Shown here piece by piece: positions 1 to 64,000 of a stretch of DNA of 64,000 nucleotides; the stretch's first letter is position 1, and every line of letters starts with the position of its first letter. Origin of the DNA: Picocystis sp. L7. Its lineage: Eukaryota; Chlorophyta; Picocystophyceae; Picocystales; Picocystaceae. Location: assembly GCA_020975725.1 (NCBI GenBank), contig QXJR01000007.1, positions 744,001 through 808,000 on the forward strand, given 5' to 3'. Position numbers and translations under genes: made by a program. The notes beneath the pieces are model-generated. The model had not been told where the DNA came from. It did not search any database and saw only the letters and a program-made list of their open reading frames with translations.

Positions 1-153
1 AAACTTCTCTAAAGACACACGCGTCCCACCAAAAAATAATTACACAACATTCCCAGCTTTGAAAGCGTAGCCCATCTACGCACCGGGCAATGCTCCACTG
101 CATGCGATCTACGCACCACTAGGTCCAACCCCCCAACCCTGCCTCTCACCCTC

Positions 154-1452
154 CTAATCGCCTCCCCAAAGCCTCTTCCTCGAGGAGAAGGGCGGAAGGT
201 CATCCTCATACGTCCCTCTTGTCGCACGATGCGCAAGGGAAACCGACAGCACACTCTTCGGAGTGAGGACTTTGTCCTCCTTCAATGGTGCAAACAAGCC
301 ATCCGGTAGCTCCTCACGCGGACAAATGGCCGAAACGCCGCATCTGTCTGCACCGCGATATTTCTCTTTCACCGAGGAAAAGGGGTCAGCAACACCAAAT
401 GCAGCAGCAGCCCTACCCAGTGGGTCTTGATTAGCGCCGTTCCTTTTTCCACACCGACGTGCACGGCAAAACAGTTCGTTGAGATCCTCTGTGCAGTCTT
501 TCAAGCACTCTGGAGCATACCCTGTCAGATATTGGAGCTCGCACGTCCAAGGGGTGCACTTGCACAGGTGAGAAGCAAGGAGTACGGCTGCGGATGCCAG
601 GACAGAAGGTCTGTACTTGATCATGTCATAATCAAGGAGAGTCAACTCGGCAATGAAGCAGGCAAGCTGTTTAGCTGTGTTGTTTGCCTTTGACACCCTC
701 AAGAGGGGCGTAAGAAAAGCATGGGCCGTGGGGGCGTTCATGGAAAACTGGAGGGAATTCAGAACCCTGGACTCCATTTGTAGGAGCTGTTGGCGTGTAA
801 AACAGTTGTCCGTCATTCGGACGAAGTCTGCCACGCATGGATACATGATTTCTTCATACTTGGCTGCGAGGAACATGCAGGCAATACAGACAAGTTGAAG
901 CAGGTGCGCAGGTAGTGGCCCATTTTTCACGTGGTCCACCGACAGAAATCTGTCCAGGTACCCAACCGCAAGAAAGAGGGTCTCTTCCTGAAGCCTGTAT
1001 TCCATTTGCACTTCAACAAGCCATCCAATGGCGATCATCCGCATCAGTTCGTTCAGGAACGTCTTTGGCTGGGCCAGCGCATCGTGATATTTCATGTAGT
1101 CTGGTTCCGGCTTCTTGCACACTTCCGTGTCCTGCAAGTGCTTGAGGACAAACCTGGCAGTGGCCATATCGGTACTGGACACTTTGCACAGCCAAGAGGC
1201 TCGGTCCACCCCTGCGAAGTAGTGGGAGGTTTCTCCCGGCGAGCACGTCCTTGCACTCGGTGCAGCTTCTAGCTCCTCGTCTGAGCACAGGAACGGGTCC
1301 ATGGTTCCATCCTGCTCCGTCTGGCACCCACTCGAGTCCTGGACGTCGTTTTCACGCCGTTTCGTGCACATGGTCAGCCGCCATTCCCACCAACTCCTGG
1401 TGGTTCCCCATCCCTCGTCGGTCCACCTTCGATTCCTGGCTGCAACTCGCAT
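154..1452 (-). CDS. A-type cyclin
   Basis: Regulatory subunit of cyclin-dependent kinase, acting in S/G2-M control in the nucleus. The 432-residue frame carries both cyclin folds. The first box holds MRMIAIGWLVEV (residues 137-148), the A-type form of the MRxILxDWLVEV signature, followed by LFLAVGYLDRFLS and FLAAKYEEI. The second box follows after MESRVLNSLQFSM. The conserved Asp of the signature is Gly143 here, an unusual substitution at the CDK contact face. The N-terminal 80 residues are low in identity, and Met28 or Met51 could be the true start. The spacing between boxes and the overall length are normal for plant and algal cyclin A. It is the only gene before the inverted-repeat element; its 5' side faces a 1.5-kb stop-poor spacer. 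The family assignment is firm; the A rather than B subtype is inferred from the signature. Confidence 0.88.
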   Translation of the reverse strand: MRVAARNRRWTDEGWGTTRSWWEWRLTMCTKRRENDVQDSSGCQTEQDGTMDPFLCSDEELEAAPSARTCSPGETSHYFAGVDRASWLCKVSSTDMATARFVLKHLQDTEVCKKPEPDYMKYHDALAQPKTFLNELMRMIAIGWLVEVQMEYRLQEETLFLAVGYLDRFLSVDHVKNGPLPAHLLQLVCIACMFLAAKYEEIMYPCVADFVRMTDNCFTRQQLLQMESRVLNSLQFSMNAPTAHAFLTPLLRVSKANNTAKQLACFIAELTLLDYDMIKYRPSVLASAAVLLASHLCKCTPWTCELQYLTGYAPECLKDCTEDLNELFCRARRCGKRNGANQDPLGRAAAAFGVADPFSSVKEKYRGADRCGVSAICPREELPDGLFAPLKEDKVLTPKSVLSVSLAHRATRGTYEDDLPPFSSRKRLWGGD

Positions 1453-3032
1453 GCGATCGCGGATCGCTCCTTTTCGCCTCCGGTGGGTAGCAACGCACCT
1501 GAAGCATCTCTGGAGGTCCGTTGGACCGCGTTCTTTTCACTGGCATGGCAAAGAAGTGCGCAAAAACCACAGCAACGAAGATGAGGAATGGACGACGCAC
1601 GCACGAGCTCGGCTCCATTGGCGCCACCCGCCCGATCCCAAACCTCGTCGAGGATCCCTGTGTTTGTAGTTACGATTCCTCGCCGGGCCTGCGCGGTTCC
1701 CCGGGTGGCCTGGACCCGGCGTACCGGCCTTCGTTCGCGCTGCTTCCTCGTCAGGCGAAGCGAGAGGGGACGAGTCGAAGCGGATGTTCTCCGTCAAAAG
1801 GAACTGGTGGGGACAAGAGCTGCAGAGGAGGAGATGGGGAGTGTCAGAACGAGGGTTTCATGCACCATCGCCTGTCGAGGACGGGGTTTCTCCATCCACG
1901 AAACAGAGACACCGACCCGGTTCCTCGAAGGGCGAATTCGGTCCAGATCGGTCCTTTTCGGACCATCAGCCGCAGAGCTGATCCAACCGTCAGACTCTCG
2001 ATGCCCCTCGACCAACGACCTCGTCCTCTGCGGGCGAACCCCCCAAGAACCGTCTCAGACCCCGGGGCTCCCCACTTCCGGGGGCTCGTTTCGGCCGTTG
2101 GATCGTCTCGGTCTCCCTCGACGGTTTGTCCATCGTCTTTCGATCGGGTTGCCCCGGTTTCGAAACCGATCGATCCCGGGTCGTCCCCGGTCGGAGACGG
2201 GGAACGAGCGAACGACCCTCGGGAACGTCGACACACGTGGCGAGATCCAACGGCTCCCGTGGTTCCAGCGGGGCAGCGAAAGGATGCGAAACCGGACAGC
2301 CTGGCGGGGGGGGGATGGGACCGGGACCCGTGTCGGGTCTCCCGGGGTGGCTTGAACCCGATCGTTCCCTTCCATCGAAGGGAAACGTATCGATCTCGTC
2401 CCGGAACCCTCCTGGGGCAGATCCAAGCCTCCCATTGGTCGATCCTTGCCCTGCAGCACCAGGGACCGATCTCGGGAGGAAACGGAGGCTGGGAAGAGGG
2501 TTTCGAAGCGACTTCGTCTCGGATCCGTCTCCGATCTGAGGGCGATCCGATCTCCACGACCTTTTCCTGTCGTACGATCGAGTTCGGTGAGAGACACCAA
2601 GGAATCCTCCTCGTACGGTCGGATCCCCTCGGATCTCGTTCCTGACACGTGGAGCTTCGGGGGGTACGGTTGGTGGATTCGTAGGCCGCGTCCCCTCAAG
2701 TCCAACAGGGTCTTTCACGTGTGAACAGTGTCGTAGATGTCCTTCGGCTGGTCAAGAGCCAATCAGGAATGAAATGCACGGGTGCCCTGGATCCGCAATC
2801 CATCCTACGAAACGTGGAGGCAGTGAAAAACAATGGCTGTCCTTGGTCTCGAGACCAAGGGGCGCAGGGATGCGAGGAGGGTGCACAAGAAACGTGGAAG
2901 GAGCCGAGGAAATCGGATGGAAGTGACTTGCATGATCAAACCAAGCCTGATTGATGCAGAAAAAGCCCGAACACTAGCTGGAGAAATCAGAACACCTAGT
3001 GCTGGCAGATTTGCTCCCCCCCCCCCCCCCCC
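1453..3032. other. Gene-free spacer, GC-rich and stop-poor
   Basis: No protein is recognised. From about 1521 to 2724 long frames are open on both strands at once, with arginine, proline, serine and glycine rich translations, which is the mark of stop-poor GC-rich DNA rather than of genes. The stretch is full of GATC and CGATCG words and holds the palindrome TTTCGAAA at 2158-2165. It lies upstream of the cyclin gene and probably contains its promoter. The last 17 bases (3016-3032) are an uninterrupted C tract. Confidence 0.6.
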
Positions 3033-3247
3033 GGTTGTGGCTTAATTTTGACCCCCCCCGGTGCTGAATTTCGACCCCCCCCCCTTTTCGTAAACTTTGT
3101 CGATGTTTATCGAGGGACGGCCCCCCCACGAACCGTGGCAAAGGGACCCCCCTCTGGATCCACCGGAGATCGTAGGATCAAACCCATGGGAACGCGACGG
3201 GGCCCGACCCAAGCGGAAAACCATGGAGCGATCGAACAAGACCGAAC
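3033..3247 (+). repeat. Left terminal inverted repeat
   Basis: A 215-bp arm with two internal C runs of 8 and 10 bases. It matches the reverse complement of 3705-3920 almost throughout. A short open frame inside it also appears in the other arm and is only a by-product of the repeat. Confidence 0.85.
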
Positions 3248-3704
3248 CACGAGCAAGCGACGTGCCAAGTCTACAAGCCGACTCATTCGATGAAACAGGT
3301 GCCAACGGAGGCCACGGAAATGGCGTTGTCTCGAGCATAATCATGGACGTGTAGGAAATCGACGAAGAAGGGGATAGGAAGATTGGTGGTCATATGGCGT
3401 CCGAGAGGGTCGAGAAGAGCATTGTCCTCGGACCCCACGTTGTCGTCCATCCCCTCCACTCCACCCTCGAGGGCCACGTGGGAGACAACCTGACCATATG
3501 TAAGACGATGTCTTCGCAAATGTAGGTATCTTCCCTACTTTTCACCGTTCCATCCTCTTTACCTCAATTCCTCAATCCGTCTCCGTTCCTTCCTAATTCT
3601 TCTCCGATGCACGTGTCGTGATTCGAAAGGGTGCATCTCATACGTCCGTTCCGACCCACCACACGTGATCCGGTGTTGGCCTCGGTCGATCTTCTTACAA
3701 ACTA

Positions 3705-3920
3705 GTTCGGTCTTGTTCGATCGCTCCATGGTTTTCCGCTTGGGTCGGGCCCCGTCGCGTTCCCATGGGTTGGATCCTACGATCTCCGGTGGATCCAGAG
3801 GGGGGTCCCTTTGCCACGGTTCGTGGGGGGGCCGTCCCTCGATAAACATCGACAAAGTTTACGAAAAGGGGGGGGGGGTCGAAATTCAGCACCGGGGGGG
3901 GTCAAAATTAAGCCACAACC
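3705..3920 (-). repeat. Right terminal inverted repeat
   Basis: A 216-bp arm, the mirror of 3033-3247. Its internal homopolymer runs are G on this strand (11 and 8 bases), one base longer in total than in the left arm. Confidence 0.85.
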
Positions 3921-3935
3921 CCCCCCCCCCCCCCC

Positions 3936-4529
3936 GTGCTCGATGGCAGTACCCTTTCGTGCATCCCTGCATGCCTCCGTGAGTGTTTGTACGCGTCGCT
4001 TGCAGGCACCACAATGGAAAGGATGCTTCGATCAAGTACGGCATGTACATGTAGGTAGCTCAGCAGCCAACAGGCACAGAGGAACTGGTCTTGGCCAACG
4101 TTCGTTCCAAACAATTCCAATTGCTAGATTCGCCCCGTGGACAGCGACTGAAACAGCGGTGCGACACGTAAGTGTGCTGCAAGGGTGGGGCTAGCCCATC
4201 TGCGAACCTCCGCTTCTCAACCGTTCGAAGCTGCACTGTGCGAAAAGCAAAGTCAAGAAATAGTTTCGCTTTACGATCTGGTAGCAAACAGATGCAGCCA
4301 TGCATGGCTTCTGGACGACTCACCCTAAAATGTCCAAGTAGATCTTACGAGTTCCTGCACAAGATGCGAAACCTGATAAACCTGTGGGACCAAACCTAAA
4401 CCAGAGCATAGACACCTTTGCCATTTCTTTGTTGCTGGACGTGCGCAGAAGATGCATGTATGAAATTAACGAGGTCTCCCCGCACGGCGCACCAAAAAAT
4501 CGAACACTCATGATCCGCCTGAAGCAGTA
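3936..4529. other. Intergenic, no gene seen
   Basis: About 590 bases between the inverted-repeat element and the 3' end of the glycosyltransferase gene. Only short frames without recognisable content. The right part should hold the 3' untranslated region of the minus-strand glycosyltransferase. Confidence 0.5.
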
Positions 4530-5759
4530 TTACAGATGGAGAACTTCATAGTTGATCAATTCACGGATCCACAGAAGTTCCTCGTTCTTAACGTTCATCA
4601 GCTGCCCGTACAGTTCCATCACTTCTGCAGCATAGCATTTGGTTACTTCCCAGGAGACATTAGCCTGCATAAACTGACGTGCTGCGTTGGGAATGTGCTG
4701 CACATGCAGATCATGGTGCCGTAGATGCGCCACCAAGGGAACCAAATCCGACCAATTGCTGCTCACTGGAAAAAAATGGGTATAGGGTATCAAGAAAGTG
4801 TGCCACCATTCCTCGAAGGGTGATTCTTGTTTCAAAACTACCGAATCTCCTGTGAGATAGAACAGCAGTCGGTCTGCACACTGGTCCCCTGCACCAACAG
4901 CGTATATGATGTATTTGAACTTTTCTACCTGTTCCTTCATGGGCATGCGCTCCACTGTGGCGCTTGGCGGATCCCATTTCTTGGAGTAGGGAGGTAGGCT
5001 GGTTAATGCAACGTCGAGCATGCCCGGGTACCTGGATCCATACTTGACAAGTTCGACTCTGGACGGAGCTGATGCCGCACCGCGGAAAATGGCCTTGGAC
5101 TTCTTCGCGCTCCATGTGTTCCTATACGAATCTAGACGAAATTGCTTGAGTGCCTGATTTGTCCCATTTGTTTCTGCCCATGCATCGTTCTCATTCATGT
5201 AGTACCTAGGAAACAGGATGTGTCGTTCATTGCCCCTGGACTTGCAGTAGGAGAAGACAGGGACGTGGTTCGGCTTGAGCGGATTTACCACTTCACTACC
5301 AGCGCCTGAATGAAGGTTGAAAAGAAAGACGAGTGGATATGCATCAAAGCCGATCTCTTTGAGGTGCACAGCTGCCTCCATCAGCATCTGCTTCAGGCCC
5401 CTGACACACCTAAGTGCATGCGAGTCGGCCCCTTCCCACCCGAACTCCATGGTTGTCTTCCTCAGGACCACAACGAGACGCTTGCTGACCGCCATTCGAT
5501 AGTATCCGTGCTTGAAGTCCGACCCTGTGCTCTTTGTTCTCTCTCGAATAAATGGAAAAATTTGCAGGCGGGCAAGCCTCGCCACGTCCGGATACCTGCC
5601 GTTGCAGATTTCTTTTTCTACAGGTGGAATGGGCATTGCCGCTCTCGGCAGTAGTTTGTATAGTAGGAACGCCCAGAGTCCCAGAACGGCCCACAGGACT
5701 AGCTTCTGCAGCATTCCCTTGTTTGAGCTCGGCCTTCGTTTCGTCCTCGGCGGATACAT
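4530..5759 (-). CDS. GT90 (CAP10/POGLUT-like) glycosyltransferase, type II membrane protein
   Basis: Predicted Golgi or ER enzyme that transfers a sugar (glucose or xylose in known members) to protein or glycan. The 409-residue protein has a short basic N-terminus and one membrane anchor (about residues 16-35), then a lumenal domain, which is type II topology. The CAP10 core is clear: KAIFRGAASAPSRVELVKYG, then KEQVEKFKYIIYAVGAGDQC, then DRLLFYLTGDSVVLKQESPF and EEWWHTFLIPYTHFFPV with downstream NWSDLV. This is the order and spacing of the GT90 domain, and the length is usual for the family. The start at 5759 is an ATG placed just before the anchor. The acceptor substrate cannot be told from sequence; green algae carry many GT90 genes, several linked to cell-wall or glycoprotein sugars. 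Confidence 0.88.
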   Translation of the reverse strand: MYPPRTKRRPSSNKGMLQKLVLWAVLGLWAFLLYKLLPRAAMPIPPVEKEICNGRYPDVARLARLQIFPFIRERTKSTGSDFKHGYYRMAVSKRLVVVLRKTTMEFGWEGADSHALRCVRGLKQMLMEAAVHLKEIGFDAYPLVFLFNLHSGAGSEVVNPLKPNHVPVFSYCKSRGNERHILFPRYYMNENDAWAETNGTNQALKQFRLDSYRNTWSAKKSKAIFRGAASAPSRVELVKYGSRYPGMLDVALTSLPPYSKKWDPPSATVERMPMKEQVEKFKYIIYAVGAGDQCADRLLFYLTGDSVVLKQESPFEEWWHTFLIPYTHFFPVSSNWSDLVPLVAHLRHHDLHVQHIPNAARQFMQANVSWEVTKCYAAEVMELYGQLMNVKNEELLWIRELINYEVLHL

Positions 5760-6952
5760 CCAAGGACGATTGCTTCCTGTGTAGCTTGGAAGTTCCTTCT
5801 ATTCTGGGGGACGAAGGACGGTTGGTGGTCGTCCAATCTTCACCTTTGTCTTTCCCTACGCCTGGCCAATGGATCAACGGGACCTGTTCATTGCGTTTGT
5901 GCGTTTGCAGCGATGGATGTCGCTTCCACACGCACGGATTGTGGTGGGTAGGGTCGCCCCACTCTTGCATTGCCACAAACGTCCCAGGGTCAGGGCAAGA
6001 CGTCCCCGATTCCTGGGCACCCACAGTGGCACACCTGGTCGATTCCAGGATGAAGGCAAGGTGCAAAGTGGCAGGAGAACGCGTCCATCCCACGTCCATA
6101 CCTTGAAGGATAGGTCGAGAGGCGGAGGGGATGCTCGAGTCCTGCTGAGAGAAGCAATCCGTGACGAGCAGAAGAAACGTGGGTGAACATCGAAAGCGGC
6201 AGGGAAATGGGTGCACAGTGGCATCGACATGGAAGCTTCAAGTGGGATAGCAGTGCGGTGTGAGCTCGCATGCAGAAGGGCCGGTGGGAACGGTGCAGAG
6301 AATCTGGAGGTCAAGCTTTGGTATGCCGCGGGGCGAGGAGAGCTGGATCCATCCAGCTACCTGCTCGGGTTTGGAGATGCACCTGCAAGCAAGAAGCACT
6401 GCGTCATGATGAACCTTCCCTGGTACACCTGCACGACTGCACATGGCTGTGGCATGGCACAACCACATCGTCGCACGACGGAAACCCTGTCGTTTGCTGC
6501 CCGGCCAGGCCAACGGATGCGGCAAGGAGTCAGGGTTTGCTGTTGGGGCCCCACGGCTTTGGCGTATCGCGCACATGTATGGCATTCCACAGATACACTG
6601 CTCGTTCGTGTAACTGGCGTTCGATCTAGAACTCGATTCAGCTTACATGATATCAGGATACTTCTCCAAGGGAAAGATCCCTGCCGCCACAACGGTTCCC
6701 TTTGGAGCGAGCCATTCTACCAGAGGGTTGTTTGTCCGGCGCGAGAAAGCGCACGTCTTCTTCCATCGGGCAGAACCTCCGAAACCAAGCCAGGTTCCTC
6801 GACCTCCTTCCTCTGTTTCCTCGACCATCGATCGCATTTTTCGCGGTCCCCTCCCTTCGATCCACCACGTCCGCATCCCCTGTCGGTTGCACGTCGACAA
6901 GCCTCCGTCACACGTCTCGATCCTTCCACCTCGTCTCCAAGCGTTCTACGCT
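5760..6952. other. Intergenic, no gene recognised
   Basis: About 1.2 kb upstream of the glycosyltransferase and downstream of TOM7, both on the minus strand. Several frames of 90-257 codons are open on either strand but have no known domain and overlap one another, so I treat them as chance. The promoter of the glycosyltransferase should lie at its left end. Confidence 0.45.
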
Positions 6953-7138
6953 TCACATGGGACCTAGGAGCTGCGACCATGTAGGTTTGGGTTCGGTGTT
7001 CATGCCGACGACGATGATGAACGGGATGAATCCGTAGTGGAACGTCGGCTTCGCCTTGCTGACGATCCAGCCCGGCACCTCCTGCACGGCGTCCCACGCC
7101 TTCTGCAGGTAGCTGCGTGCGTCTCCGCTTCCATCCAT
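6953..7138 (-). CDS. TOM7: TOM7, mitochondrial outer membrane translocase subunit
   Basis: Small subunit of the TOM complex, which stabilises or tunes assembly of the protein-import pore in the mitochondrial outer membrane. The 61-residue product ends in HYGFIPFIIVVGMNTEPKP and WSQLLGPM. This closely follows the plant TOM7 tail, where one tail-anchor helix is followed by a short intermembrane-space segment with the EPKP/DPKP turn. The start chosen is the ATG at 7136-7138, opening MDGSGDARSYLQKAW; the frame runs further upstream but that extension has no similarity and would make the protein twice the normal size. There is no intron. It is a single small gene in a gene-poor stretch. Confidence 0.87.
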   Translation of the reverse strand: MDGSGDARSYLQKAWDAVQEVPGWIVSKAKPTFHYGFIPFIIVVGMNTEPKPTWSQLLGPM

Positions 7139-9100
7139 GGCGATCGAATGCGCAACCTTCCGATGCGACGCGGCGACGCGGTGGTCGAACCGACGATGTG
7201 CGAATGGATTCGTCTCCACGATGTGGCGGTGAAGGTGGCCGAAGGTCAACCCGAAGGGATGGAAAAGGTGGGCACGATGGTTGGAAGCCAATGCCACCGG
7301 TTCCCAAACCAAGATGGAATGGGGCTTGATTACAACACGCTTGCATGGGCTTGTCTAGGCATCCTCATGCGACCGCTTTCGCGTCGAGGTCCCCGTGTTG
7401 AGGGAAGAGGCGTGGTAGACGAAGCGCATGCCGACGAAAGCAAGGCCCTACCTAACAAGGGATGGGAACGGATGGAACAAATCCACGTCGGTGGAACGTG
7501 ACGGGGTGCGTCATCTTGAGCGCAACTTGCATCACGACCTTCCCGTCGTGCGGCATCGACGCCTTCAAACAACCCATCCAACACGAGAGAGAGTGGAAGC
7601 AAAGAATGGGAACCGTCAAACGAGGGAGGATGGGGGAGTTCCAAATGTCCATCGCATACCAGGGATGCTTAGATCACCAAAGGATCCCACGCACACATCC
7701 ACAAACGATGTTTCTCGGACGGGTGAGAACGATCGACTTCAATCCTTCGCCAAAGCACTCGAAGCAACAGCTCCTCGCCCGCGTCGAGTTGGCCCCACCC
7801 CGATCATGCGACCTTGTTTCGAGCAATGCCTCGCTCTTGTTTGTTGTAGGACCACATGCTAGGCCCATCCTCTCCCCCTCCGCCGAGGCGTCGAGATACC
7901 CATGCACGGCTTGAACATCGGCTTTCCAAGCATCCCGAACGGACTTCGATCCCCTTGGGTGCCTGCCTTGCATCCATCCGTCGATCCGCTTTCGTCGATG
8001 ACGTGGCACGGGGTCTTGGCCGGGTTTCCTCGAGCGCAACCCTTGTTCGTACGAAGACCGTTTGGATCGATCGATGACATTCGGTCCATGCGATCCATGG
8101 ATCGTCTCGTCCCTCCGCCCCCTTGCCTGGCCTGTCCGTACCCGGAGGGTGGGGTTGGGAGGTGGGTTTCCCGCCACCCCAGGGCCTTCCCTTTCGAGCA
8201 CAGTGGGGGATCCGGGGTCCAGGGGATGCCAGTTGGGCGCCCTTCGGCGAAAAGAGGACCGACCCCGGGTTCCTCGGGGCCCAGGTGGGGACACGTCAGC
8301 ACGGACACGCGCCCTTTCGAGACGATCGAGGGGGTGGGGCCCCATCCCGACGGCGGAGACAGGACATGGACCGAAGAGGTGGAGAAAACGTGCTCGGTTG
8401 AAACATTACGATGGATCTTATTCCTCGACGGGCGATGTACGCTTTCGAAAAGGAAGGCTCGTGGATTGTGTCGATCCGCAATCTCCGAGATACGGTACTC
8501 GACCCGCAGAGGACGTACCATCTTGGAGAGCGTCCTCGACGCACATTTCTAAAGACGGGTGGGTGCGATCCGGAGGATGGGCACGTTGCCCAGCTGTCTT
8601 CATCCTTGATTTCCTCGTCGCGATCTGCATCGATGGGACCGAATCCGAGCGAACACGAAGGGTCGATTCGCCCTCCTTTCGACCATTTATCGAAGCTCCC
8701 CCCTCCTCCCGACGAGCGCCGCACCCCATCCGCCCCACCCATCCGCCGCGGTCTCCGTCGCAATCGTCCCGATCCGCCCCGCTTCCTTCGCTTCCTTTTC
8801 CCGTATCTCGACGCGGCCCGCAGAGGTGACACGCTACGGCTCTGCGGCCGAGCTTCGTCCTCGCCTCCGAAATGCGACACGTCTTCGCATCTTCGAACTT
8901 CGCACGCGCACGAGGCGTTCCTACGCGCCGAAAAAGCGCACCCGAGGACACCCAAGGACCGCACGAGGGGTGCTGGATTGGTTGGGCAGGGTTTGGTAGA
9001 CCGCAGCGAGGGAGGGAGGCGCTGGAGGCACCGAAGACATCGCCTCGTGGTGGTGGAGGAGGCGTCGAACGGTGGGATTGGCGGCCTTGCGAGGCGTGCC
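7139..9100. other. Spacer and upstream region of the Dof gene
   Basis: About 2 kb between TOM7 (-) and Dof (+), so a divergent arrangement. From about 7674 on, frames on both strands are open at once with arginine and proline rich translations. I read this as GC-rich non-coding DNA. The frame of the Dof gene itself is open back to an ATG at 8411, so part of 8411-9100 may be coding. A TTTCGAAA palindrome lies at 8443-8450. Confidence 0.45.
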
Positions 9101-11146
9101 ATGGAAAGAAGAGCCGCTGCTGGATGCGAAACCTGCGAACGTGACGCATCTGCACCTCCTGCAAGAAAGGAAGAGGAAGCTCTGGTGCCCAAACCGGATC
9201 CATGCGAGGCGTCCAAGGTGCGAAAGCTGGACGGTCCACAGGTGCTAGAGAAGCCAAAGGGTAGAGACGAGGACAGAAGAGATGGAGCGCAGGATGCAGC
9301 TGCCGAACGCGATGGGTCGTGCGGGTTGAGATGCTTCCAGGGATCCGTGGATGAACGGAGCCGGAAAAGTGGCATCCCGTTCGGTCAGGTACCGCGAGGA
9401 ACAGAGCTACCGAATGGTGGTTCCAATGGCAGCGCGTCCGGAGAAGCAAGCACCTCGTATGAGAAAAGCAAAACAAGCCGCTTGGGTGGAACGAATGGGT
9501 TGATCAAAAAGGAGGTGGGCACTGGAAGTGGAAGAACGAGTGGCAACGGGTATGTTCATGGCTCGTTGCACGCGGACTATACCGCAAAGGCTGTAAATGG
9601 CACCAGTGGCGATGGGAGTGCAAGGATGCATGTGGACGAGAAGGAGGAAAGACTGCAGAACAAAAAGCAGATGCTTGAGAAGAAGGGCTCTGCTGACAGA
9701 GCTGGTGGGCTACCCATGGATGTGAACGTCTCCCTCTTGACTGGTGCGAGAAACCGTGACGAAGGAGAAAGAAATGCGCAGGCCAACAGATCGAGCAGCG
9801 ATACTTGCAAGGGCACCACCAGCAGTGGGTTTGCAACCAGAGGCAATGCTGATACGACAGGAACGGAACAGGATACGTCCGACATGGCCAAGCCTGGTCG
9901 CCCGACAGACCCCCTGGCATGCCCAAGATGCAAATCCAGCGACACCAAGTTTTGCTACTACAACAATTACAATGTTCGGCAGCCGCGGCACTTTTGTCGG
10001 AGCTGTCAGAGGTATTGGACGGCAGGAGGCACCCTACGTAATGTTCCGGTTGGAGCGGGTAGAAGGAAGAACAAGTCTTCTAGCTCTGGTCAGGCAACCA
10101 CCACCGGTTACGACAGCTCTGGCGCCCAGAGCATCAGAGGTCCCACCAGTTCTGGATTACCCCGTTTCCCAGGAACGAATGCTCCGCTTGCCGCTGGGCA
10201 TTACCCCCTTCATGCTCAATCGTACATGGCACAAGGAGCCTGCCCGCCCACGGGCATGCTTCAATCCCATTCAGATGTGCACAACAAGACGCACTGTCAA
10301 ACGGCCCAGGTGGAGAAGGCGAGGAGCAAGAGCAACAGTCCAGGTACAGAAGATGGAACCCATCTATCCCTGGGCAAGAAGACGGACAACAGTTTGGGCT
10401 CCAACGCTACTGCCGTGGGGAGACCGGGGCAGGCTGGAACTAGCACCGCCCATCAACCCTCAAGGGAGGCTCGGACAAATCTGGTAGAAAATCCCGGCGT
10501 GTTCGCAAACGCCTTTCCTTTCCCCAGAAGAGACGAAAGCGCCGAGAGGCAAAACGGATGCGCCGTTGCCCAAGGTGCAGCTGGACCCAACCCCTGGATG
10601 CATGGTATGAATCCGATGACTGCATGGGGGAACAAGCCCCTGGAAGCAGTGCAGCAGTCGGGAGTCAATGGTCCACAGCAAAGCCAGCATACTATGCAGG
10701 CTTGGATGGCTCAGATGTCAGGTTGCATGTGGCCGGGAGCTGGCTACTTTCCCTACGGCTGGATGCAGGGTCCCCAGACGCCCGGTTGGAACGCAGCAAT
10801 GGCGGCTTCTGCAGCGGGATGGCCGCCAGTGCCATTGCCAAACCAGACCCAGCTTGCCTATCCGCAGCACATGTTCCCCCCTTCCATGGCCATCGTGCCA
10901 TCATCGGAAAAAGGAGGGATAACGCATCAGGAAATGGATGGTTCAATGCAGTGGGGCAACCATTGGATGTCGATGTGGCAAGGAGGCCAAGCTATGCTGC
11001 CTGAGAACCGCGCTGCTGCTCCAGTAGTGAAGACAGTGGCGGCGCAACCAGGCATGCACCAGAAGAATTCGGGCAGAGAGCAAAGAGAAGGTGGGGCTTC
11101 TATGACATTGGGCAAGCATTCGCGCTCTGCTGAGACGCTTCACTAG
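9101..11146 (+). CDS. Dof-domain zinc-finger transcription factor
   Basis: Plant-lineage DNA-binding factor that recognises AAAG cores. The single Dof finger is [20 protein letters not shown] followed by [17 protein letters not shown]. The zinc ligands are Cys274, Cys277, Cys299 and Cys302 in the CX2CX21CX2C arrangement, counting from the ATG at 9101. The basic tail GAGRRKNK follows. The rest is low-complexity: a charged, serine-rich N-terminal half and a Gln, Met, Trp and Pro-rich C-terminal half ending [15 protein letters not shown]. The long flanks recall the cycling Dof factors (CDF) of photoperiod control; that link is inference. The frame is open back to 8411 (911 residues), but 8411-9100 reads like arginine-rich non-coding DNA, so I chose 9101. 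Early green lineages usually carry very few Dof genes. Confidence 0.9.
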
Positions 11147-12423
11147 TGCATACCTGGGATTGTCGGCATCTCTTTCCGCTGGCCGGCCTACTTCTGCAAC
11201 CATGCTGGTACTGTGGCGTGCCAATATGGGAAGATTGGGTTGCCAGCGCATGACTTGACGTGCCAGACTGTACCCTTGCTACTTGTCTGAAGCGATTTTT
11301 TACACACGGTATGCATGGACATGGAAGTTTGCCTCTTGGTGGGGCAGAGCACTGCATGACCCTGGGATGGCACCTGGATGCCTTCCTCTGCACCTACTGG
11401 ATCCCAGAGCCCTAAGGATAGGAGATTTCTGGGTCGCTGGTCCGCTGTCGGAACATGTGGTGTCGAGGAATATCCCCCTCGTACGGGCACCCCGTACCCC
11501 GTTTGATCGGAACGCATCCCTTTCTTCTATCATTTTCCTCTCGTGCTGATCCGCCTTGATCCCCATCGACCCAGCTGGGTTCTGCGGCCCTGGTGCCTTG
11601 ACGACGACCCCTTCCTCGTCGGGCACGACCGCTTTTTTCCCCTATTGAACCAGATCTTCTGCGTGAACCATGCGCGCTCGTACCCAAGTCGCGACGAGGA
11701 CCCTCGTCCCCGCCCTCTGCCGTACCGGACATTTCCCGCAGAGGAAGTTCCATGCCCCTCCTGCCTTTCCTCTGCGCAATCCGCCGTGCTGCCCTCTGTT
11801 TCTTCGGAGCAGCAAGCACGAGCCCTCCACGTTGGTCCCTCTTTCGCATCAGAATTCGCGTGACGTCTTCGGAAACGCCACGCACGTGCTGCGCTCGCAC
11901 ACGCTCGACCCGACCTCAGAGATAGACGCAGGAGCTCCGGGAACGCACGTCGGAAGAAGACCCGAGGCAGAGAAGCAAAGGGAAGTGGAACGGCGGACGT
12001 GGGACTGCGGAAAGGCGTACCCAACCGACGAACACCCAGAGCGCCTGGTGAAACGGTGGAGGAATGGAAAGAGGAGGATCCACCATCACTATGACGAAGA
12101 GAGTGACGGGCTGCGGACGAGGTGCAAGGATGAGCTACGGCGGAAACCCATCCGATTTGATGCACGTCGCCGGAGGTGGCTTCTGAACCCGTAAGGACGC
12201 AACCTGTGCTCTCTCCGATAGGATTGAAGGGCGCATCTGCGACGAGTTTTGAAGTCTCTCGAACGACACGAGAGCGTGAGCCTAGCGCCGCGCCGGACGC
12301 GAAAGGTCCTCTTCCACACTGCGCGTTCATCCGCGCCGACCGGACCTGTGCACAAAGTGACACCTGAAGGTCACTCCTGCACCCGCGTCATATCGTCCAT
12401 TCCGTTTGTTACCACCAGGAATC
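11147..12423. other. Intergenic, 5' side of the GDP-L-galactose phosphorylase gene
   Basis: About 1.28 kb. It should hold the Dof 3' untranslated region and the promoter and leader of the phosphorylase. Long frames on both strands (11412-12363) are unrecognised and overlap. Land-plant orthologues carry a translated upstream ORF that represses synthesis under high ascorbate; I could not recognise a homologous peptide here. Confidence 0.45.
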
Positions 12424-13734
12424 ATGTCGGAAGCATCGCAACCCTTGTACATATCCAAGGTCCCAACCGTGATGTCACTCTGCCAAATGGATGATGACAC
12501 GAAGGAGCAGCTCCTGAATCATCGTGACCTTCCAAAGTCGAAGCTGCCAAGGATGACTTTCGTGAAGAAGGATAACCTGGGAAAGTCAAAGAGGGTGAGG
12601 TCCTTTGGAGACCTGCAGCACGTACCAGACATGGATGATTTCAGTGGAAGTTCAGACAACATGAGCCCATCGGAGGATGAAGATGCTGTCATGTCACGCA
12701 GCGTGTTCGATATGACCCTGCTTGCAAAGTGGGAAGCTGCAGCAGAGGATGAGCTGTTCCGATATGATGTGACGGCGTGCCCTACCAAGTGCCTTCAGGG
12801 CAAGTACGGCTTCATCGCGCAGTTGAACGAAGGAAGGGCTACCAAGAAGAGAGCAACTGAATTCCGCGTAGACAAGGTTTGCCAAGACTTTGACGAGGGC
12901 AAGTTCAACTTCAAGAAAGTTTCCCAGAAGGAGGTGATTTTCGCCCTGGAAGAGGCGCGCAGCGTCTCCGCCTCTTTTGACAATGCAGTGGAAGTAGGAG
13001 AGGCCAGTCCGAATGTGATCCTGATCAATGTGTCGCCGATCGAATATGGGCACATTCTCCTAGTTCCATCTGTGTTGGATTCCCTTCCACAGCGCATTCA
13101 CCCGGATCACCTTCTGTTGGCGCTCCAGATGGCAGCAGAAGCGAACAATCCCTTCTTTAGGGTCGGCTACAACTCGCTAGGGGCCTATGCTACAATCAAC
13201 CACCTACATTTTCAAGCGTACTACCTCGCTGCGGCTTTTCCGGTGGAGCGCGCACCAACTGTCAAACTGTTTGATGAGAAGTTTTGTGGGTCATCTGTCT
13301 TGGTGTCAAAGCTGGCGAATTATCCTGTGCGAGGGCTGGTGTTCGAGGTGGGAGATTCTCTGACTGCTATGGCAGAGTTAGTAGGTAATTTCTGCTTGCA
13401 GTTGCAAGCCATGAACCAGCCTTTTAACGTTTTAGTTGTTGATAGGGGTGCGAGAGTTTTTGTGTTCCCCCAGTGCTTTGCAGAGCGCATGGCACATGGA
13501 CAAGTCCCGGAGCACATTGTAGAGACCGGTGTCAATCCAGCAGTTTTTGAGATCGCTGGGCACATTTTGCTGAAACGAAGCCAAGACTACACTGCATGCA
13601 GAGAGGAAGATGCATGGGAGATGCTGGCCATGGCATCTCTACCTGAAGATCAATTTGAGAGATTGATTGGCCTCTGCTTTGTCAAGGCAAAAGATATGCT
13701 GCTGGAAGACATTTCCGAAGACGATGATGATTGA
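12424..13734 (+). CDS. VTC2: GDP-L-galactose phosphorylase (ascorbate synthesis)
   Basis: Catalyses phosphorolysis of GDP-L-galactose to L-galactose 1-phosphate and GDP, the committed and usually rate-limiting step of the Smirnoff-Wheeler route to vitamin C, in cytosol and nucleus. The 436-residue protein follows the plant enzyme closely: LFRYDVTACPTKCLQGKYGF, TEFRVDKVCQDFDEGKFNF, NVSPIEYGHILLVPSVLDSL and NPFFRVGYNSLGAYATINHL. The HIT-superfamily catalytic motif is His260-Leu-His262-Phe-Gln264, with His262 the expected nucleotidylated residue. The C-terminal NPAVFEIAGHILLKR block is also typical. A poorly conserved acidic and serine insert sits at residues 60-90. The C-terminus is acidic (EDISEDDDD). 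The start is the ATG at 12424; no ATG lies closer upstream in frame. Single exon. Confidence 0.96.
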   Translation: MSEASQPLYISKVPTVMSLCQMDDDTKEQLLNHRDLPKSKLPRMTFVKKDNLGKSKRVRSFGDLQHVPDMDDFSGSSDNMSPSEDEDAVMSRSVFDMTLLAKWEAAAEDELFRYDVTACPTKCLQGKYGFIAQLNEGRATKKRATEFRVDKVCQDFDEGKFNFKKVSQKEVIFALEEARSVSASFDNAVEVGEASPNVILINVSPIEYGHILLVPSVLDSLPQRIHPDHLLLALQMAAEANNPFFRVGYNSLGAYATINHLHFQAYYLAAAFPVERAPTVKLFDEKFCGSSVLVSKLANYPVRGLVFEVGDSLTAMAELVGNFCLQLQAMNQPFNVLVVDRGARVFVFPQCFAERMAHGQVPEHIVETGVNPAVFEIAGHILLKRSQDYTACREEDAWEMLAMASLPEDQFERLIGLCFVKAKDMLLEDISEDDDD

Positions 13735-13905
13735 TTTTACTGTGTTCAATGGTGAAGCGGCTTGGCTAAACCTTGCCCCACCTAGCCTGCAGGCACTAGT
13801 ATCGATATGTAGATATGTACGTGTGGGTTCATTCCGCCATGACTCGTGTCCAGTAGCATCCTTGCCGCAATACCTGTACCCAATGGACCCGTGTTCCCGC
13901 ACGGC

Positions 13906-15651
13906 TCACTCCCATTTTTTGCTCCTGAGCTCCTCCTCCCTCGCCAAGTCCTTCAGGACCGCCAGTGAAATGTCATCAATGAGGAATTTCAGGGTGTACT
14001 TGAAAGCCAAGAGCAGATGTTCCAGGGTGAAGAATACGATGGTTTTCTCCATGATGCTCAGTGGCCGTCCCAATAGTAAGTCAAGCCAATCCGTTACAAA
14101 GCATACCATGAATCCATTGGTAACGATACTCACAAAAACCATCGTGCTAAATATGTTAAGCCATGCCCCAATGCCAACCGCTCCCTCTGGAACAGACATC
14201 CTGCAAAGGCTTGTGATCTTGAACGCGTCACTCCTTACTTCTACAATGTCATTGATAAATGCACAAAGGGATCCAAGAGGAAAGGCAGCTGAAAACATGA
14301 CCACGTATCCAAACTGAAAAGCCATCTCCAGGTAGTCATCAAACAGTCCATCTTCTGCTTCCTCGGCATCATACGCAGGTTTCATGAATTCCCCTTTGGC
14401 AAAGGCAAGGTCCTCCCTCACTATCGTAGCCTCGTCACATTCTCCCCCCCCCTTCGAACGCCACCTGCTCAGACGCTGGGAAACTGAAGGAAGAAGCTTC
14501 GCCGTTGCAAAGGGAAGTGCTACTTCAGCCATGTTGCCAACTATTTGTTTGGTCACCAATAAGGTTGAGAGCCAAGCTGAAAGTTTTTCCATGTCACGAA
14601 GGTAAAAGCAATAAAAGAAGAGTGTGGAGTACATGTTGCAGAAGTAGAAGATGGATACCTTGGCCAGCAATCTATTTTCTTTTGCTGTCTGATCCACGTG
14701 CCTTTCCTTGTCGTTGAGCTTCCGGGCCACCGATTTTGAAAGCCCGTTCAAAAGTACTGTGCTGAACAATACGGAAACAATTGTGTGCCCAGTGCTTGCG
14801 ACAGTCATGATGAGTGCGTCGTGTTTTGGGAAGCTCCTTGCCAGCTTTGTCTGTGTCACAAGTGGAAGAGCAAACTGCCTTGTCCAGTCTACAAAGAACA
14901 CCACTCCGCAGTTGCAAGCAAAGAGCGCAGCGATGATCCATCCATGCGCCATCTGTTTCCAAGGCTCGCGGGTGAGTCTCCGTGCTAATTCTTTTGCTCG
15001 TGGCGGTGCTTTATCGTGCAATTGTCTCCACTTGTGTGCAGTAGTAGCGCATGCGCGCTTCCAGTGCTCCAAGAAGACCGTGGCCCACAGCGGCATGGCC
15101 AAAGCATAGGTCAACCGGACCAAAGCTTGCCAGCGTCCTCCTAGTCGCTCCAGGACGAAGGTGGCTAGGCCCAACGCGGTCGGCACGCGCAGTGCACGCG
15201 TGTAGTGCCCCAAGAATCGGAAGTACATCGCCACACGTGCTCCGTACAGCGAGAACACTTCGTCTAGTGGTTGTGCGGCTCTCAGGAACTCCTTCCATCC
15301 ATTGGGACGGACCCAAGCGTTCGCCAGCGTCTCGTGTCGGTCTTTGGGCGCGTGCAAGGGCATCCGTTCCTCTACGTGGGCAAACTTCGTCATCCTACGG
15401 TTGATTCTGGCCAAAGTATCCGCATGGCATTCTCCGAATTCGCTCTTCCCGCACACCAGCACGAAGGCCTCGTCTTCTGCACCTTCCTCTTCCGAACGCA
15501 CCACGTACGCGGTGTCTGCACCGGCGTGGAGCGCCTCTCGGGCCACCAGGGCGGCCGATTTGCCGCTGCAACGCATGAGCACGCATGCATCGGCTTCCAG
15601 CGCCGATTGGGACGCACTTCGACACGCACCGCGCGCTTGAAGCGCGTCCAT
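13906..15651 (-). CDS. Anoctamin / TMEM16 family membrane protein
   Basis: Predicted calcium-regulated lipid scramblase or ion channel. The 581-residue protein has a soluble N-terminal region of about 120 residues, then the anoctamin domain with about eight to ten membrane segments. Recognisable blocks are YFRFLGHYTRALRVPTALGL near the first helix, PLWATVFLEHWKRACATTAH after the second, and the C-terminal EMAFQFGYVVMFSAAFPLGS with a nearby NDIVEVRSDAFK. These are hallmark positions of the ANO10-like group found in protists and plants. Acidic residues of the calcium site in helices 6-8 appear to include the END-like FINDIVEVRSDA stretch. The frame extends to a non-ATG codon at 15672; the first ATG is at 15651. 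It is convergent with the phosphorylase gene (171 bases apart) and divergent from the CCX gene. Channel versus scramblase activity is not decidable. Confidence 0.9.
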   Translation of the reverse strand: MDALQARGACRSASQSALEADACVLMRCSGKSAALVAREALHAGADTAYVVRSEEEGAEDEAFVLVCGKSEFGECHADTLARINRRMTKFAHVEERMPLHAPKDRHETLANAWVRPNGWKEFLRAAQPLDEVFSLYGARVAMYFRFLGHYTRALRVPTALGLATFVLERLGGRWQALVRLTYALAMPLWATVFLEHWKRACATTAHKWRQLHDKAPPRAKELARRLTREPWKQMAHGWIIAALFACNCGVVFFVDWTRQFALPLVTQTKLARSFPKHDALIMTVASTGHTIVSVLFSTVLLNGLSKSVARKLNDKERHVDQTAKENRLLAKVSIFYFCNMYSTLFFYCFYLRDMEKLSAWLSTLLVTKQIVGNMAEVALPFATAKLLPSVSQRLSRWRSKGGGECDEATIVREDLAFAKGEFMKPAYDAEEAEDGLFDDYLEMAFQFGYVVMFSAAFPLGSLCAFINDIVEVRSDAFKITSLCRMSVPEGAVGIGAWLNIFSTMVFVSIVTNGFMVCFVTDWLDLLLGRPLSIMEKTIVFFTLEHLLLAFKYTLKFLIDDISLAVLKDLAREEELRSKKWE

Positions 15652-16134
15652 GTCTCTCGAATTCGACGCCAACTGGCCTCGTTTCGTGCTTTGGTCCAGC
15701 TCGTCCGAGAAGCCTCCCCCCGGGAAATCCCAGACCCAGATCTCGGAGACGCTCCATCCTCACGGTCTTCGTAAGAGAAGACAGAGGGCGAGGACCGCTC
15801 GGGGACCGGAGGCGGGGCCGGTCCCCGTTCCCGGGTTCGTCCTCTGCGCATGCGTCGTTCGGAACGGGTTCGAACACGGAAGAGAAAAGGGGGAGGATCG
15901 GGGTCGCGTTTCGATGGCGCAGAGGACGGTGGTTCTCGGATCCCCCCCCGGGATTCCCGCCACCAGGGTCGGTTCACGGACTGGGGTCCCTCCTGTCTCT
16001 GTAAGGAACTGCCATTGGAACCCATACATGGGCAGATCTGTTGCTGGCAGTGTGAGGGAGAGGGTGGGCGCACGCGTCCCAGGAAGTGTGGGGAACCGTG
16101 ACCGGCCCATCCGGAGAGGGTCACAGCCGCCAGG
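15652..16134. promoter_or_regulatory. Shared divergent promoter region, anoctamin / CCX
   Basis: The 483 bases between the two start codons must hold both promoters. The stretch is GC-rich and stop-poor on both strands. No TATA box is evident. Coregulation of a calcium-activated membrane protein and a cation/calcium exchanger would be sensible but is only inference. Confidence 0.4.
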
Positions 16135-18063
16135 ATGGATGTGGAAGGGCAGAAGGGATCCAAACGGACGCCTTCCGTGGCCTGGAGGAAGAGCTCGGAT
16201 CAGGAGAAGCGTAGGGTGGCGTGGAAACACACCCTGGGATTTTTCCTCCTTGGACTGATGGTCATGGCGGGTGGGAAAGGATCCAGGGCAAGGAATCAGC
16301 CCAACCACGGGTCCAACACGAAGGGTAGGCTCCTGAACCGGGGAGGATCGATCCGAGAGATGGGCAGAAAAGAAAGAACGTGGAGGAGTGGGAGGAGGAT
16401 GCAAGAAGACGATCTCTGTGGAGAGATCCTGCACCAGGTGGACGATAAGTGCCAGCATGTGATGGACAACTGCCTGGGAGAGCAAGAAGGTCTCATGGAT
16501 TACCTGAAATTCTACTACTGCGATATGCATGGCAAGCAGCCCCTGGCGATCGTCGTCATCTCATTGATTGCATTGGTCTCCCTTTACGTTCTGGCAACCA
16601 CTGCAGACAACTTCTTTTGTCCTACATTAACCGACCTGTCGCACAGGATGGGACTCAGCCCAAATCTAACAGGTGCCATATTGCTGCCCATCGGTGTCGG
16701 TGCTGCCGATCTTTTTACTTACTTCGTTGCTTTCTCAGAGGGTGAAACCGCCATCAGCTTCGGGGCCGTCTTCGGAGCGACCAGCTTTGTGACGGCCCTA
16801 GTAATGGGCTGTGTGGTATTGATTGCCGGACCGACTCAAGTGGCACCGCACAACTTCGTGCGAAACGCAGGCACCTTGGTCCTTTCAGCACTCCTGGCAT
16901 TGATGTTGCTGCTTTTAGGGAAAATTTACGTGTGGAACGCATTCGTGAACATTTCTGTGTACATATGTTTCGTGTCTGTGGCTCTTTTCATGTCACGTGG
17001 CCAAGCGCTGCAACATGAGCAAGACTCGGACTTGGATCAAGAAAGCAGTATTAATAAAGAAGCCGAGGCAAAGCCTCTCTTGAATGGCCCAAAAAGAGAA
17101 CGAGACATCAGGAACGGCCATGAAGAGGAGGCTGCCCCAGCAACCGAGGAAGAACACGTTGAAGAAATTGACGATGTTGATGAGTCCATTCTGTATCAAA
17201 AAGAATGGGAAGCGTTCTCCCCAGAAGAACCGTCACTGGGTATTGCAGCAAGCTTTTACGCTCGTAAATGGCAGAAGGAGTTTGGCGAGCAAAGAGCTTT
17301 GGGTAAACTCCTGACTGTTGTTTTCTTCCCCATTGAGATAGTGAGGAGGATGACAATACCGTCGCCCGAGATCACCCACTGGAACAAAATTTTTGGGACT
17401 TTAAATCTGATTTTCAGTCCAGTTGTTGCCTTGTCCTTGATTGGGGAACTGGTGCCGCTGGATGCTCCATTGCTGGTGATTGGGCCTACTTCGATTCCAC
17501 TCATAGCAGGTTTGCTGCTACAAACAACAGTCGCTGCAAGCCTCCTGTTCAAGAAGATGTCCTACAAGCATTTGCCTACGTTTCAGTGGTATCTCTCTGT
17601 TATTGGATTTTGGTGCTGCATCCGTTGGCTGTCGATGGCGGCAGAAGAGGTGATGTTCTGCCTGGCTTCCTTGGGCACGATCGCAGCCATTCCAGGCCAG
17701 TTCTTGGGCGCGACGGTCATCGCGTGGGGAAACTCTATCGGAGACTTTGTCGCCAATGTGGCACTGGCAAAAAATGGCGATGCACAGATAGCGTTGGCGG
17801 CGTGCTTTGCGAGCCCAGCCTTCAACTTACTTATAGGATTGGGGCTTCCTATGCTCAAGACAACGGTGAGTACGTTCCCAAATCCTATACTTTTGGATCC
17901 TGAGAAAACCGTTCTGGTTTCAGGAGGAATAACCATTGGCACCATTGCCATCATCTTCTGTGTGGTTGTTTTCTCAGGGTTTCAATTCACACGAACGGTT
18001 GCGATTTTCGGTATCGTTGCTTTTGGAATTCAAACAGTAGTGAATGTGGCACTCACATTATGA
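16135..18063 (+). CDS. Cation/calcium exchanger, CCX / NCKX-NCLX family
   Basis: Membrane antiporter of the Ca/cation superfamily, exchanging Na+ or K+ for Ca2+ or other cations; plant CCX members sit in vacuolar, ER or plasma membranes. The 642-residue protein has an N-terminal hydrophobic segment (FFLLGLMVMAGGKG), then two halves of about five or six helices joined by an acidic loop (residues about 290-350, rich in Glu). The second alpha repeat is canonical: VIAWGNSIGDFVANVALAKN and CFASPAFNLLIGLGLPM. The first repeat reads LLPIGVGAADLFTYFVAFSE, where the family norm is GNGAPD, so the coordinating Asn is replaced while the Asp remains. Length and architecture are usual for CCX. The start at 16135 is the first ATG in frame after the divergent promoter. 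Confidence 0.9.
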   Translation: MDVEGQKGSKRTPSVAWRKSSDQEKRRVAWKHTLGFFLLGLMVMAGGKGSRARNQPNHGSNTKGRLLNRGGSIREMGRKERTWRSGRRMQEDDLCGEILHQVDDKCQHVMDNCLGEQEGLMDYLKFYYCDMHGKQPLAIVVISLIALVSLYVLATTADNFFCPTLTDLSHRMGLSPNLTGAILLPIGVGAADLFTYFVAFSEGETAISFGAVFGATSFVTALVMGCVVLIAGPTQVAPHNFVRNAGTLVLSALLALMLLLLGKIYVWNAFVNISVYICFVSVALFMSRGQALQHEQDSDLDQESSINKEAEAKPLLNGPKRERDIRNGHEEEAAPATEEEHVEEIDDVDESILYQKEWEAFSPEEPSLGIAASFYARKWQKEFGEQRALGKLLTVVFFPIEIVRRMTIPSPEITHWNKIFGTLNLIFSPVVALSLIGELVPLDAPLLVIGPTSIPLIAGLLLQTTVAASLLFKKMSYKHLPTFQWYLSVIGFWCCIRWLSMAAEEVMFCLASLGTIAAIPGQFLGATVIAWGNSIGDFVANVALAKNGDAQIALAACFASPAFNLLIGLGLPMLKTTVSTFPNPILLDPEKTVLVSGGITIGTIAIIFCVVVFSGFQFTRTVAIFGIVAFGIQTVVNVALTL

Positions 18064-19601
18064 GGAATTCATGCAACTGAAGCCAAATAAACACTTTGTG
18101 ATGGAAAAACGATTTCGACAGGAAGCACTTGCCTTGTCTCTAGTTCCGGATAATCCAAACTTCATTCTTTCAGCCTCCAGTGTTTATACTTGACAAAGCC
18201 GATTTGCAGAGCACATCAGCTAGTTGGGAATCATGAAGTTATGCTGCCAGTTTTTCATCAATGCAAACCAGCTGCTGGTACTGAGTACGATTGTACAACA
18301 ACTTGACTTTGCACGTGCAGTGGATGACGCTGAACCGTGGACGAGCATTATTGCAATGCTCTAGTTGTGAAAAAGCCCTTGCAACTGATCGTTCATCACA
18401 CACCTTGAGCACATGGCAAAACCAAGTTTACTCCTGCACTCCTCTTCGCGTGCAGGAGAGAACATGATCAGCACCGGAGCAGCTGGGGCGTTCGTGTTGA
18501 AAAGGACACAACTTTGCTGAGCTGATGAATGCCCAACAAGTTTGCGCTGTCGCCTGAATTTCCGTCGAGATGCATGATGGATTTTTCTGAATCAAGTAGA
18601 AAACTCTCATTGAGGTGCATTCAGTCTGCCGTGACCCATCACTTGCAATGTGGGGTGCGGGGGCTGAGTTGAGGGTCCCCATCTAGCTGTAGCTCAAACG
18701 TTTCGATGTATGGAGTCTTCTTGCAATTCGGTCCAGGTACGACCGAAATTGTTGTTTTCGCCCAGTGGAACCTCTAGTTTTGCCCAACATCGTTAAGTCA
18801 CGTTGCATTGCTGGTGATGCCTTGTGTAAGGGTGTGAATATGGGGTGGAGTTGCACACGTTCTCGTTGGAGTCGTCTCCCTTGCTAGTTGACATGTGCGG
18901 GACAAAGGGACCATTGACAAGGGCGGCATAGACAACGCCTCCGTTTCGATGCCTTGTAAACTCAAACCTTCCTTCGAAATCAAAACAGGATTTTCTACTT
19001 GGCAACCGCCGTGCACAACACATATTGCCGAATGAAATTATCATCTCTATACGAGCTTGGGCATGAGCAAGATGCTTGTGAACGTCTCCATGGTTGTACT
19101 GTGCCGAGGGATGGGCAAATGGTAAGAGGCATGTATTTGTCTTCCACGATGCCTCGGAACGTCAATTCATGCCGTTTTTTCGGGTAGTTCTTTCGCCATA
19201 CATGGTCAAGCTCCATTGGTACGTGGTCGGGTCGAGACGAGGGACATGATGGATCCTCTACAACGTGCATTCGAGTGGGCAATGTTGTGATCAAATGACG
19301 AGGAGCCACCACTTCCGTTGCCTCGCCGATCCACCGGTTCGTGGCCACTTGGACCACCTCCTTCCATGCCATGTGGTCCAAGCAGGGTCCATCTTCAGAT
19401 CCTTGGGAGCAAAGGAAAGCTTCGGATAACCCTAAACCCTTGCCAGAGGATGGTGGCCTTGCACGTCCTTCCTTTCGACCGTCCTTTCCTCCCTTTCAAA
19501 CCCTCCTTGGAACCCGGCACTTTTCCCTTTCAAACCGGGATTCGTGCCTCGCAGTTGGCGAAGAGCAGCGCCAAGTGCGCGCGCGAAGCGCACTCGCAGC
19601 G
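18064..19601. other. Intergenic, no gene seen
   Basis: About 1.5 kb between two plus-strand genes. Relatively AT-rich at its left and middle, with no frame over 130 codons and no recognisable domain. The right 260 bases are in frame with NUP188 from an ATG at 19341 but look like promoter. Two copies of the word CCCTTTCAAACC occur near 19490 and 19530. Confidence 0.5.
18086..18091 (+). terminator. Candidate polyadenylation signal of the CCX gene
   Basis: AATAAA lies 23 bases after the CCX stop codon, a reasonable if slightly early position for a poly(A) signal. Not tested against transcripts. Confidence 0.35.
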
Positions 19602-22600
19602 ATGGCGGATCAGGACGCGAAGAGGCTGCACTGGTTGCCGTTTGGGAAGGTGCTGGAACGCCTGCAAGGCGGAGATGCCGCTTCGGCATTGCACGGGACG
19701 CGTGCGACGCTGGCGAGTGCACTGCAGCACTTCCAAGGACCCAACCAGCCGTCGGAGGAACTGGTGCGCACCAAAAACCATGTGGACGTGGGACGAGCGA
19801 ATCCCATGCACATCGAGAACGAATGGAGGGAGGTTGCACTGAATGCTGGAAAAGAGCTGCACCTGGATGCGTTGCAGGCGTACGTGCTGGTGAGGAGGAC
19901 TGCCCAAGGGGACTCAGAAAAACGGATGCAGGAAGGAGAAAGGATGCTGCAAATCACCAAAGGGTATTTCAAAGAAAGACAATCCCTGTTGCAGTGTCTT
20001 GTGGCGGTGCTGAGGATGAGAGAGGCATGGCGTAGTGGATGTGAAGAAGAACAAATGGGTGTAGAGGGAAAAAAGGAAACCACAGAACATGTGGAGTGGA
20101 TGCTGGGCCAGGGAATGGCGGACAAGCTGCAAACGCAAATCTTAGCGACCCTTGAAGGAATCACGGCAGCCACCATGGTCCATCCACCCACTTCATCCAC
20201 CGTAGGCATGAGCGCTGCTCATACGGGAGCCCTCCACGTCCCCGAAGAAGCGCTCAAGCAAGGAAGAGGCGAGGCATACACCATGTGGCTGGACGAAATG
20301 TCCATCGAACTTTCACTGCTGCTTGAGGCCCTTTTCCTTGTACATTACCAACCAGATCAGACTGAGAGGGTCAAAGATACGGATTTGCAATACCTGTCCA
20401 ATGCGTTCTTGCAGCACCTTTTCGTCGAGGTACACATGACCTCTAACATGCAAAGGGAACAGATGGATTGGGCCCAAAACCTTGGCATTCTCGTTCTGAT
20501 TGAAGCCATGCAGGTAGAAGAGGTCCTTGAGGCACTCTCCAAGCAAACAGATCCCTCCATGGCCAATCGAGCCTTCCGTCAGGGTAGTGACATTGCTACC
20601 CTTGACAAAGCTTTTGGCGAATACCAAAAAATGCTGTCCAAGGGACGATCGGGCACACATTCAACCCTTTCCCGGGCCCTTCCCCTAATGGTTTGGGGTG
20701 CAATGCGAGTTCTTGGTGGAGATGAGCATGGAAGGGAGCTGGGTCTGGCCTTTGGTATGGCCGGTTATGAACATGGTGCCCTGCAGAGGTTGGCCCAGCT
20801 CCTCAACTGCGATGTACTGCAGAGTGCTGACATGCAAGTGTCTGGATACAAATCCGTGTGCAAGAATGCACTTTCCTGCATGCTAGCAGCATTTGATTGC
20901 AAGGCCTCCGCCTTGCCCCTGCCACAATTTGGAGCGATTGTGGAGAGTTTGTGCAGGGTTTTTGATGGGGAAGAGGAGATTTGCGAACAATTTTGGTCTT
21001 GCGTTTTTGGAATGGAGGCAGAAGATGATGCAGTTGGGATTGACTTCCCTATTGTACAGTTTGTCGACGAGGTTAAGTTGATGCTGACCTGCAGTCCAGG
21101 CCCAATAGCAAGGATTCTTGCTTCTCTTTCAACGGGACAGTATTCAGCAATCAGAGCTGTGGAATATGTTTCTGACTTACCTCATCCTATTACCCTTCTT
21201 TCAGGATCAGATGAGAATGTTGGGAAAATGGAAGAGAAAACCGTAGTGGCCAAGAATAGCATAATGCTTGAAAATTCATCTGGTGTACAAATTCCCAGAG
21301 GTGCGATTGGAGAGGTATTGGCAGAGCCTGCTCCTGATGGGCGCGGTCTCTTGATTCAATGGAATGTCGTGCTTCCAGAAAAGAGTGGTTTGATTATGCT
21401 CCTTTGCTGGCTACAGAATTCGACAACCGAAACGGAGGTCCTAGTGGACGTGCTATCTTTTCCTGCCAGAGTAGCAAAGCATGGAGGTTGGGATGTGTGC
21501 AGCATGCTTCTTGACTTGAAACTTCCTGATTATGGTGCTGGAACTAAAGGCGGATCCTTGTCTCTCCTTCAGGCAGCCACAGATTTAGCATCGACCCGTG
21601 GTGGACTTGGAAGAGCAGCACTCCGGCTGATAGGGCACGTTCTAAGTTTAGGTGCCGCTTTGTCCATCTACGACCCCCAATCAGTGCTTGCTGCAGCAGA
21701 TACAATACGCTTGCTTGCCATTACGAACAGCCAAAGCACAAACTTGCAACATCTTTTAGAGCAAGGTTTGACTGGAGGAATGCACGCAATGCAGCAGGTT
21801 TTGCAGGAGGAACGTTTGCTGGGCAGATACGACGCAACCCTTGGACTTCTAGGCTTGACCTCTGCATTGCTCGAACGGGGACTCCGTTCTAGTTCACTGA
21901 CGATTTGGCTTGGCCATCTCCTGGGCTCGCTGCTGTTCTCTGGTATGCAAGGGAGCTGGAAGTATGTGATGCGCAAGCAGAGATGGGAACTCGTGGCAGG
22001 TTGCTTCCGGTGCATAAGGAACGCACTACTTCATTGCCGAGAAGGAGATCCTCTTGAAAAAGCGCTTCAACAGTGTCTTTTGAGTGATCCCTCCACTTCT
22101 GCAGCAGTCCTCTCTTCCATCACACTTGATGCCGAGGGACTGGAGCGGCTCCAGGAGTACTCCATGAGGAGAGTGGAAGGCATGGCCCTAGAGGCGGCGG
22201 TGAAGGAGCTCCTTCGTACAGTCCCAGTGTGCATGGTCACTTCAAAGTCTATCTCTTCGCAACACACTTCAGCATGGGAGAGAGTCATGTACAGTCCTCG
22301 CGAAGATGCGTACTCTTCTCCTGTCACGTTACTGTGCACATACATCACTTATCGATTTGATCCGAGAATTCCATTTTTGGCTCTTGAATGTTTCTTTTCT
22401 ATAGTGGCGTTCTCATCCAAGGCTAGGCAGCAGCAACCACTATTGGCATCAATGCTGGTTTCCAACTCACGGGGCCGTATCAAGTCCTTCTTTCGTGATG
22501 CACTCTCGACCAAATCAGCTTTGCACTCTCCGGAATTGTTTTCCAGTGCTGCCAGAGCCCTGCTTGCTTGCATCGAAGGGGAAAATAGCTTGGCAGAGTT

Positions 22601-25088
22601 CTTCCTCTTTCCAAGTTGCCTCCAAAGCGAATCGGGTCAGGTATCTGAAGCAGCACCGGGAGTGGACGGAACCGGGGGAAGAACCTCTCTCCAGGCAAAA
22701 GGTGACGAGGGATGTTTGGATTCCCTTCACTCTTGCCTGGAAAAGACGAGAGAGCTTCGATCATCACAGCCACAATCTCTAGCATGGCTGTTGCGGTTGG
22801 TTTGCGCAATGGCCAATGATCCTATACAGATGGGTTACCCCAACCACCTGCTGTCCTCCCAATCTTCCTTCTGGGAACATTTGTCGCAGTGCCTGCCTGG
22901 CGCAGATGGTACTGACCAGGGGTATTCAGAGTTGGAGAACGAAATTTTCAGGTATGAAGCAGAAGCCAGTGTTCTGAAAACGTTGGCCGGATTCATGCTT
23001 CAAACAAAAACTCGAGATGATGGCGCATCTTCAGTGTCATACATCTCCAAACTTGTCACAACGTGGTGGCAAGAAGATCGAATTCGATCCTGGCTTTCTG
23101 TGTATGCTCACACGGAATACAGCGCATCCTCTAATATCGCGGCTAATGAGGCTGTGAATTCACTTGCTGTTGAGATTCTCGAGTCACTTCATCTGGGCAG
23201 TGTTCATACCAAGTCTGTGCATAGTGTAGTTGTTGAATCCTTGCTAGATGCAGAAGCTCTCATGCGCCGTGGGCGTGCATCTTTGGTCGACTCACTGCTG
23301 CACAGCAGTGGCTGTATAGCGAGGGATCCAGCAGCAGCATTGAGAGACTATGGCAAGTCTTTTCTTTACAACGGTAACGCCCTGAGCGTTGCTCTTGGAG
23401 GAGGAATGTCGCGCAGTTCCTCACTTGCAGATGCGATTTCCCTCTTGGATGGTGCCTCCTTAGAAGCATCCCTTGCAGATGCAAAGCTTCGTGCACTCAG
23501 AGGGCTGAGGTTGCTCCTTGCCAGCTTTTCTCCCCCACTGATGCAAATGCATGAAAGCTTCTTGGTGAAGAGCGCGCCCTCTGCCGTTACCATGGCTTGT
23601 GCTGCAGTGTCTCTGTACGAGTGTGTATGTGCAGTGCAACAGCGACAGCTGATGTCATCCAGTCTTGACGCAGGCATACTGATCGCGCATGCCAAGGAGC
23701 TTGCTATGCTTTCTGTCATGCTTGTGCAGGCATGGCTGGTGGGGGATCCCTCGAGGGACCAGAGGGATGCATTGGCTGAAGCAGCAGTGCTTGCTGCCAG
23801 ACAGGTTGCTGATTTCAGACTTGGGAACACTAGTGGGCCAATGATTGAAAGTACTGGCATTGCGCATGTTGAAGATGAAACTATGCAATCTCTGCTGGCC
23901 ACTGCACTGTTGACAATTCGCAATGCCGACCAAGCTGCGGCAAAGGCGGCTCAGGACATGCTCCCGTGCTGCTGTGCAGTGCTTGCCCGCTCTGGAACCA
24001 CGCAGGAGTTTTCGGAAATGACAGTTCAGGCCGCTGCTGCAATGGCCGCATGCTCAACCAGATTGCGAGGTGCATCCGAATGCACCAGCACAGTCGACTC
24101 AATTGTCAATGTGCCAACCTTGCTGGCTCACAGTGGAACTGGGCGCAGTGCGGTGGCTTGTTTTGCCTTGTCGTTGATTGCATCTGATGCAGGGGCGCAA
24201 TTGTTGGTTCGACAGGGACTATGGGATGTGCTTGATCTTCGTGCAGGAAGAGAAGCCGAATTTGGTTCGCGAACAGATGTCGAGATTCCTGCCGGGACAA
24301 GTGGTGCAAAAACTTTGGAGGAGATGCACGGTGCTTGGTGGGACACTCTATCCTTAGTAGCAGCCTTGTCCAGGCATGCATCTTTCGAGTCTGAAGCAGT
24401 GACATGGATGTGTGCGCATGGAATGCACGTGTATGACAGCGTGTTTAGAGCTGTCAGCAATCTCAGCAAGCCCGTTAGCATAGGAGTACTTGAAGAAAGT
24501 ACGTTAGGACTAGCGTTGTTTTGTGCTATTTCTCGAGCCCGCGGTGCATGGCAGCTTGCTGCACGAGAGAACTTCCAGGCTTGCCGTGAGGCAGCAAAAA
24601 AGGTGCTTCTCGCTGTGGCCAGCCTTTCCTTGGCTGATTCCAGTGTAGGCGATGCCCCACCAGGCCTTCGTTTTTGTAGTCCAGCATCCGCCAATGAACA
24701 AAGCACTGGCTCGGTGGGCAACCGTAGAACTGATCCTGATGATAGTCATACTACGTCGTGGATGCGGGGGGTGTATTGTGCCGCAAAAAACGATGTGGAT
24801 GATGGAAAGCTTGCTCTGAAGATGGCAAGATATTGTTTATCCATGGCACGTTCCTCTCTCCAATTCATAGCAACAACCGCTGCGCCTGCGCCAGAGCGAG
24901 GCGGTGAATTTGCACTGTGGGGCAAGGCATCAAACGCCGTGGATGCATTGAGGGAAGATTGCGATGCCATGCTCCAATCGACTGGTAATGTCCCTTCCGA
25001 AGAAGACGTACGCCTTCTTTCAGCCTTGGCAGGCATATTACATGACATCCGCCGTGCATCCAACAATCCTCAAGCACCTCGGACATAG
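19602..25088 (+). CDS. NUP188: Nucleoporin NUP188
   Basis: Large scaffold nucleoporin of the nuclear pore inner ring, which binds Nup93 and stabilises the central channel. The 1,828-residue product is almost wholly alpha-helical, as expected for a NUP188/NUP205 alpha-solenoid. Points of similarity with plant NUP188 are HLDALQAYVLVRRTAQG near residue 90, CRVFDGEEEICEQFWSCVFG around residue 460, and a beta-rich SH3-like insert with QIPRGAIGEVLAEPAPDGRG and LLIQWNVVLPEKSGLIMLLC. The C-terminal half is leucine, alanine and serine-rich without a named motif. The frame reaches back to 19341, but the ATG at 19602 (MADQDAKRLHWLPFG) starts where helical content begins, so I prefer it. No intron in 5.5 kb. 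Nup205 is the alternative; the SH3-like insert favours NUP188. Confidence 0.82.
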   Translation: MADQDAKRLHWLPFGKVLERLQGGDAASALHGTRATLASALQHFQGPNQPSEELVRTKNHVDVGRANPMHIENEWREVALNAGKELHLDALQAYVLVRRTAQGDSEKRMQEGERMLQITKGYFKERQSLLQCLVAVLRMREAWRSGCEEEQMGVEGKKETTEHVEWMLGQGMADKLQTQILATLEGITAATMVHPPTSSTVGMSAAHTGALHVPEEALKQGRGEAYTMWLDEMSIELSLLLEALFLVHYQPDQTERVKDTDLQYLSNAFLQHLFVEVHMTSNMQREQMDWAQNLGILVLIEAMQVEEVLEALSKQTDPSMANRAFRQGSDIATLDKAFGEYQKMLSKGRSGTHSTLSRALPLMVWGAMRVLGGDEHGRELGLAFGMAGYEHGALQRLAQLLNCDVLQSADMQVSGYKSVCKNALSCMLAAFDCKASALPLPQFGAIVESLCRVFDGEEEICEQFWSCVFGMEAEDDAVGIDFPIVQFVDEVKLMLTCSPGPIARILASLSTGQYSAIRAVEYVSDLPHPITLLSGSDENVGKMEEKTVVAKNSIMLENSSGVQIPRGAIGEVLAEPAPDGRGLLIQWNVVLPEKSGLIMLLCWLQNSTTETEVLVDVLSFPARVAKHGGWDVCSMLLDLKLPDYGAGTKGGSLSLLQAATDLASTRGGLGRAALRLIGHVLSLGAALSIYDPQSVLAAADTIRLLAITNSQSTNLQHLLEQGLTGGMHAMQQVLQEERLLGRYDATLGLLGLTSALLERGLRSSSLTIWLGHLLGSLLFSGMQGSWKYVMRKQRWELVAGCFRCIRNALLHCREGDPLEKALQQCLLSDPSTSAAVLSSITLDAEGLERLQEYSMRRVEGMALEAAVKELLRTVPVCMVTSKSISSQHTSAWERVMYSPREDAYSSPVTLLCTYITYRFDPRIPFLALECFFSIVAFSSKARQQQPLLASMLVSNSRGRIKSFFRDALSTKSALHSPELFSSAARALLACIEGENSLAEFFLFPSCLQSESGQVSEAAPGVDGTGGRTSLQAKGDEGCLDSLHSCLEKTRELRSSQPQSLAWLLRLVCAMANDPIQMGYPNHLLSSQSSFWEHLSQCLPGADGTDQGYSELENEIFRYEAEASVLKTLAGFMLQTKTRDDGASSVSYISKLVTTWWQEDRIRSWLSVYAHTEYSASSNIAANEAVNSLAVEILESLHLGSVHTKSVHSVVVESLLDAEALMRRGRASLVDSLLHSSGCIARDPAAALRDYGKSFLYNGNALSVALGGGMSRSSSLADAISLLDGASLEASLADAKLRALRGLRLLLASFSPPLMQMHESFLVKSAPSAVTMACAAVSLYECVCAVQQRQLMSSSLDAGILIAHAKELAMLSVMLVQAWLVGDPSRDQRDALAEAAVLAARQVADFRLGNTSGPMIESTGIAHVEDETMQSLLATALLTIRNADQAAAKAAQDMLPCCCAVLARSGTTQEFSEMTVQAAAAMAACSTRLRGASECTSTVDSIVNVPTLLAHSGTGRSAVACFALSLIASDAGAQLLVRQGLWDVLDLRAGREAEFGSRTDVEIPAGTSGAKTLEEMHGAWWDTLSLVAALSRHASFESEAVTWMCAHGMHVYDSVFRAVSNLSKPVSIGVLEESTLGLALFCAISRARGAWQLAARENFQACREAAKKVLLAVASLSLADSSVGDAPPGLRFCSPASANEQSTGSVGNRRTDPDDSHTTSWMRGVYCAAKNDVDDGKLALKMARYCLSMARSSLQFIATTAAPAPERGGEFALWGKASNAVDALREDCDAMLQSTGNVPSEEDVRLLSALAGILHDIRRASNNPQAPRT

Positions 25089-25437
25089 AGACAATCGGCA
25101 TGACAATGCGGAAGACTTGAACTGCTTTGCTCTTGCAGAATCCTCATCGTGATTGATTGTAATGGCAACGCCAGAACCCAAAGTCTTGCTGTGCGGAAGG
25201 AACGTCCTTCCTTTCCTTCTGTTGGCTTCCAAGGATATCTAGCCAGCCCTCTACAAAGGATGGGTGGACTCCCCTGGCCGCGGGCTGCACTTTCATCTTC
25301 AATGATGCATACGCATGTGCAGGAGCGCAGGACCGTCAGACTGGATAGCTAATCCGTTATCCCAAGCATTTATGAGGGATGCTCGGTTGCGAAGGTGAAG
25401 GGGGGAAGGCAGAATGTCTGCCCTGCTTCCATTCCAA
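25089..25437. other. Convergent 3' spacer, no gene seen
   Basis: 349 bases between the NUP188 stop (+) and the stop of the TraB-domain gene (-). It must hold two 3' untranslated regions. No canonical poly(A) signal was noticed. Confidence 0.5.
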
Positions 25438-26460
25438 TTACTCGATGTGGAAGTGCAACCCACGCAGCATCTCTAGTGCACAATCGCTATATCCGCTTCC
25501 TCCACGGCACGGTCGCACCTGCTCCAAGATCTCCAAAGCTTGGGCAAAGCTCTTCTCTTGTCCACGTCTGCCGCACATCACGTTCTTCCTCACTTCCTCG
25601 GGCACGCAGGCCAGCATCATCCTCGGCGCCCCGTACACTTCTTCTGCCATCGCGTGCGCATGGGCTTCTTCTGGTTTCATGGGTCCCATCCATCGCCTTG
25701 CATCTTGCAGCACGGATGGATCGGTCGCCATGGCCAGCACACGTTCGAACAGGGCTCTTTTGACCCCGTAATGTACGGGGTGTTCCTCTCTCCACTGGAG
25801 ATCTTCAGGGACGGCCACGTTCCAATCCAGGTGTTCTTCTAGCGTTTTTCCATGGATGTCTTGTCCTCTTTCTTTCCTCCATCGCTGCACCAGGTGTTTG
25901 CGTATTCCGTTTCTGTGTCTTCTACCGACCACGGCCACCACGTTCTCTGCACCGTGTTCTTCCATCGCCATGGCCAGCGCACGTGCCATGCCTGCATCTC
26001 TCTCGTCCACCACCACGCGTTGGAAGGCGTCTTTCCTCCTCCGAGTCACGTCCGTGTTCATGCAGCACGTCCCGCTCCTGGCGACGGTCCTCTCGTAGTT
26101 GCGCGCCACCTCTTCCGCGTAGGCCTCGTCCAGCTCTTCCACGCGGCTTCCGAACAGCAGGCGCGCGTAGGTGATCCGCTTGGGACGATCCGCAGCCACC
26201 ACGCGTGCGCCGCAAGCCAAGGCGGCGGCGTGCGCCATCGCTTCTGGCGGCGTCGCTTGGCCGCTTCCCAAGCGAGGCGTTCCACTCCGTTCAATCATCT
26301 GCAAGCTCTCTTCGCGGCTGGTTTCCATCACCACGGCCTTGGGACGTCTACGTAGGATGTGTTGGTACGCTTCCATCGCGTCCGCCATCCCTCTTCCGCG
26401 ATGTTCCACGCCAAACACCTGCGGCATGCGCCATGCCATCCCGTTCCCAAACGAATGCAT
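25438..26460 (-). CDS. TraB-domain protein (TRABD/PrgY-like)
   Basis: Member of the TraB/PrgY/TIKI superfamily. Eukaryotic TRABD proteins are mostly membrane-associated, and plant ones have been tied to mitochondria-ER contact; the biochemical role is not settled. The 340-residue frame shows VFGVEHRGRG (the GTxH-type first motif as GVEH), RRRPKAVVMETSREESLQMI, ACGARVVAADRPKRITYARL, then VVVDERDAGMARALAMAME and ENVVAVVGRRHRNGI. Those motifs with their conserved Glu, Arg and His make up the TraB core. The frame is open upstream to 26835 with hydrophobic stretches; a signal or anchor there cannot be excluded. I chose the ATG at 26460, just before the first motif. It converges on NUP188. Confidence 0.8.
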   Translation of the reverse strand: MHSFGNGMAWRMPQVFGVEHRGRGMADAMEAYQHILRRRPKAVVMETSREESLQMIERSGTPRLGSGQATPPEAMAHAAALACGARVVAADRPKRITYARLLFGSRVEELDEAYAEEVARNYERTVARSGTCCMNTDVTRRRKDAFQRVVVDERDAGMARALAMAMEEHGAENVVAVVGRRHRNGIRKHLVQRWRKERGQDIHGKTLEEHLDWNVAVPEDLQWREEHPVHYGVKRALFERVLAMATDPSVLQDARRWMGPMKPEEAHAHAMAEEVYGAPRMMLACVPEEVRKNVMCGRRGQEKSFAQALEILEQVRPCRGGSGYSDCALEMLRGLHFHIE

Positions 26461-27143
26461 GGTCGCCCATCCAATCCCACACACAACAAATGCATGGAGG
26501 AGCGGTGGATCTGGGACCACCCCACCCAACCGAAAAGCAAGTGCAAGTGCAGGTGCAAGGAAGACGCGTCGATCCCAAAACCACCCGTATACGTCCGCGT
26601 TGCAGGAAAAGGACGGGGTGGACCCACCAGACGTGGGATCCCAGAAGAAGAAGGAAGAGACGAACGACCGTCCCGTCCAGGGTAGACCATCGCCAACCAC
26701 AACCTCGGGGAAGGAACCCAATCCCGAATGCTCTCGAACGTCCGTCCTGGCGCAAGCAGTCAAACACATCCACGCATGCACGCATCCATAGCATTGTAGA
26801 GCCACACCTGCAACCCTCCACGCATACCAAAACACAAGATGGATGCAAGTGAGACGGATTCCTCAGACACATGAACCGAGGGACAAGAACCTGACGCCAG
26901 TGCGGGAACGCTTCCACGTGCCCCCCACCACCACCGCACACACACATGCGCCGGCGCACGTGCATCCTTACCTTGGGATGGAGAGTTCCACGGACCCATC
27001 CGCGCCCTCCCACGTGCAGCAAGGAAGACCCGTCACACACGCACGCAAGTTCATCCGCGTTGGCAAGCACCCGAACCACCCTGAAACGCATGGTCTCCTT
27101 CGACTGCGCCCCGGATCCTAACCCTGTAGACGTTCGGATCCGT
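26461..27143. other. Intergenic or 5' extension of the TraB gene
   Basis: About 680 bases. Up to 26835 the frame of the TraB-domain gene stays open; beyond this several frames overlap on both strands without recognisable content. Contains many CACACGCA-type words. Confidence 0.4.
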
Positions 27144-27972
27144 TCAACCGAAGTACACTGAAGCGGGAGAGCAGTGTTCCGGAATACCCGGCATGGGACG
27201 GAGCTTCTTCCAAATGTCCAGGGCCATTTTGATCTGTTCCAGCTGGGCCACGTTGTCTTGACTGTGCTGGAAGGTCACGGGGAGCGGTAGCTCTCCACGC
27301 GGCCCTTCTTTCCCGGACAGCTGGGTGATCAAGCACTCGCTCCTTTGGATCAAGCGACGCACGATATCCGTGGAAAAGAAGGGCTGGCGGACCACGTCGT
27401 TCAGGAAATCCGAACGGAGCAAGAAGCCGCTGTATTTGTCGTGTTTCTTGAGGATCTTGACCAGAGCAGCGTAGTTGAGCGTGCTCCAGTTGAGCATCAT
27501 GACCATCCCACCGTGAAGTTGGATGGCGTCGCTCAAGAGCGTGGTCCTAGTGGCTTCGTTCTCCCCTCCTTTCTGTTCGAGCAACGTGCGGATGCGATCT
27601 TCCGCATGCTTGAACGCGATCACGTATTCCTCTTCCTTCTCGAGGAAGAAGTCGTTGAACCGGTTGATTTCTTGGTCCAAGGTACGCACGAACGCGTCCT
27701 CTTCTTTCGTGAGTGGTTTCTTTTCCTCCACCACCTTCCTACGCTTGCAAGACGATCCGTCTCGGCTCTCTTCTTCTTCCTCCTCCTGTTGGTCCTCGTC
27801 TGTGCACTCGTCTCCTTCGTCGGCGGTCTTGGGCGCTTACGGTTCGTCCTTCTCGTCCACCATCCACGCATGGCCTTGAGCATCTTCTTCAAACGCTAGT
27901 AGTCTAGGTACTCTGCGCTTGGGCAATGTGTTGCGCGTCGGACACTTCCTTCAACAACTTGCCGAACTTCAT
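27144..27972 (-). pseudogene. SPX-domain gene with a disrupted 5' half (or sequence error)
   Basis: SPX domains bind inositol pyrophosphates and report phosphate status; stand-alone SPX proteins restrain PHR transcription factors in plants. The 3' part (27144-27734, 196 residues) is intact: TLDQEINRFNDFFLEKEEEY, then IQLHGGMVMMLNWSTLNYAA, LVKILKKHDKYSGFLLRSDF and QPFFSTDIVRRLIQRSE. The canonical start MKFGKLLKEVSDAQ sits at 27972, and AEYLDY followed by RLKKMLKAM lies shortly after. These pieces do not join: there is a frame change between the first two, a TAG where a Lys is expected between Y and R, and another frame change (or a possible 41-nt GTAAGC...CACAG intron) before the acidic linker. 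Either a decaying gene, unusual splicing, or consensus errors. Its 5' neighbourhood is repeat-rich. Confidence 0.7.
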
Positions 27973-30003
27973 CGCGATGGGAAAGACTGTCCGTTCCTAC
28001 TGGTGCTATGAAGGGGGAAAATTTCGGTAGCAAGCTTGCATAAGCTTGTAGAAGTTTATGTATGCGACTACGGAGATCCCCACAAAAGCTGCATAAAAGG
28101 TGTGGTCGTGGCCACAAAGCTTGCAGAAGTGGGTGGACACGAACAGAGCAAAGGGTGGGAAGGAACAACCTTTCGTGGTCGGGAGCATCTTCATATGGAA
28201 AGCTTGGAAGAGATGCCGTCTTCTCGATGCATAAGGTGCCGAATAGCATGGGCTCCATTACAAAAGTAAAACCTCTCGAGCTTGAACTTAAAGACACGAA
28301 ACCCCGATTCGACCATTCACGACGCACTTTCACCCTTCGTCTTTTGCATTACAATGGTAGTGCAAGCCTTTGGAGTGGTTGAGCCATCCCTTGAAGTGGG
28401 AAATCCATGTCAAGCAATTCAAAGAACCAACCGTTTATTCACATTGCAAAATCAAAGTACATAGCTAGTAGTCACGTTCAAAGGCATGTACACATGGCCA
28501 CATTGGTCGATGCCTCATGCTTTTCGCTTGGCGACAAATCGTCTTGGTTCTGCCCTTTGCATCCACTTTGCAAGGCAGCAAGAAGTAACACGCAGTCCAC
28601 GAAATCGAACTTCTACTTGATCTAAGGGTTGTGAGACGAAGCATGCCACATGCGGAGTTTGATTTCGCGTTTCCTCGGGCGGAAAGAGGTAGATCACACG
28701 AATAAGCTAAGAGTTTGCACGTAACTCAGGAAAAGCTTAGCTTATGTAAGCTTGCATGAAGATTCGCATGTAAGCTTTTTCACAGCACTAGCCCCCACCC
28801 CACCCCCCAAGAGATCGAGTTCGTCTCTTTACTTTCCCATTCGAAAACGGATCTACAACGGGAAGCGGAAGTCCCTTTCGAAACCTGGACCACCCCATTT
28901 GGACCGAAAGAGGAAACATTAATAGAAAGGAATGGAGCGGATGGGAGGGTACGAGATTCGAAACTTCGGGGAAACAACCACACAAACAACGACGAAACGG
29001 ACGGGACCTACACCCTTGCTTGATTGCATTACATTGCATTGCATTGATCACTCGATTGCAATCGCGCAACACCACACATGTGCCATGTTGGACAATCCGT
29101 GGATTCGAATGTCGGTCGGACCGTGCCCACATCGTCGCGAAAGCAAACACAATTTAAAGTGGAAGAGTACAAAACCGCACGTATATCCTATGCTATGCGT
29201 GAAGAAATATCCATTTGTGCCTCCACTTCGAAGAGGTAAAGGGACATCGAACGCGCTTGTGTTTCTTGAGACTCAAACCAACACCAACACCCCTCCATTG
29301 CTTGATTACAACATGGTTGAAAGCAGAGTGTGAGGTCGTCCGACCCTTCGGTGCGCATCCGTCACGCGCGTTCACGCGTTGACATCACCCACCAACGGCA
29401 TGAATTCCACCTCGTCCGCTCCGAGGGGCCCGACATCAGACTTGGCGATTGCGACACCCGGCTTGTACGGCACAAGTTCCCGTACCCCTCGACCGAAAAA
29501 CCTGCCATACTACTGCAATGAGCCGTCATAGAACTCGTCAATCGATCTCGGAACGTTACGTACCAACGCGCAATAGTTCCGGTAGCCCTTTGCCTTTTTC
29601 TGATTCCTCGAGCCATTGCACCATGGCTTCCCAAGCAGTCGCTAGAAGGGAGGATATCTCGTTGCCTCAGTTCCCACGACATCCATGTACTACACTTATA
29701 GATGTGCAAGGTCATCCAATGGCTTTAGGGACCGTTTTCGCTCCCAAGCGCACCTCACGTGGGATGGCACGGTTTCGGACAGGCCTTTTGCTTCTGATTC
29801 TCGCGTTCCACTGCTCTTGAAGGAACCAGCATAGCCCCCTGCCTTTTCACCTCGAAGGCTGCGTCTAGTCGAACGAGAATAGTCGATGAAATCGTGTTTC
29901 AACTCGGCCCGGAATTTCCCGGACCGAGCTTGGCCCTTTCATGGATGGGGCAAGGGAAGGGCCTCGGTTTATCCTGGTTCGGACAGCCAGGGCAAACGAA
30001 GCC
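27973..30003. other. Gene-poor, AT-richer stretch with repeated AAGCTT words
   Basis: About 2 kb with no confident gene. Words related to GCAAGCTTGCATAAGCTTG cluster at 28028-28045, 28113-28125 and 28733-28772, the last partly inverted relative to the first. A TTTCGAAA palindrome lies at 28876-28883. A coding-like minus-strand segment is listed separately at 29372-29630. Confidence 0.5.
29372..29630 (-). other. Coding-like segment of unknown identity
   Basis: On the minus strand one frame reads like protein for about 85 codons: RNQKKAKGYRNYCALVRNVP, RSIDEFYDGSLQ, then after a single TAG, YGRFFGRGVRELVPYKPGVA and IAKSDVGPLGADEVEFMPLV, ending at TGA (29372-29374). A second frame just upstream is also protein-like (EISSLLATAWEAMVQWLEES). 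I do not recognise the family. It could be the end of a spliced gene, a decayed gene, or part of a mobile element. Confidence 0.25.
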
Positions 30004-30618
30004 CTAAACCCTTGAGAATAAACTCTCGCTTGGCCCAGGTGCAATGGAACTCCTGGCCGAGTGATGTTCGTCGGCACCTTCCGCTTCACCTGCAGCTTCT
30101 TCCTCTTCGTCTTCGAGCCATCCTTTCTCTTGGAGCGATTGGATCATGTTTCGGATGTCTTCTGCTGCATTTGGGTCCATCTTTTTCACCTTCAGTGCTC
30201 TGGCCACAGGATTCCCTTTTTTGAGCGTGGTGGCTTTTTCGCAGCACGTCCTCTTGGGACAGAGGTACGCCGACCTTCCGGTCCACCTCTTGTACGTCCT
30301 TGGTTCGACTTCCTCCTCTTGTTCTCCGGACTGATTCGTTTCGTCTTTCTTACGGGCCGGATGGTTCCAGTCCACCACCACTTCCACGTGCGTCCGTTCG
30401 TCGTCTTGGTCGGTGTCTTCGTCTGCACACACCACGCGCACCACCCGCACCATTTCGGTTTGGGGTCGTATCTTTCGACAGTTCACGCACGTCCTGGCGT
30501 GTTCTTTTCTCATTTGGACCTTGGTCCATCCTTGTCTGTCTTTTTTCTGTTTCGAGGGTCTGTCTTTGGCCCTGATCCTCCCTTTCTTCCCTTGGATCGT
30601 CGGCATGCACCGCGCCAT
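30004..30618 (-). CDS. YlxR / DUF448 domain protein
   Basis: YlxR proteins are small basic RNA-binding proteins best known from bacterial nusA-infB operons, with reported roles in RNase P and rRNA processing; a eukaryotic nuclear copy probably serves the plastid or the nucleolus. The 204-residue product has a lysine-rich start, then RTCVNCRKIRPQTEMVRVVR, a non-conserved acidic insert of about 50 residues where bacteria have a short loop, and GRSAYLCPKRTCCEKATTLK followed by a basic helix. The two CxxC-like pairs and the GR-AY-CP core match DUF448. The C-terminal 60 residues are acidic and absent from bacteria. No clear transit peptide. Divergent from NDUFS5 across a purine repeat, with 359 bases between starts. 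Confidence 0.8.
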   Translation of the reverse strand: MARCMPTIQGKKGRIRAKDRPSKQKKDRQGWTKVQMRKEHARTCVNCRKIRPQTEMVRVVRVVCADEDTDQDDERTHVEVVVDWNHPARKKDETNQSGEQEEEVEPRTYKRWTGRSAYLCPKRTCCEKATTLKKGNPVARALKVKKMDPNAAEDIRNMIQSLQEKGWLEDEEEEAAGEAEGADEHHSARSSIAPGPSESLFSRV

Positions 30619-30977
30619 CCCACACGTCCCCCCCCCACATCCAGCAGGACATCACCGAGAACAGCAGAGGGTAGCACAGGGACAGCGTAGCCGAGAGAGG
30701 GTGAGACGGACAGAGGGAGAGGGAGAGGGACAGAGGGAGAGGGAGGGACAGAGAGAGAGGGAGAGGGAGAGGGGGGGACAGAGGGAGAGAGTAGCTGAGA
30801 GGGAGAGGGAGGGCCAGAGGGAGAGGGAGGGCCAGAGGGAGAGGGAGTGAGGGACAGAGGGGGAGGGAGTGAGGGACAGAGGGGGAGGGACAGAGGGAGA
30901 CAGTAGCTGAGAGGAAGAGGGAGTGACAGGTGGAGAGGGAGAGAAACCCTTGGGAACGTGGTGGCGCGCGTGGTGTG
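30619..30977. promoter_or_regulatory. Divergent promoter region, YlxR / NDUFS5
   Basis: Region between two divergent start codons. Most of it is the purine-rich repeat listed separately, so the plus strand of this presumed promoter is almost pure A+G for over 200 bases. Confidence 0.4.
30690..30950 (+). repeat. Purine-rich (GA) imperfect microsatellite
   Basis: Repeats built from GAGAGG and GACAGAGGGAGAGG units, nearly all purine on the plus strand. Open frames cross it on the minus strand as serine, proline and leucine repeats (SLPLPLS, CPSL); these are products of the repeat and not a gene. Such strand-asymmetric purine tracts can form triplex DNA. Confidence 0.85.
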
Positions 30978-31410
30978 ATGGCGTCTGGATTCGGACTCGG
31001 CGGACAACAAGGACGGTGCTATCCGTTCTGGCGGGAATACCAGGAGTGTTTGAGGACCCACGGACCGGAAGAAGCCTTGGAAGAATGCCCTCGCGTGAGA
31101 GAAGATTACTACGAATGCTTGCACCACCGCAAAGAGGTGAGGGACGCACCACGTGCGACACGAATGGCACGCCAACGTGCACCCCGTGCCATGCACGAGA
31201 GGCGCGACGCACGTGCCTTGAGATCGAAACAAGGGGACGAGAGAGGCGGCGGATGGGTGCGAAGCACGTGGAGAAGAGGGGAGCTGACGACCGAAGCAGT
31301 ACGCCAGGCACAACGCCATCCGCAGGGAAGTCCTCAAGAAACAGACGCAAACGCCATCCCAGGGCGCCCAAGCGGTGGATGGAAAGGTCCACACCGAAGA
31401 ACAAGCGTGA
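30978..31410 (+). CDS. NDUFS5: Complex I subunit NDUFS5 (15-kDa), two exons
   Basis: Accessory subunit of mitochondrial NADH dehydrogenase, held in the intermembrane space by a twin CX9C fold imported by the MIA40 pathway. Exon 1 (30978-31136) encodes 53 residues starting MASGFGLGGQQGRCYPFWRE; exon 2 (31300-31410) encodes 36 more, starting YARHNAIRREVLKKQ. Cys14/Cys24 and Cys37/Cys47 form two CX9C pairs, and the MASGxG start and ECLHHRKE block match plant NDUFS5. The intron is 163 nt with GTGAGG at its 5' end and GAAGCAG at its 3' end, phase 0. Total 89 residues, close to the plant protein. Reading on past the donor gives a long arginine-rich frame with no similarity, so splicing is strongly supported. 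Confidence 0.9.
31137..31299 (+). other. Intron of NDUFS5
   Basis: GT-AG intron of 163 nt, phase 0. Removal joins LHHRKE directly to YARHNAIRRE, restoring the family's continuous C-terminal helix. Confidence 0.85.
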
Positions 31411-31729
31411 CACTTGCCACGTGGACGTCCATCCGCATCGAAGGAGTGGACGAGAAGGAGAGAAGGAGGTAGGAAAAGGGGACGATCCGGCGCGTCTTGG
31501 ATTCCCGAATTCACGGCCCACGTCGGGGATGGCGGCGAAGGTGTACGACGACAGAGGTGCGCGCACGAACAACCACGATGGACGGACGGATCCTTGCCAT
31601 CCTTCCGTCCACGAAGCGAGGTCCGTACCGTCCTCTCGCGCCTCTGCGACGTGTGCGCCCACGTCTCCTCCCGTGGAATAAATCGCCGTGGCAGGACGCA
31701 CACCTTCCTGCACGTGCACGTCTGCTGCC
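31411..31729. other. Convergent 3' spacer, no gene seen
   Basis: 319 bases between the NDUFS5 stop (+) and the stop of the SLC25 carrier (-), holding two 3' untranslated regions. Nothing else recognised. Confidence 0.5.
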
Positions 31730-32758
31730 TTATTGATGGTGGATGGATTGGCTTCCCGCTTCGTTCCACTTGCGTATGATCTGACTGGCGATCTCGTAGG
31801 CCACGAGGAAGATGGCGGAAGACGGCATCTTGTACAGCAGCCTCGGCGTGACGCCACGGAGGAAACCGCGTGGACCGCTCTCGTGCCACACTTGCTTCGC
31901 CGCCGAGCTCCACGCGCCTTTCCCAGGCCTCATCTTCCCTTGTGCGGTCATCATGCGGGTCTTGACCACGTCCATGGGCGTGGTGAGCACGCACGCCACC
32001 GCGCCGGAGAGCGCGCCACGTCCCAGTGCGTGCACCGCGCGTTTCCCGCGACCTTTCGTAGGTTGGACGTCGACCTTGGCCTGCGCCTGGGACGGTTTGG
32101 AACGTCGCTTGAGCGTTTCGTAGGTGCCGAACTGGGCCATGGCGTACGGTATGTCACGCACCAGCTGTGCGCCATATCCGCGATAGAATCCACGTGCGCC
32201 GTCTTGACGTGCGATGGACACCACGGCGTCGACGGCGTGGCGATGGAGACCGGTCTGGACGCGCTGCTTGACCACCTCCGGCGGCACGCGAAGGAGGCTG
32301 GCGGCCAAGTTGGCGCCACACGCCGCCAAGAGGGTGGTGGTGGCGCTCGGCGGTCCCAAGCTGCGCTTCAACGATTCGTAGGTGGCGAAGAACACCGCCG
32401 AAGAAGGCGCCGAAGCGGCGATGGCGGCGGGCAGACCGCGGTAGAGCGAACCCAAGCCTTGTGCACGTGCCAATCGGATCACGCAGTCTCCCATGGTGCG
32501 ATACCTGGATCCGTTCGTGGATTGCATCACCGTCTTTGCCGTGTCGAACGGTTGCAGGACCAGCTTGGTGGCCAAGGAAGCCACCACACCGGAGGCGCAG
32601 TCTTCCGTCCATTGCGGCACCTTCCGAAACCCACGCCTGCCCACCTTTCCATCCCCTTCCATCCCTGTACGAGACCTCCCCGATGCACCCCTTCGTGCGT
32701 CCTGCACGTGTGCTTCACCGACCACCACCACCGCGTCGGTTGGCGCCTCCATCGCCAT
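31730..32758 (-). CDS. Mitochondrial carrier family (SLC25) protein, SAM-carrier-like
   Basis: Six-helix inner-membrane carrier (mitochondrial or plastid). Three repeats carry the family signature: PFDTAKTVMQ, PPEVVKQRVQTG and TPMDVVKTRMM, each followed by the expected helix pair. Second-helix segments such as SLYRGLPAAIAASAPSSAVF and GFYRGYGAQLVRDIPYAMAQ are typical. RVPPEVVKQRVQTG and RDIPYAMAQF resemble the S-adenosylmethionine carrier group, so SAM import is the best guess, though mitoferrin-like or other carriers remain possible. The chosen ATG (32758) gives 342 residues; the frame is open slightly further to 32794. The N-terminal 60 residues are not part of the carrier fold and may be a presequence. 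A 61-bp tandem repeat begins about 40 bases upstream. Confidence 0.85.
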   Translation of the reverse strand: MAMEAPTDAVVVVGEAHVQDARRGASGRSRTGMEGDGKVGRRGFRKVPQWTEDCASGVVASLATKLVLQPFDTAKTVMQSTNGSRYRTMGDCVIRLARAQGLGSLYRGLPAAIAASAPSSAVFFATYESLKRSLGPPSATTTLLAACGANLAASLLRVPPEVVKQRVQTGLHRHAVDAVVSIARQDGARGFYRGYGAQLVRDIPYAMAQFGTYETLKRRSKPSQAQAKVDVQPTKGRGKRAVHALGRGALSGAVACVLTTPMDVVKTRMMTAQGKMRPGKGAWSSAAKQVWHESGPRGFLRGVTPRLLYKMPSSAIFLVAYEIASQIIRKWNEAGSQSIHHQ

Positions 32759-32800
32759 CGGAACCGTCCCTCCCCTCGCTCGAACCCAACCCACCCGAAA

Positions 32801-32985
32801 AGGGGAGTTTCTTCTCCAGGATGGGGGTCCTTTTCCCCCTCCCCCCGTCCTCAGACGAAGGAGGGGAGTTTCTTCTCCACGGTGGGGGTCGTTTTCCCCC
32901 TCCCCCCGTCCTCAGACGAAGGAGGGGAGTTTCTTCTCCACGGTGGGGGTCGTTTTCCCCTGTCCTTACCCGGAGGAGGGGAGGG
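32801..32985 (+). repeat. 61-bp tandem repeat, three copies
   Basis: Copies begin at 32801, 32862 and 32923. The unit opens AGGGGAGTTTCTTCTCCACG and ends GTCCTCAGACGAAGG, with a pyrimidine-rich middle. The first two copies differ at a few bases; the third diverges after about 40 bases. It lies just 5' of the SLC25 gene, so it probably sits in the promoter. Confidence 0.85.
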
Positions 32986-33579
32986 TGTACTGGGGTCACC
33001 ATCGATCCATGGAGGGGAAAGGACACCACCAAGCGGAATGCAGAGGAAGGATGGAACCGTAGAAGCGTGCTCCATCCCACACAGGTGGGAAAGGAGGAAG
33101 GATGGCAGGTGGAAGGTGGTATCTGCGCCACAGAGGCAACCCACGCGACCTGCCAACGTAGTTGCGGACACATACGACCACGCACATCGATGACATCCCA
33201 ACAAAGGAACCATCCACACCCGTGGACGGGACCTCGAGAACCGGTGGGAAAACCGCGCCCAACTCATCGAACCGATACGGTGGTAAGGGGGTCGAAGAAC
33301 CAGGTTCCAGATCCAGGAGACGAGTCCGGATGAAAGACGAGCGCAACGGACATCCCACACACCGGCAAACGTTCACGAGAAAACCAATGCCACACAATTC
33401 CTATCGGAACAACAGTGCGACGGAACGACACGTTCCGTGCCACAGGTTCCAAGGACACCCAAAGAATCGATTCCTCATCCTTCCCGTCGCGAAGGACGAG
33501 GAAGGGAAGCGCCACCCACGACCCTCCCGATCGCGAATCCGCGGGGGGAGAAACCTGGATGAAGGCAAAACGACAGAAC
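32986..33579. other. Intergenic, no gene seen
   Basis: About 590 bases between the tandem repeat and the 3' end of the ABC1 kinase gene. Only overlapping frames without recognisable content. Confidence 0.5.
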
Positions 33580-35115
33580 TCATGCTTCCGCCAGGGCCTT
33601 CTTCGCGTACTTGTTCCACTGCTTGGCGGTGGAAAAATCGGAAATCTTCATGCCGTACGCCAATCCTCGGATCAATTGGACCACACGCATCACGAAAAAC
33701 ATGTCCGATGGAAACTTGGTGATCGCGTTCTTCTTGATTTCGCTCGATTCCGAGAAGGGGCTTATGACCCCTCGTGTGTCGAACATGTTGCGCGCCACAC
33801 GTGCTTTCAAACGAGACATGCCCTCCTTCTCGAAGACAACCCCCATGGACTCCATGTCCGCGGCAATGGTCTCGTAATCTCTGGAGTTCATCGACACCAC
33901 CAGCTTGGCAAACGCCTTGCGCTCCTCCGGGGTCAGCTGCTTGGATTGTCCGTAGTCAAGCAGCGCCACCTGCGCTCCTTTCCTCACCAAGATATTACCC
34001 GGGTGAGCATCGGCTTGGAAGAGTCCGGTCTCCAAGATCTGCTTCCCGTAGGCCTCGCAGATGTTAGACAAGATCCTCCTCTTGGCGATCTGCCTCTGGC
34101 GCCGGGACACGTTCGCTAGCTTGTCCTTCATCTCGTCCAACCTGCACCCGTCGACGAAGTCCATCACCAGTACCCGGCGTGAAGTGAGCCCCTCGACGCT
34201 GTGAGGTACGGTGACTTGCTTTCGGATTCCCCTCAGGTTGTTGTGTATCTGATCCATGATCCTGGCCTCCCTCTCGAAATCGAATTCCAGCTTGATCTGC
34301 TTGTGGAGCTCGTCTACCGCGGAGACCAGATCGAAGTTTATTTCCCTCTGGCTCAAGAACTTGGCCAGCTTGCGCAGGTTGGCAAGGTCTTGAAGCATTT
34401 TGCCCTCCGCAGAAGGATACTGCACCTTGACCGCCACGGTTTGTCCACCTTTTCTTGCCTTGCGCTTCCCATGCGGTCGGACCGCCACATTCAGCACCTG
34501 TCCTCCCCGAAGGACTTCTGGGTCCACTCCTGGATTCATGTGGACAAGTTCCTTCATGCTCATGTGGTGGCGCTTGGCAATGCTGAATCCTGTATCACCC
34601 TTGCGCACTTGGTACGTCCGGCACTCTGGTTGCGCTCGCAGCTTGGCTTTGTGCACTTGGGCAAGTGATGCAGAGCCCAAGGGATGTTCAAGATCGATCC
34701 ATTCAAACATGTCTTCCAAGGCCTTCCCTTTTCCCACCTCTTCTTCTATGACTTTCCTGGTCTCTTGTGCTCCCATGGGTGGAACACGATCCTGCAGCTG
34801 TCGCAGCTCTTCACACACGGGTTTGGGCACGAAATCCGGCCTGGATCCCAGAAACTGTCCCACTTTGACGTAGAAACCACGTAGATCTATGCACAACTGG
34901 TACATGTCGGCACCAGCACGTCGATGGTGTCGTTCCCAGTCCTCCAGATGGAGCTCTTGGGCTCTGGGCTGCGACTTGCGCATCCCATCCAACACCGCCA
35001 TGCGCGCCTGTTGGACCTTGTAACCCAAGTAGATCCCTCCGGCCCTCCTCCAGAACTCCAAGGTGCGCCACAAACGCTCCGGAAGATCCCTCCTCGCGTC
35101 CTCGGAGGTCGCCAT
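33580..35115 (-). CDS. ABC1/UbiB atypical kinase with a LysM domain inserted in the kinase core
   Basis: ABC1 kinases act in plastids and mitochondria on prenylquinone metabolism. In the 511-residue frame the family markers are in order: KVGQ (84-87), the Ala-loop GSASLAQVHKA (147-157), the catalytic Lys in VAVKVQYP (Lys230), the ExD-type helix ELHKQIKLEFDFE (269-281), the HPGN loop (371-374, after Asp369) and DYG (387-389, in place of DFG). Between the Ala-loop and VAVK lies a foreign block, residues about 166-212: TYQVRKGDTGFSIAKRHHMS, MKELVHMNPGV and GGQVLNV. That is a full LysM domain, normally a binder of GlcNAc glycans. It splits the N-lobe beta-hairpin where short loops are normal. The start is the ATG at 35115; the frame continues to 35613 without similarity. 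No clear transit peptide. Confidence 0.93.
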   Translation of the reverse strand: MATSEDARRDLPERLWRTLEFWRRAGGIYLGYKVQQARMAVLDGMRKSQPRAQELHLEDWERHHRRAGADMYQLCIDLRGFYVKVGQFLGSRPDFVPKPVCEELRQLQDRVPPMGAQETRKVIEEEVGKGKALEDMFEWIDLEHPLGSASLAQVHKAKLRAQPECRTYQVRKGDTGFSIAKRHHMSMKELVHMNPGVDPEVLRGGQVLNVAVRPHGKRKARKGGQTVAVKVQYPSAEGKMLQDLANLRKLAKFLSQREINFDLVSAVDELHKQIKLEFDFEREARIMDQIHNNLRGIRKQVTVPHSVEGLTSRRVLVMDFVDGCRLDEMKDKLANVSRRQRQIAKRRILSNICEAYGKQILETGLFQADAHPGNILVRKGAQVALLDYGQSKQLTPEERKAFAKLVVSMNSRDYETIAADMESMGVVFEKEGMSRLKARVARNMFDTRGVISPFSESSEIKKNAITKFPSDMFFVMRVVQLIRGLAYGMKISDFSTAKQWNKYAKKALAEA

Positions 35116-35825
35116 CGCGGTCCGAAGTGCGCCGCCGACGCCTATTGCGGAATCGACGAGTGGACTCGACGTACCTCTCTCACCTGGTCCACACCCTCCA
35201 CACCCAATGTGAAGGAGGTGGTCGTGGAGATCCAAATCAACAAGAAGGGAGTGGAACTTCCTCCACGCCAATGGCAGGCTTGGCCATGGAGGAGACCAAC
35301 GAGAGGGGTGGCCTTGGAAAACAAAGATACGGTTGGGTTTCGCCCACCGAGGCGAGGTGCCGTCATCGCGACTAGAATTCAACACCGGGAGATCCGTCCC
35401 TCCACCAAACGAGGTGGGATACTCACGCGTGCAACTCTGCAGGCAGAACCGTGGCGAATCCGATCCAAAAAAGACAAGACACGGAGGGGTCAGGAGAGGT
35501 CCCTGCAGAGGCTTCCAATCCAGGCGATTCGATGCCAAGGATTCTTCACAAGAGGGAGCAGCTTCCCTACCAACCACGGAGCCAAGGAACAAGAATCTTG
35601 CTCCCATGGACATCCGTTTCTACGAAACCAGAACGTCTCTATATCCCTCTCGGCATTGCAGCAACAGGTCGGATGGATCCTTCCTCTGTAAACGGGTGCG
35701 TGCAGATGCGTGGGCTTGTGAAAGGCTACTGTGAAGCAAGGAATCCATCGGTTTCCAGCCAAGCGGTGGGCAGTCGTCCCACCATGTCCTGCTTCAGAGG
35801 GGCAAGGTTGTGTGCAGCGGAAGGG
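35116..35825. other. Intergenic, upstream of the ABC1 kinase
   Basis: About 710 bases between two minus-strand genes. The kinase frame stays open to 35613 but the translation is composition-biased and unlike the family. No other gene seen. Confidence 0.45.
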
Positions 35826-36746
35826 TCATCGTCCGCCGGTGCGTGCAGTCAGTGGCGCGTCTGGGAAGAGGGCTTCCCAGAGGTTGTTTTTCAGACCCCG
35901 GTCGTAGGCATGTGTTGGCATAATGAGCAGGTCCTCGTTGTTCGCCAGGCCCGTTTCGTTCCGGAACTTTCTTCGTTCCAGGATCTCTTTGTTTTCGACT
36001 TCCAGTTGCTGTTCGATGGTTTGCCTCTTGTGCGATTCGTTGGTGGTTAGATTCCGACAGACCAGGCTCAGCTGGTAGGCCAGGAAGAACACCAGCACAC
36101 ACCCAATCATGGAAAGGAACAGCACGATGGAGGCCACGCTGCTGTGCCATCTCAAGATGAAGCTCCACGTTTCTTTCCATCCCACGGCCTGGCTTTTGTC
36201 GACCTCTCGTTGGAGCAGGACCCCACTGATCCACGTGCCATACGCACACAGGTACACCAGCGAGGTCAGGAAGAGCAGGAACCACCTCATGTTCCGTTCT
36301 CCCACGCAGGAATTGAGCCACACGCAGTGGTGATCGAACCTGGCGACGCAACGATTGCATGCACGGCAGTGTTTGGATCTGGCCGGTTTCTCCCTTTGGC
36401 ACGTGCTGCAATGCCTTCCAGGCACGTACAACAATCCGTCGAAGGCATGCGTTCGACTCGACTTGCTCCTCGGGCCGTCCACCAGCACGCCTGGATCGAC
36501 GAAGCAAGCCATGACGAAGGCGAAGAGCACGAAGGTGACGCTTCCAGGTGCGATCCAACGGTGCCAGGCGCGGTCGATCGCGTCCCCTTCCACCAGCAAC
36601 AGCGGATACGCGGTGGTCATCCACGCGCCGTAGAGCACGCTCACCAGCAGAAGGAAGCAGATCGGCAAGGATGGATTGAGACGCTCGCAGCAGAGCTCCA
36701 GGACGCGCGACGCCAGCCTCAGGACGAACGCACGCGTCCTCGCCAT
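35826..36746 (-). CDS. DHHC-type protein S-palmitoyltransferase
   Basis: Membrane enzyme that attaches palmitate to cysteine residues of proteins, at ER, Golgi or plasma membrane. The 306-residue protein has two N-terminal membrane helices (PSLPICFLLLVSVLYGAWMT and VTFVLFAFVMACFV), then the cysteine-rich catalytic domain RHCSTCQREKPARSKHCRAC, NRCVARFDHHCVWLNSCVG, and two more helices. The DHHC is intact (Asp-His-His-Cys) and the zinc-binding Cys and His residues are all in place. A short C-terminal tail follows. The frame stays open to 37103, but the added part is arginine and proline-rich; the ATG at 36746 (MARTRAFVLRLASRVLELCC) leads straight into the first helix. It resembles the ZDHHC4-like group by layout; substrate unknown. 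Confidence 0.9.
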   Translation of the reverse strand: MARTRAFVLRLASRVLELCCERLNPSLPICFLLLVSVLYGAWMTTAYPLLLVEGDAIDRAWHRWIAPGSVTFVLFAFVMACFVDPGVLVDGPRSKSSRTHAFDGLLYVPGRHCSTCQREKPARSKHCRACNRCVARFDHHCVWLNSCVGERNMRWFLLFLTSLVYLCAYGTWISGVLLQREVDKSQAVGWKETWSFILRWHSSVASIVLFLSMIGCVLVFFLAYQLSLVCRNLTTNESHKRQTIEQQLEVENKEILERRKFRNETGLANNEDLLIMPTHAYDRGLKNNLWEALFPDAPLTARTGGR

Positions 36747-38271
36747 CCTTCTGCCCGCGGCATGCGGCGAGAACGATCCCGTCGCCGACGTGCGAATGGT
36801 CGCTCCTTCCGGCGGAGACGTTCCGTGGCGCATCGATGCCACTCCAGGAAGGACATCCATGCGCGCCATGGATGCGTCGTGGACGTTCGCGCGCGGTGCT
36901 CTCGTCGAGGCGTGCGAGGAGGTGGATGCAAACGTTCGCGCGTCGAGGTGTGGGAAGGGGTCGACGTGGAAGCGGCGTGGAAGAGACGTCGGCCATCGCA
37001 CGTGGACACGTCCTGCATCGTCGGTGTCCACCTGCATCCTCCATCTTCCTTCGCAAACGCGTCCTGGATCGGTCGGACGAAGCCATCCGTTGCGGAATCC
37101 CAAACCTGATCATGGACCAACCGAAGAACGTGTCCACCACTCGACCTGGCTCTGGCTCTGGCTCTGGACCTGGGTCCAAGGTTTCTGCCTTGGAAACCCA
37201 TCCCAGACGCCGCACTGTCCATGGAGGAGATCCCAAGGAGGACCCACACGTCCGTGTGGATGAAGTGGACGTCGGACCTCGTGTCCGGGGAAGGATGGGA
37301 TCGAAGGATCCATGCAACAAAGGGATGGCCATGCGCCGGTCGAGCCGACGACGACGAATTCGTTGCGGATCGTACGTCGGTCAACAATCCAGGCGTTGCC
37401 CCTTCCGTCGAAAACAAACGAGTTGGAGAGCATTCGACGATTGGGCGCAAACGCTTGGTGTACGCGATGACCACGCTTGAAGGCCTTTCGATCGACTCTA
37501 CGTCCGATCCCAACCGAGTATTTGTTCGTTCTCGCGTCGATTCCATGCGGACCGAGGGAACTTCGTCCTCATCGACGTCATGTGGATCTTGGCCAACTCC
37601 TTGTAAAAGTGGGGCACGAACGGTCGCTCCACGTGCGTGTTTGTTCGCTTGCACAATCTCCGTTGCAACTCCAAGGGAAAGGATTTCGTCGGTAGGGAAA
37701 TGCCAAGGCGCCCTCCATGGAACGGTGGGGAGGGCGCTTCCAATGCAAGCCCCGCCATCTACGGAACTGTCCATGGCGACGACGAGAGTGGGACCGTGGA
37801 AGCTCGTAGGAATGTAAAAAAAGGCATCGACTCTTTTCGTCGATACGTGTCGCGAGGTGCCCACTCTCGAAGTCGATTTCTTTTGGCCTTGGGCATCGGA
37901 CACGAACCATTCGATACCGTGGATTCTCTCCCGATCCCAAGCCGCTGGGCATCCGCTTGGTTCCGGTGTCGGTTCCATCGTGGATGCCGCCCCTCGGCCA
38001 CCCTCCTTTGGAGAAGAAACTCCCCTGGGGGTGCCTCTCGGCCGTCCCTTGTGCCAGGTGGCCTCCCTCTCCCGGATGGGGGAGGATCGACCCATTCCCT
38101 TTGCCTAGGCGGGTTTCACCCGGGACAGGAACGGACCTTGAAAGGGAAGACCCGGGATGCGTAGAAGGAGAGACCACGGGGGTGTGGGGACCCCCATCCA
38201 CTGGGTGGGACCGAGTGGACGTGGTGGACGTGGCATGGAACGGCGCGTGGGATAGATCGTGGACCTGCGAC
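36747..38271. other. Divergent spacer between DHHC and phosphatase genes
   Basis: About 1.5 kb holding the promoters of both genes. Frames up to 458 codons are open on both strands, but translations are low in hydrophobic residues and unlike known proteins. No gene recognised. Confidence 0.5.
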
Positions 38272-39000
38272 ATGGCCATGCACGCCCGATTGGTGGGGGT
38301 GGACGCCAGGAGGCTGCTGGTGGTGGGAGACGTGCACGGATGTGCGAAAGAAGTGGAAGATCTCATGGATGCGTGCCAATACCAACCCAAACGTGACGTC
38401 GTGCTCTTCCTCGGAGACCTCGTGGCCAAAGGACCGGATTCCGTGGGAGCCGTCCGATTGGCAAGGAGATTGAATGCACACACCGTGCGTGGAAACCACG
38501 AAGAAAACGCCATCCGATGCCATCGGGCCTGGATGGAAAAAGGAAAGAAGCTCAAATCAGGACTCAAGTACCTGCAACGGCTCTCCGACGAAGACTGGAG
38601 CTATCTCAAACATGCACCACACACCCTGCGCGTGCCGTCCCACAACGTCATGCTCGTGCACGGAGGAATACTTCCCGGCGTGCACCTTCGAAAGCAAAAG
38701 CCCAAGGACCTGTGTCGCATGAGGGACGTGGTCATCCACGAAGATGGAAAGTTGCAGGCGAGAGAGAGACCCGTGCATGGAAGCTTGCCGTGGGCCAGCC
38801 TCTGGAGAGGTCCAGAACACGTCCTCTTCGGACACGATGCAGTGCGAGGGCTGCAACAACATCCACATGCCACGGGACTCGACACGGGCTGCTGCTACGG
38901 AGGAAAGCTGACCGCCTGCATCGTACCTCCTTTGGTCGAACAAGACGGACCCTTCAGCATCCAATCCGTGCCTGCCAGACGAGTCTACTGCAAACCGTGA
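38272..39000 (+). CDS. ApaH-like metallophosphatase (ALPH/PPP superfamily)
   Basis: Metal-dependent phosphoesterase of the PPP superfamily. Bacterial ApaH cleaves Ap4A; the eukaryotic ApaH-like group includes a trypanosome mRNA-decapping enzyme and phosphatases of unknown substrate. The 242-residue product shows all metal-site motifs: GDVHGCAKEVEDLM (Asp20, His22), LFLGDLVAKGPDS, VRGNHE, MLVHGGILPGVHL, and the C-terminal GHDAVRGLQ followed by LDTGCCYGGKLTACI. The last block, with Asp-Thr-Gly, is typical of ApaH-type rather than PP1/PP2A enzymes. The frame opens at 37957, but the ATG at 38272 starts just before the first beta strand. No signal or transit peptide is evident. The stop codon directly precedes another ATG with an unrelated open frame. 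Confidence 0.9.
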   Translation: MAMHARLVGVDARRLLVVGDVHGCAKEVEDLMDACQYQPKRDVVLFLGDLVAKGPDSVGAVRLARRLNAHTVRGNHEENAIRCHRAWMEKGKKLKSGLKYLQRLSDEDWSYLKHAPHTLRVPSHNVMLVHGGILPGVHLRKQKPKDLCRMRDVVIHEDGKLQARERPVHGSLPWASLWRGPEHVLFGHDAVRGLQQHPHATGLDTGCCYGGKLTACIVPPLVEQDGPFSIQSVPARRVYCKP

Positions 39001-39696
39001 ATGCAACTCGCCATACCGGCGGATGCCAAGGCATCCATGAAACGGCTTCGGAAGAAGGCGCGACGGCGAAGAATCGGCCCTACCGAAACGCAACGGAAGA
39101 CGGTGGGAAATATGATGGGGTCGGCGACCCCTGACCTGCATCGCAATTCCGTCCGTGCCATGCCTGTGCAGGCTGCGCCAGGTGGAACGGCATGGCGTGG
39201 AGGATCTGTTCCGTACAGACGTTCCATCCTCCTGGATCGAGCGACGGTGTCCGCGTGCTCCAGGCGACACGTGGACCGCGGTCTCGGCGGGAGCGAGGTA
39301 GCTTCTGCTGGACGCTCAAGTGCGTGTCCGAAGATTGGCTCCGGCCCTTGCAAGTGAATGGCCGTCGGTGGACGTGTGGCAGGGAAGAAACGATGTCGGA
39401 TGGAGAGGAAGGGGACCAATCCCACCGGCGCTGGTGTGGTGACGACGAAAAGATACACGCACGGGGAAGGGAGCCTCGACATGAAACACTGGTAAGATTC
39501 ATTGACTCGCTTGTTCCGTTTTTGAAAAAAATCACGGGCGTGTGCCTTTGTTACATGCACGTAGATTCCATCTCGTCAAAGGAGGCAAGACGCCGAGTCG
39601 ATTCCCCGCGTGCCCCCGTTCCATCTCCTCGCCAGAATCTGTTTCCTTGCATGCAGCTTATTCCACGTATGGCACACACCCCCGGGTCGAATGGTC
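39001..39696. other. Convergent 3' spacer, no gene accepted
   Basis: About 700 bases between the phosphatase (+) and NF-YA (-) stops. A 118-codon plus-strand frame begins at 39001, directly after the phosphatase stop; it is arginine-rich at first, unrecognised, and more likely 3' untranslated region. No canonical poly(A) signal was identified. Confidence 0.4.
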
Positions 39697-40536
39697 CTAG
39701 AGGTCCAACCCTCGCAATTCACCGCCTTGTTCCTTCTCTCCCGGCGTGCGATCTCCTCGCGCGCCGTTCTCTGCACTAACTTTGGCCATTTTCCGTGCAT
39801 CCTCTTCCTCTCGTTCTTCTTGTCTATGTCTCTTGCCATCTTCCCGTGTGTGGTTCCCATCCTCTTCTTGTTCCTCTTGTTCAGAGTTTGTGTCTGCTAG
39901 CTTGCTTTCCTGTTCCTGTTTTCTCTGGAGCTCTTCCAGTTCTCTGGCGTTGAGGAACCTTCCGCCGGGTCCGCGCATCCTCCTTGCGGCATGTTTGTGC
40001 CTGGATTCGTGCAGGTACGGTTTCCTGGACTTGATGAGTTTGTTCTCCTGCTCCGCTTTCGCCCTGGCTTGCCTCCTACGAAGGATACCGTGGTATTGCT
40101 TGGCATTGACGTACACGGGCTCTTCTTCCACCATCTCCGAGGGTAGAGGCATGCGTCCTTGGGGCATGCTTGCGAACATGTGATGCGGTGGCATCATGGC
40201 TTGTTGGTTGTAAGCCACCACGGATCCGTAGTAAGGATCGTACACGCCTCCTAATGCGTAGTAATCCACTGGTCCACCGACCATGTGTGCCGCGACGCCG
40301 TGTGCCACACCGCCCGGTGCGGTCTCGGCGGAGGGAGGACCTGTCATGCCATACGACGCCGAAGGGCCACCCATGGCTTGTCCGTGGGCGTATCCACCTC
40401 CTGGAGTTGGGTTCCACGGGTTTCCATTCCTCACGTTCGCGTCGGATGCAGCGGTGGTTTGGCCGAGGAGCACCATCCCGTCCACCGGACGGGACGGTTC
40501 TCCCGATCCACGCGAAGCGGGCGCGGCCGAAGCCAT
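39697..40536 (-). CDS. NF-YA: NF-YA (HAP2/CBF-B) subunit of the CCAAT-binding complex
   Basis: Sequence-specific subunit of nuclear factor Y, which joins the NF-YB/NF-YC histone-fold pair and inserts its A2 helix into the minor groove at CCAAT. In the 279-residue protein the A1 helix and start of the linker is [20 protein letters not shown] (about 138-157), followed by a linker and the A2 segment [20 protein letters not shown] with FLNARE after it. The DNA-contacting RHKHAxRRxRGxGGRF is intact. The N-terminal half is rich in Gly, Pro and Met, as in other algae and plants; the C-terminus is highly acidic and charged. The start is the ATG at 40536 ([10 protein letters not shown]). Single exon. 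The plant-type A1 ([12 protein letters not shown]) is fully conserved. Confidence 0.96.
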
Positions 40537-42163
40537 GGTGCTTCGGTGCCCACGTCCGAGGTCCGTCTCTTCCCTTCCAATCCGGGTCCGTTCTCCACCG
40601 GAGGTGTCCGTCCGGGAAGCACGAAGCACGTCGCGTGGTGCACGTGCGACTGGGCGGTGCGCTTCGGTCCGTTCGAGTCGTGCACACGCACGAAACGAAA
40701 GGAGACGAGGAAAGGGGAACCGATCGGGTTCGATCGGGAAACAGACGCCCGATCGAAAGGAGAGGAAGGGATCCGATCGAGAGGGAAGCGGGGTGCCTCG
40801 ACGGGGATCGGACGCGGAAAGGGAAAAAGGGACCGGAAGGGAGGGGAAGGACGGGGACGCATCGATCGTGGCAGGCAGAGGACGTTCGGGCGGGGAAGCC
40901 CTCCCTTTCCGAAAAGAGAAGATCAGGCTCCCCCGATGATCCTCCACGGATCATGTCCAAATGACCCCAAACCTAACCGGACTTTCCTCGAGTGAATCGG
41001 GTCCATCCACCACGACCCTTCGAGGCGAGATCTTCGGATGGGGGGAAGGGATCCGGCGCCCCAGCTGGTCTCGCCCGACACCCCTCCCTCCCTGTGTGGG
41101 GCAGGGGAGGAGATCCCAGACGTCCTCGTCACCCCACGGCGAACCCTCCCTCGAAGTTCGGGTCCACACTCCGAACCTTCCCTGCGCGCAGTGGCTGCGC
41201 TCGCAGAGGAATGCCCTCCGCGTGCTTCGGTGGAATCGGGGTACAGCTGTCGGTCTCGCAAACCAGCATTGACCCAGACCGACACCAGACACCGCGAACG
41301 GGGTCCTCGTCGGTTCATGCCCGAAAGGTGGGTGCGAAGAACGGGATGGCGTCGACGCCAAGGACCGATCTTGACGGAACACGAAGACAAAGAGCCCAGG
41401 ACAGTGCGAGGGCAATAAAGTAAGCCGATGCCAGCACACCACCACCAAACACGCAAGGACCGACGTCAGGCGAAAAAAAACAACGACGGGGCATCGCCTG
41501 AAGATCTCAGGGCGCAGGTTTGGAGGGGTGCACCCACGGGGACTCCGCTCCAGAAAAAAAAGACCACACAGGATCGATACGCAACCAACGGGTACGAGAC
41601 GCGTGAAGATGTCGCCCATCGGATCGTTTCCTCCTCACTGCCAAACGCAAATCCTTGAAACCGTTCTTCCAGAGCGTCTACAATGCAATGAACAGGTCCA
41701 TGCCCAAGAAACCCAAACACACCGCACCCCAACACCACGGCATCAAAATGTAGTTTACTAGCACGACTTCGTGCTCGCTCTCAAACAAAATCACGCATTG
41801 TCGGGGAACCGATGGACATTCCGACGCATGCCTTTTCGGATAGCAAATATAGGGCAAGGCCGAAAAACAAAAGGAGCACAGGAATCCATCATCTCCGTGC
41901 TCCATCCCCATTGACAACCACGCTTGGCAGGTTCCACCATGGACTGGAAGAGCAGCACCTTCCTCCTTGTCCAAGTCGTACGAGCAACCACCGGTAAGAG
42001 CAGCTCCCGCGACAAAATTCTTGACGTTGCGGGTACCACCACCCAACACCAGCGGTGTGGAGTTGCGCTTCCTGCCCTTGTCGCAAGCGTCGACAGGTTT
42101 CTTGTTTGCCCCCACCTTTGCCAGGCTCCTGGATACTTTGATCGCTTCCGCGTCGGGCGTGGC
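40537..42163. other. Spacer between NF-YA and MOG1, no gene accepted
   Basis: About 1.6 kb. 40537-41430 is GC-rich and stop-poor on both strands and is probably the NF-YA promoter. A minus-strand frame at 41678-42115 has a protein-like, hydrophobic C-terminal end (VLVNYILMPWCWGAVCLGFL) but no ATG at its head and no known domain; it may be MOG1 3' sequence. Confidence 0.4.
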
Positions 42164-42736
42164 TTACGGGCCGAAGAGTCCCCAATCAGACACCTGCAGC
42201 GTGTCGATTGCTTGCACCACGATTCTCCTTGCCTCTTCTACCGCTGTGTCTGCCGTGGGCAAATGTCCGTTCGTGGCTGCTGCACTGCTGCTATTCATGC
42301 TGATCTCCAGGGGTGTGTTCAAGGTGATCAGCACGTCCGTCTTCGCTCTGGGTAGCCGCACGAGCGCGAGAAGCAGATGCACGCGGTTGGCTGCAGTCGG
42401 TCCTTCTTCGTGCTTGGCAGCGAGCATGTGTCCTTCCAGCACCCCTGTGTAAGCTGCTTCTGGCAAGTTCGGCACCCTTTGTAGTTTTTCGACGTGTTCC
42501 ACCCGTGCATGCGTCCCTCCATTGAGTTGCACGAGGTCTCGAAAGAAGATCTGCAGGGTTTGTTCATCGGTGGCGTCTTGGGCCTCCAGGAGCTCCACGA
42601 CCACGGACTGGTCCCTCTCCGCGTCCGCGAAGATTTCCTGGTGGTCGGGCACGGGTCGAACGTCGCTGATATCCTCCAATCGCGCCGGCAGGACCGTCGA
42701 CATCGCGCCCCCGAACAGCGAGCGCGGTGAAGCCAT
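42164..42736 (-). CDS. MOG1: MOG1-type Ran-binding protein
   Basis: MOG1 binds nuclear Ran, promotes release of GTP from it and supports nuclear protein import; the fold resembles plant PsbP. The 190-residue product begins MASPRSLFGGAMSTVLPARL, then EDISDVRPVPDHQEIFADAE and DQSVVVELLEAQ. The RLFGGAxxxxxPxxxxDxSxxRxVPDxQEVF block is the family signature. Later blocks (IFFRDLVQLN, VRLPRAKTDVLITLNTPLEI) also fit. The length equals that of yeast and human MOG1. I chose the ATG at 42736 because it restores the FGGA motif that an ATG further in would lose. Single exon. It is divergent from a plastid-type membrane protein gene. Confidence 0.9.
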   Translation of the reverse strand: MASPRSLFGGAMSTVLPARLEDISDVRPVPDHQEIFADAERDQSVVVELLEAQDATDEQTLQIFFRDLVQLNGGTHARVEHVEKLQRVPNLPEAAYTGVLEGHMLAAKHEEGPTAANRVHLLLALVRLPRAKTDVLITLNTPLEISMNSSSAAATNGHLPTADTAVEEARRIVVQAIDTLQVSDWGLFGP

Positions 42737-43949
42737 GCCATGCACGTGCCTCGAAGGGGACCGGTTTGGCGACCGTGCATCCCTGCCCTGCAGACCCCGC
42801 ACAGATACACCCCGTTTTGCAGACACACCCCACCGGGATCGACAGAAGATCGGGGAGGAAGGATCCGTCGAGATACACCCAAGCACGAAGGAAAGACGGT
42901 CGAAAGTGGGAGAATCCAAGACGAATATTCGCAACGCCTCGGGAGGGGGGCCTTGGGGACACGTTCCCGCCACGCCTGGGAATTCGGACCCTCGATCGAT
43001 CCTTTTCGGGTGGACGTTCGAAACCCGAGTCAAGCGATGAACACGAAAGTCGTCCAACGGGATGGCCGTGCGCCGATGGTGACGTCCGTCCCCTACCGAT
43101 TGCTTGTTACACTCGATCTCGCATGGCAGCAAGACACCCGTCATGCCGATAGGTTTCCTATCTATGGGATGCACCGAACGCACGATGGCACGACGATGCA
43201 AGAAGTCTAGGCGAGGAAGGGAGAAGCCAACCCCGCTCGGTGACTTTGTCTTGGGCCAAGCAAGGTTTCGGCGGCATTCCCCCTCGATGGCTATTTCGGC
43301 GGAGCTCACCATCCTCAGCCACTCCAACAATTTGCCCAGAAGGTCGATCGGAGGCACGGATTGAACAAGAAAAGTCGTAGGAACCGGCTTGCTTTATGGC
43401 GTACACTGAGGTCGGGCATACGACATCACGACGCGACTCGGTGTCCAACACCCTCGTGCTCGTTGAATCACGTGCTTTCCCATGCTCTCGATCACTTTGG
43501 CAGCAAGTCGGGCAATGCAGAAGAGAGACCCTCTCTCATCCTCGCTCACAAGTTTGTAAAAGGCGATGCGAGTTTCGTGAATTGTCCTCTCGAGAGGATC
43601 CAAGGCACATGGCAAAGAACCTGCACGGTGGGCAAGGACATTGACACGGTGGACAATCTCTTTGCTAGAAGGGACAACTCTGGCTCCACGAACACCGCTC
43701 GTCTGTCCCTCTTCTTCGCGGGCCTGGAAGCTCCGCCAACGAGCATGCTCGAGGAACCCCTTGTAAGTCCCTTCCCTCCAAAGAGCCTGTTCTTGTGCCA
43801 CGTGGATCGAAACCTGGTGATGGACGACGTCCAGAGATCCTATCCATCGGAACTTACCTTCTATTGCGTCGGTTCCATCCGATCGAACCCGAACGTTGAA
43901 AGGGGATGGGTTCGGGTCAACGGTGGCAATTCATCCAGTCGAGCGCGGA
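42737..43949. other. Divergent spacer, no gene accepted
   Basis: About 1.2 kb. A minus-strand frame around 43394-43800 reads as protein-like helices (TIHETRIAFYKLVSEDERGS) and might be an exon or an old mobile-element piece, but lacks an ATG and any known domain. The promoters of both flanking genes should be here. Confidence 0.4.
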
Positions 43950-44780
43950 ATGGACGTGGCGCAGCGCGCCTTGCGCGCACATGGCGTGGCCTTTCGATGC
44001 ACGACGGCCAAGTGGACGCGGGAGAAGCAGAGCAGGAGGGTCGGGGAGAGAGCAGTGGTGGCGAAAGCTACCCGAGGGAAGGTGGACGTCGCGGGAAACG
44101 TGCTGAATGGAGCGCTTTGGGCGGGATTGGTGGGCTACGCCGCCTTGGTCGCGCCCAACTTCACTCCGCAATTGGACGAGGAGATGCTGAAGACGCTCTT
44201 GCGATTGGGTGACAACCCGGAAATGTCGATCAACCGGGTGTTCACCGCTCTCTTCTTTGTGATGGGCACGTGGCCGGGCATCTACGCGGCCCTTCTCGTG
44301 CCCACAGGGAGGAGCGGAAACAGAGTGCCGGCATGGCCGTTCCTGACCGGTTCGGTAGCTTTCGGTGCGTTTGCATTGCTTCCTTTCCTGGCTCTTTGGA
44401 CGCCTGCCTCTCAGGAAAGGAAGGGCCCGCCGTCGTTGGAGGACTTGAAGAGTCAGGGTCCTGCAGGATGGATTCCTCGATTGTTGGAAACGCCGTTCTT
44501 CGCTTGGTACACCTTGCTTTCCGTGGTCGGTTGCTTGGTCTTTGCAGCCAGCGCGGGTGGGGACGGATGGTTCGAATTCGGGGCATTGTTCACGGGCAGC
44601 AAATTCACGCACGTCATGACGTTGGACTTTCTCACCCTCACTTCCTTGGCACCGTTTTGGATCGAGAACGATTCCCGGGTCCGTGGTTGGAGCGGCAGGG
44701 ATCGATGGTTGGTTCCATTGTGCTGTTTGCCCCTCCTTGGTCCTGCGTTGTACTTGGTGTTGCGTCCCAAGGCCCAGTAA
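43950..44780 (+). CDS. Polytopic membrane protein, probably plastid
   Basis: I do not recognise a named function. The 276-residue product has an N-terminal region rich in Arg, Ala, Ser and Lys with few acidic residues (about 45 residues), suitable as a chloroplast transit peptide, followed by about seven hydrophobic helices, for example LWAGLVGYAALVAPNFTP, FFVMGTWPGIYAALLVPTG, WYTLLSVVGCLVFAASAGG and LVPLCCLPLLGPALYLVLR. The stretches INRVFTALFFVMGTWPGIYA and FTHVMTLDFLTLTSLAPFWI look like conserved blocks of a plastid and cyanobacterial membrane family (DUF2834-like by my memory, not verified). The start is the ATG at 43950; the frame opens at 43896. The next gene begins 100 bases downstream on the same strand. 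Confidence 0.7.
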   Translation: MDVAQRALRAHGVAFRCTTAKWTREKQSRRVGERAVVAKATRGKVDVAGNVLNGALWAGLVGYAALVAPNFTPQLDEEMLKTLLRLGDNPEMSINRVFTALFFVMGTWPGIYAALLVPTGRSGNRVPAWPFLTGSVAFGAFALLPFLALWTPASQERKGPPSLEDLKSQGPAGWIPRLLETPFFAWYTLLSVVGCLVFAASAGGDGWFEFGALFTGSKFTHVMTLDFLTLTSLAPFWIENDSRVRGWSGRDRWLVPLCCLPLLGPALYLVLRPKAQ

Positions 44781-44879
44781 CAGGATCTCCTTCGCTGCTC
44801 TTGCAGGCTTCGCTGTCCTTCCACGTCCCCCCCTTGGGTAGAGAATATTCGCAAGCGAAGGTGTCGGAACCATTCCGCG

Positions 44880-45317
44880 ATGATGCGCACGTCGTTGCAC
44901 GCGCTTCGACCGCGCCATGGCCTCCACGCCAGGCCCACGAGGCGCAACATGCGGTCGAAAGCCTTCCCTTCCGGATCCGTGCCGCCCACGCTTCCACCGG
45001 TCGCCACCAAGTGGGCCACGCTGCTCGCCACGGTGTTCTTCGAAGTGTGTGGCACCACTTGCATGAAGCTCAGCGACGGATTCAAGCGTCCTTTGCCGAC
45101 CATCGGCGTGTACGTCTTCTACGGGATCTCCTTCGCTCTGTTCTCCGTCACCTTGAAGCAGTGGGACGTATCCGTGGCCTACGCGGTGTGGAGCGGTGCA
45201 GGAACCGCCATCACCGCCGTACTGGGTGCCTCCCTCTTCCATGAAAAACTCACCAAGAAGAAAGTGGCATCCTTGGCACTCATCGTAGCGGGCGTGGTCA
45301 GCCTCAACCTAGCCTGA
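44880..45317 (+). CDS. Small multidrug resistance (SMR/EmrE-like) transporter
   Basis: Bacterial-type four-helix antiporter that exports cationic compounds against protons as an antiparallel dimer. The 145-residue product has an N-terminal extension of about 42 residues, rich in Arg, Pro, Ser and Thr, not found in bacteria and suited to organelle targeting. The body is a complete SMR unit: WATLLATVFFEVCGTTCMKL (with the essential membrane Glu), SDGFKRPLPTIGVYVFYGIS, VSVAYAVWSGAGTAITAVLG (the AYAVWSG signature with its Trp) and LTKKKVASLALIVAGVVSLN. No residues of the transport site are missing. SMR genes are rare in eukaryotes, so a bacterial origin, by transfer or from the plastid ancestor, is inferred. 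QacE/EmrE-like rather than Gdx type is my reading, not certain. Confidence 0.88.
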   Translation: MMRTSLHALRPRHGLHARPTRRNMRSKAFPSGSVPPTLPPVATKWATLLATVFFEVCGTTCMKLSDGFKRPLPTIGVYVFYGISFALFSVTLKQWDVSVAYAVWSGAGTAITAVLGASLFHEKLTKKKVASLALIVAGVVSLNLA

Positions 45318-46129
45318 CACATGGGTTCCGTTCCAGACGATCCGGTCCAAAGCAGCATGGGACCATGCGCGTCGCAGAACCGCTGTGGACCCGTGCTAAT
45401 GAAGGAATAGGTGCCCGTGGGACCCATCGCTTCCCCTTCTTCACCCGGCACAGCTGCATTCTTTACTATGGCATTCTGAATGCGGGAGGAGGCGTGGCGG
45501 CCGAGCCTGGCCCCTAGGCGGAGCGACAACCATGCGTAGGACGTGGGGACTGAACTTGCACCCCTGGTAGGTGCTCTCCATCTCTCCGGACCGCTGGCGC
45601 AGAATGCACCTTCCCTGTTTGTAACAAACAGGAGCATTGTTTATACCTTGAATGGACTATGAAAGGCGGCACACGGGGCCATCTGCGCACGTGGATGCAT
45701 TCGATGGGGCGGGATGGAACGTTGCGATGATATTCCGTGCGTAGCCCCTGGGATGCGAACGGACAGGCCTTTCTTCCACGTCCAGGAACACCCGGCTGTC
45801 TCCGTTGTCGCTTTGGTTCCATCATTTGATGTCCTCGTTCCATCAATGCGGTAGTTGCGGTCGGTATCTCCTCCCACGCCACACGTGGTTCGTGATATTG
45901 CACCCCGTAGCACCAACACGATGGTTTCCTTGGCCCAACCAAGATCGATCCCTCCACCCTGTGTTCCACGCGCACGTCGATCCTTTCACCCTTGCATCCC
46001 TATTCGCCGCGTCCTGCAATGCCACACCTGGTCCCCATGGGTCTTCTCTTCCACTCTCTAGGATGGATGGATGGATGGATGGTGCCATGGAAACGAGTGA
46101 AGGACCACTTTTGCATGGACCCAAGAAGG
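45318..46129. other. Intergenic, no gene seen
   Basis: About 810 bases between two plus-strand genes. Nothing recognisable except a short GATG repeat just upstream of PPIL1. Confidence 0.5.
46061..46083 (+). repeat. GATG tetranucleotide repeat
   Basis: Five to six copies of GGAT/GATG, 47 bases upstream of the PPIL1 start. It puts several ATG codons in the leader, two of them in the PPIL1 frame, which makes the start choice less certain. Confidence 0.9.
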
Positions 46130-46691
46130 ATGGACGCACCGATGGTGGAGCTGCAGACGAGCATGGGAACCTTCGCGGTGGAGCTGTACGTGAACGAAGC
46201 GCCCAAGACGTGCCATAACTTCGTGGAGCTGTCCAGGAGCGGTTACTACGACGGCGTGGTCTTCCATCGCATCATCCGCGACTTCATGGTGCAAGGTGGC
46301 GATCCCACCGGAACTGGACGCGGTGGAACGAGCGTCTATGGCGGCACGTTCGAGGACGAGATCACCAACGCCTTGAAACACACCGGTGCTGGCGTCCTCA
46401 GCATGGCCAATGCCGGACCCAACACCAATCGAAGCCAAGTGAGTGCGCGTGTGGTGCCCAAAAGGTCATGGACACGAACCATTCCTCACGTGGAGGCTGA
46501 CCGAGGATCGCACGCGTACGGAGCAGTTCTTCATCACCTTGGCACCCACACCTTTCCTAGATGGCAAGCACACCATCTTTGGCAGGGTCTGCTCTGGCAT
46601 GGAAGTGGTGCAAAGGATGGGAGCGGTAGAAACCGATCGTAAGGACAGACCAGTGCACGAGGTGAAAATATTACAAGCCAGACCCTTGTGA
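46130..46691 (+). CDS. PPIL1: Cyclophilin PPIL1 (CYP18-2-like), two exons
   Basis: Peptidyl-prolyl cis-trans isomerase of the activated spliceosome. Exon 1 (46130-46438, 103 residues) starts MDAPMVELQTSMGTFAVELY and includes GYYDGVVFHRIIRDFMVQGG and DPTGTGRGGTSVYGG; the catalytic Arg is in FHRII. Exon 2 (46527-46691, 54 residues) starts FFITLAPTPFLDGKHTIFGR and ends QRMGAVETDRKDRPVHEVKI. Intron 88 nt, GTGAGT to GGAGCAG, phase 0. It splits the active-site block MANAGPNTNRSQ/FF; the usual Gly of NGSQ is Arg here. The 157-residue product matches plant CYP18-2. Its stop is 41 bases from the stop of the TPR-CS gene on the other strand. Confidence 0.93.
46439..46526 (+). other. Intron of PPIL1
   Basis: GT-AG intron of 88 nt, phase 0, between Gln and Phe of the active-site motif. 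Both flanking frames carry stops or lose similarity if the intron is kept. Confidence 0.88.
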
Positions 46692-46732
46692 TCATCCGTC
46701 CTTCGCACGGAGGGGAAAGGTTGGCCGACAGG

Positions 46733-49700
46733 CTACTTGGCGCCGTCCCCATCGCCAATGACGCAACGAAAATCATCAAAGGCCTCCGGATCAATCAGAC
46801 CTTCGTTGATCAGCTCCTGACGCTCGCGCAGCTCTTCCAAAAGTTCCTTCGCATCGTCATCAAGCTCGTCGTATGGCACCGTGGGCTCGTCGGCATGTAC
46901 CAGCTCCTTCAAGACCTCGTAATGGGACTTTTCTTCCCCGCCCTCAAACAAGGATCTCCAGAAGTAGGAATCGTCCTTGGGGATGAGGATGGTGACCTCG
47001 TTGCCATCAAGGGACCACTGAAATTCCGAAGCTTTGCATCTTCTGGACAGCGGACCATCCAACACTTTGCCATACCAACCCAGGTTGACCGTCAATCGTG
47101 TGGGCGTGAGCTTCACCGTCACGTCTTTCCCTCTTGTTCCTTCTGGCATCTTCACGTACACCACAAGCTCGACGGATGTTTGTGTCCAACGGAACTTGTC
47201 TTTCAGAGGTATATCCGTCCATTTTTTACGCTTTTCGCGTTCCGGCAGGGAAGGGGCGCTATCGTAGACCACCTTCAAGCCGTCTTCATCGTAGCCCTCC
47301 GTCTCTTTCTTGTTTCCTTCGGGTTTCTCTGCATCCTGGAGCCAAGCTGGAATGGCACCGTCCTGCGGATGGACGGGTCCGATGGGCTTTACAACTTTCT
47401 TAAGATCCAACGCATGTTTGGCTTGAGAAGGTTGCACAATCCCTCTTCCAGACCGACGTGAGCGTCCGCCCAAAAATCCCTTCCTCACCAGCCTGTCTTT
47501 AGAGGTTTGATGTGCGTCTCCCTGCTCCTGCCCTTTGCTGTGCAGAGTGCTTGGTGTCTCTTTGGAGGAAGGAGGAGTTTGCTGTCGCTGGTCTGAATGG
47601 ACCCGCGAGCCTGCAGCGGCACGCTCTGTGACCTTTTTCGGAGCCGGACGAGGTACTTCCAGTCCTAGGATCTTGGCCTCGAGTTCAAGGATCAGCGCCG
47701 GGCCTGCCTTGTCCCAGCCACCCCCCTGGGGGCACTTGGCACGTGGTAGACTCTGACAGCTCCTGGCGCGCTCCAACGTTCTGATGAACACGTCTTCTGC
47801 CGCTTTCTGTATGCGTGCATGCTTCAGTTCCTTCGAGGGAACCAGGTGGTCCAAGCCGTTGCGGCCGAGGAAACGGATCACCTGCAGCAGCCCACCTCGC
47901 CCACTGCACCACTCCGCAAACTCATCTCCCGGACAAGTGCTCAAATTCAGCAAGATGGCCTGCAGGCCACGATGGACCAGCTGCGCATCCTGAAGCTGCA
48001 GCAAGGCGGATGCTGCTGTTACATTGGACTGTTCGAGAAGCTCATGCACTGCCTTCTCGTTCTGGCGGCAGAACCTTGCGCACACATCCTTGGCCATGGA
48101 AACCACGCTAGGAGTGGCAAACATCCAAAATCCTTCCATCAAATCCAAAATCCTCTTCGGCAAGAGCGCCTGGCAGACGACCTTGCTTCCTGTGCACGAG
48201 GACAGCCAAGTGAGGCAATGCTCAAGCTGGGTCAACCTAGCGACCTCACCATCTCCATTGTCCAATCCGTCTTCAGAGCCATCCTTCCCATCGTCCAATT
48301 GCATGAGCAGGTCCCCTGTGGGATTGCGGAGGTAATCTGCTGCATAGGGCCTTTGCTCATACGATCTCGGTTTGCCGTCCATCCCCAGAAAAGGTGCGGT
48401 TTTCAAGGGGGAGTCTTGTTGGAGCTTTTGCAACGTATCATACAAGTCTTGGACCAGACCAGCAGCAACTGTACGGGATTTTCCAGAGCGATCGGTCTGC
48501 CTTGCCAGCATGTCTGCCTGCAGGATTTGCATGTCCTTGCTGAGCAATGCAAGTGTGTATAGAATGGATTTTCGAAGTGTAACCACGGGTCTATCGTACA
48601 GACGTTGCTGCTCCCTCTTTGCAAAAGCCATGAATTCCTCGACACTTTCAAAATCGCTTTCTTTCAGGGAAGGGCCAACGCTGGTGGCAAACGACCCCAC
48701 CAGGTGTTCAGCCTGCTGGTACAGTTCCACAAGGAAACACAGGGGAGAAACATCCACCATTTGCAAGGCACTCCGAGATGCGGAGTCCGTCGAGAAATTC
48801 CTCAACAAGGAAACAAGAGCTCTTGCTCCAGTGACGGACAGCACGGAAGCAAACTTGCACTTCCGGATGGTCAGAAGGATACGTTTCAGTGGGGGGTCAA
48901 GATCATCTGATTGTTGTTGGGAAGTCAGTACTCCAGTCCTCATCAAGGGGTCCCTGGAAGACAGCTCCAGCAACTGAAGCAGCACAGTCAGCACTCTGCT
49001 GGGAACACCCGCCGACGTAGCGAGGTGCACGAGACGGGCTAGAAAGGAGTGGGGCCAGAAGATGCCTCCATCTTGCCCAGCACCGGACGCAGCTCGAAGT
49101 GTCTTGTAGGCGATATCACAGTAGGCTTCGTTGAGGTACAGCATCACTGCCATATAACCACTGCAGGCAGCAAAGTACTGCCTGTTCTCGACGGACTTAA
49201 CAAGAAGCGACTCCAGCAGCTCCAGGGTGTCGTCTGCTGCCATGGTGTCTCCTTCGTCTTCGTCGTCTACCAGCATTCGGACTCCTTCTTCGATCACGAG
49301 CAGGTCGGATGGCGATTCAAGCACCCCTCTTTTCCCTACCATTGCCTTTCCGTGGATCGATCTGTGCATGGCGGCCGTTTCTTTCACTTGCTGTGCTGCT
49401 TTTTGATTGTCGATTTCCACTTGGCAGCGTTCCATCATGGTCTGGGTGGTGTGCGAATCTTCCGTTTGCAGTTCCATTGCCTTTTGGAACCATGTTTTTG
49501 CGTTTTCGAAATCTTCCATCCGGAAGCAAGCCATGGCTCCATGGTACCATGCTTTGGCATGTGTTGGTTCAGCTTGCACGGCCTGTTGGCAGTCCATTTT
49601 CGCCATTGGGAACTGGCCCAATCTGAGGTGCGCCTGTGCACGGTTGGTTCGTAGGGTTGCATTCCACTTGGACTTGTTTTCCACTTGCGTATCGTCCTTT

Positions 49701-50053
49701 TCGGCCGCATCCAACGCTTTCGTGTACCTATCCACGGCTCTTTCGAACTGTCTCTTACGAAACGCTTCGTTTCCTTTCTCCTTCTCCACCACGGTCTGGA
49801 GATCCGCGGGAACGTCTCCATCTTCCTCTTCCCATTCCTCTGTTTCCTTCCTGCACGCGTGTAGCTTCTCTTCCTGTCCATCCACCCACGCATTCGCCTC
49901 GTTCGTCTTCGTTTCTTCTTGGATCCATTCTTCGATGCACACCATCCTCTTCTTCGACGACGGTTCTCCTTCTGTCTTCGATCGACCGAACCTTCCTTCC
50001 TTCCCACCCCGAAGAACCCCGCCTTGGTCCTTCCTTTCCCCACCGACATCCAT
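46733..50053 (-). CDS. TPR and CS-domain co-chaperone-like protein
   Basis: About 1,106 residues. N-terminal part: three TPR units of the Hsp90/Hsp70-cochaperone type, EKEKGNEAFRKRQFERAVDR, TLRTNRAQAHLRLGQFPMAK and KAWYHGAMACFRMEDFENAK. Middle: a long helical region (armadillo- or UNC45-like by appearance only). C-terminal part: a CS (p23/NudC-like) beta sandwich, FRWTQTSVELVVYVKMPEGT, RLTVNLGWYGKVLDGPLSRR and EFQWSLDGNEVTILIPKDDS, then a conserved-looking acidic helix ending EELRERQELINEGLIDPEAF. TPR plus CS suggests a client adaptor for Hsp90, as in SGT1 or NudC-like proteins, but the order with a long solenoid is not one I know by name. The frame extends to 50374; the ATG at 50053 is preferred because upstream translation is Pro and Arg-rich. 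It shares a 161-base promoter with NOB1. Confidence 0.82.
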   Translation of the reverse strand: MDVGGERKDQGGVLRGGKEGRFGRSKTEGEPSSKKRMVCIEEWIQEETKTNEANAWVDGQEEKLHACRKETEEWEEEDGDVPADLQTVVEKEKGNEAFRKRQFERAVDRYTKALDAAEKDDTQVENKSKWNATLRTNRAQAHLRLGQFPMAKMDCQQAVQAEPTHAKAWYHGAMACFRMEDFENAKTWFQKAMELQTEDSHTTQTMMERCQVEIDNQKAAQQVKETAAMHRSIHGKAMVGKRGVLESPSDLLVIEEGVRMLVDDEDEGDTMAADDTLELLESLLVKSVENRQYFAACSGYMAVMLYLNEAYCDIAYKTLRAASGAGQDGGIFWPHSFLARLVHLATSAGVPSRVLTVLLQLLELSSRDPLMRTGVLTSQQQSDDLDPPLKRILLTIRKCKFASVLSVTGARALVSLLRNFSTDSASRSALQMVDVSPLCFLVELYQQAEHLVGSFATSVGPSLKESDFESVEEFMAFAKREQQRLYDRPVVTLRKSILYTLALLSKDMQILQADMLARQTDRSGKSRTVAAGLVQDLYDTLQKLQQDSPLKTAPFLGMDGKPRSYEQRPYAADYLRNPTGDLLMQLDDGKDGSEDGLDNGDGEVARLTQLEHCLTWLSSCTGSKVVCQALLPKRILDLMEGFWMFATPSVVSMAKDVCARFCRQNEKAVHELLEQSNVTAASALLQLQDAQLVHRGLQAILLNLSTCPGDEFAEWCSGRGGLLQVIRFLGRNGLDHLVPSKELKHARIQKAAEDVFIRTLERARSCQSLPRAKCPQGGGWDKAGPALILELEAKILGLEVPRPAPKKVTERAAAGSRVHSDQRQQTPPSSKETPSTLHSKGQEQGDAHQTSKDRLVRKGFLGGRSRRSGRGIVQPSQAKHALDLKKVVKPIGPVHPQDGAIPAWLQDAEKPEGNKKETEGYDEDGLKVVYDSAPSLPEREKRKKWTDIPLKDKFRWTQTSVELVVYVKMPEGTRGKDVTVKLTPTRLTVNLGWYGKVLDGPLSRRCKASEFQWSLDGNEVTILIPKDDSYFWRSLFEGGEEKSHYEVLKELVHADEPTVPYDELDDDAKELLEELRERQELINEGLIDPEAFDDFRCVIGDGDGAK

Positions 50054-50214
50054 CCCCTTTCGAAAGGGAGACGGGGTTCCCTTTCGAAACCAGGAAGGGA
50101 AAGGGAACCCATCGAAAGAAGGACGGGGAAAGGGAAAGGGATCCGGGTTCGAACCCGTGGGGGAGTAAGGGGTAGGAAAGGGAGGAGAAGGGGATCCCTT
50201 CCCTTGGTGAAACC
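50054..50214. promoter_or_regulatory. Compact bidirectional promoter, TPR-CS / NOB1
   Basis: Only 161 bases separate the two chosen start codons. It contains two copies of TTTCGAAA (50058-50065 and 50082-50089), each preceded by C's, and purine runs of GGGAAAGGG type. If the TPR-CS start is the longer one, the region would overlap coding sequence. Confidence 0.45.
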
Positions 50215-51726
50215 ATGGTGGATCTTGGCGCAGATGCGGATGGGATGGACGAAACCGCGTCGCGCACGCTGGTGGTGGACGCGAACGCGCTGATCGAAGG
50301 ATGGACGGATTGGAAGAGACACGCGGATCGAACGGTGTCGGTGCAAGAGGTGGTGGAAGAACTGAAGGATCCAAGAGCCAGGATCCAAGCCCAACACCTG
50401 GAGGTCCTGGAACCGTCGGCCGCCGCCATGCGCGTGGTGGAACGATGGGCCATGAAAACAGGAGACATGCGAGCCATATCCAGAGCAGATGCGAGGATCA
50501 TCGCACTCACCTGGGACCTGGTCCAACTCCAAAAGAAAGACAAGAACGACCGGTCGGACCCGGAACGAGGAGGACACGAAGAAACGTCCCAACACAACGC
50601 CGATAAACAAGAGGGCAACGTCGGAGATAATGCACCAAAGGATAGAAACAGGAACAAGAAAGGCATGCCGGGATGGGTGGAACCCGAGGAAGACGACTCG
50701 TGGGGAGAAGAAGAAGAAGAAGATGGAAGGTTGGACGGACGAAGAACCAACGCAGACCTTCCGACTGGACCCGAACCAAACGAGGCTGGACAAAGCAGAG
50801 GAGAGACGACGAACGAAACGAATCACGCCACTCGATCCAAAAGCAATCGAAAGAGAGAAATGCTGGAGAAGGAGAAACAAGAAGGTTGGGAAAGACCCGT
50901 GAGCGCCAATCGCAGGAGGAGAAAGCAGAGGAAGGAATGGGAACAAATCGAAACGGAACGGTTGGCCAAAGAACAAGCCGAGAGAGACCTCCGTGCATTA
51001 CAAATCAAGGAGGGAGACCATGCTCGTAAGCTCGCCTCTCGAAAGGACCTGCACTGCGTAGGTGCATCGACCAAGGACGAATCGATCGAAGAGCATGGGA
51101 GCGCCCCTCCCGAGCGCGGCACGGTCGCTCAACCGGCCACATTCGTGCCGCCGCAAGGACAAGAACCCGTCCAAGGGATGGACGACCAGGACGACGAGGA
51201 ACCTCTGGTCGCTTGTGTCACCGCGGATTTTCCCATGCAGAACATCCTCCTGCACATGGGGCTGCCCCTGCTTGCCCCGAATGGCAAGAGGATCCGGGAG
51301 TTGCATGTGCACGGGCTTCGATGCTCGGCTTGCAACTTCACCACCCGAGAAGTAGCGCGCATATTCTGTCCCAAGTGTGGCAACAAGGATACCTTGGAAC
51401 AAGTCCCCGTGATCTTGGCGGACGGTGGTCAGGAGGAGTACGGCTACGTCACCAGGCACAGGCTGAGAGGGACCCGGTACTCGCTACCGAAACCCAAGGG
51501 CGGGAGGCACGATGTTCAACCCATCCTGCGGGAAGACGTGCTCCTGGCCAGACTCCCCAAGTCTGCAGGCAAGAAAAAGACTTCCGAGGACGTGTTCGCC
51601 TGCGAGTTTGGACCAGACACGTGGTGCTCCGATCGAGCGCCCAGGCACGCCAAGGGCATCCTGGCCAGCCTGGACTCCGCCAAGAGGAACCCGAACGAAC
51701 GACGACTGGTTAGGAAGAACAAATGA
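50215..51726 (+). CDS. NOB1: NOB1, pre-40S endonuclease (PIN domain and zinc ribbon)
   Basis: Cuts 20S pre-rRNA at site D to finish 18S rRNA, in late cytoplasmic pre-40S particles. The 503-residue protein opens with a PIN domain: TLVVDANALIEGW (first catalytic Asp), VVEELKDPRARIQAQHLEVL, and RAISRADARIIALTWDLVQL (further acidic site). A long charged insert follows (residues about 110-310, low complexity). The zinc ribbon has Cys370, Cys373, Cys385 and Cys388 (LRCSACNFTTREVARIFCPK). Downstream are RGTRYSLPKPKGGRHDVQPI and LREDVLLARLP, strong NOB1-specific blocks. The basic C-terminus fits RNA binding. The start is the first ATG after the shared promoter. Its stop lies 19 bases from the stop of the cyclin-like gene. 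Confidence 0.95.
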   Translation: MVDLGADADGMDETASRTLVVDANALIEGWTDWKRHADRTVSVQEVVEELKDPRARIQAQHLEVLEPSAAAMRVVERWAMKTGDMRAISRADARIIALTWDLVQLQKKDKNDRSDPERGGHEETSQHNADKQEGNVGDNAPKDRNRNKKGMPGWVEPEEDDSWGEEEEEDGRLDGRRTNADLPTGPEPNEAGQSRGETTNETNHATRSKSNRKREMLEKEKQEGWERPVSANRRRRKQRKEWEQIETERLAKEQAERDLRALQIKEGDHARKLASRKDLHCVGASTKDESIEEHGSAPPERGTVAQPATFVPPQGQEPVQGMDDQDDEEPLVACVTADFPMQNILLHMGLPLLAPNGKRIRELHVHGLRCSACNFTTREVARIFCPKCGNKDTLEQVPVILADGGQEEYGYVTRHRLRGTRYSLPKPKGGRHDVQPILREDVLLARLPKSAGKKKTSEDVFACEFGPDTWCSDRAPRHAKGILASLDSAKRNPNERRLVRKNK

Positions 51727-51745
51727 TCGCCGTTGCAATGGGTTT

Positions 51746-52537
51746 CTATCCCGGTTTCGCAGCCGAATCCAACAAGTTCCAACGCAGCGTCATGGCGATG
51801 GCCATTTCTGCACGGCGAATAAGCTCGGGGTGGGCACCTGACACCTTTCCCATGAAGTAGCTGCCTGGAACAAACGATTGGCTTTCTACAAGTTTGATTG
51901 CGATCCACAGGCTTGCGAGAATGTATATTTGGTCCTGGGCGGTTGGTAACTTCCCCTCTGTGCAATCACCTGGCGTCAGTTTTCTCAGAAATCTGTGGTG
52001 GATGTCCGTGGCAAGATGGCAAGTGTCGGCTTTGAAAATGTGCTTGTGCCGCATGACTGCCTCCAGCCTAGTACACCACTGCAGCATCGACATTCGGCCG
52101 GTCGAGTCGGAAGGGAAGGATCGAGGGTCTTCCTTGGACGGACGTGGAGTGGCATTGCACTTTCGGCTCCCTTGGACAGAAGGAGTCCATCTCTGTTTTC
52201 TCTTCTTGAACTGCAAGGTTGTTTGAACCTTCAGTTGTGAGCTAGATTGTGCCATCAACCGAAAGTTCGACTGGATAGAACAGTTGCTATCGACCGTAGG
52301 ACTACCGACTGTTTCTTTGCGTTTCGAAGGCACCTCCTCCTTCGAGGCGAGCATGTCCTGCGTAGAACCCAAGTGCGACGGTACATCGCATCTGGTCAGC
52401 CTTGGCTCTTGGCGGAGTCTCACGCTTCGTGGGCGTGAGGTGACTTTGCAAGTTTCGAGCGTACCTCTGTTGCCAGCACGACCGTATCCTTTGCATCTGT
52501 TGCGGATGGAGTCTTTCTCTTGTTGCCATGGTTGCAT
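51746..52537 (-). CDS. Cyclin-like protein with one recognisable cyclin box
   Basis: 263 residues. The N-terminal 140 residues are basic and Ser, Thr and Gln-rich without similarity. The C-terminal part reads as a single cyclin fold: MLQWCTRLEAVMRHKHIFKA, DIHHRFLRKL, DQIYILASLWIAIKLVESQS and EMAIAMTLRWNLLDS, which parallels the cyclin-N pattern of LAV...DRFL, QLLALACLFIAAKYEE and LEREILNTLQWRL. No second fold follows; the protein ends right after the first. It may be a D-type-like or atypical cyclin, or truncated. It overlaps no other gene and converges on NOB1 with 19 bases between stops. Function as a CDK partner is inference from fold only. Confidence 0.6.
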   Translation of the reverse strand: MQPWQQEKDSIRNRCKGYGRAGNRGTLETCKVTSRPRSVRLRQEPRLTRCDVPSHLGSTQDMLASKEEVPSKRKETVGSPTVDSNCSIQSNFRLMAQSSSQLKVQTTLQFKKRKQRWTPSVQGSRKCNATPRPSKEDPRSFPSDSTGRMSMLQWCTRLEAVMRHKHIFKADTCHLATDIHHRFLRKLTPGDCTEGKLPTAQDQIYILASLWIAIKLVESQSFVPGSYFMGKVSGAHPELIRRAEMAIAMTLRWNLLDSAAKPG

Positions 52538-53964
52538 CTGTCTGTCTCAAAGCACGTATCCCTGCTTCTTTTCCTGGTCTGCATCATCTCATCTGGACGT
52601 TGGACGTCTTCCTTCTCTTGTGCCGTCGTCTCTATCGCCAATCTGAGCCTGGCGAGTGTCTGTAGGTGGTCCACATCCTGTGGGTCCCCTCCTGTCGATT
52701 CACGTCGCCTCGTTCCCCTCTTCGATTCGGGGCGGGGCGACCCCACTTGGGACCGGGCCATCATCGACATCCTCGAGGGAAGGCAGAAGCACCCCTTCCC
52801 GCAGAGGAATCTCTTCGGAGGACCCACCATTTCCTCTTCGCATCAGGGGTCCGGGAGGGTCTGGATCGGAGGAATGGGGCCTCGGAACGCTTCCATGGAT
52901 CTAGGAATGGACCGCTACAACCTCGTGGACAGCAAAACCATCGTTCGATCACCTGCACGTGATTGGAGAGAAAGAGAGAGTGATGGAACGAAGCTTGGTT
53001 CCTTTTGAGAAGGGAAAGCATGGCGAAGGGGAGGGGAAAGACGGATGGAAACGCGTGGAGGGATAGGAAGCGGGAGACCTGGACATGGTCCTTTCCATAC
53101 GAGCGGAACGTACCTCCCAGATGGAAACGCGGCCGTTCGCACGACACGGACGAAGTGCCGGGGTGGAACGCGTGCGTGCGCAGAAGACGAGGCACTGGGC
53201 TTGCCTTGGATCCTGGATACGTATGGTCGTGCGCACGCGTCACGGTCGATCGCGATGGATCCTCCACCTGGGCCATCCATGCTACAACTCCCCTTCGCCT
53301 GGGATCGCCAACCACTCGCGCCCATCGCATCCGATCCTCCTATGCCCTCGAAATTGACGTCTCTGATGCATCCATCCACCGTTCTGTCGGCGTTGCATGC
53401 TCCTCTGTCGCCCCCCTCTTCCATGACGTGGACATCCTTCGGATCCAGGACCCTGGTGATGGTGCAGGTCTCGAGCTCCCACCTTCCTGAGCTACAGGTG
53501 GACCCGACGTAGCACGGATTCGCGAGGACGTAGCCAACGACCTTGTTCGAAACCGTGCCGACGCATCCCACGTACCTGACCGCGTGCCTGTGCCTCCTTC
53601 GGCGTCAGGAGCACCCTAGCCAAGGCGCGGTCGACGCCTTCCGACCTGTTTCGAACCCATCCTCCTGCGCCGTGCAGCCGGACCGCGTCCGTCTCGGATC
53701 CGTTTCCTCACGTGCAGATCGCGAACGGCGCACGGGACGTCCATCGACCTTCGATTCCACGCCGTTCGCGGTCGACATCGGCACAGGCTTCCTCCCTCGA
53801 GGCAGGATTGGAGTGGAAAGGGTCGACACCACGGGAATGCCGACACTCGACCCGAACCCACGTGGACTTGCACGCGTCGGGTCGCACGCGTCGCAGTCGT
53901 CGCACGCAGGAGAGCTCTTGGCGCAGGCGAGAGGGAAGGGAAGCGGTTCGGAAAAGGGTGGAGG
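52538..53964. other. Divergent spacer, no gene accepted
   Basis: About 1.4 kb between the cyclin-like gene (-) and CMC1 (+). Near 53540-53640 the minus strand shows a protein-like stretch, EGVDRALARVLLTPKEAQAR, followed by a perfect GTACGT donor-like hexamer, and further along GYVLANPCYVGSTCSSGRWE. These may be exons of an unrecognised spliced gene, but the evidence is weak. Confidence 0.4.
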
Positions 53965-54240
53965 ATGGACGTGCCGGTCAAGGTGGAGGAACAGCTGCGA
54001 TCCAGGATGAAGGCGAGGGCCTTGCGACGTTGCGACGACGTGGTGCGTAGGTACGTGGAATGTACCAAGGATCGCACCCTGTCGGTCATCTGGGCGTGCA
54101 GAGACGCTTTGCAAGACATGAACGCATGCCTGCACCAGCACACCACCGAACAAGAGCTGCAGAAGCTCAAGAAATGGTGGGTGGATCAAGGCAGACCTGG
54201 ATCCCTACACCTGGATGCAGACACCCAAGTGGAAGGATGA
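53965..54240 (+). CDS. CMC1: CMC1-family twin CX9C protein
   Basis: Intermembrane-space protein that helps assembly of cytochrome c oxidase (copper delivery to and stability of COX1). The 91-residue product has Cys23/Cys33 and Cys45/Cys55, two exact CX9C pairs (CDDVVRRYVEC and CRDALQDMNAC), in a coiled-coil helix-coiled-coil helix fold. The surrounding LRSRMKARALRRCDD and RTLSVIWACR sequence fits CMC1 (COX assembly mitochondrial protein), with the C-terminal LHQHTTEQELQKLKKWW also typical. No presequence is needed, since such proteins enter through MIA40. Single exon. CMC2 is the alternative but its spacing between the pairs differs. Confidence 0.88.
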   Translation: MDVPVKVEEQLRSRMKARALRRCDDVVRRYVECTKDRTLSVIWACRDALQDMNACLHQHTTEQELQKLKKWWVDQGRPGSLHLDADTQVEG

Positions 54241-54425
54241 ACCAAACAACGGACGAGACCAGAGGAACGCGGCCGTTCCGCGTCCGACGGACGCCCGCGC
54301 CCACGTCCGCCGTCGGATCGCGAGCCGAAGACGGAGCAGGGAGCGCGGGAAAGGCAAAGCCGGAACCGCCAATGGAGAAGAGGGGGTGGCCAATGAAACG
54401 AGAAACGAGAAACTCGCCGGTGCGC

Positions 54426-55271
54426 TCATTTATTGATGGGGTCGCAGTGCACGTCCCATTCGAACTTCTGCTTGCTGATGGGCAAGGTGCGACGCAAGGA
54501 TTGAAGCATGTCCAGAAACGTGCTGGAGAGGAGCGATTCAGACTTGGCCGCGTGTGCGTCTTCAAAATCCACGATGGCCGCGTGGACGGCGGACACCAGC
54601 TCCTCCGAGTTCTGGAAGCGGAGGTCCCTGGAGTAATCGAGGGTGCATTGATGCCGTATCTCGCAATCCTCAAAGTGGAACACGTCGTCCTCCACCGTGC
54701 CCGTCAACCTGCCCGACCTCCCATCCTCTCCCAATCGAACGTTCCAGACGCTCTTCCAACTCGAGCAGACCATCTGCTTGGGATTCTTCTTCAGCTTGTA
54801 CACGCAGACGACGAGCCCCGCGCCCGTGCGAACTTCTTGGAACACCGTCGCTACTGCATCCGGGAAGTTCTGGCCGTACTTCGTCATGGAGGCCTGCAGC
54901 TGCGTCCTTGCTTCCTCCAGCTCCGGTCTCAGCAACTTGCTGTACGATTGCGGCACCTCGATCATTTCGGAGCAGCTTCCGTCCTCTAAATTCAGGCGCA
55001 CAGCTTTCCCTGCTTGGGGGACGTAGTAGAGGTCCCTTCCGATTTTCGCGGCCTTGGCGATCAGCACGTCCTGCTGTCCTTGGGACGTGCTGCAGAGCAT
55101 CATTCGATCTTCCACGACCTCCTGCAGTAGGAGGTGCAGCTGCTCCTCTCCACAGAACGGTCCCAACAACCTCTGGGCTTGGTGGGAGAGCGTCCGAAAG
55201 CTACACGGCGAAGCCGACCTCAGCGCGGCGACGACCTTGCTCCTTCGATCTTGTGGCTGCGTTTTCTTCAT
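54426..55271 (-). CDS. F-actin-capping protein subunit alpha
   Basis: The alpha subunit of the CapZ heterodimer, which caps actin filament barbed ends. The 281-residue product shares the whole fold: an N-terminal helix bundle (AAALRSASP-like start, GPFCGEEQLHLLLQEVV), the middle region with SYSKLLRPELEEARTQLQAS, and the CPA block GLVVCVYKLKKNPKQMVCSS with WNVRLGEDGRSGRLTG and VFHFEDCEIRHQCTLDYSRD. The C-terminal FLDMLQSLRRTLPISKQKFE and WDVHCDPINK matches the actin-binding tentacle region of CPA. The frame starts with a non-ATG codon at 55283, so I use the ATG at 55271. It is convergent with CMC1 (185 bases between stops). Confidence 0.9.
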   Translation of the reverse strand: MKKTQPQDRRSKVVAALRSASPCSFRTLSHQAQRLLGPFCGEEQLHLLLQEVVEDRMMLCSTSQGQQDVLIAKAAKIGRDLYYVPQAGKAVRLNLEDGSCSEMIEVPQSYSKLLRPELEEARTQLQASMTKYGQNFPDAVATVFQEVRTGAGLVVCVYKLKKNPKQMVCSSWKSVWNVRLGEDGRSGRLTGTVEDDVFHFEDCEIRHQCTLDYSRDLRFQNSEELVSAVHAAIVDFEDAHAAKSESLLSSTFLDMLQSLRRTLPISKQKFEWDVHCDPINK

Positions 55272-55792
55272 GAGGATGTGCACCTCCTCCCTACGATTCG
55301 ACCTTGCGATCGGTAGAGATCCAGGCCTTTTTCACGCGACGTAGACGCGTCCCACCTGACGTCGTCCTGGTGGAACTGAGCGCCCATCCGATCCAGATCC
55401 GGACGGTTCGAACCGTCCTACTGTTCCCATCTCGACCGGGTTCGAAAGGGAGGGATCACCCGGGGTAGGAAAGGGACAGAAGGAAGGGAAGCCCAGACAG
55501 AAGGGAGACGGCAGGGATGGGACGCGAAGAGAAAGGTGAGGATGTTCGAAACAGGGAACATTCCGACGGATGGGGTGATCCGGACGTCAAGGAACGTGTT
55601 ACAAGCGTCATGCGACGCGTCCCCGCCGAATGAGACCGCAAAGAATATGCACACACGAGGCATGGATGTCCCGTGATGGCGAAGAATGCAAGTCATGCGG
55701 AAACCTACCGAGCACACGTGTGCTCCTCCTGCACTCAACAAGGGCCCGGCCAACCTCCCAGCGAACATGGGGTCACGGAGTCCGATGCCGCC
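55272..55792. other. Intergenic, no gene seen
   Basis: About 520 bases between two minus-strand genes: the promoter of capping protein alpha and the 3' end of MurA. No recognisable gene. Confidence 0.5.
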
Positions 55793-57370
55793 TCAGGAAT
55801 CAGGGAGGACGACACGCTTGACATCCGCCCCCAGGAGACGAAGTTTCTCGTCCAACCTCTCATAACCTCTGTCCATGTGATGTAGACCTTCAATCGTTGT
55901 TGTTCCCTCTGCAGCAAGCCCCGCTAGGAGCAGTGCTGCCCCGGCACGCAAGTCCGATGCCTTCACGTGCGTACCCCATAAAGATAATGCACCAACATCC
56001 CTACGTCCCGTGACTTCGATCACAGCAGCCTGCCGCTCCAACATGGCCCCCGGATCGTGATGACCCCCGTCCACGACTGCATGACTACCGGATAACTTAA
56101 TGTGTGCTCCAAGACGCTGCAACTCTTGCACGTGCTTCATACGGTTCTCGAACACCGTCTCTCTGACCACGCTGGTCCCATTGGACTGCGTGAGCAGCGC
56201 CATGAACTGCGGCTGCATGTCCGTGGGAAACCCTGGAAACGGCATGGTGGTGATGTCCGCCGGCCGAAGGACCTCTGCAGGCGTCAGCCTCACACAATCC
56301 GGGCCCTCCAAGCTCACCTTGCATCCAATGCTATGCAGCTTCGCAATGACCGCCGTGAGGTGTCGAGGGATGACAGGAGAGAGGGTGATCGTGGAGTGCG
56401 TGATGGCACCAGCCACTAGGAAGGTGCCCGCTTCGATGCGGTCTGGAATGACCGCGAATTCGGTCTCATGCAACTTCTTCACGCCGTTGATGGTGATGCA
56501 ATTCGTCCCTGCACCGCGGACGCAGGCCCCCATGGACACCAGATAGTTGGCGAGATCCACCACTTCGGGTTCTTGCGCCACGTTTTCTATGGTGGTTTCT
56601 CCTTCCGCTAGTGCAGCAGCCATCATGAGCGTTTCGGTGGCTCCAACGCTGGGATAATCCATGTAAATCTTGGCGCCCACGAGTCCCCTAGTGGTTGCGT
56701 GTACGCACCCGTGTTTGATTTCGATGTGAGCGCCGAGGGCCTCGAGGCCTCGGACGTGAAGGTCCACGGGCCTGGCTCCAATGTCGCATCCTCCTGGGAG
56801 GGGCACGACCGCCTCTTTCAGCCTCGCCAGCAGTGGTCCGAGCACGAAGAAGGAAGCACGGAGCGATCTCACGGCGTCTTCGGCAGGCGCAGGGTTGTGG
56901 ATGCGGCTGGCGTCTACGGTGAGGGAAGCACCCCCTCCCGTCCTCCTGTCGTCGATTTCGACATCCACCTTGGCTCCGATGGATTCCAGGACGTCGCACA
57001 TCCTCTTTATGTCTCGCAGCTCCGGCACCATGCGCAGCACGGACGTGGTACTGCACAGCAGCGTCCCGGCCAGCACGGCCAGCGCGGAGTTTTTGGCCCC
57101 GGAGATTCGCGCGTGTCCTTGGAGGACGGACCCTCCGCGCACCTCGAGTGCTTCTTTCGGCCTCTGATTCCTGGCCACGTGCGTGGGACGCAGCAAGGGG
57201 CTGTTCGAGCTCCTGTTCGTTTGCGTCGATGCGTGCGTGGTCCTTGCACGTGGTTGGGAGGTGGGCGAAGGGGTGCCTGCCAGTTCGCACCGCACGCGTG
57301 CGATCCTTCCCTTGGCATGCGGTCCCGCGGCTCTCCCCTCCCACGCCATCATGGCCCGTCCGAAGGGCAT
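55793..57370 (-). CDS. murA: MurA, UDP-GlcNAc 1-carboxyvinyltransferase, with N-terminal extension
   Basis: First committed enzyme of peptidoglycan precursor synthesis; moves enolpyruvate from PEP to UDP-GlcNAc. The 525-residue product has an N-terminal extension of about 75 residues rich in Arg, Ala, Ser and Thr, suited to a chloroplast transit peptide, and then an unbroken MurA: SGAKNSALAVLAGTLLCS (Lys93-Asn94, substrate site), AVRSLRASFFVLGPLLARLK, LPGGCDIGARPVDLH (the catalytic Cys195 retained, equivalent to E. coli Cys115), YPSVGATETLMMAAALAEGE, FPGFPTDMQPQFMALLTQSN and GHHDPGAMLERQA. The last blocks show GADVKR near the C-terminus. In moss and some algae, such genes make or maintain plastid peptidoglycan used in plastid division. 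The start is the ATG at 57370; a second Met lies seven residues in. Single exon. Confidence 0.95.
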   Translation of the reverse strand: MPFGRAMMAWEGRAAGPHAKGRIARVRCELAGTPSPTSQPRARTTHASTQTNRSSNSPLLRPTHVARNQRPKEALEVRGGSVLQGHARISGAKNSALAVLAGTLLCSTTSVLRMVPELRDIKRMCDVLESIGAKVDVEIDDRRTGGGASLTVDASRIHNPAPAEDAVRSLRASFFVLGPLLARLKEAVVPLPGGCDIGARPVDLHVRGLEALGAHIEIKHGCVHATTRGLVGAKIYMDYPSVGATETLMMAAALAEGETTIENVAQEPEVVDLANYLVSMGACVRGAGTNCITINGVKKLHETEFAVIPDRIEAGTFLVAGAITHSTITLSPVIPRHLTAVIAKLHSIGCKVSLEGPDCVRLTPAEVLRPADITTMPFPGFPTDMQPQFMALLTQSNGTSVVRETVFENRMKHVQELQRLGAHIKLSGSHAVVDGGHHDPGAMLERQAAVIEVTGRRDVGALSLWGTHVKASDLRAGAALLLAGLAAEGTTTIEGLHHMDRGYERLDEKLRLLGADVKRVVLPDS

Positions 57371-58366
57371 GGAAGCGCGTGCACGTGATGTGCGCGTTCG
57401 CACACCACTGGGTGCGGTGGAGACGAAGCCCAGGGAAGGATGGGCTCCACCCACGAAACGGGGAGGGAGAACGGACCCCCTTTTCGAAAACGAGGGAGGA
57501 TGGAGGGGCGCGAACGGAAGGGGGGGACGGAAGACCCCCCACCCGAGGATGGGTGGGTGAGGTTCAACGGTAGGGTGGGAGTCCCTCGGAAGGGGAGAAG
57601 CAGGAAGGTCGAAGCCAACCCGAAGGGAAAGGGAAAGGGAAAGGGAAAGGGGACGGGTTCGATCGAATGGGACAGGTCCTTGGGACAACCAAGGACCCAC
57701 GACCCCGAGATCGAAACGGAACGGATCGGTTTGGCGGGAACAATCCGACCCAGGATCGTGAGCCCTCCCCGGTTCCATCGATCGGACACCCAACGAAAGG
57801 AGACCGGACGACCGATCCCCCCCAACTCCCTTCGACCTTGGAACCCATCGAAAACCTAGGAGATCCACCACGGGAAAAGGGAGGGACAAATGGGCGGTGC
57901 AGAATCGATCCCGGAAAGGGAAGGAGGGGACGTCCACGGTCGCATCGTCGTCCACACGATCGTCATCGGGAGGGATGAACCCGGACGGATGTCGACGTGC
58001 AAGGATGCGAGGGCAACGACAGGACCCGGTGCGTCCACCCATCCCCCCCCCCGCTCTCATGAGAGGATGGGAACTCCCCGTGGAACGCAGAAACGCATCG
58101 GAACGATCGACCACAGAAACTCCCCGATCGCAGCATCAACAAGGCCACGAGAAAAAGACGAGCCAACGTCGCGTCGTTGGCAAGCCATCGGAGCCCGTTC
58201 GGTCGTTCCCAAATGGCTTGCCCTTCCTTCCTCAACACGTGTGACCAAGCTCAATCGCTCGTGGTCCACGCTCCATCCCAGCCACGGGCGACCTCAGCAA
58301 ATGCAACCTCCGATCTTGGTGTCTTTTTTCCGGGCCTTCCTTCGAACGACGCGTAAGGAAACGCAA
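57371..58366. promoter_or_regulatory. Upstream region of MurA, GC-rich and stop-poor
   Basis: About 1 kb. The MurA frame stays open to 58114 without ATG-led similarity, and other frames are open on both strands. Holds a TTTCGAAA palindrome (57482-57489) and a GGGAAA tetramer repeat (57625-57650). Probably the MurA promoter and leader. Confidence 0.4.
57625..57650 (+). repeat. GGGAAA hexanucleotide repeat
   Basis: Four to five copies of GGGAAA in the MurA upstream region. Confidence 0.85.
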
Positions 58367-58903
58367 CTACACCTCTCTTGCTTTCACCATCGACTGCGCC
58401 GATGGGTAATCGTCCGCAAAAAATGAAGCTAAAAACTCGGTAAAACGCTGCAACTGGGAATCTTCTTTGCGAAGGATTGACTTGCAGCACTTGGCGGCAT
58501 ACTCGGGCAAGCGACTCCGATCGCAAAGTTGAAACAAGGCGGGCTCGACCACGTAGGAAATGACAACAAGCCCCCCCCCTTGCCGGATGGGAACGCGCAG
58601 GGGATTGGCTAAAACACCCGTTTTTTCGAGGTGCTTCAACTTAATTTGGTCGGTTTCCGTGCACAACGGGATGGAGCAACGGACGAGGAAGTGAACCCCA
58701 ACGACGTGTTTCAAAGCTTTCTTGGAGGCATGCTCGACAAAACCCGACCCCTCGTTCTTTTGCAAACGCCGAGTTATGGACACATCGGAGAAATGAGTGC
58801 CACATCGGGGTCGAAGAAGACCAATGTGGATTGCATGCATGGGCGGGGCTGATAGACAAATGGTTGATGAAGAGACGCCGCATGGAGACTTCGCGTCATC
58901 CAT
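58367..58903 (-). CDS. Hypothetical protein, unrecognised
   Basis: 178 residues with a normal ATG start (58903) and balanced composition, unlike the arginine-rich shadow frames nearby. It contains helical-looking stretches: KKALKHVVGVHFLVRCSIPL, VEPALFQLCDRSRLPEYAAK and DSQLQRFTEFLASFFADDYP, with seven or more cysteines. No domain, signal or transit peptide is recognised. It sits alone between MurA and CP26. It could be the last exon of a spliced gene, a lineage-specific gene, or chance. Confidence 0.35.
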   Translation of the reverse strand: MDDAKSPCGVSSSTICLSAPPMHAIHIGLLRPRCGTHFSDVSITRRLQKNEGSGFVEHASKKALKHVVGVHFLVRCSIPLCTETDQIKLKHLEKTGVLANPLRVPIRQGGGLVVISYVVEPALFQLCDRSRLPEYAAKCCKSILRKEDSQLQRFTEFLASFFADDYPSAQSMVKAREV

Positions 58904-59663
58904 GCGAAGAGGACATGCGTGTTTTAGCGAGACAGGAGAGTCAAGCGAAAGCGCTCATGGCGAACCTCCTACTTGCTATTGGCATCGAGCGTGCCCGTCA
59001 CGATCCACGTCACCATTGCGTTTTCGACCTTCCGCTGTTTCCACTTCCACCGCTTTACGGCACCCTACTCCATCGCGGGCAGACGCTTCGTTGACATTCG
59101 CCGCAACCGTGGTCTCGTATTGTCCTTGCGCATCTCACCTATTCCGAACGTCTCGTATCGCTTGAATCTGTTTCGTTCTTTGTTTCGGGGGCATGGCCCT
59201 TGGCCCCGGTTCACGGCCCCGGTTTCGCGGTTTCGGTTCGAACCGGGGATTCGTTGGGTGATGGACGGGGAAACCCGTCTTCGTCGGGGGTTCTGACGAC
59301 GATGCTCTGGTTGATGGAACAAGGCTCCATGGAACCCAGATCTGGGGGAGGGTGAGGGGGGGAGAAGGGATGTTGGGAACGCGTCCTGATTGGTCGAAAC
59401 CCACAGAGCGGATTTCGGATCGGGGGAAACCTCTGCAGGCCCTGCTCCGTCCTTCGGTTTTCTGTCGGTCCCTCCAGGGACGTCCATTCGGCTTGCCACC
59501 GTAGCTGCCGAGGACGCCTATCCGCAGCCGTACGGGTACGGGTCCGTCTTACGTTGCGGGGGGGTCAGGGGGGCAACGGACTGGACCTGGCCACAGCACG
59601 CCGTTCCTCGCCAGCTTCAGAAGCGCTTGTCTCGTCCGCCGCCGTCCCGCCTCTCCTCTCGCC
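58904..59663. promoter_or_regulatory. Upstream region of the CP26 gene
   Basis: About 760 bases upstream of a highly expressed antenna gene. No TATA box or clear light-response element was identified by eye. Contains several GGGTT/AACCC words and a palindromic GGTTCGAACCG near 59234. Confidence 0.4.
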
Positions 59664-60572
59664 ATGGCTTGCAACACGATGGCACGCAGCGGGTTCCTCG
59701 GAGGAGCCGTGACGCAACGCACGGCTTCCAAGCACAGCTCCCGCACCGCGGTCTGCGTCGAAGCTCGGAAGACGGGAAAGAAGAAGGCTCCCACCAAGAC
59801 CACCTCCTCCAAGAAGGCTGGATGGTTGGGCAAGGAAGATACCTTCAACTTTTCCAAGTACTACGGTCCTGACCGCCAGCTGTTCTTGCCTGGAGGGCTG
59901 CTCGATCCCAACGACGTGCCCGATTACCTCAACGGAGAGCTCCCTGGAGACTACGGATACGATCCTCTCGGACTCGGCAAGGACGGCGGTGTGGACAAGT
60001 ACCAGGCCTACGAGGTGATCCATGCACGTTGGGCCATGCTTGGAGCTGCTGGGTGCATCATTCCCGAAGGTCTCGCCGCCAACGGTGCGGACATCAAGGG
60101 GGCGACCTGGTTCGAGACCGGTGCCGCCATGTTGAACGGCGGAACCCTCAACTACTTCGCGGTGCCATTTGGTCTGATCGACAACAAGCTGCCGTTGTTC
60201 GCCGTCGTCGCCATCGAGGTGGCCCTGATGGGAGCTGCTGAGAATTATCGCCGCACTGGAACGGGGCCAGCTGGGTACGCGCCGGGTGTTGGCAAGTTCG
60301 ACTCTTCCGTCTTTGACGGTGCCGATCCCCTGTATCCTGGTGGACCGTTGGACCCCTTCAACCTCGCATCGGATCCTGATGTGGCCGCACAGCTCAAGGT
60401 GAAGGAAATCAAGAACGGACGCCTGGCTATGGTGGCCATGCTGGGTTTTGCAGTGCAAGCACTTGTGACCGGCGAGGGTCCTTACGCCAACTGGTCTCAG
60501 CACGTGGCCGATCCCTTCGGCTACAACCTTCTTACCATTTTGGGAGACGGCGACCGCGTGCCCACTCTGTAA
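59664..60572 (+). CDS. LHCB5: CP26 minor antenna protein of photosystem II
   Basis: Chlorophyll a/b-binding protein linking LHCII trimers to the photosystem II core in the thylakoid. The 302-residue precursor starts [14 protein letters not shown] with a transit peptide to about residue 35, then [40 protein letters not shown], helix [21 protein letters not shown] (chlorophyll-binding Glu and His, Arg pair), helix [21 protein letters not shown] and helix [21 protein letters not shown]. It ends [20 protein letters not shown] before [20 protein letters not shown] and the DRVPTL tail are CP26-specific, which sets it apart from LHCII and CP29. Single exon. A TGTAA word, the chlorophyte-type poly(A) signal, lies 47 bases after the stop (60619-60623). 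Confidence 0.95.
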
Positions 60573-60618
60573 AGCGACGGGTCGGCCATTACAATCACAT
60601 AAATGGGTCTCCTTGAGT

Positions 60619-60623
60619 TGTAA
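60619..60623 (+). terminator. Candidate TGTAA poly(A) signal of CP26
   Basis: TGTAA 47 bases downstream of the CP26 stop. This is the usual poly(A) signal of chlorophyte algae, but I did not see it consistently after the other genes, so it may be chance. Confidence 0.25.
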
Positions 60624-60856
60624 GCGATCCCTCCTTCGATGGCGGTGAGGTGTTCCACTTTTACACCGTGTTTCTCCATGGTTCTACGCTGCACCGTTCC
60701 TATGCGCACGTGGGTGCCGAGCATCCGTCGTGTCTTCCGTGGAGATGCACCAACCTGGGTGCGCAGGGCGTTGTCCCCTCCATCGAGGTCGTTGCACCCC
60801 CAGGGGGACGAGTGGGCACGTGGCGGACACACGTCCCTACTACGTCGTACACGCCC

Positions 60857-61726
60857 ATGGCGGTGCGAGCAGCGCATTGGAACCGCGCCAGGAGGTGTGC
60901 GGTGGTGACGATGAGCTCTGCAGCACGTGCCGGTGGACAAGGGAAAGCGACGGAGAAACCCACGCGACCCACCGTCGGCGAAGAGTGCCGGACCATCGTC
61001 CGAAACGCCACCTTCGGCGTGTTGAGCACGATCAGCGCTTCGGAACCCAGCGGATTTCCCGTGGGAAGCGTCGTGGCTTATGCTGGCGACGAGAAGGGAA
61101 GGCCGCTGATGTTCCTCAGCACGCTCTCGAAGCACACGCGGGACCTCCAAGTGGACGACAAGGCGTCCCTCACCGTCGCGACGGGCCTGGGGAGCGCCGA
61201 AGACGCACGCGTCACGCTCGTCGGACCGGTCAAACGCGTGGAAGACAGCCAAGAGGTGCAACGCATCCGGGAAAGGTTTGCCCAAGCGCATCCGGATGCG
61301 TTCTGGATCGACTTTGGAGACTTTCAACCGCACCGAATGGAACGTGTGTTGCAGGCAAGGTTCGTAGGAGGGTTCGCCCGAGCAGGAACCGCAAGTGAAG
61401 AGGATTACCTCCATGCCATGCCCGATCCTGTTGCCCAATTCACGGGACCAGTAGCCAAGCATATGAACGAGGACCACGAAACGCAGACCATACTGTGCGT
61501 CAAACACTTCTGTGACGTGGATGCCGAGTCTGCGAAGATCGTCGCGCTGGACCGCCTAGGCATGGACGTGCAGGTCAGCTACGATGGATCCACTCACCGC
61601 GTTCGGCTGCCCTTCCTGCATCCTGCGGAGGATCGCAAGGCCATCAAGGATCGCATCGTGGAATTGATCAAGATCGCAACTGCTGCGTTGGCAGAGACCT
61701 TGGAAGACCCCCAGCAGTCGTCCTGA
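60857..61726 (+). CDS. HugZ-like split-barrel protein (GluTR-binding / PGR7-like)
   Basis: The PNPOx-like FMN-binding split barrel plus DUF2470 combination is shared by bacterial HugZ haem oxygenases, the plant glutamyl-tRNA-reductase binding protein (which tethers GluTR at the thylakoid and tunes tetrapyrrole synthesis) and PGR7. Residues about 30-185: TVGEECRTIVRNATFGVLST, GSVVAYAGDEKGRPLMFLST, LSKHTRDLQVDDKASLTVAT, RVEDSQEVQRIRERFAQAHP. Residues about 200-280: the DUF2470 part, PVAKHMNEDHETQTILCVKH and AKIVALDRLGMDVQVSYDGS. The N-terminus MAVRAAHWNRARRCAVVTMS is arginine-rich and could be a transit peptide. The frame opens at 60650; I chose the ATG at 60857. It lies directly downstream of CP26 on the same strand, both plastid-directed. 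Which of the three relatives it equals is not settled. Confidence 0.83.
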   Translation: MAVRAAHWNRARRCAVVTMSSAARAGGQGKATEKPTRPTVGEECRTIVRNATFGVLSTISASEPSGFPVGSVVAYAGDEKGRPLMFLSTLSKHTRDLQVDDKASLTVATGLGSAEDARVTLVGPVKRVEDSQEVQRIRERFAQAHPDAFWIDFGDFQPHRMERVLQARFVGGFARAGTASEEDYLHAMPDPVAQFTGPVAKHMNEDHETQTILCVKHFCDVDAESAKIVALDRLGMDVQVSYDGSTHRVRLPFLHPAEDRKAIKDRIVELIKIATAALAETLEDPQQSS

Positions 61727-63060
61727 AGTCCTTCTTAATGGACGCAGCGGGTAGATCACAGGAACGGATTCGCTCTTCAGGCAGAAAAGTAATTGTCGCT
61801 GGCTCTCTTGTTTGATTGATCTACATCTGTGCACAACACGAGCGTGCTAATTTTGATTGACTGGGGATAAGGAAGACTGGTTGGGATCGTCTTGTTCGTC
61901 GAGCGATGCCCGAGTATCCAAAGAGCAAGATTGTGGCGGTTGCTGGAAAGGAGTGCATGGGGCCAGGGTGGAGAAGCCAACGACCCTTCCTGAAGGATTC
62001 CTACTCTTTCCCGATCGTATGTCAATATTCCTGCCTGTGGTGGTCGGAGGCTGGATCAAGCAACCCGTCAGCATTGTCCACGATGATGCCACCGCTTGTA
62101 TTTTTGTCTGATCTGGGGCCTATGTTACAGGCAGAAGTAGAAAATTGGGAGTGAAATAAAGAATATGTACTTACTCAAAGCAATCTCGGTTCCCAATGAA
62201 GTATTGAAAGCATAACAGCGAAAAGAAAAGGGCAGTGTTCCATATAAGTTTCACGCAGTACCAAACACGCAAGTCTAGAATCATCATTCACTTGCCCATG
62301 GGGCGGTTGGATGTAAGAGGCGTGTTTCGATCAATCCAAGCGACGCAACTTAGCCCGAAAAGTCAGTCGATGGGCATGCCCATCACGGTATACAAAACGG
62401 CACGAAAAAGCAATTGCTTTCCATAGGAGAGGTTGGGCCTCTTCGAGGATTTGGCCATCTACACATAACGACCACGTCCACGCCTCAAAGAAGCAGCGAA
62501 GATCGGTGTCCGTCAATACTTGAAGTTATTGTTATCGCACGTTCAAGTACATCCTATCCTCTACACTACCCATGACGTCTTGAGCGAGCCAAAGGGTTGG
62601 ATACGCAAAGGTGCGCAACGGAGGTAAGGCCGTGGGGTGGAAGGGTCACCCTGCACGGCACTCGGCAATCCTTGGAGCCTCAGAACGAATGGTGGGATAC
62701 CTGAGAGATGGTGTCACTTAAGACGAAACTTCGGTCGCATTTTCTTGTTTGCACCTTGCCAACAGTCATATTTGTGGCGCTTGCGCGCCCACCTCCTTTT
62801 CCTGTGGCGCGAAGACGACGAGGGTGGTGGCGTCGGCGTGCGTTCGCGCTCGTTCGCTCGTGCGTTCGTGTCGCCGCGGTGCTCGAGACCGTTGGGCGGA
62901 ACGTTGAGGAACGTTGTTGTTTTCTCGTTCCCCTCCGCCGCAATTAATATTACATCTTAACTCCATTGGGGAATCCGCCCGTGGCTAAGCCACGTATTTA
63001 TCCGGTTCATCGGCCACAGAGCCCTTATTAGAAAGGGGGACAAACCGGTCCCTATTCGGG
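61727..63060. other. Gene-free stretch, no gene seen
   Basis: About 1.3 kb with only frames under 110 codons, no recognisable domain, and AT-richer composition than to the left. Confidence 0.55.
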
Positions 63061-63504
63061 TTAGTCCTGGCCCTGCATCCGCCTAGGGACATGGCTAAGG
63101 AGGACGTCCCAGTGAGGGGAAGGCAAGGGCCTTCCTTGGGCATCCGAGAATATTCCCTCATGCCTCCCTAGTACCTCCTGGTAGGTAGCGAGATGCTGCA
63201 AGCGAGGGAACCAGGGAGCCTTTGGCCAATGCGGAGTGATCATGGTCACAAGGGCTCTAGGTTCGGCCTCCAGCTTGCCTATCACGGAGTCAATGAGGCA
63301 ACAGGGTGGGTGTGCCCATAGGTTGCCAAGACTAGCCCAGTCTTGGGCGAGAGCATTGGTCTCCCGTGTAAAGAAGGCCGGACATTGGGCATTGTTTGGC
63401 GAGGCAAACAAGTCCCAAGTGAATGGCCCGAATATAATTGAGAACCTCTCAAAGGCCTCACGATTGAGTGCATATTCCTCATCGTCGAAGGACAACCTCG
63501 GCAA
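63061..63504 (-). mobile_element. Fossil fragment of a DIRS/Ngaro-like retroelement
   Basis: A short minus-strand stretch whose translation resembles the region after the reverse transcriptase and RNase H of tyrosine-recombinase retrotransposons: FTWDLFASPNNAQCPAFFTR, then AHPPCCLIDSVIGKLEAEPR and ITPHWPKAPWFPRLQHLA. The pattern DLFAS, then AHPP, then W..APWFP is the family hallmark. Only this part is seen and no ends or recombinase gene could be placed, so it is a partial copy. The rest may lie beyond the window edge. Age cannot be judged. Confidence 0.55.
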
Positions 63505-64000
63505 GACAGGTGTCTCGAGAGGGCTGGGCGCAACATATTCAACTTAAAGGGTCAATAGTTTGCAACATGACACCTTGCCACGCGATCACAAGGAAACTTG
63601 TTTTTGTCTTTCCAAACCTAAAAAAACACAAATGGGTCAATGTGAGGAAACATAGAATGCATCAACAGTCAAGTAGGAAGTGCAAGACGAAGAAGCTTCG
63701 GTTTGAAGGAAGTCTTTGTCGTTCGTTGAGATGGCCTTCTCGCAAAATCCAATGGTGTTCGAAAAGACGATGAGAGAGAATTACTTCCTCTTTGAGGGCC
63801 CCGCTTTCAAAGCTTCCTCGATCAAAAACATTCTTGTGCCGAGATCAACCACAACCTTGCTTGGAGTTTGTATGTAGAAAGGCAACATCCATTTGCATAA
63901 GAAAGGGGCATGGGGGCAGAGGATGCGTTGGTACATCTCGAAGTTTAGCCTCGATGCATGAAATGGGAACGATCGCCTCGATAAAGTGAGGGCTTTCTTG
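63505..64000. other. Right edge of the window, element-flanking DNA
   Basis: Probably further degraded retroelement sequence, as no host gene is seen and composition is like that of the fragment to the left. It runs to the window edge, so no end can be set. Confidence 0.35.

Follow-up and report, generated by a model that had tools for sequence, protein, structure and literature searches.

The protein analyzed here is closest to the ABC1/ADCK/UbiB kinases, and the described members COQ8A/ADCK3, MSMEG_1954 and Rv3197 are like it in motif order and in fold. In the solved ABC1 chains of the three alignments listed, the strand with the Ala-loop passes straight to the strand with the catalytic lysine, whereas our query has about 60 residues more at this point. 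Plant LysM receptor kinases (LYK/CERK1) likewise combine LysM and kinase in one protein, but their LysMs are extracellular and are followed by a membrane span and then by an ordinary kinase, while in the query a single LysM is nested inside the lobe of an atypical kinase. In databases, records of Volvox, Pleodorina, Chlamydomonas, Gonium, Tetradesmus and Tetraselmis that bear the name 'LysM domain-containing protein' represent the same kinase with a LysM at the same point; they differ in their longer inserts (99–235 residues vs. 62 in the query) and in the replacement of the loop-1 Thr in many rows. Another green-lineage LysM protein of unknown task is PPASP, whose description (PMC4815162) gives a predicted membrane span and a LysM, mentions no kinase, and reports that it tracks peptidoglycan genes in streptophytes. 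Unlike PPASP, the LysM kinase family does not track these genes.

The window, which is the whole stretch of DNA that was analyzed, comprises 64,000 nucleotides of Picocystis sp. L7 (assembly GCA_020975725.1, contig QXJR01000007.1, positions 744,001 to 808,000). A preliminary description of it, made from the letters alone, had placed a LysM between the Ala-loop and the catalytic-Lys strand of an ABC1 kinase, with the kinase motifs in their normal order. The alignment and the sequence bear out this order, and the LysM was found at residues 168–210 by the Pfam search and the six-frame search, and AlphaFold builds the domain in this place. The features of the gene, in positions of the window, are as follows:

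33580..35115, minus strand: gene of the ABC1 kinase that holds the LysM (511 aa, stop at 33580-33582)
34855..34866, minus strand: KVGQ (KxGQ motif), residues 84-87 (sequence; Q87 conserved in at least 90%)
34636..34800, minus strand: ABC1 profile positions 1-52, the final part being the Ala-loop strand GSASLAQVH (six-frame search; C5:778636-778800, offset 744000)
34450..34635, minus strand: whole insert, residues 161-222, 62 aa, against 4 in streptophyte rows (alignment)
34486..34614, minus strand: LysM domain PF01476, residues 168-210 (Pfam, six-frame search, AlphaFold)
33859..34452, minus strand: ABC1 profile positions 52-242 (six-frame search)
34426..34428, minus strand: catalytic-type Lys230 in VAVKVQ, strand 226-232 (alignment and AlphaFold)
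34279..34287, minus strand: EFD (ExD motif), residues 277-279 (sequence; E277, F278 and D279 conserved in at least 90%)
33994..34005, minus strand: HPGN, residues 371-374 (alignment)
33949..33957, minus strand: DYG, residues 387-389 (alignment)

A domain search with PF01476 and PF03109 and a structure prediction had been proposed in the preliminary description, and both returned what it anticipated. The ABC1 profile (PF03109) matched the protein in two stretches with an E-value of 2.3e-58 and 197.7 bits, compared with a cut-off of 22.9, and membership in the family is further indicated by the motif order and by a COQ8A-like fold. Because its 203.9 bits stay below the equivalog cut-off of TIGR01982 (487.55 bits), the kinase was not filed as UbiB, and by its sequence it is an ABC1-like kinase. 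The motifs, under the names that we take to be usual for this family, follow one another as KxGQ (84–87), Ala-loop (147–155), Lys230, ExD (277–279), HPGN (371–374) and DYG (387–389), and they are mostly kept across an alignment of 121 rows. In the literature on AKC2 and ABC1K11/12, we found no name for this ABC1 subfamily, and a literature search returned no functional study of it.

The LysM itself scored 35.6 bits with PF01476 (E-value 8.6e-9, cut-off 20.9) and covered profile positions 1–42 of 43. In the six-frame search of the genome (20.5 Mb, 30 contigs), the ABC1 profile is split: it stops at position 52 and restarts at position 52, and the LysM fills the gap. Nine LysM matches were found in this genome, and among the frames examined the only one in an ABC1 frame was the kinase's own. 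The search of PDB sequences gave the same picture, as in the alignments listed the ABC1 chains 5yjz, 7cy2 and 4ped align to the flanks of the block, left and right, and the block itself is matched by LysM chains. When the LysM alone was compared with PDB, the top single-domain score among the five alignments listed was that of 5k2l, the LysM of a chitinase/lysozyme (31.5 bits), and the best whole-chain E-value among the matches listed was that of 4uz2. In the predicted AlphaFold model of the whole protein, the LysM is built between the kinase strands 152–159 and 226–232 with the beta-alpha-alpha-beta fold of this domain (strand 164–169, helices 176–182 and 187–193, strand 207–212). The pLDDT of the LysM block is 90, with values of 86–97 over residues 161–210 and 60 over residues 211–220. 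The LysM piece folded alone and without an alignment gave a poor, uninformative model (pLDDT 58.6) with helices and no strands, and the match lists of the whole model in Foldseek and VIA were filled by kinases. The profile matches, the PDB alignments and the whole-protein model confirm that a complete LysM lies inside the N-lobe of an ABC1 kinase, in the order Ala-loop strand, LysM, catalytic-Lys strand.

On the minus strand, the kinase frame runs without interruption from 33583 to 35115, and the ATG at 35115 gives a protein of 511 aa. A second in-frame ATG, upstream at 35613, would add a stretch of 166 codons. The GC content at the third codon position is 0.56 in this stretch, 0.72 in the kinase and 0.61 in the insert, and the codon bias per codon is 0.023 (weak), 0.114 and 0.077, respectively. 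In comparison with the near relative P0002, the upstream stretch is conserved only in the last residues ahead of the 35115 start. Because of this low third-position GC, weak codon bias and absent conservation, the start at 35613 was rejected, and 35115 appears to be the better start. Codon use also bears on whether the LysM block could be an intron or an error of the gene model, since four in-frame GT-AG pairs could take out much or all of it. Against this, the frame is open throughout and the codon use of the insert is coding-like, its codon bias falling within the range of 62-codon pieces from the rest of the gene (0.037–0.192). Moreover, the block is conserved in relatives, including three homologue records, P0093 (Tetraselmis, source mmetsp), P0041 (TRINITY name) and P0089 (GHUV accession), which we presume from these labels to be derived from transcripts. 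An intron or a gene-model error is therefore most improbable.

A search for homologues gave 1848 sequences with E-values of 0.001 or less among 7999 scored candidates, and the best 120 of the 1848 were aligned with the query. The resulting 121 rows mix named species and metagenome records, so that row counts are not species counts. Rows with at least 36 residues at the junction were classed as having a long insert and those with 4–25 residues as having a short loop; LysMs were detected with a profile of 20 green-algal LysM blocks, from which the query and P0002 had been left out. By these measures, 38 of the 121 rows have a LysM in the insert (a count that includes the query, its copy P0001 and the 20 rows used to build the profile), 54 lack a LysM in their long insert, 28 show the short loop, and the remaining row is fragmentary, with a gap at the junction. 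Two more matches to the LysM profile had negative scores and were discarded as noise. The Pfam LysM profile was matched at an E-value of 0.1 or less in 37/120 rows (20/60 and 17/60). The search for the same insert in other algal ABC1 kinases, also proposed in the preliminary description, thus succeeded, and in 38/38 cases the LysM lies within the insert at the same point.

The named LysM rows include those of Ostreobium, Bryopsis, Volvox, Pleodorina, Chlamydomonas, Gonium, Dunaliella, Tetradesmus, Trebouxia and Tetraselmis, with Volvox africanus, V. reticuliferus, C. incerta and C. schloesseri among the species. Long inserts without LysM occur, among others, in Chlorella, Micractinium, Auxenochlorella, Nannochloris, Coccomyxa, Myrmecia and a pedinophyte. 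In each of the 14 streptophyte rows, identified as such by name or tree position, the loop has 4 residues. Four rows that we label prasinophyte-like have loops of 8–16 residues; one of them is a Pyramimonas-type MMETSP record. Another, P0026, is labelled Prorocentrum minimum and groups with the prasinophyte-like rows, perhaps through contamination or transfer. With 62 residues, the insert of the query falls short of the 86–235 residues seen in LysM rows of other clades. A repeat search that started from 22 aligned LysM rows listed ten further rows (P0121–P0130) outside the 121. Judged from these sequences, the LysM insert looks like an old design that has been kept across many green algae.

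We compared identities in 23 pairs, which were chosen by hand and partly overlap, with LysM borders set by the profile match, a choice that favors the block. The LysM was more identical than the right linker in 21/23 pairs (lower in one, tied in one), and the same counts were obtained for the left linker. It was less identical than the C-terminal part of the kinase in 19/23 pairs, more identical in three and tied in one. As the LysM is more identical than the linkers, it is probably under selection, less tightly than the kinase. The contrary reading, in which insertions are tolerated in this loop and the LysM drifts as a relic without a task, would fit the 54/121 rows in which a long insert holds no detected LysM, as well as the fast change within the clade of the window. 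It fits poorly with the excess of identity over each linker in 21/23 pairs and with the fold residues of the LysM, which are kept across distant green algae, and we regard it as rather unlikely.

Among the window's close relatives, this rapid change is seen inside one gene: compared with P0002 or P0003, the query shows 61–68% identity in the LysM and 93% in the C-terminal kinase part. The long-insert rows without a detectable LysM, such as those of Chlorella and Nannochloris, are perhaps a natural series of losses.

The number of times that the LysM was gained was approached with a tree of 56 rows, thinned by hand from the 121, with the insert columns left out. In the free tree, the lineage of the window stands outside the main green-algal group (support 81/78) and is weakly joined with the short-loop prasinophyte-like rows (80/69). 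On this tree, the presence of LysM requires at least four changes, and the three states LysM, long and short require at least seven. Such a topology would suit separate insertions into the same tolerant loop, one in the lineage of the window and another in the other green algae, and the shorter insert of the query points the same way. However, a constrained tree that unites the lineage of the window with the main group was not rejected (p 0.53), and the insertion point is identical. The LysM scores lean to both sides. The query LysM scored 56.5 bits with a profile of green-algal kinase LysMs and 45.9 bits with a general profile of 12 domains (44.6 with 15), and seven other LysM blocks of the genome reached at most 40.8 bits with the kinase-LysM profile, as would be expected of common origin; yet the LysM of 5k2l, which is not from such a kinase, scored 59.5 bits. 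As 5k2l scores as well as the query, these scores are not decisive on origin and were rejected as a test of one against two insertions. We prefer a single early gain followed by repeated losses, and hold separate gains to be rather unlikely; they would concern only the origin of the LysM and are compatible with the role that we propose below.

LysMs bind GlcNAc chains through contacts that can be compared with the query. In a Thermus LysM with chitohexaose, a Thr of loop 1 bonds GlcNAc and many contacts are made by the main chain (PMC4356369), and in LysM2 of fungal Ecp6 the change T95R of the corresponding Thr impairs chitin binding (PMC3700227). By alignment, loop 1 of the query, GDTGF, keeps this residue as Thr175, so the LysM of the window could bind GlcNAc chains. 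Over the 38 LysM rows, the position is T in 12, G in 12 and another residue or a gap in 14; with Thr in 12/38, GlcNAc binding is doubtful for the family overall. If the query does bind a sugar, an intracellular gate might be imagined, in which a GlcNAc glycan or a lipid-linked sugar at the tip of the N-lobe shifts the catalytic-Lys strands and sets the ATPase of ABC1. We consider such a gate quite unlikely; were it true, green algae would have a one-piece sugar-sensing kinase unlike the membrane LysM receptor kinases.

The preliminary description had also reported a MurA gene in the same window and had read the kinase as a possible glycan sensor of the plastid envelope. The gene was indeed found:

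55793..58114, minus strand: MurA frame (TIGR01072, 529.1 bits against a cut-off of 392.7; context, not part of the kinase)

This frame has a long N-terminal extension; after two near-identical records, its nearest matches are 63% identical and bear the names Mesvir1 and Chlat1, which we take to stand for Mesostigma and Chlorokybus. It lies about 21 kb from the kinase, with DHHC, NF-YA, Mog1, TPR/CS and NOB1 genes between, and the linkage was rejected as functional evidence on account of this distance and of the unrelated genes. The genome also holds MurB, five loci of Mur ligase type (some of which may be other ligases of that fold), one PBP transpeptidase, and a MurG-like protein whose two pieces score 145.7 and 89.2 bits and do not reach the cut-off of 250.25. 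By this gene content, the genome is probably able to make peptidoglycan, and its pathway is likely complete.

Three other LysM proteins of this genome were seen. On contig 12 of the genome (G000), L009:1498-2721 (minus strand) encodes a lytic transglycosylase SLT domain and, behind it, the LysM with the highest score in the genome list, and is perhaps a plastid-wall or food-digesting enzyme. On contig 10, L013:646-1785 (minus strand) has two LysMs and then a weak lysozyme-like Destabilase match below the cut-off. On contig 18, L015:241-1665 (plus strand) joins an NT-C2 domain to a C-terminal partial LysM match, an odd pair.

A sensor in the plastid envelope, in which the LysM binds a GlcNAc polymer of peptidoglycan or chitin and switches the kinase, would accord with these Mur and PBP genes, with the genome's LysM protein that carries a lytic transglycosylase domain, with Thr175 in the query, and with the rank of the chitinase/lysozyme LysM 5k2l among the five alignments listed. 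Ulva mutabilis, which we take to be an ulvophyte and thus of the same class as the LysM rows Ostreobium and Bryopsis, could be added to this side. It likely has a peptidoglycan layer, according to a 2023 review (PMC10784329). However, the range of the LysM kinase differs from that of the peptidoglycan pathway in both directions, the comparison being made for algae at the level of genera. According to van Baren et al. 2016 (PMC4815162), the pathway is complete in Selaginella moellendorffii and some prasinophytes, whereas chlorophytes, for example C. reinhardtii, V. carteri and Coccomyxa, have only a few of the peptidoglycan genes. Row P0117, from S. moellendorffii, shows a loop of 4 residues and no LysM though the species has the pathway, while the LysM kinase occurs in species of Volvox and Chlamydomonas, whose congeners V. 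carteri and C. reinhardtii have few of the pathway genes. Nor are the leaders ahead of the first conserved helix transit-like by length: their median is 24.5 residues in 90 rows, with more than 60 residues in 8/90, and many of them contain Lys or Arg; location was judged from leader length and acidic residues alone. Because of the short leaders and the mismatch of ranges, a plastid peptidoglycan sensor is decidedly unlikely, and the contact Thr, kept in only 12/38 rows, adds to this. The envelope-sensor reading of the preliminary description is thus not supported, and a link to plastid peptidoglycan was rejected even though the pathway is probably present.

The explanation that we find somewhat probable is that the LysM was inserted early in one green-lineage subfamily of ABC1 kinases and then kept, and that it serves at the N-lobe tip as a docking or ligand-binding module, the kinase acting on the cytosolic face of a membrane and the partner being something other than plastid peptidoglycan. 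In kinases generally, the loop between these N-lobe strands points away from the active site. The kinase core would thus fold and bind ATP normally, with the LysM loop facing away from the active site, and the LysM, hanging from the lobe tip, would place the kinase on a partner, which may be a protein or a GlcNAc-bearing glycan. It may also tune the nucleotide lobe via the strands joined to it. The cytosolic side and a partner other than peptidoglycan are suggested because the leaders are short and the family range does not follow the peptidoglycan pathway. Three points count against this explanation: the LysM can be missing, as 54/121 rows have a long insert without it; it changes fast between the query and P0002 or P0003; and glycan binding appears possible for the query, which keeps Thr175.

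The preliminary description had left room for the arrangement being known in algae. This holds insofar as it is widespread in green algae and both domains are already visible in database records, several of them LysM-named, but no published description of a LysM nested in an ABC1 kinase was found among the papers listed by a literature search that covered mostly papers outside subscription. LysM is also absent from the text of an eyespot proteome paper. In this kinase, an entire lectin-type domain is clearly nested within the N-lobe, and the arrangement recurs across distant green algae. Its insert gives a handle on one ABC1 subfamily, and the relatives with a long insert and no LysM provide a contrast for asking what the LysM adds.

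In short-loop relatives of some algae, a different domain accompanies the kinase, and it sits behind it. P0067, P0069, P0074 and P0121 (Trebouxia, Myrmecia, Coccomyxa) have a TspO/MBR domain after ABC1, with 4/4 of those scanned over the Pfam cut-off, and P0122 is listed with a TspO domain as well. This fusion is a weak hint that the kinase may do membrane work or have a tetrapyrrole role.
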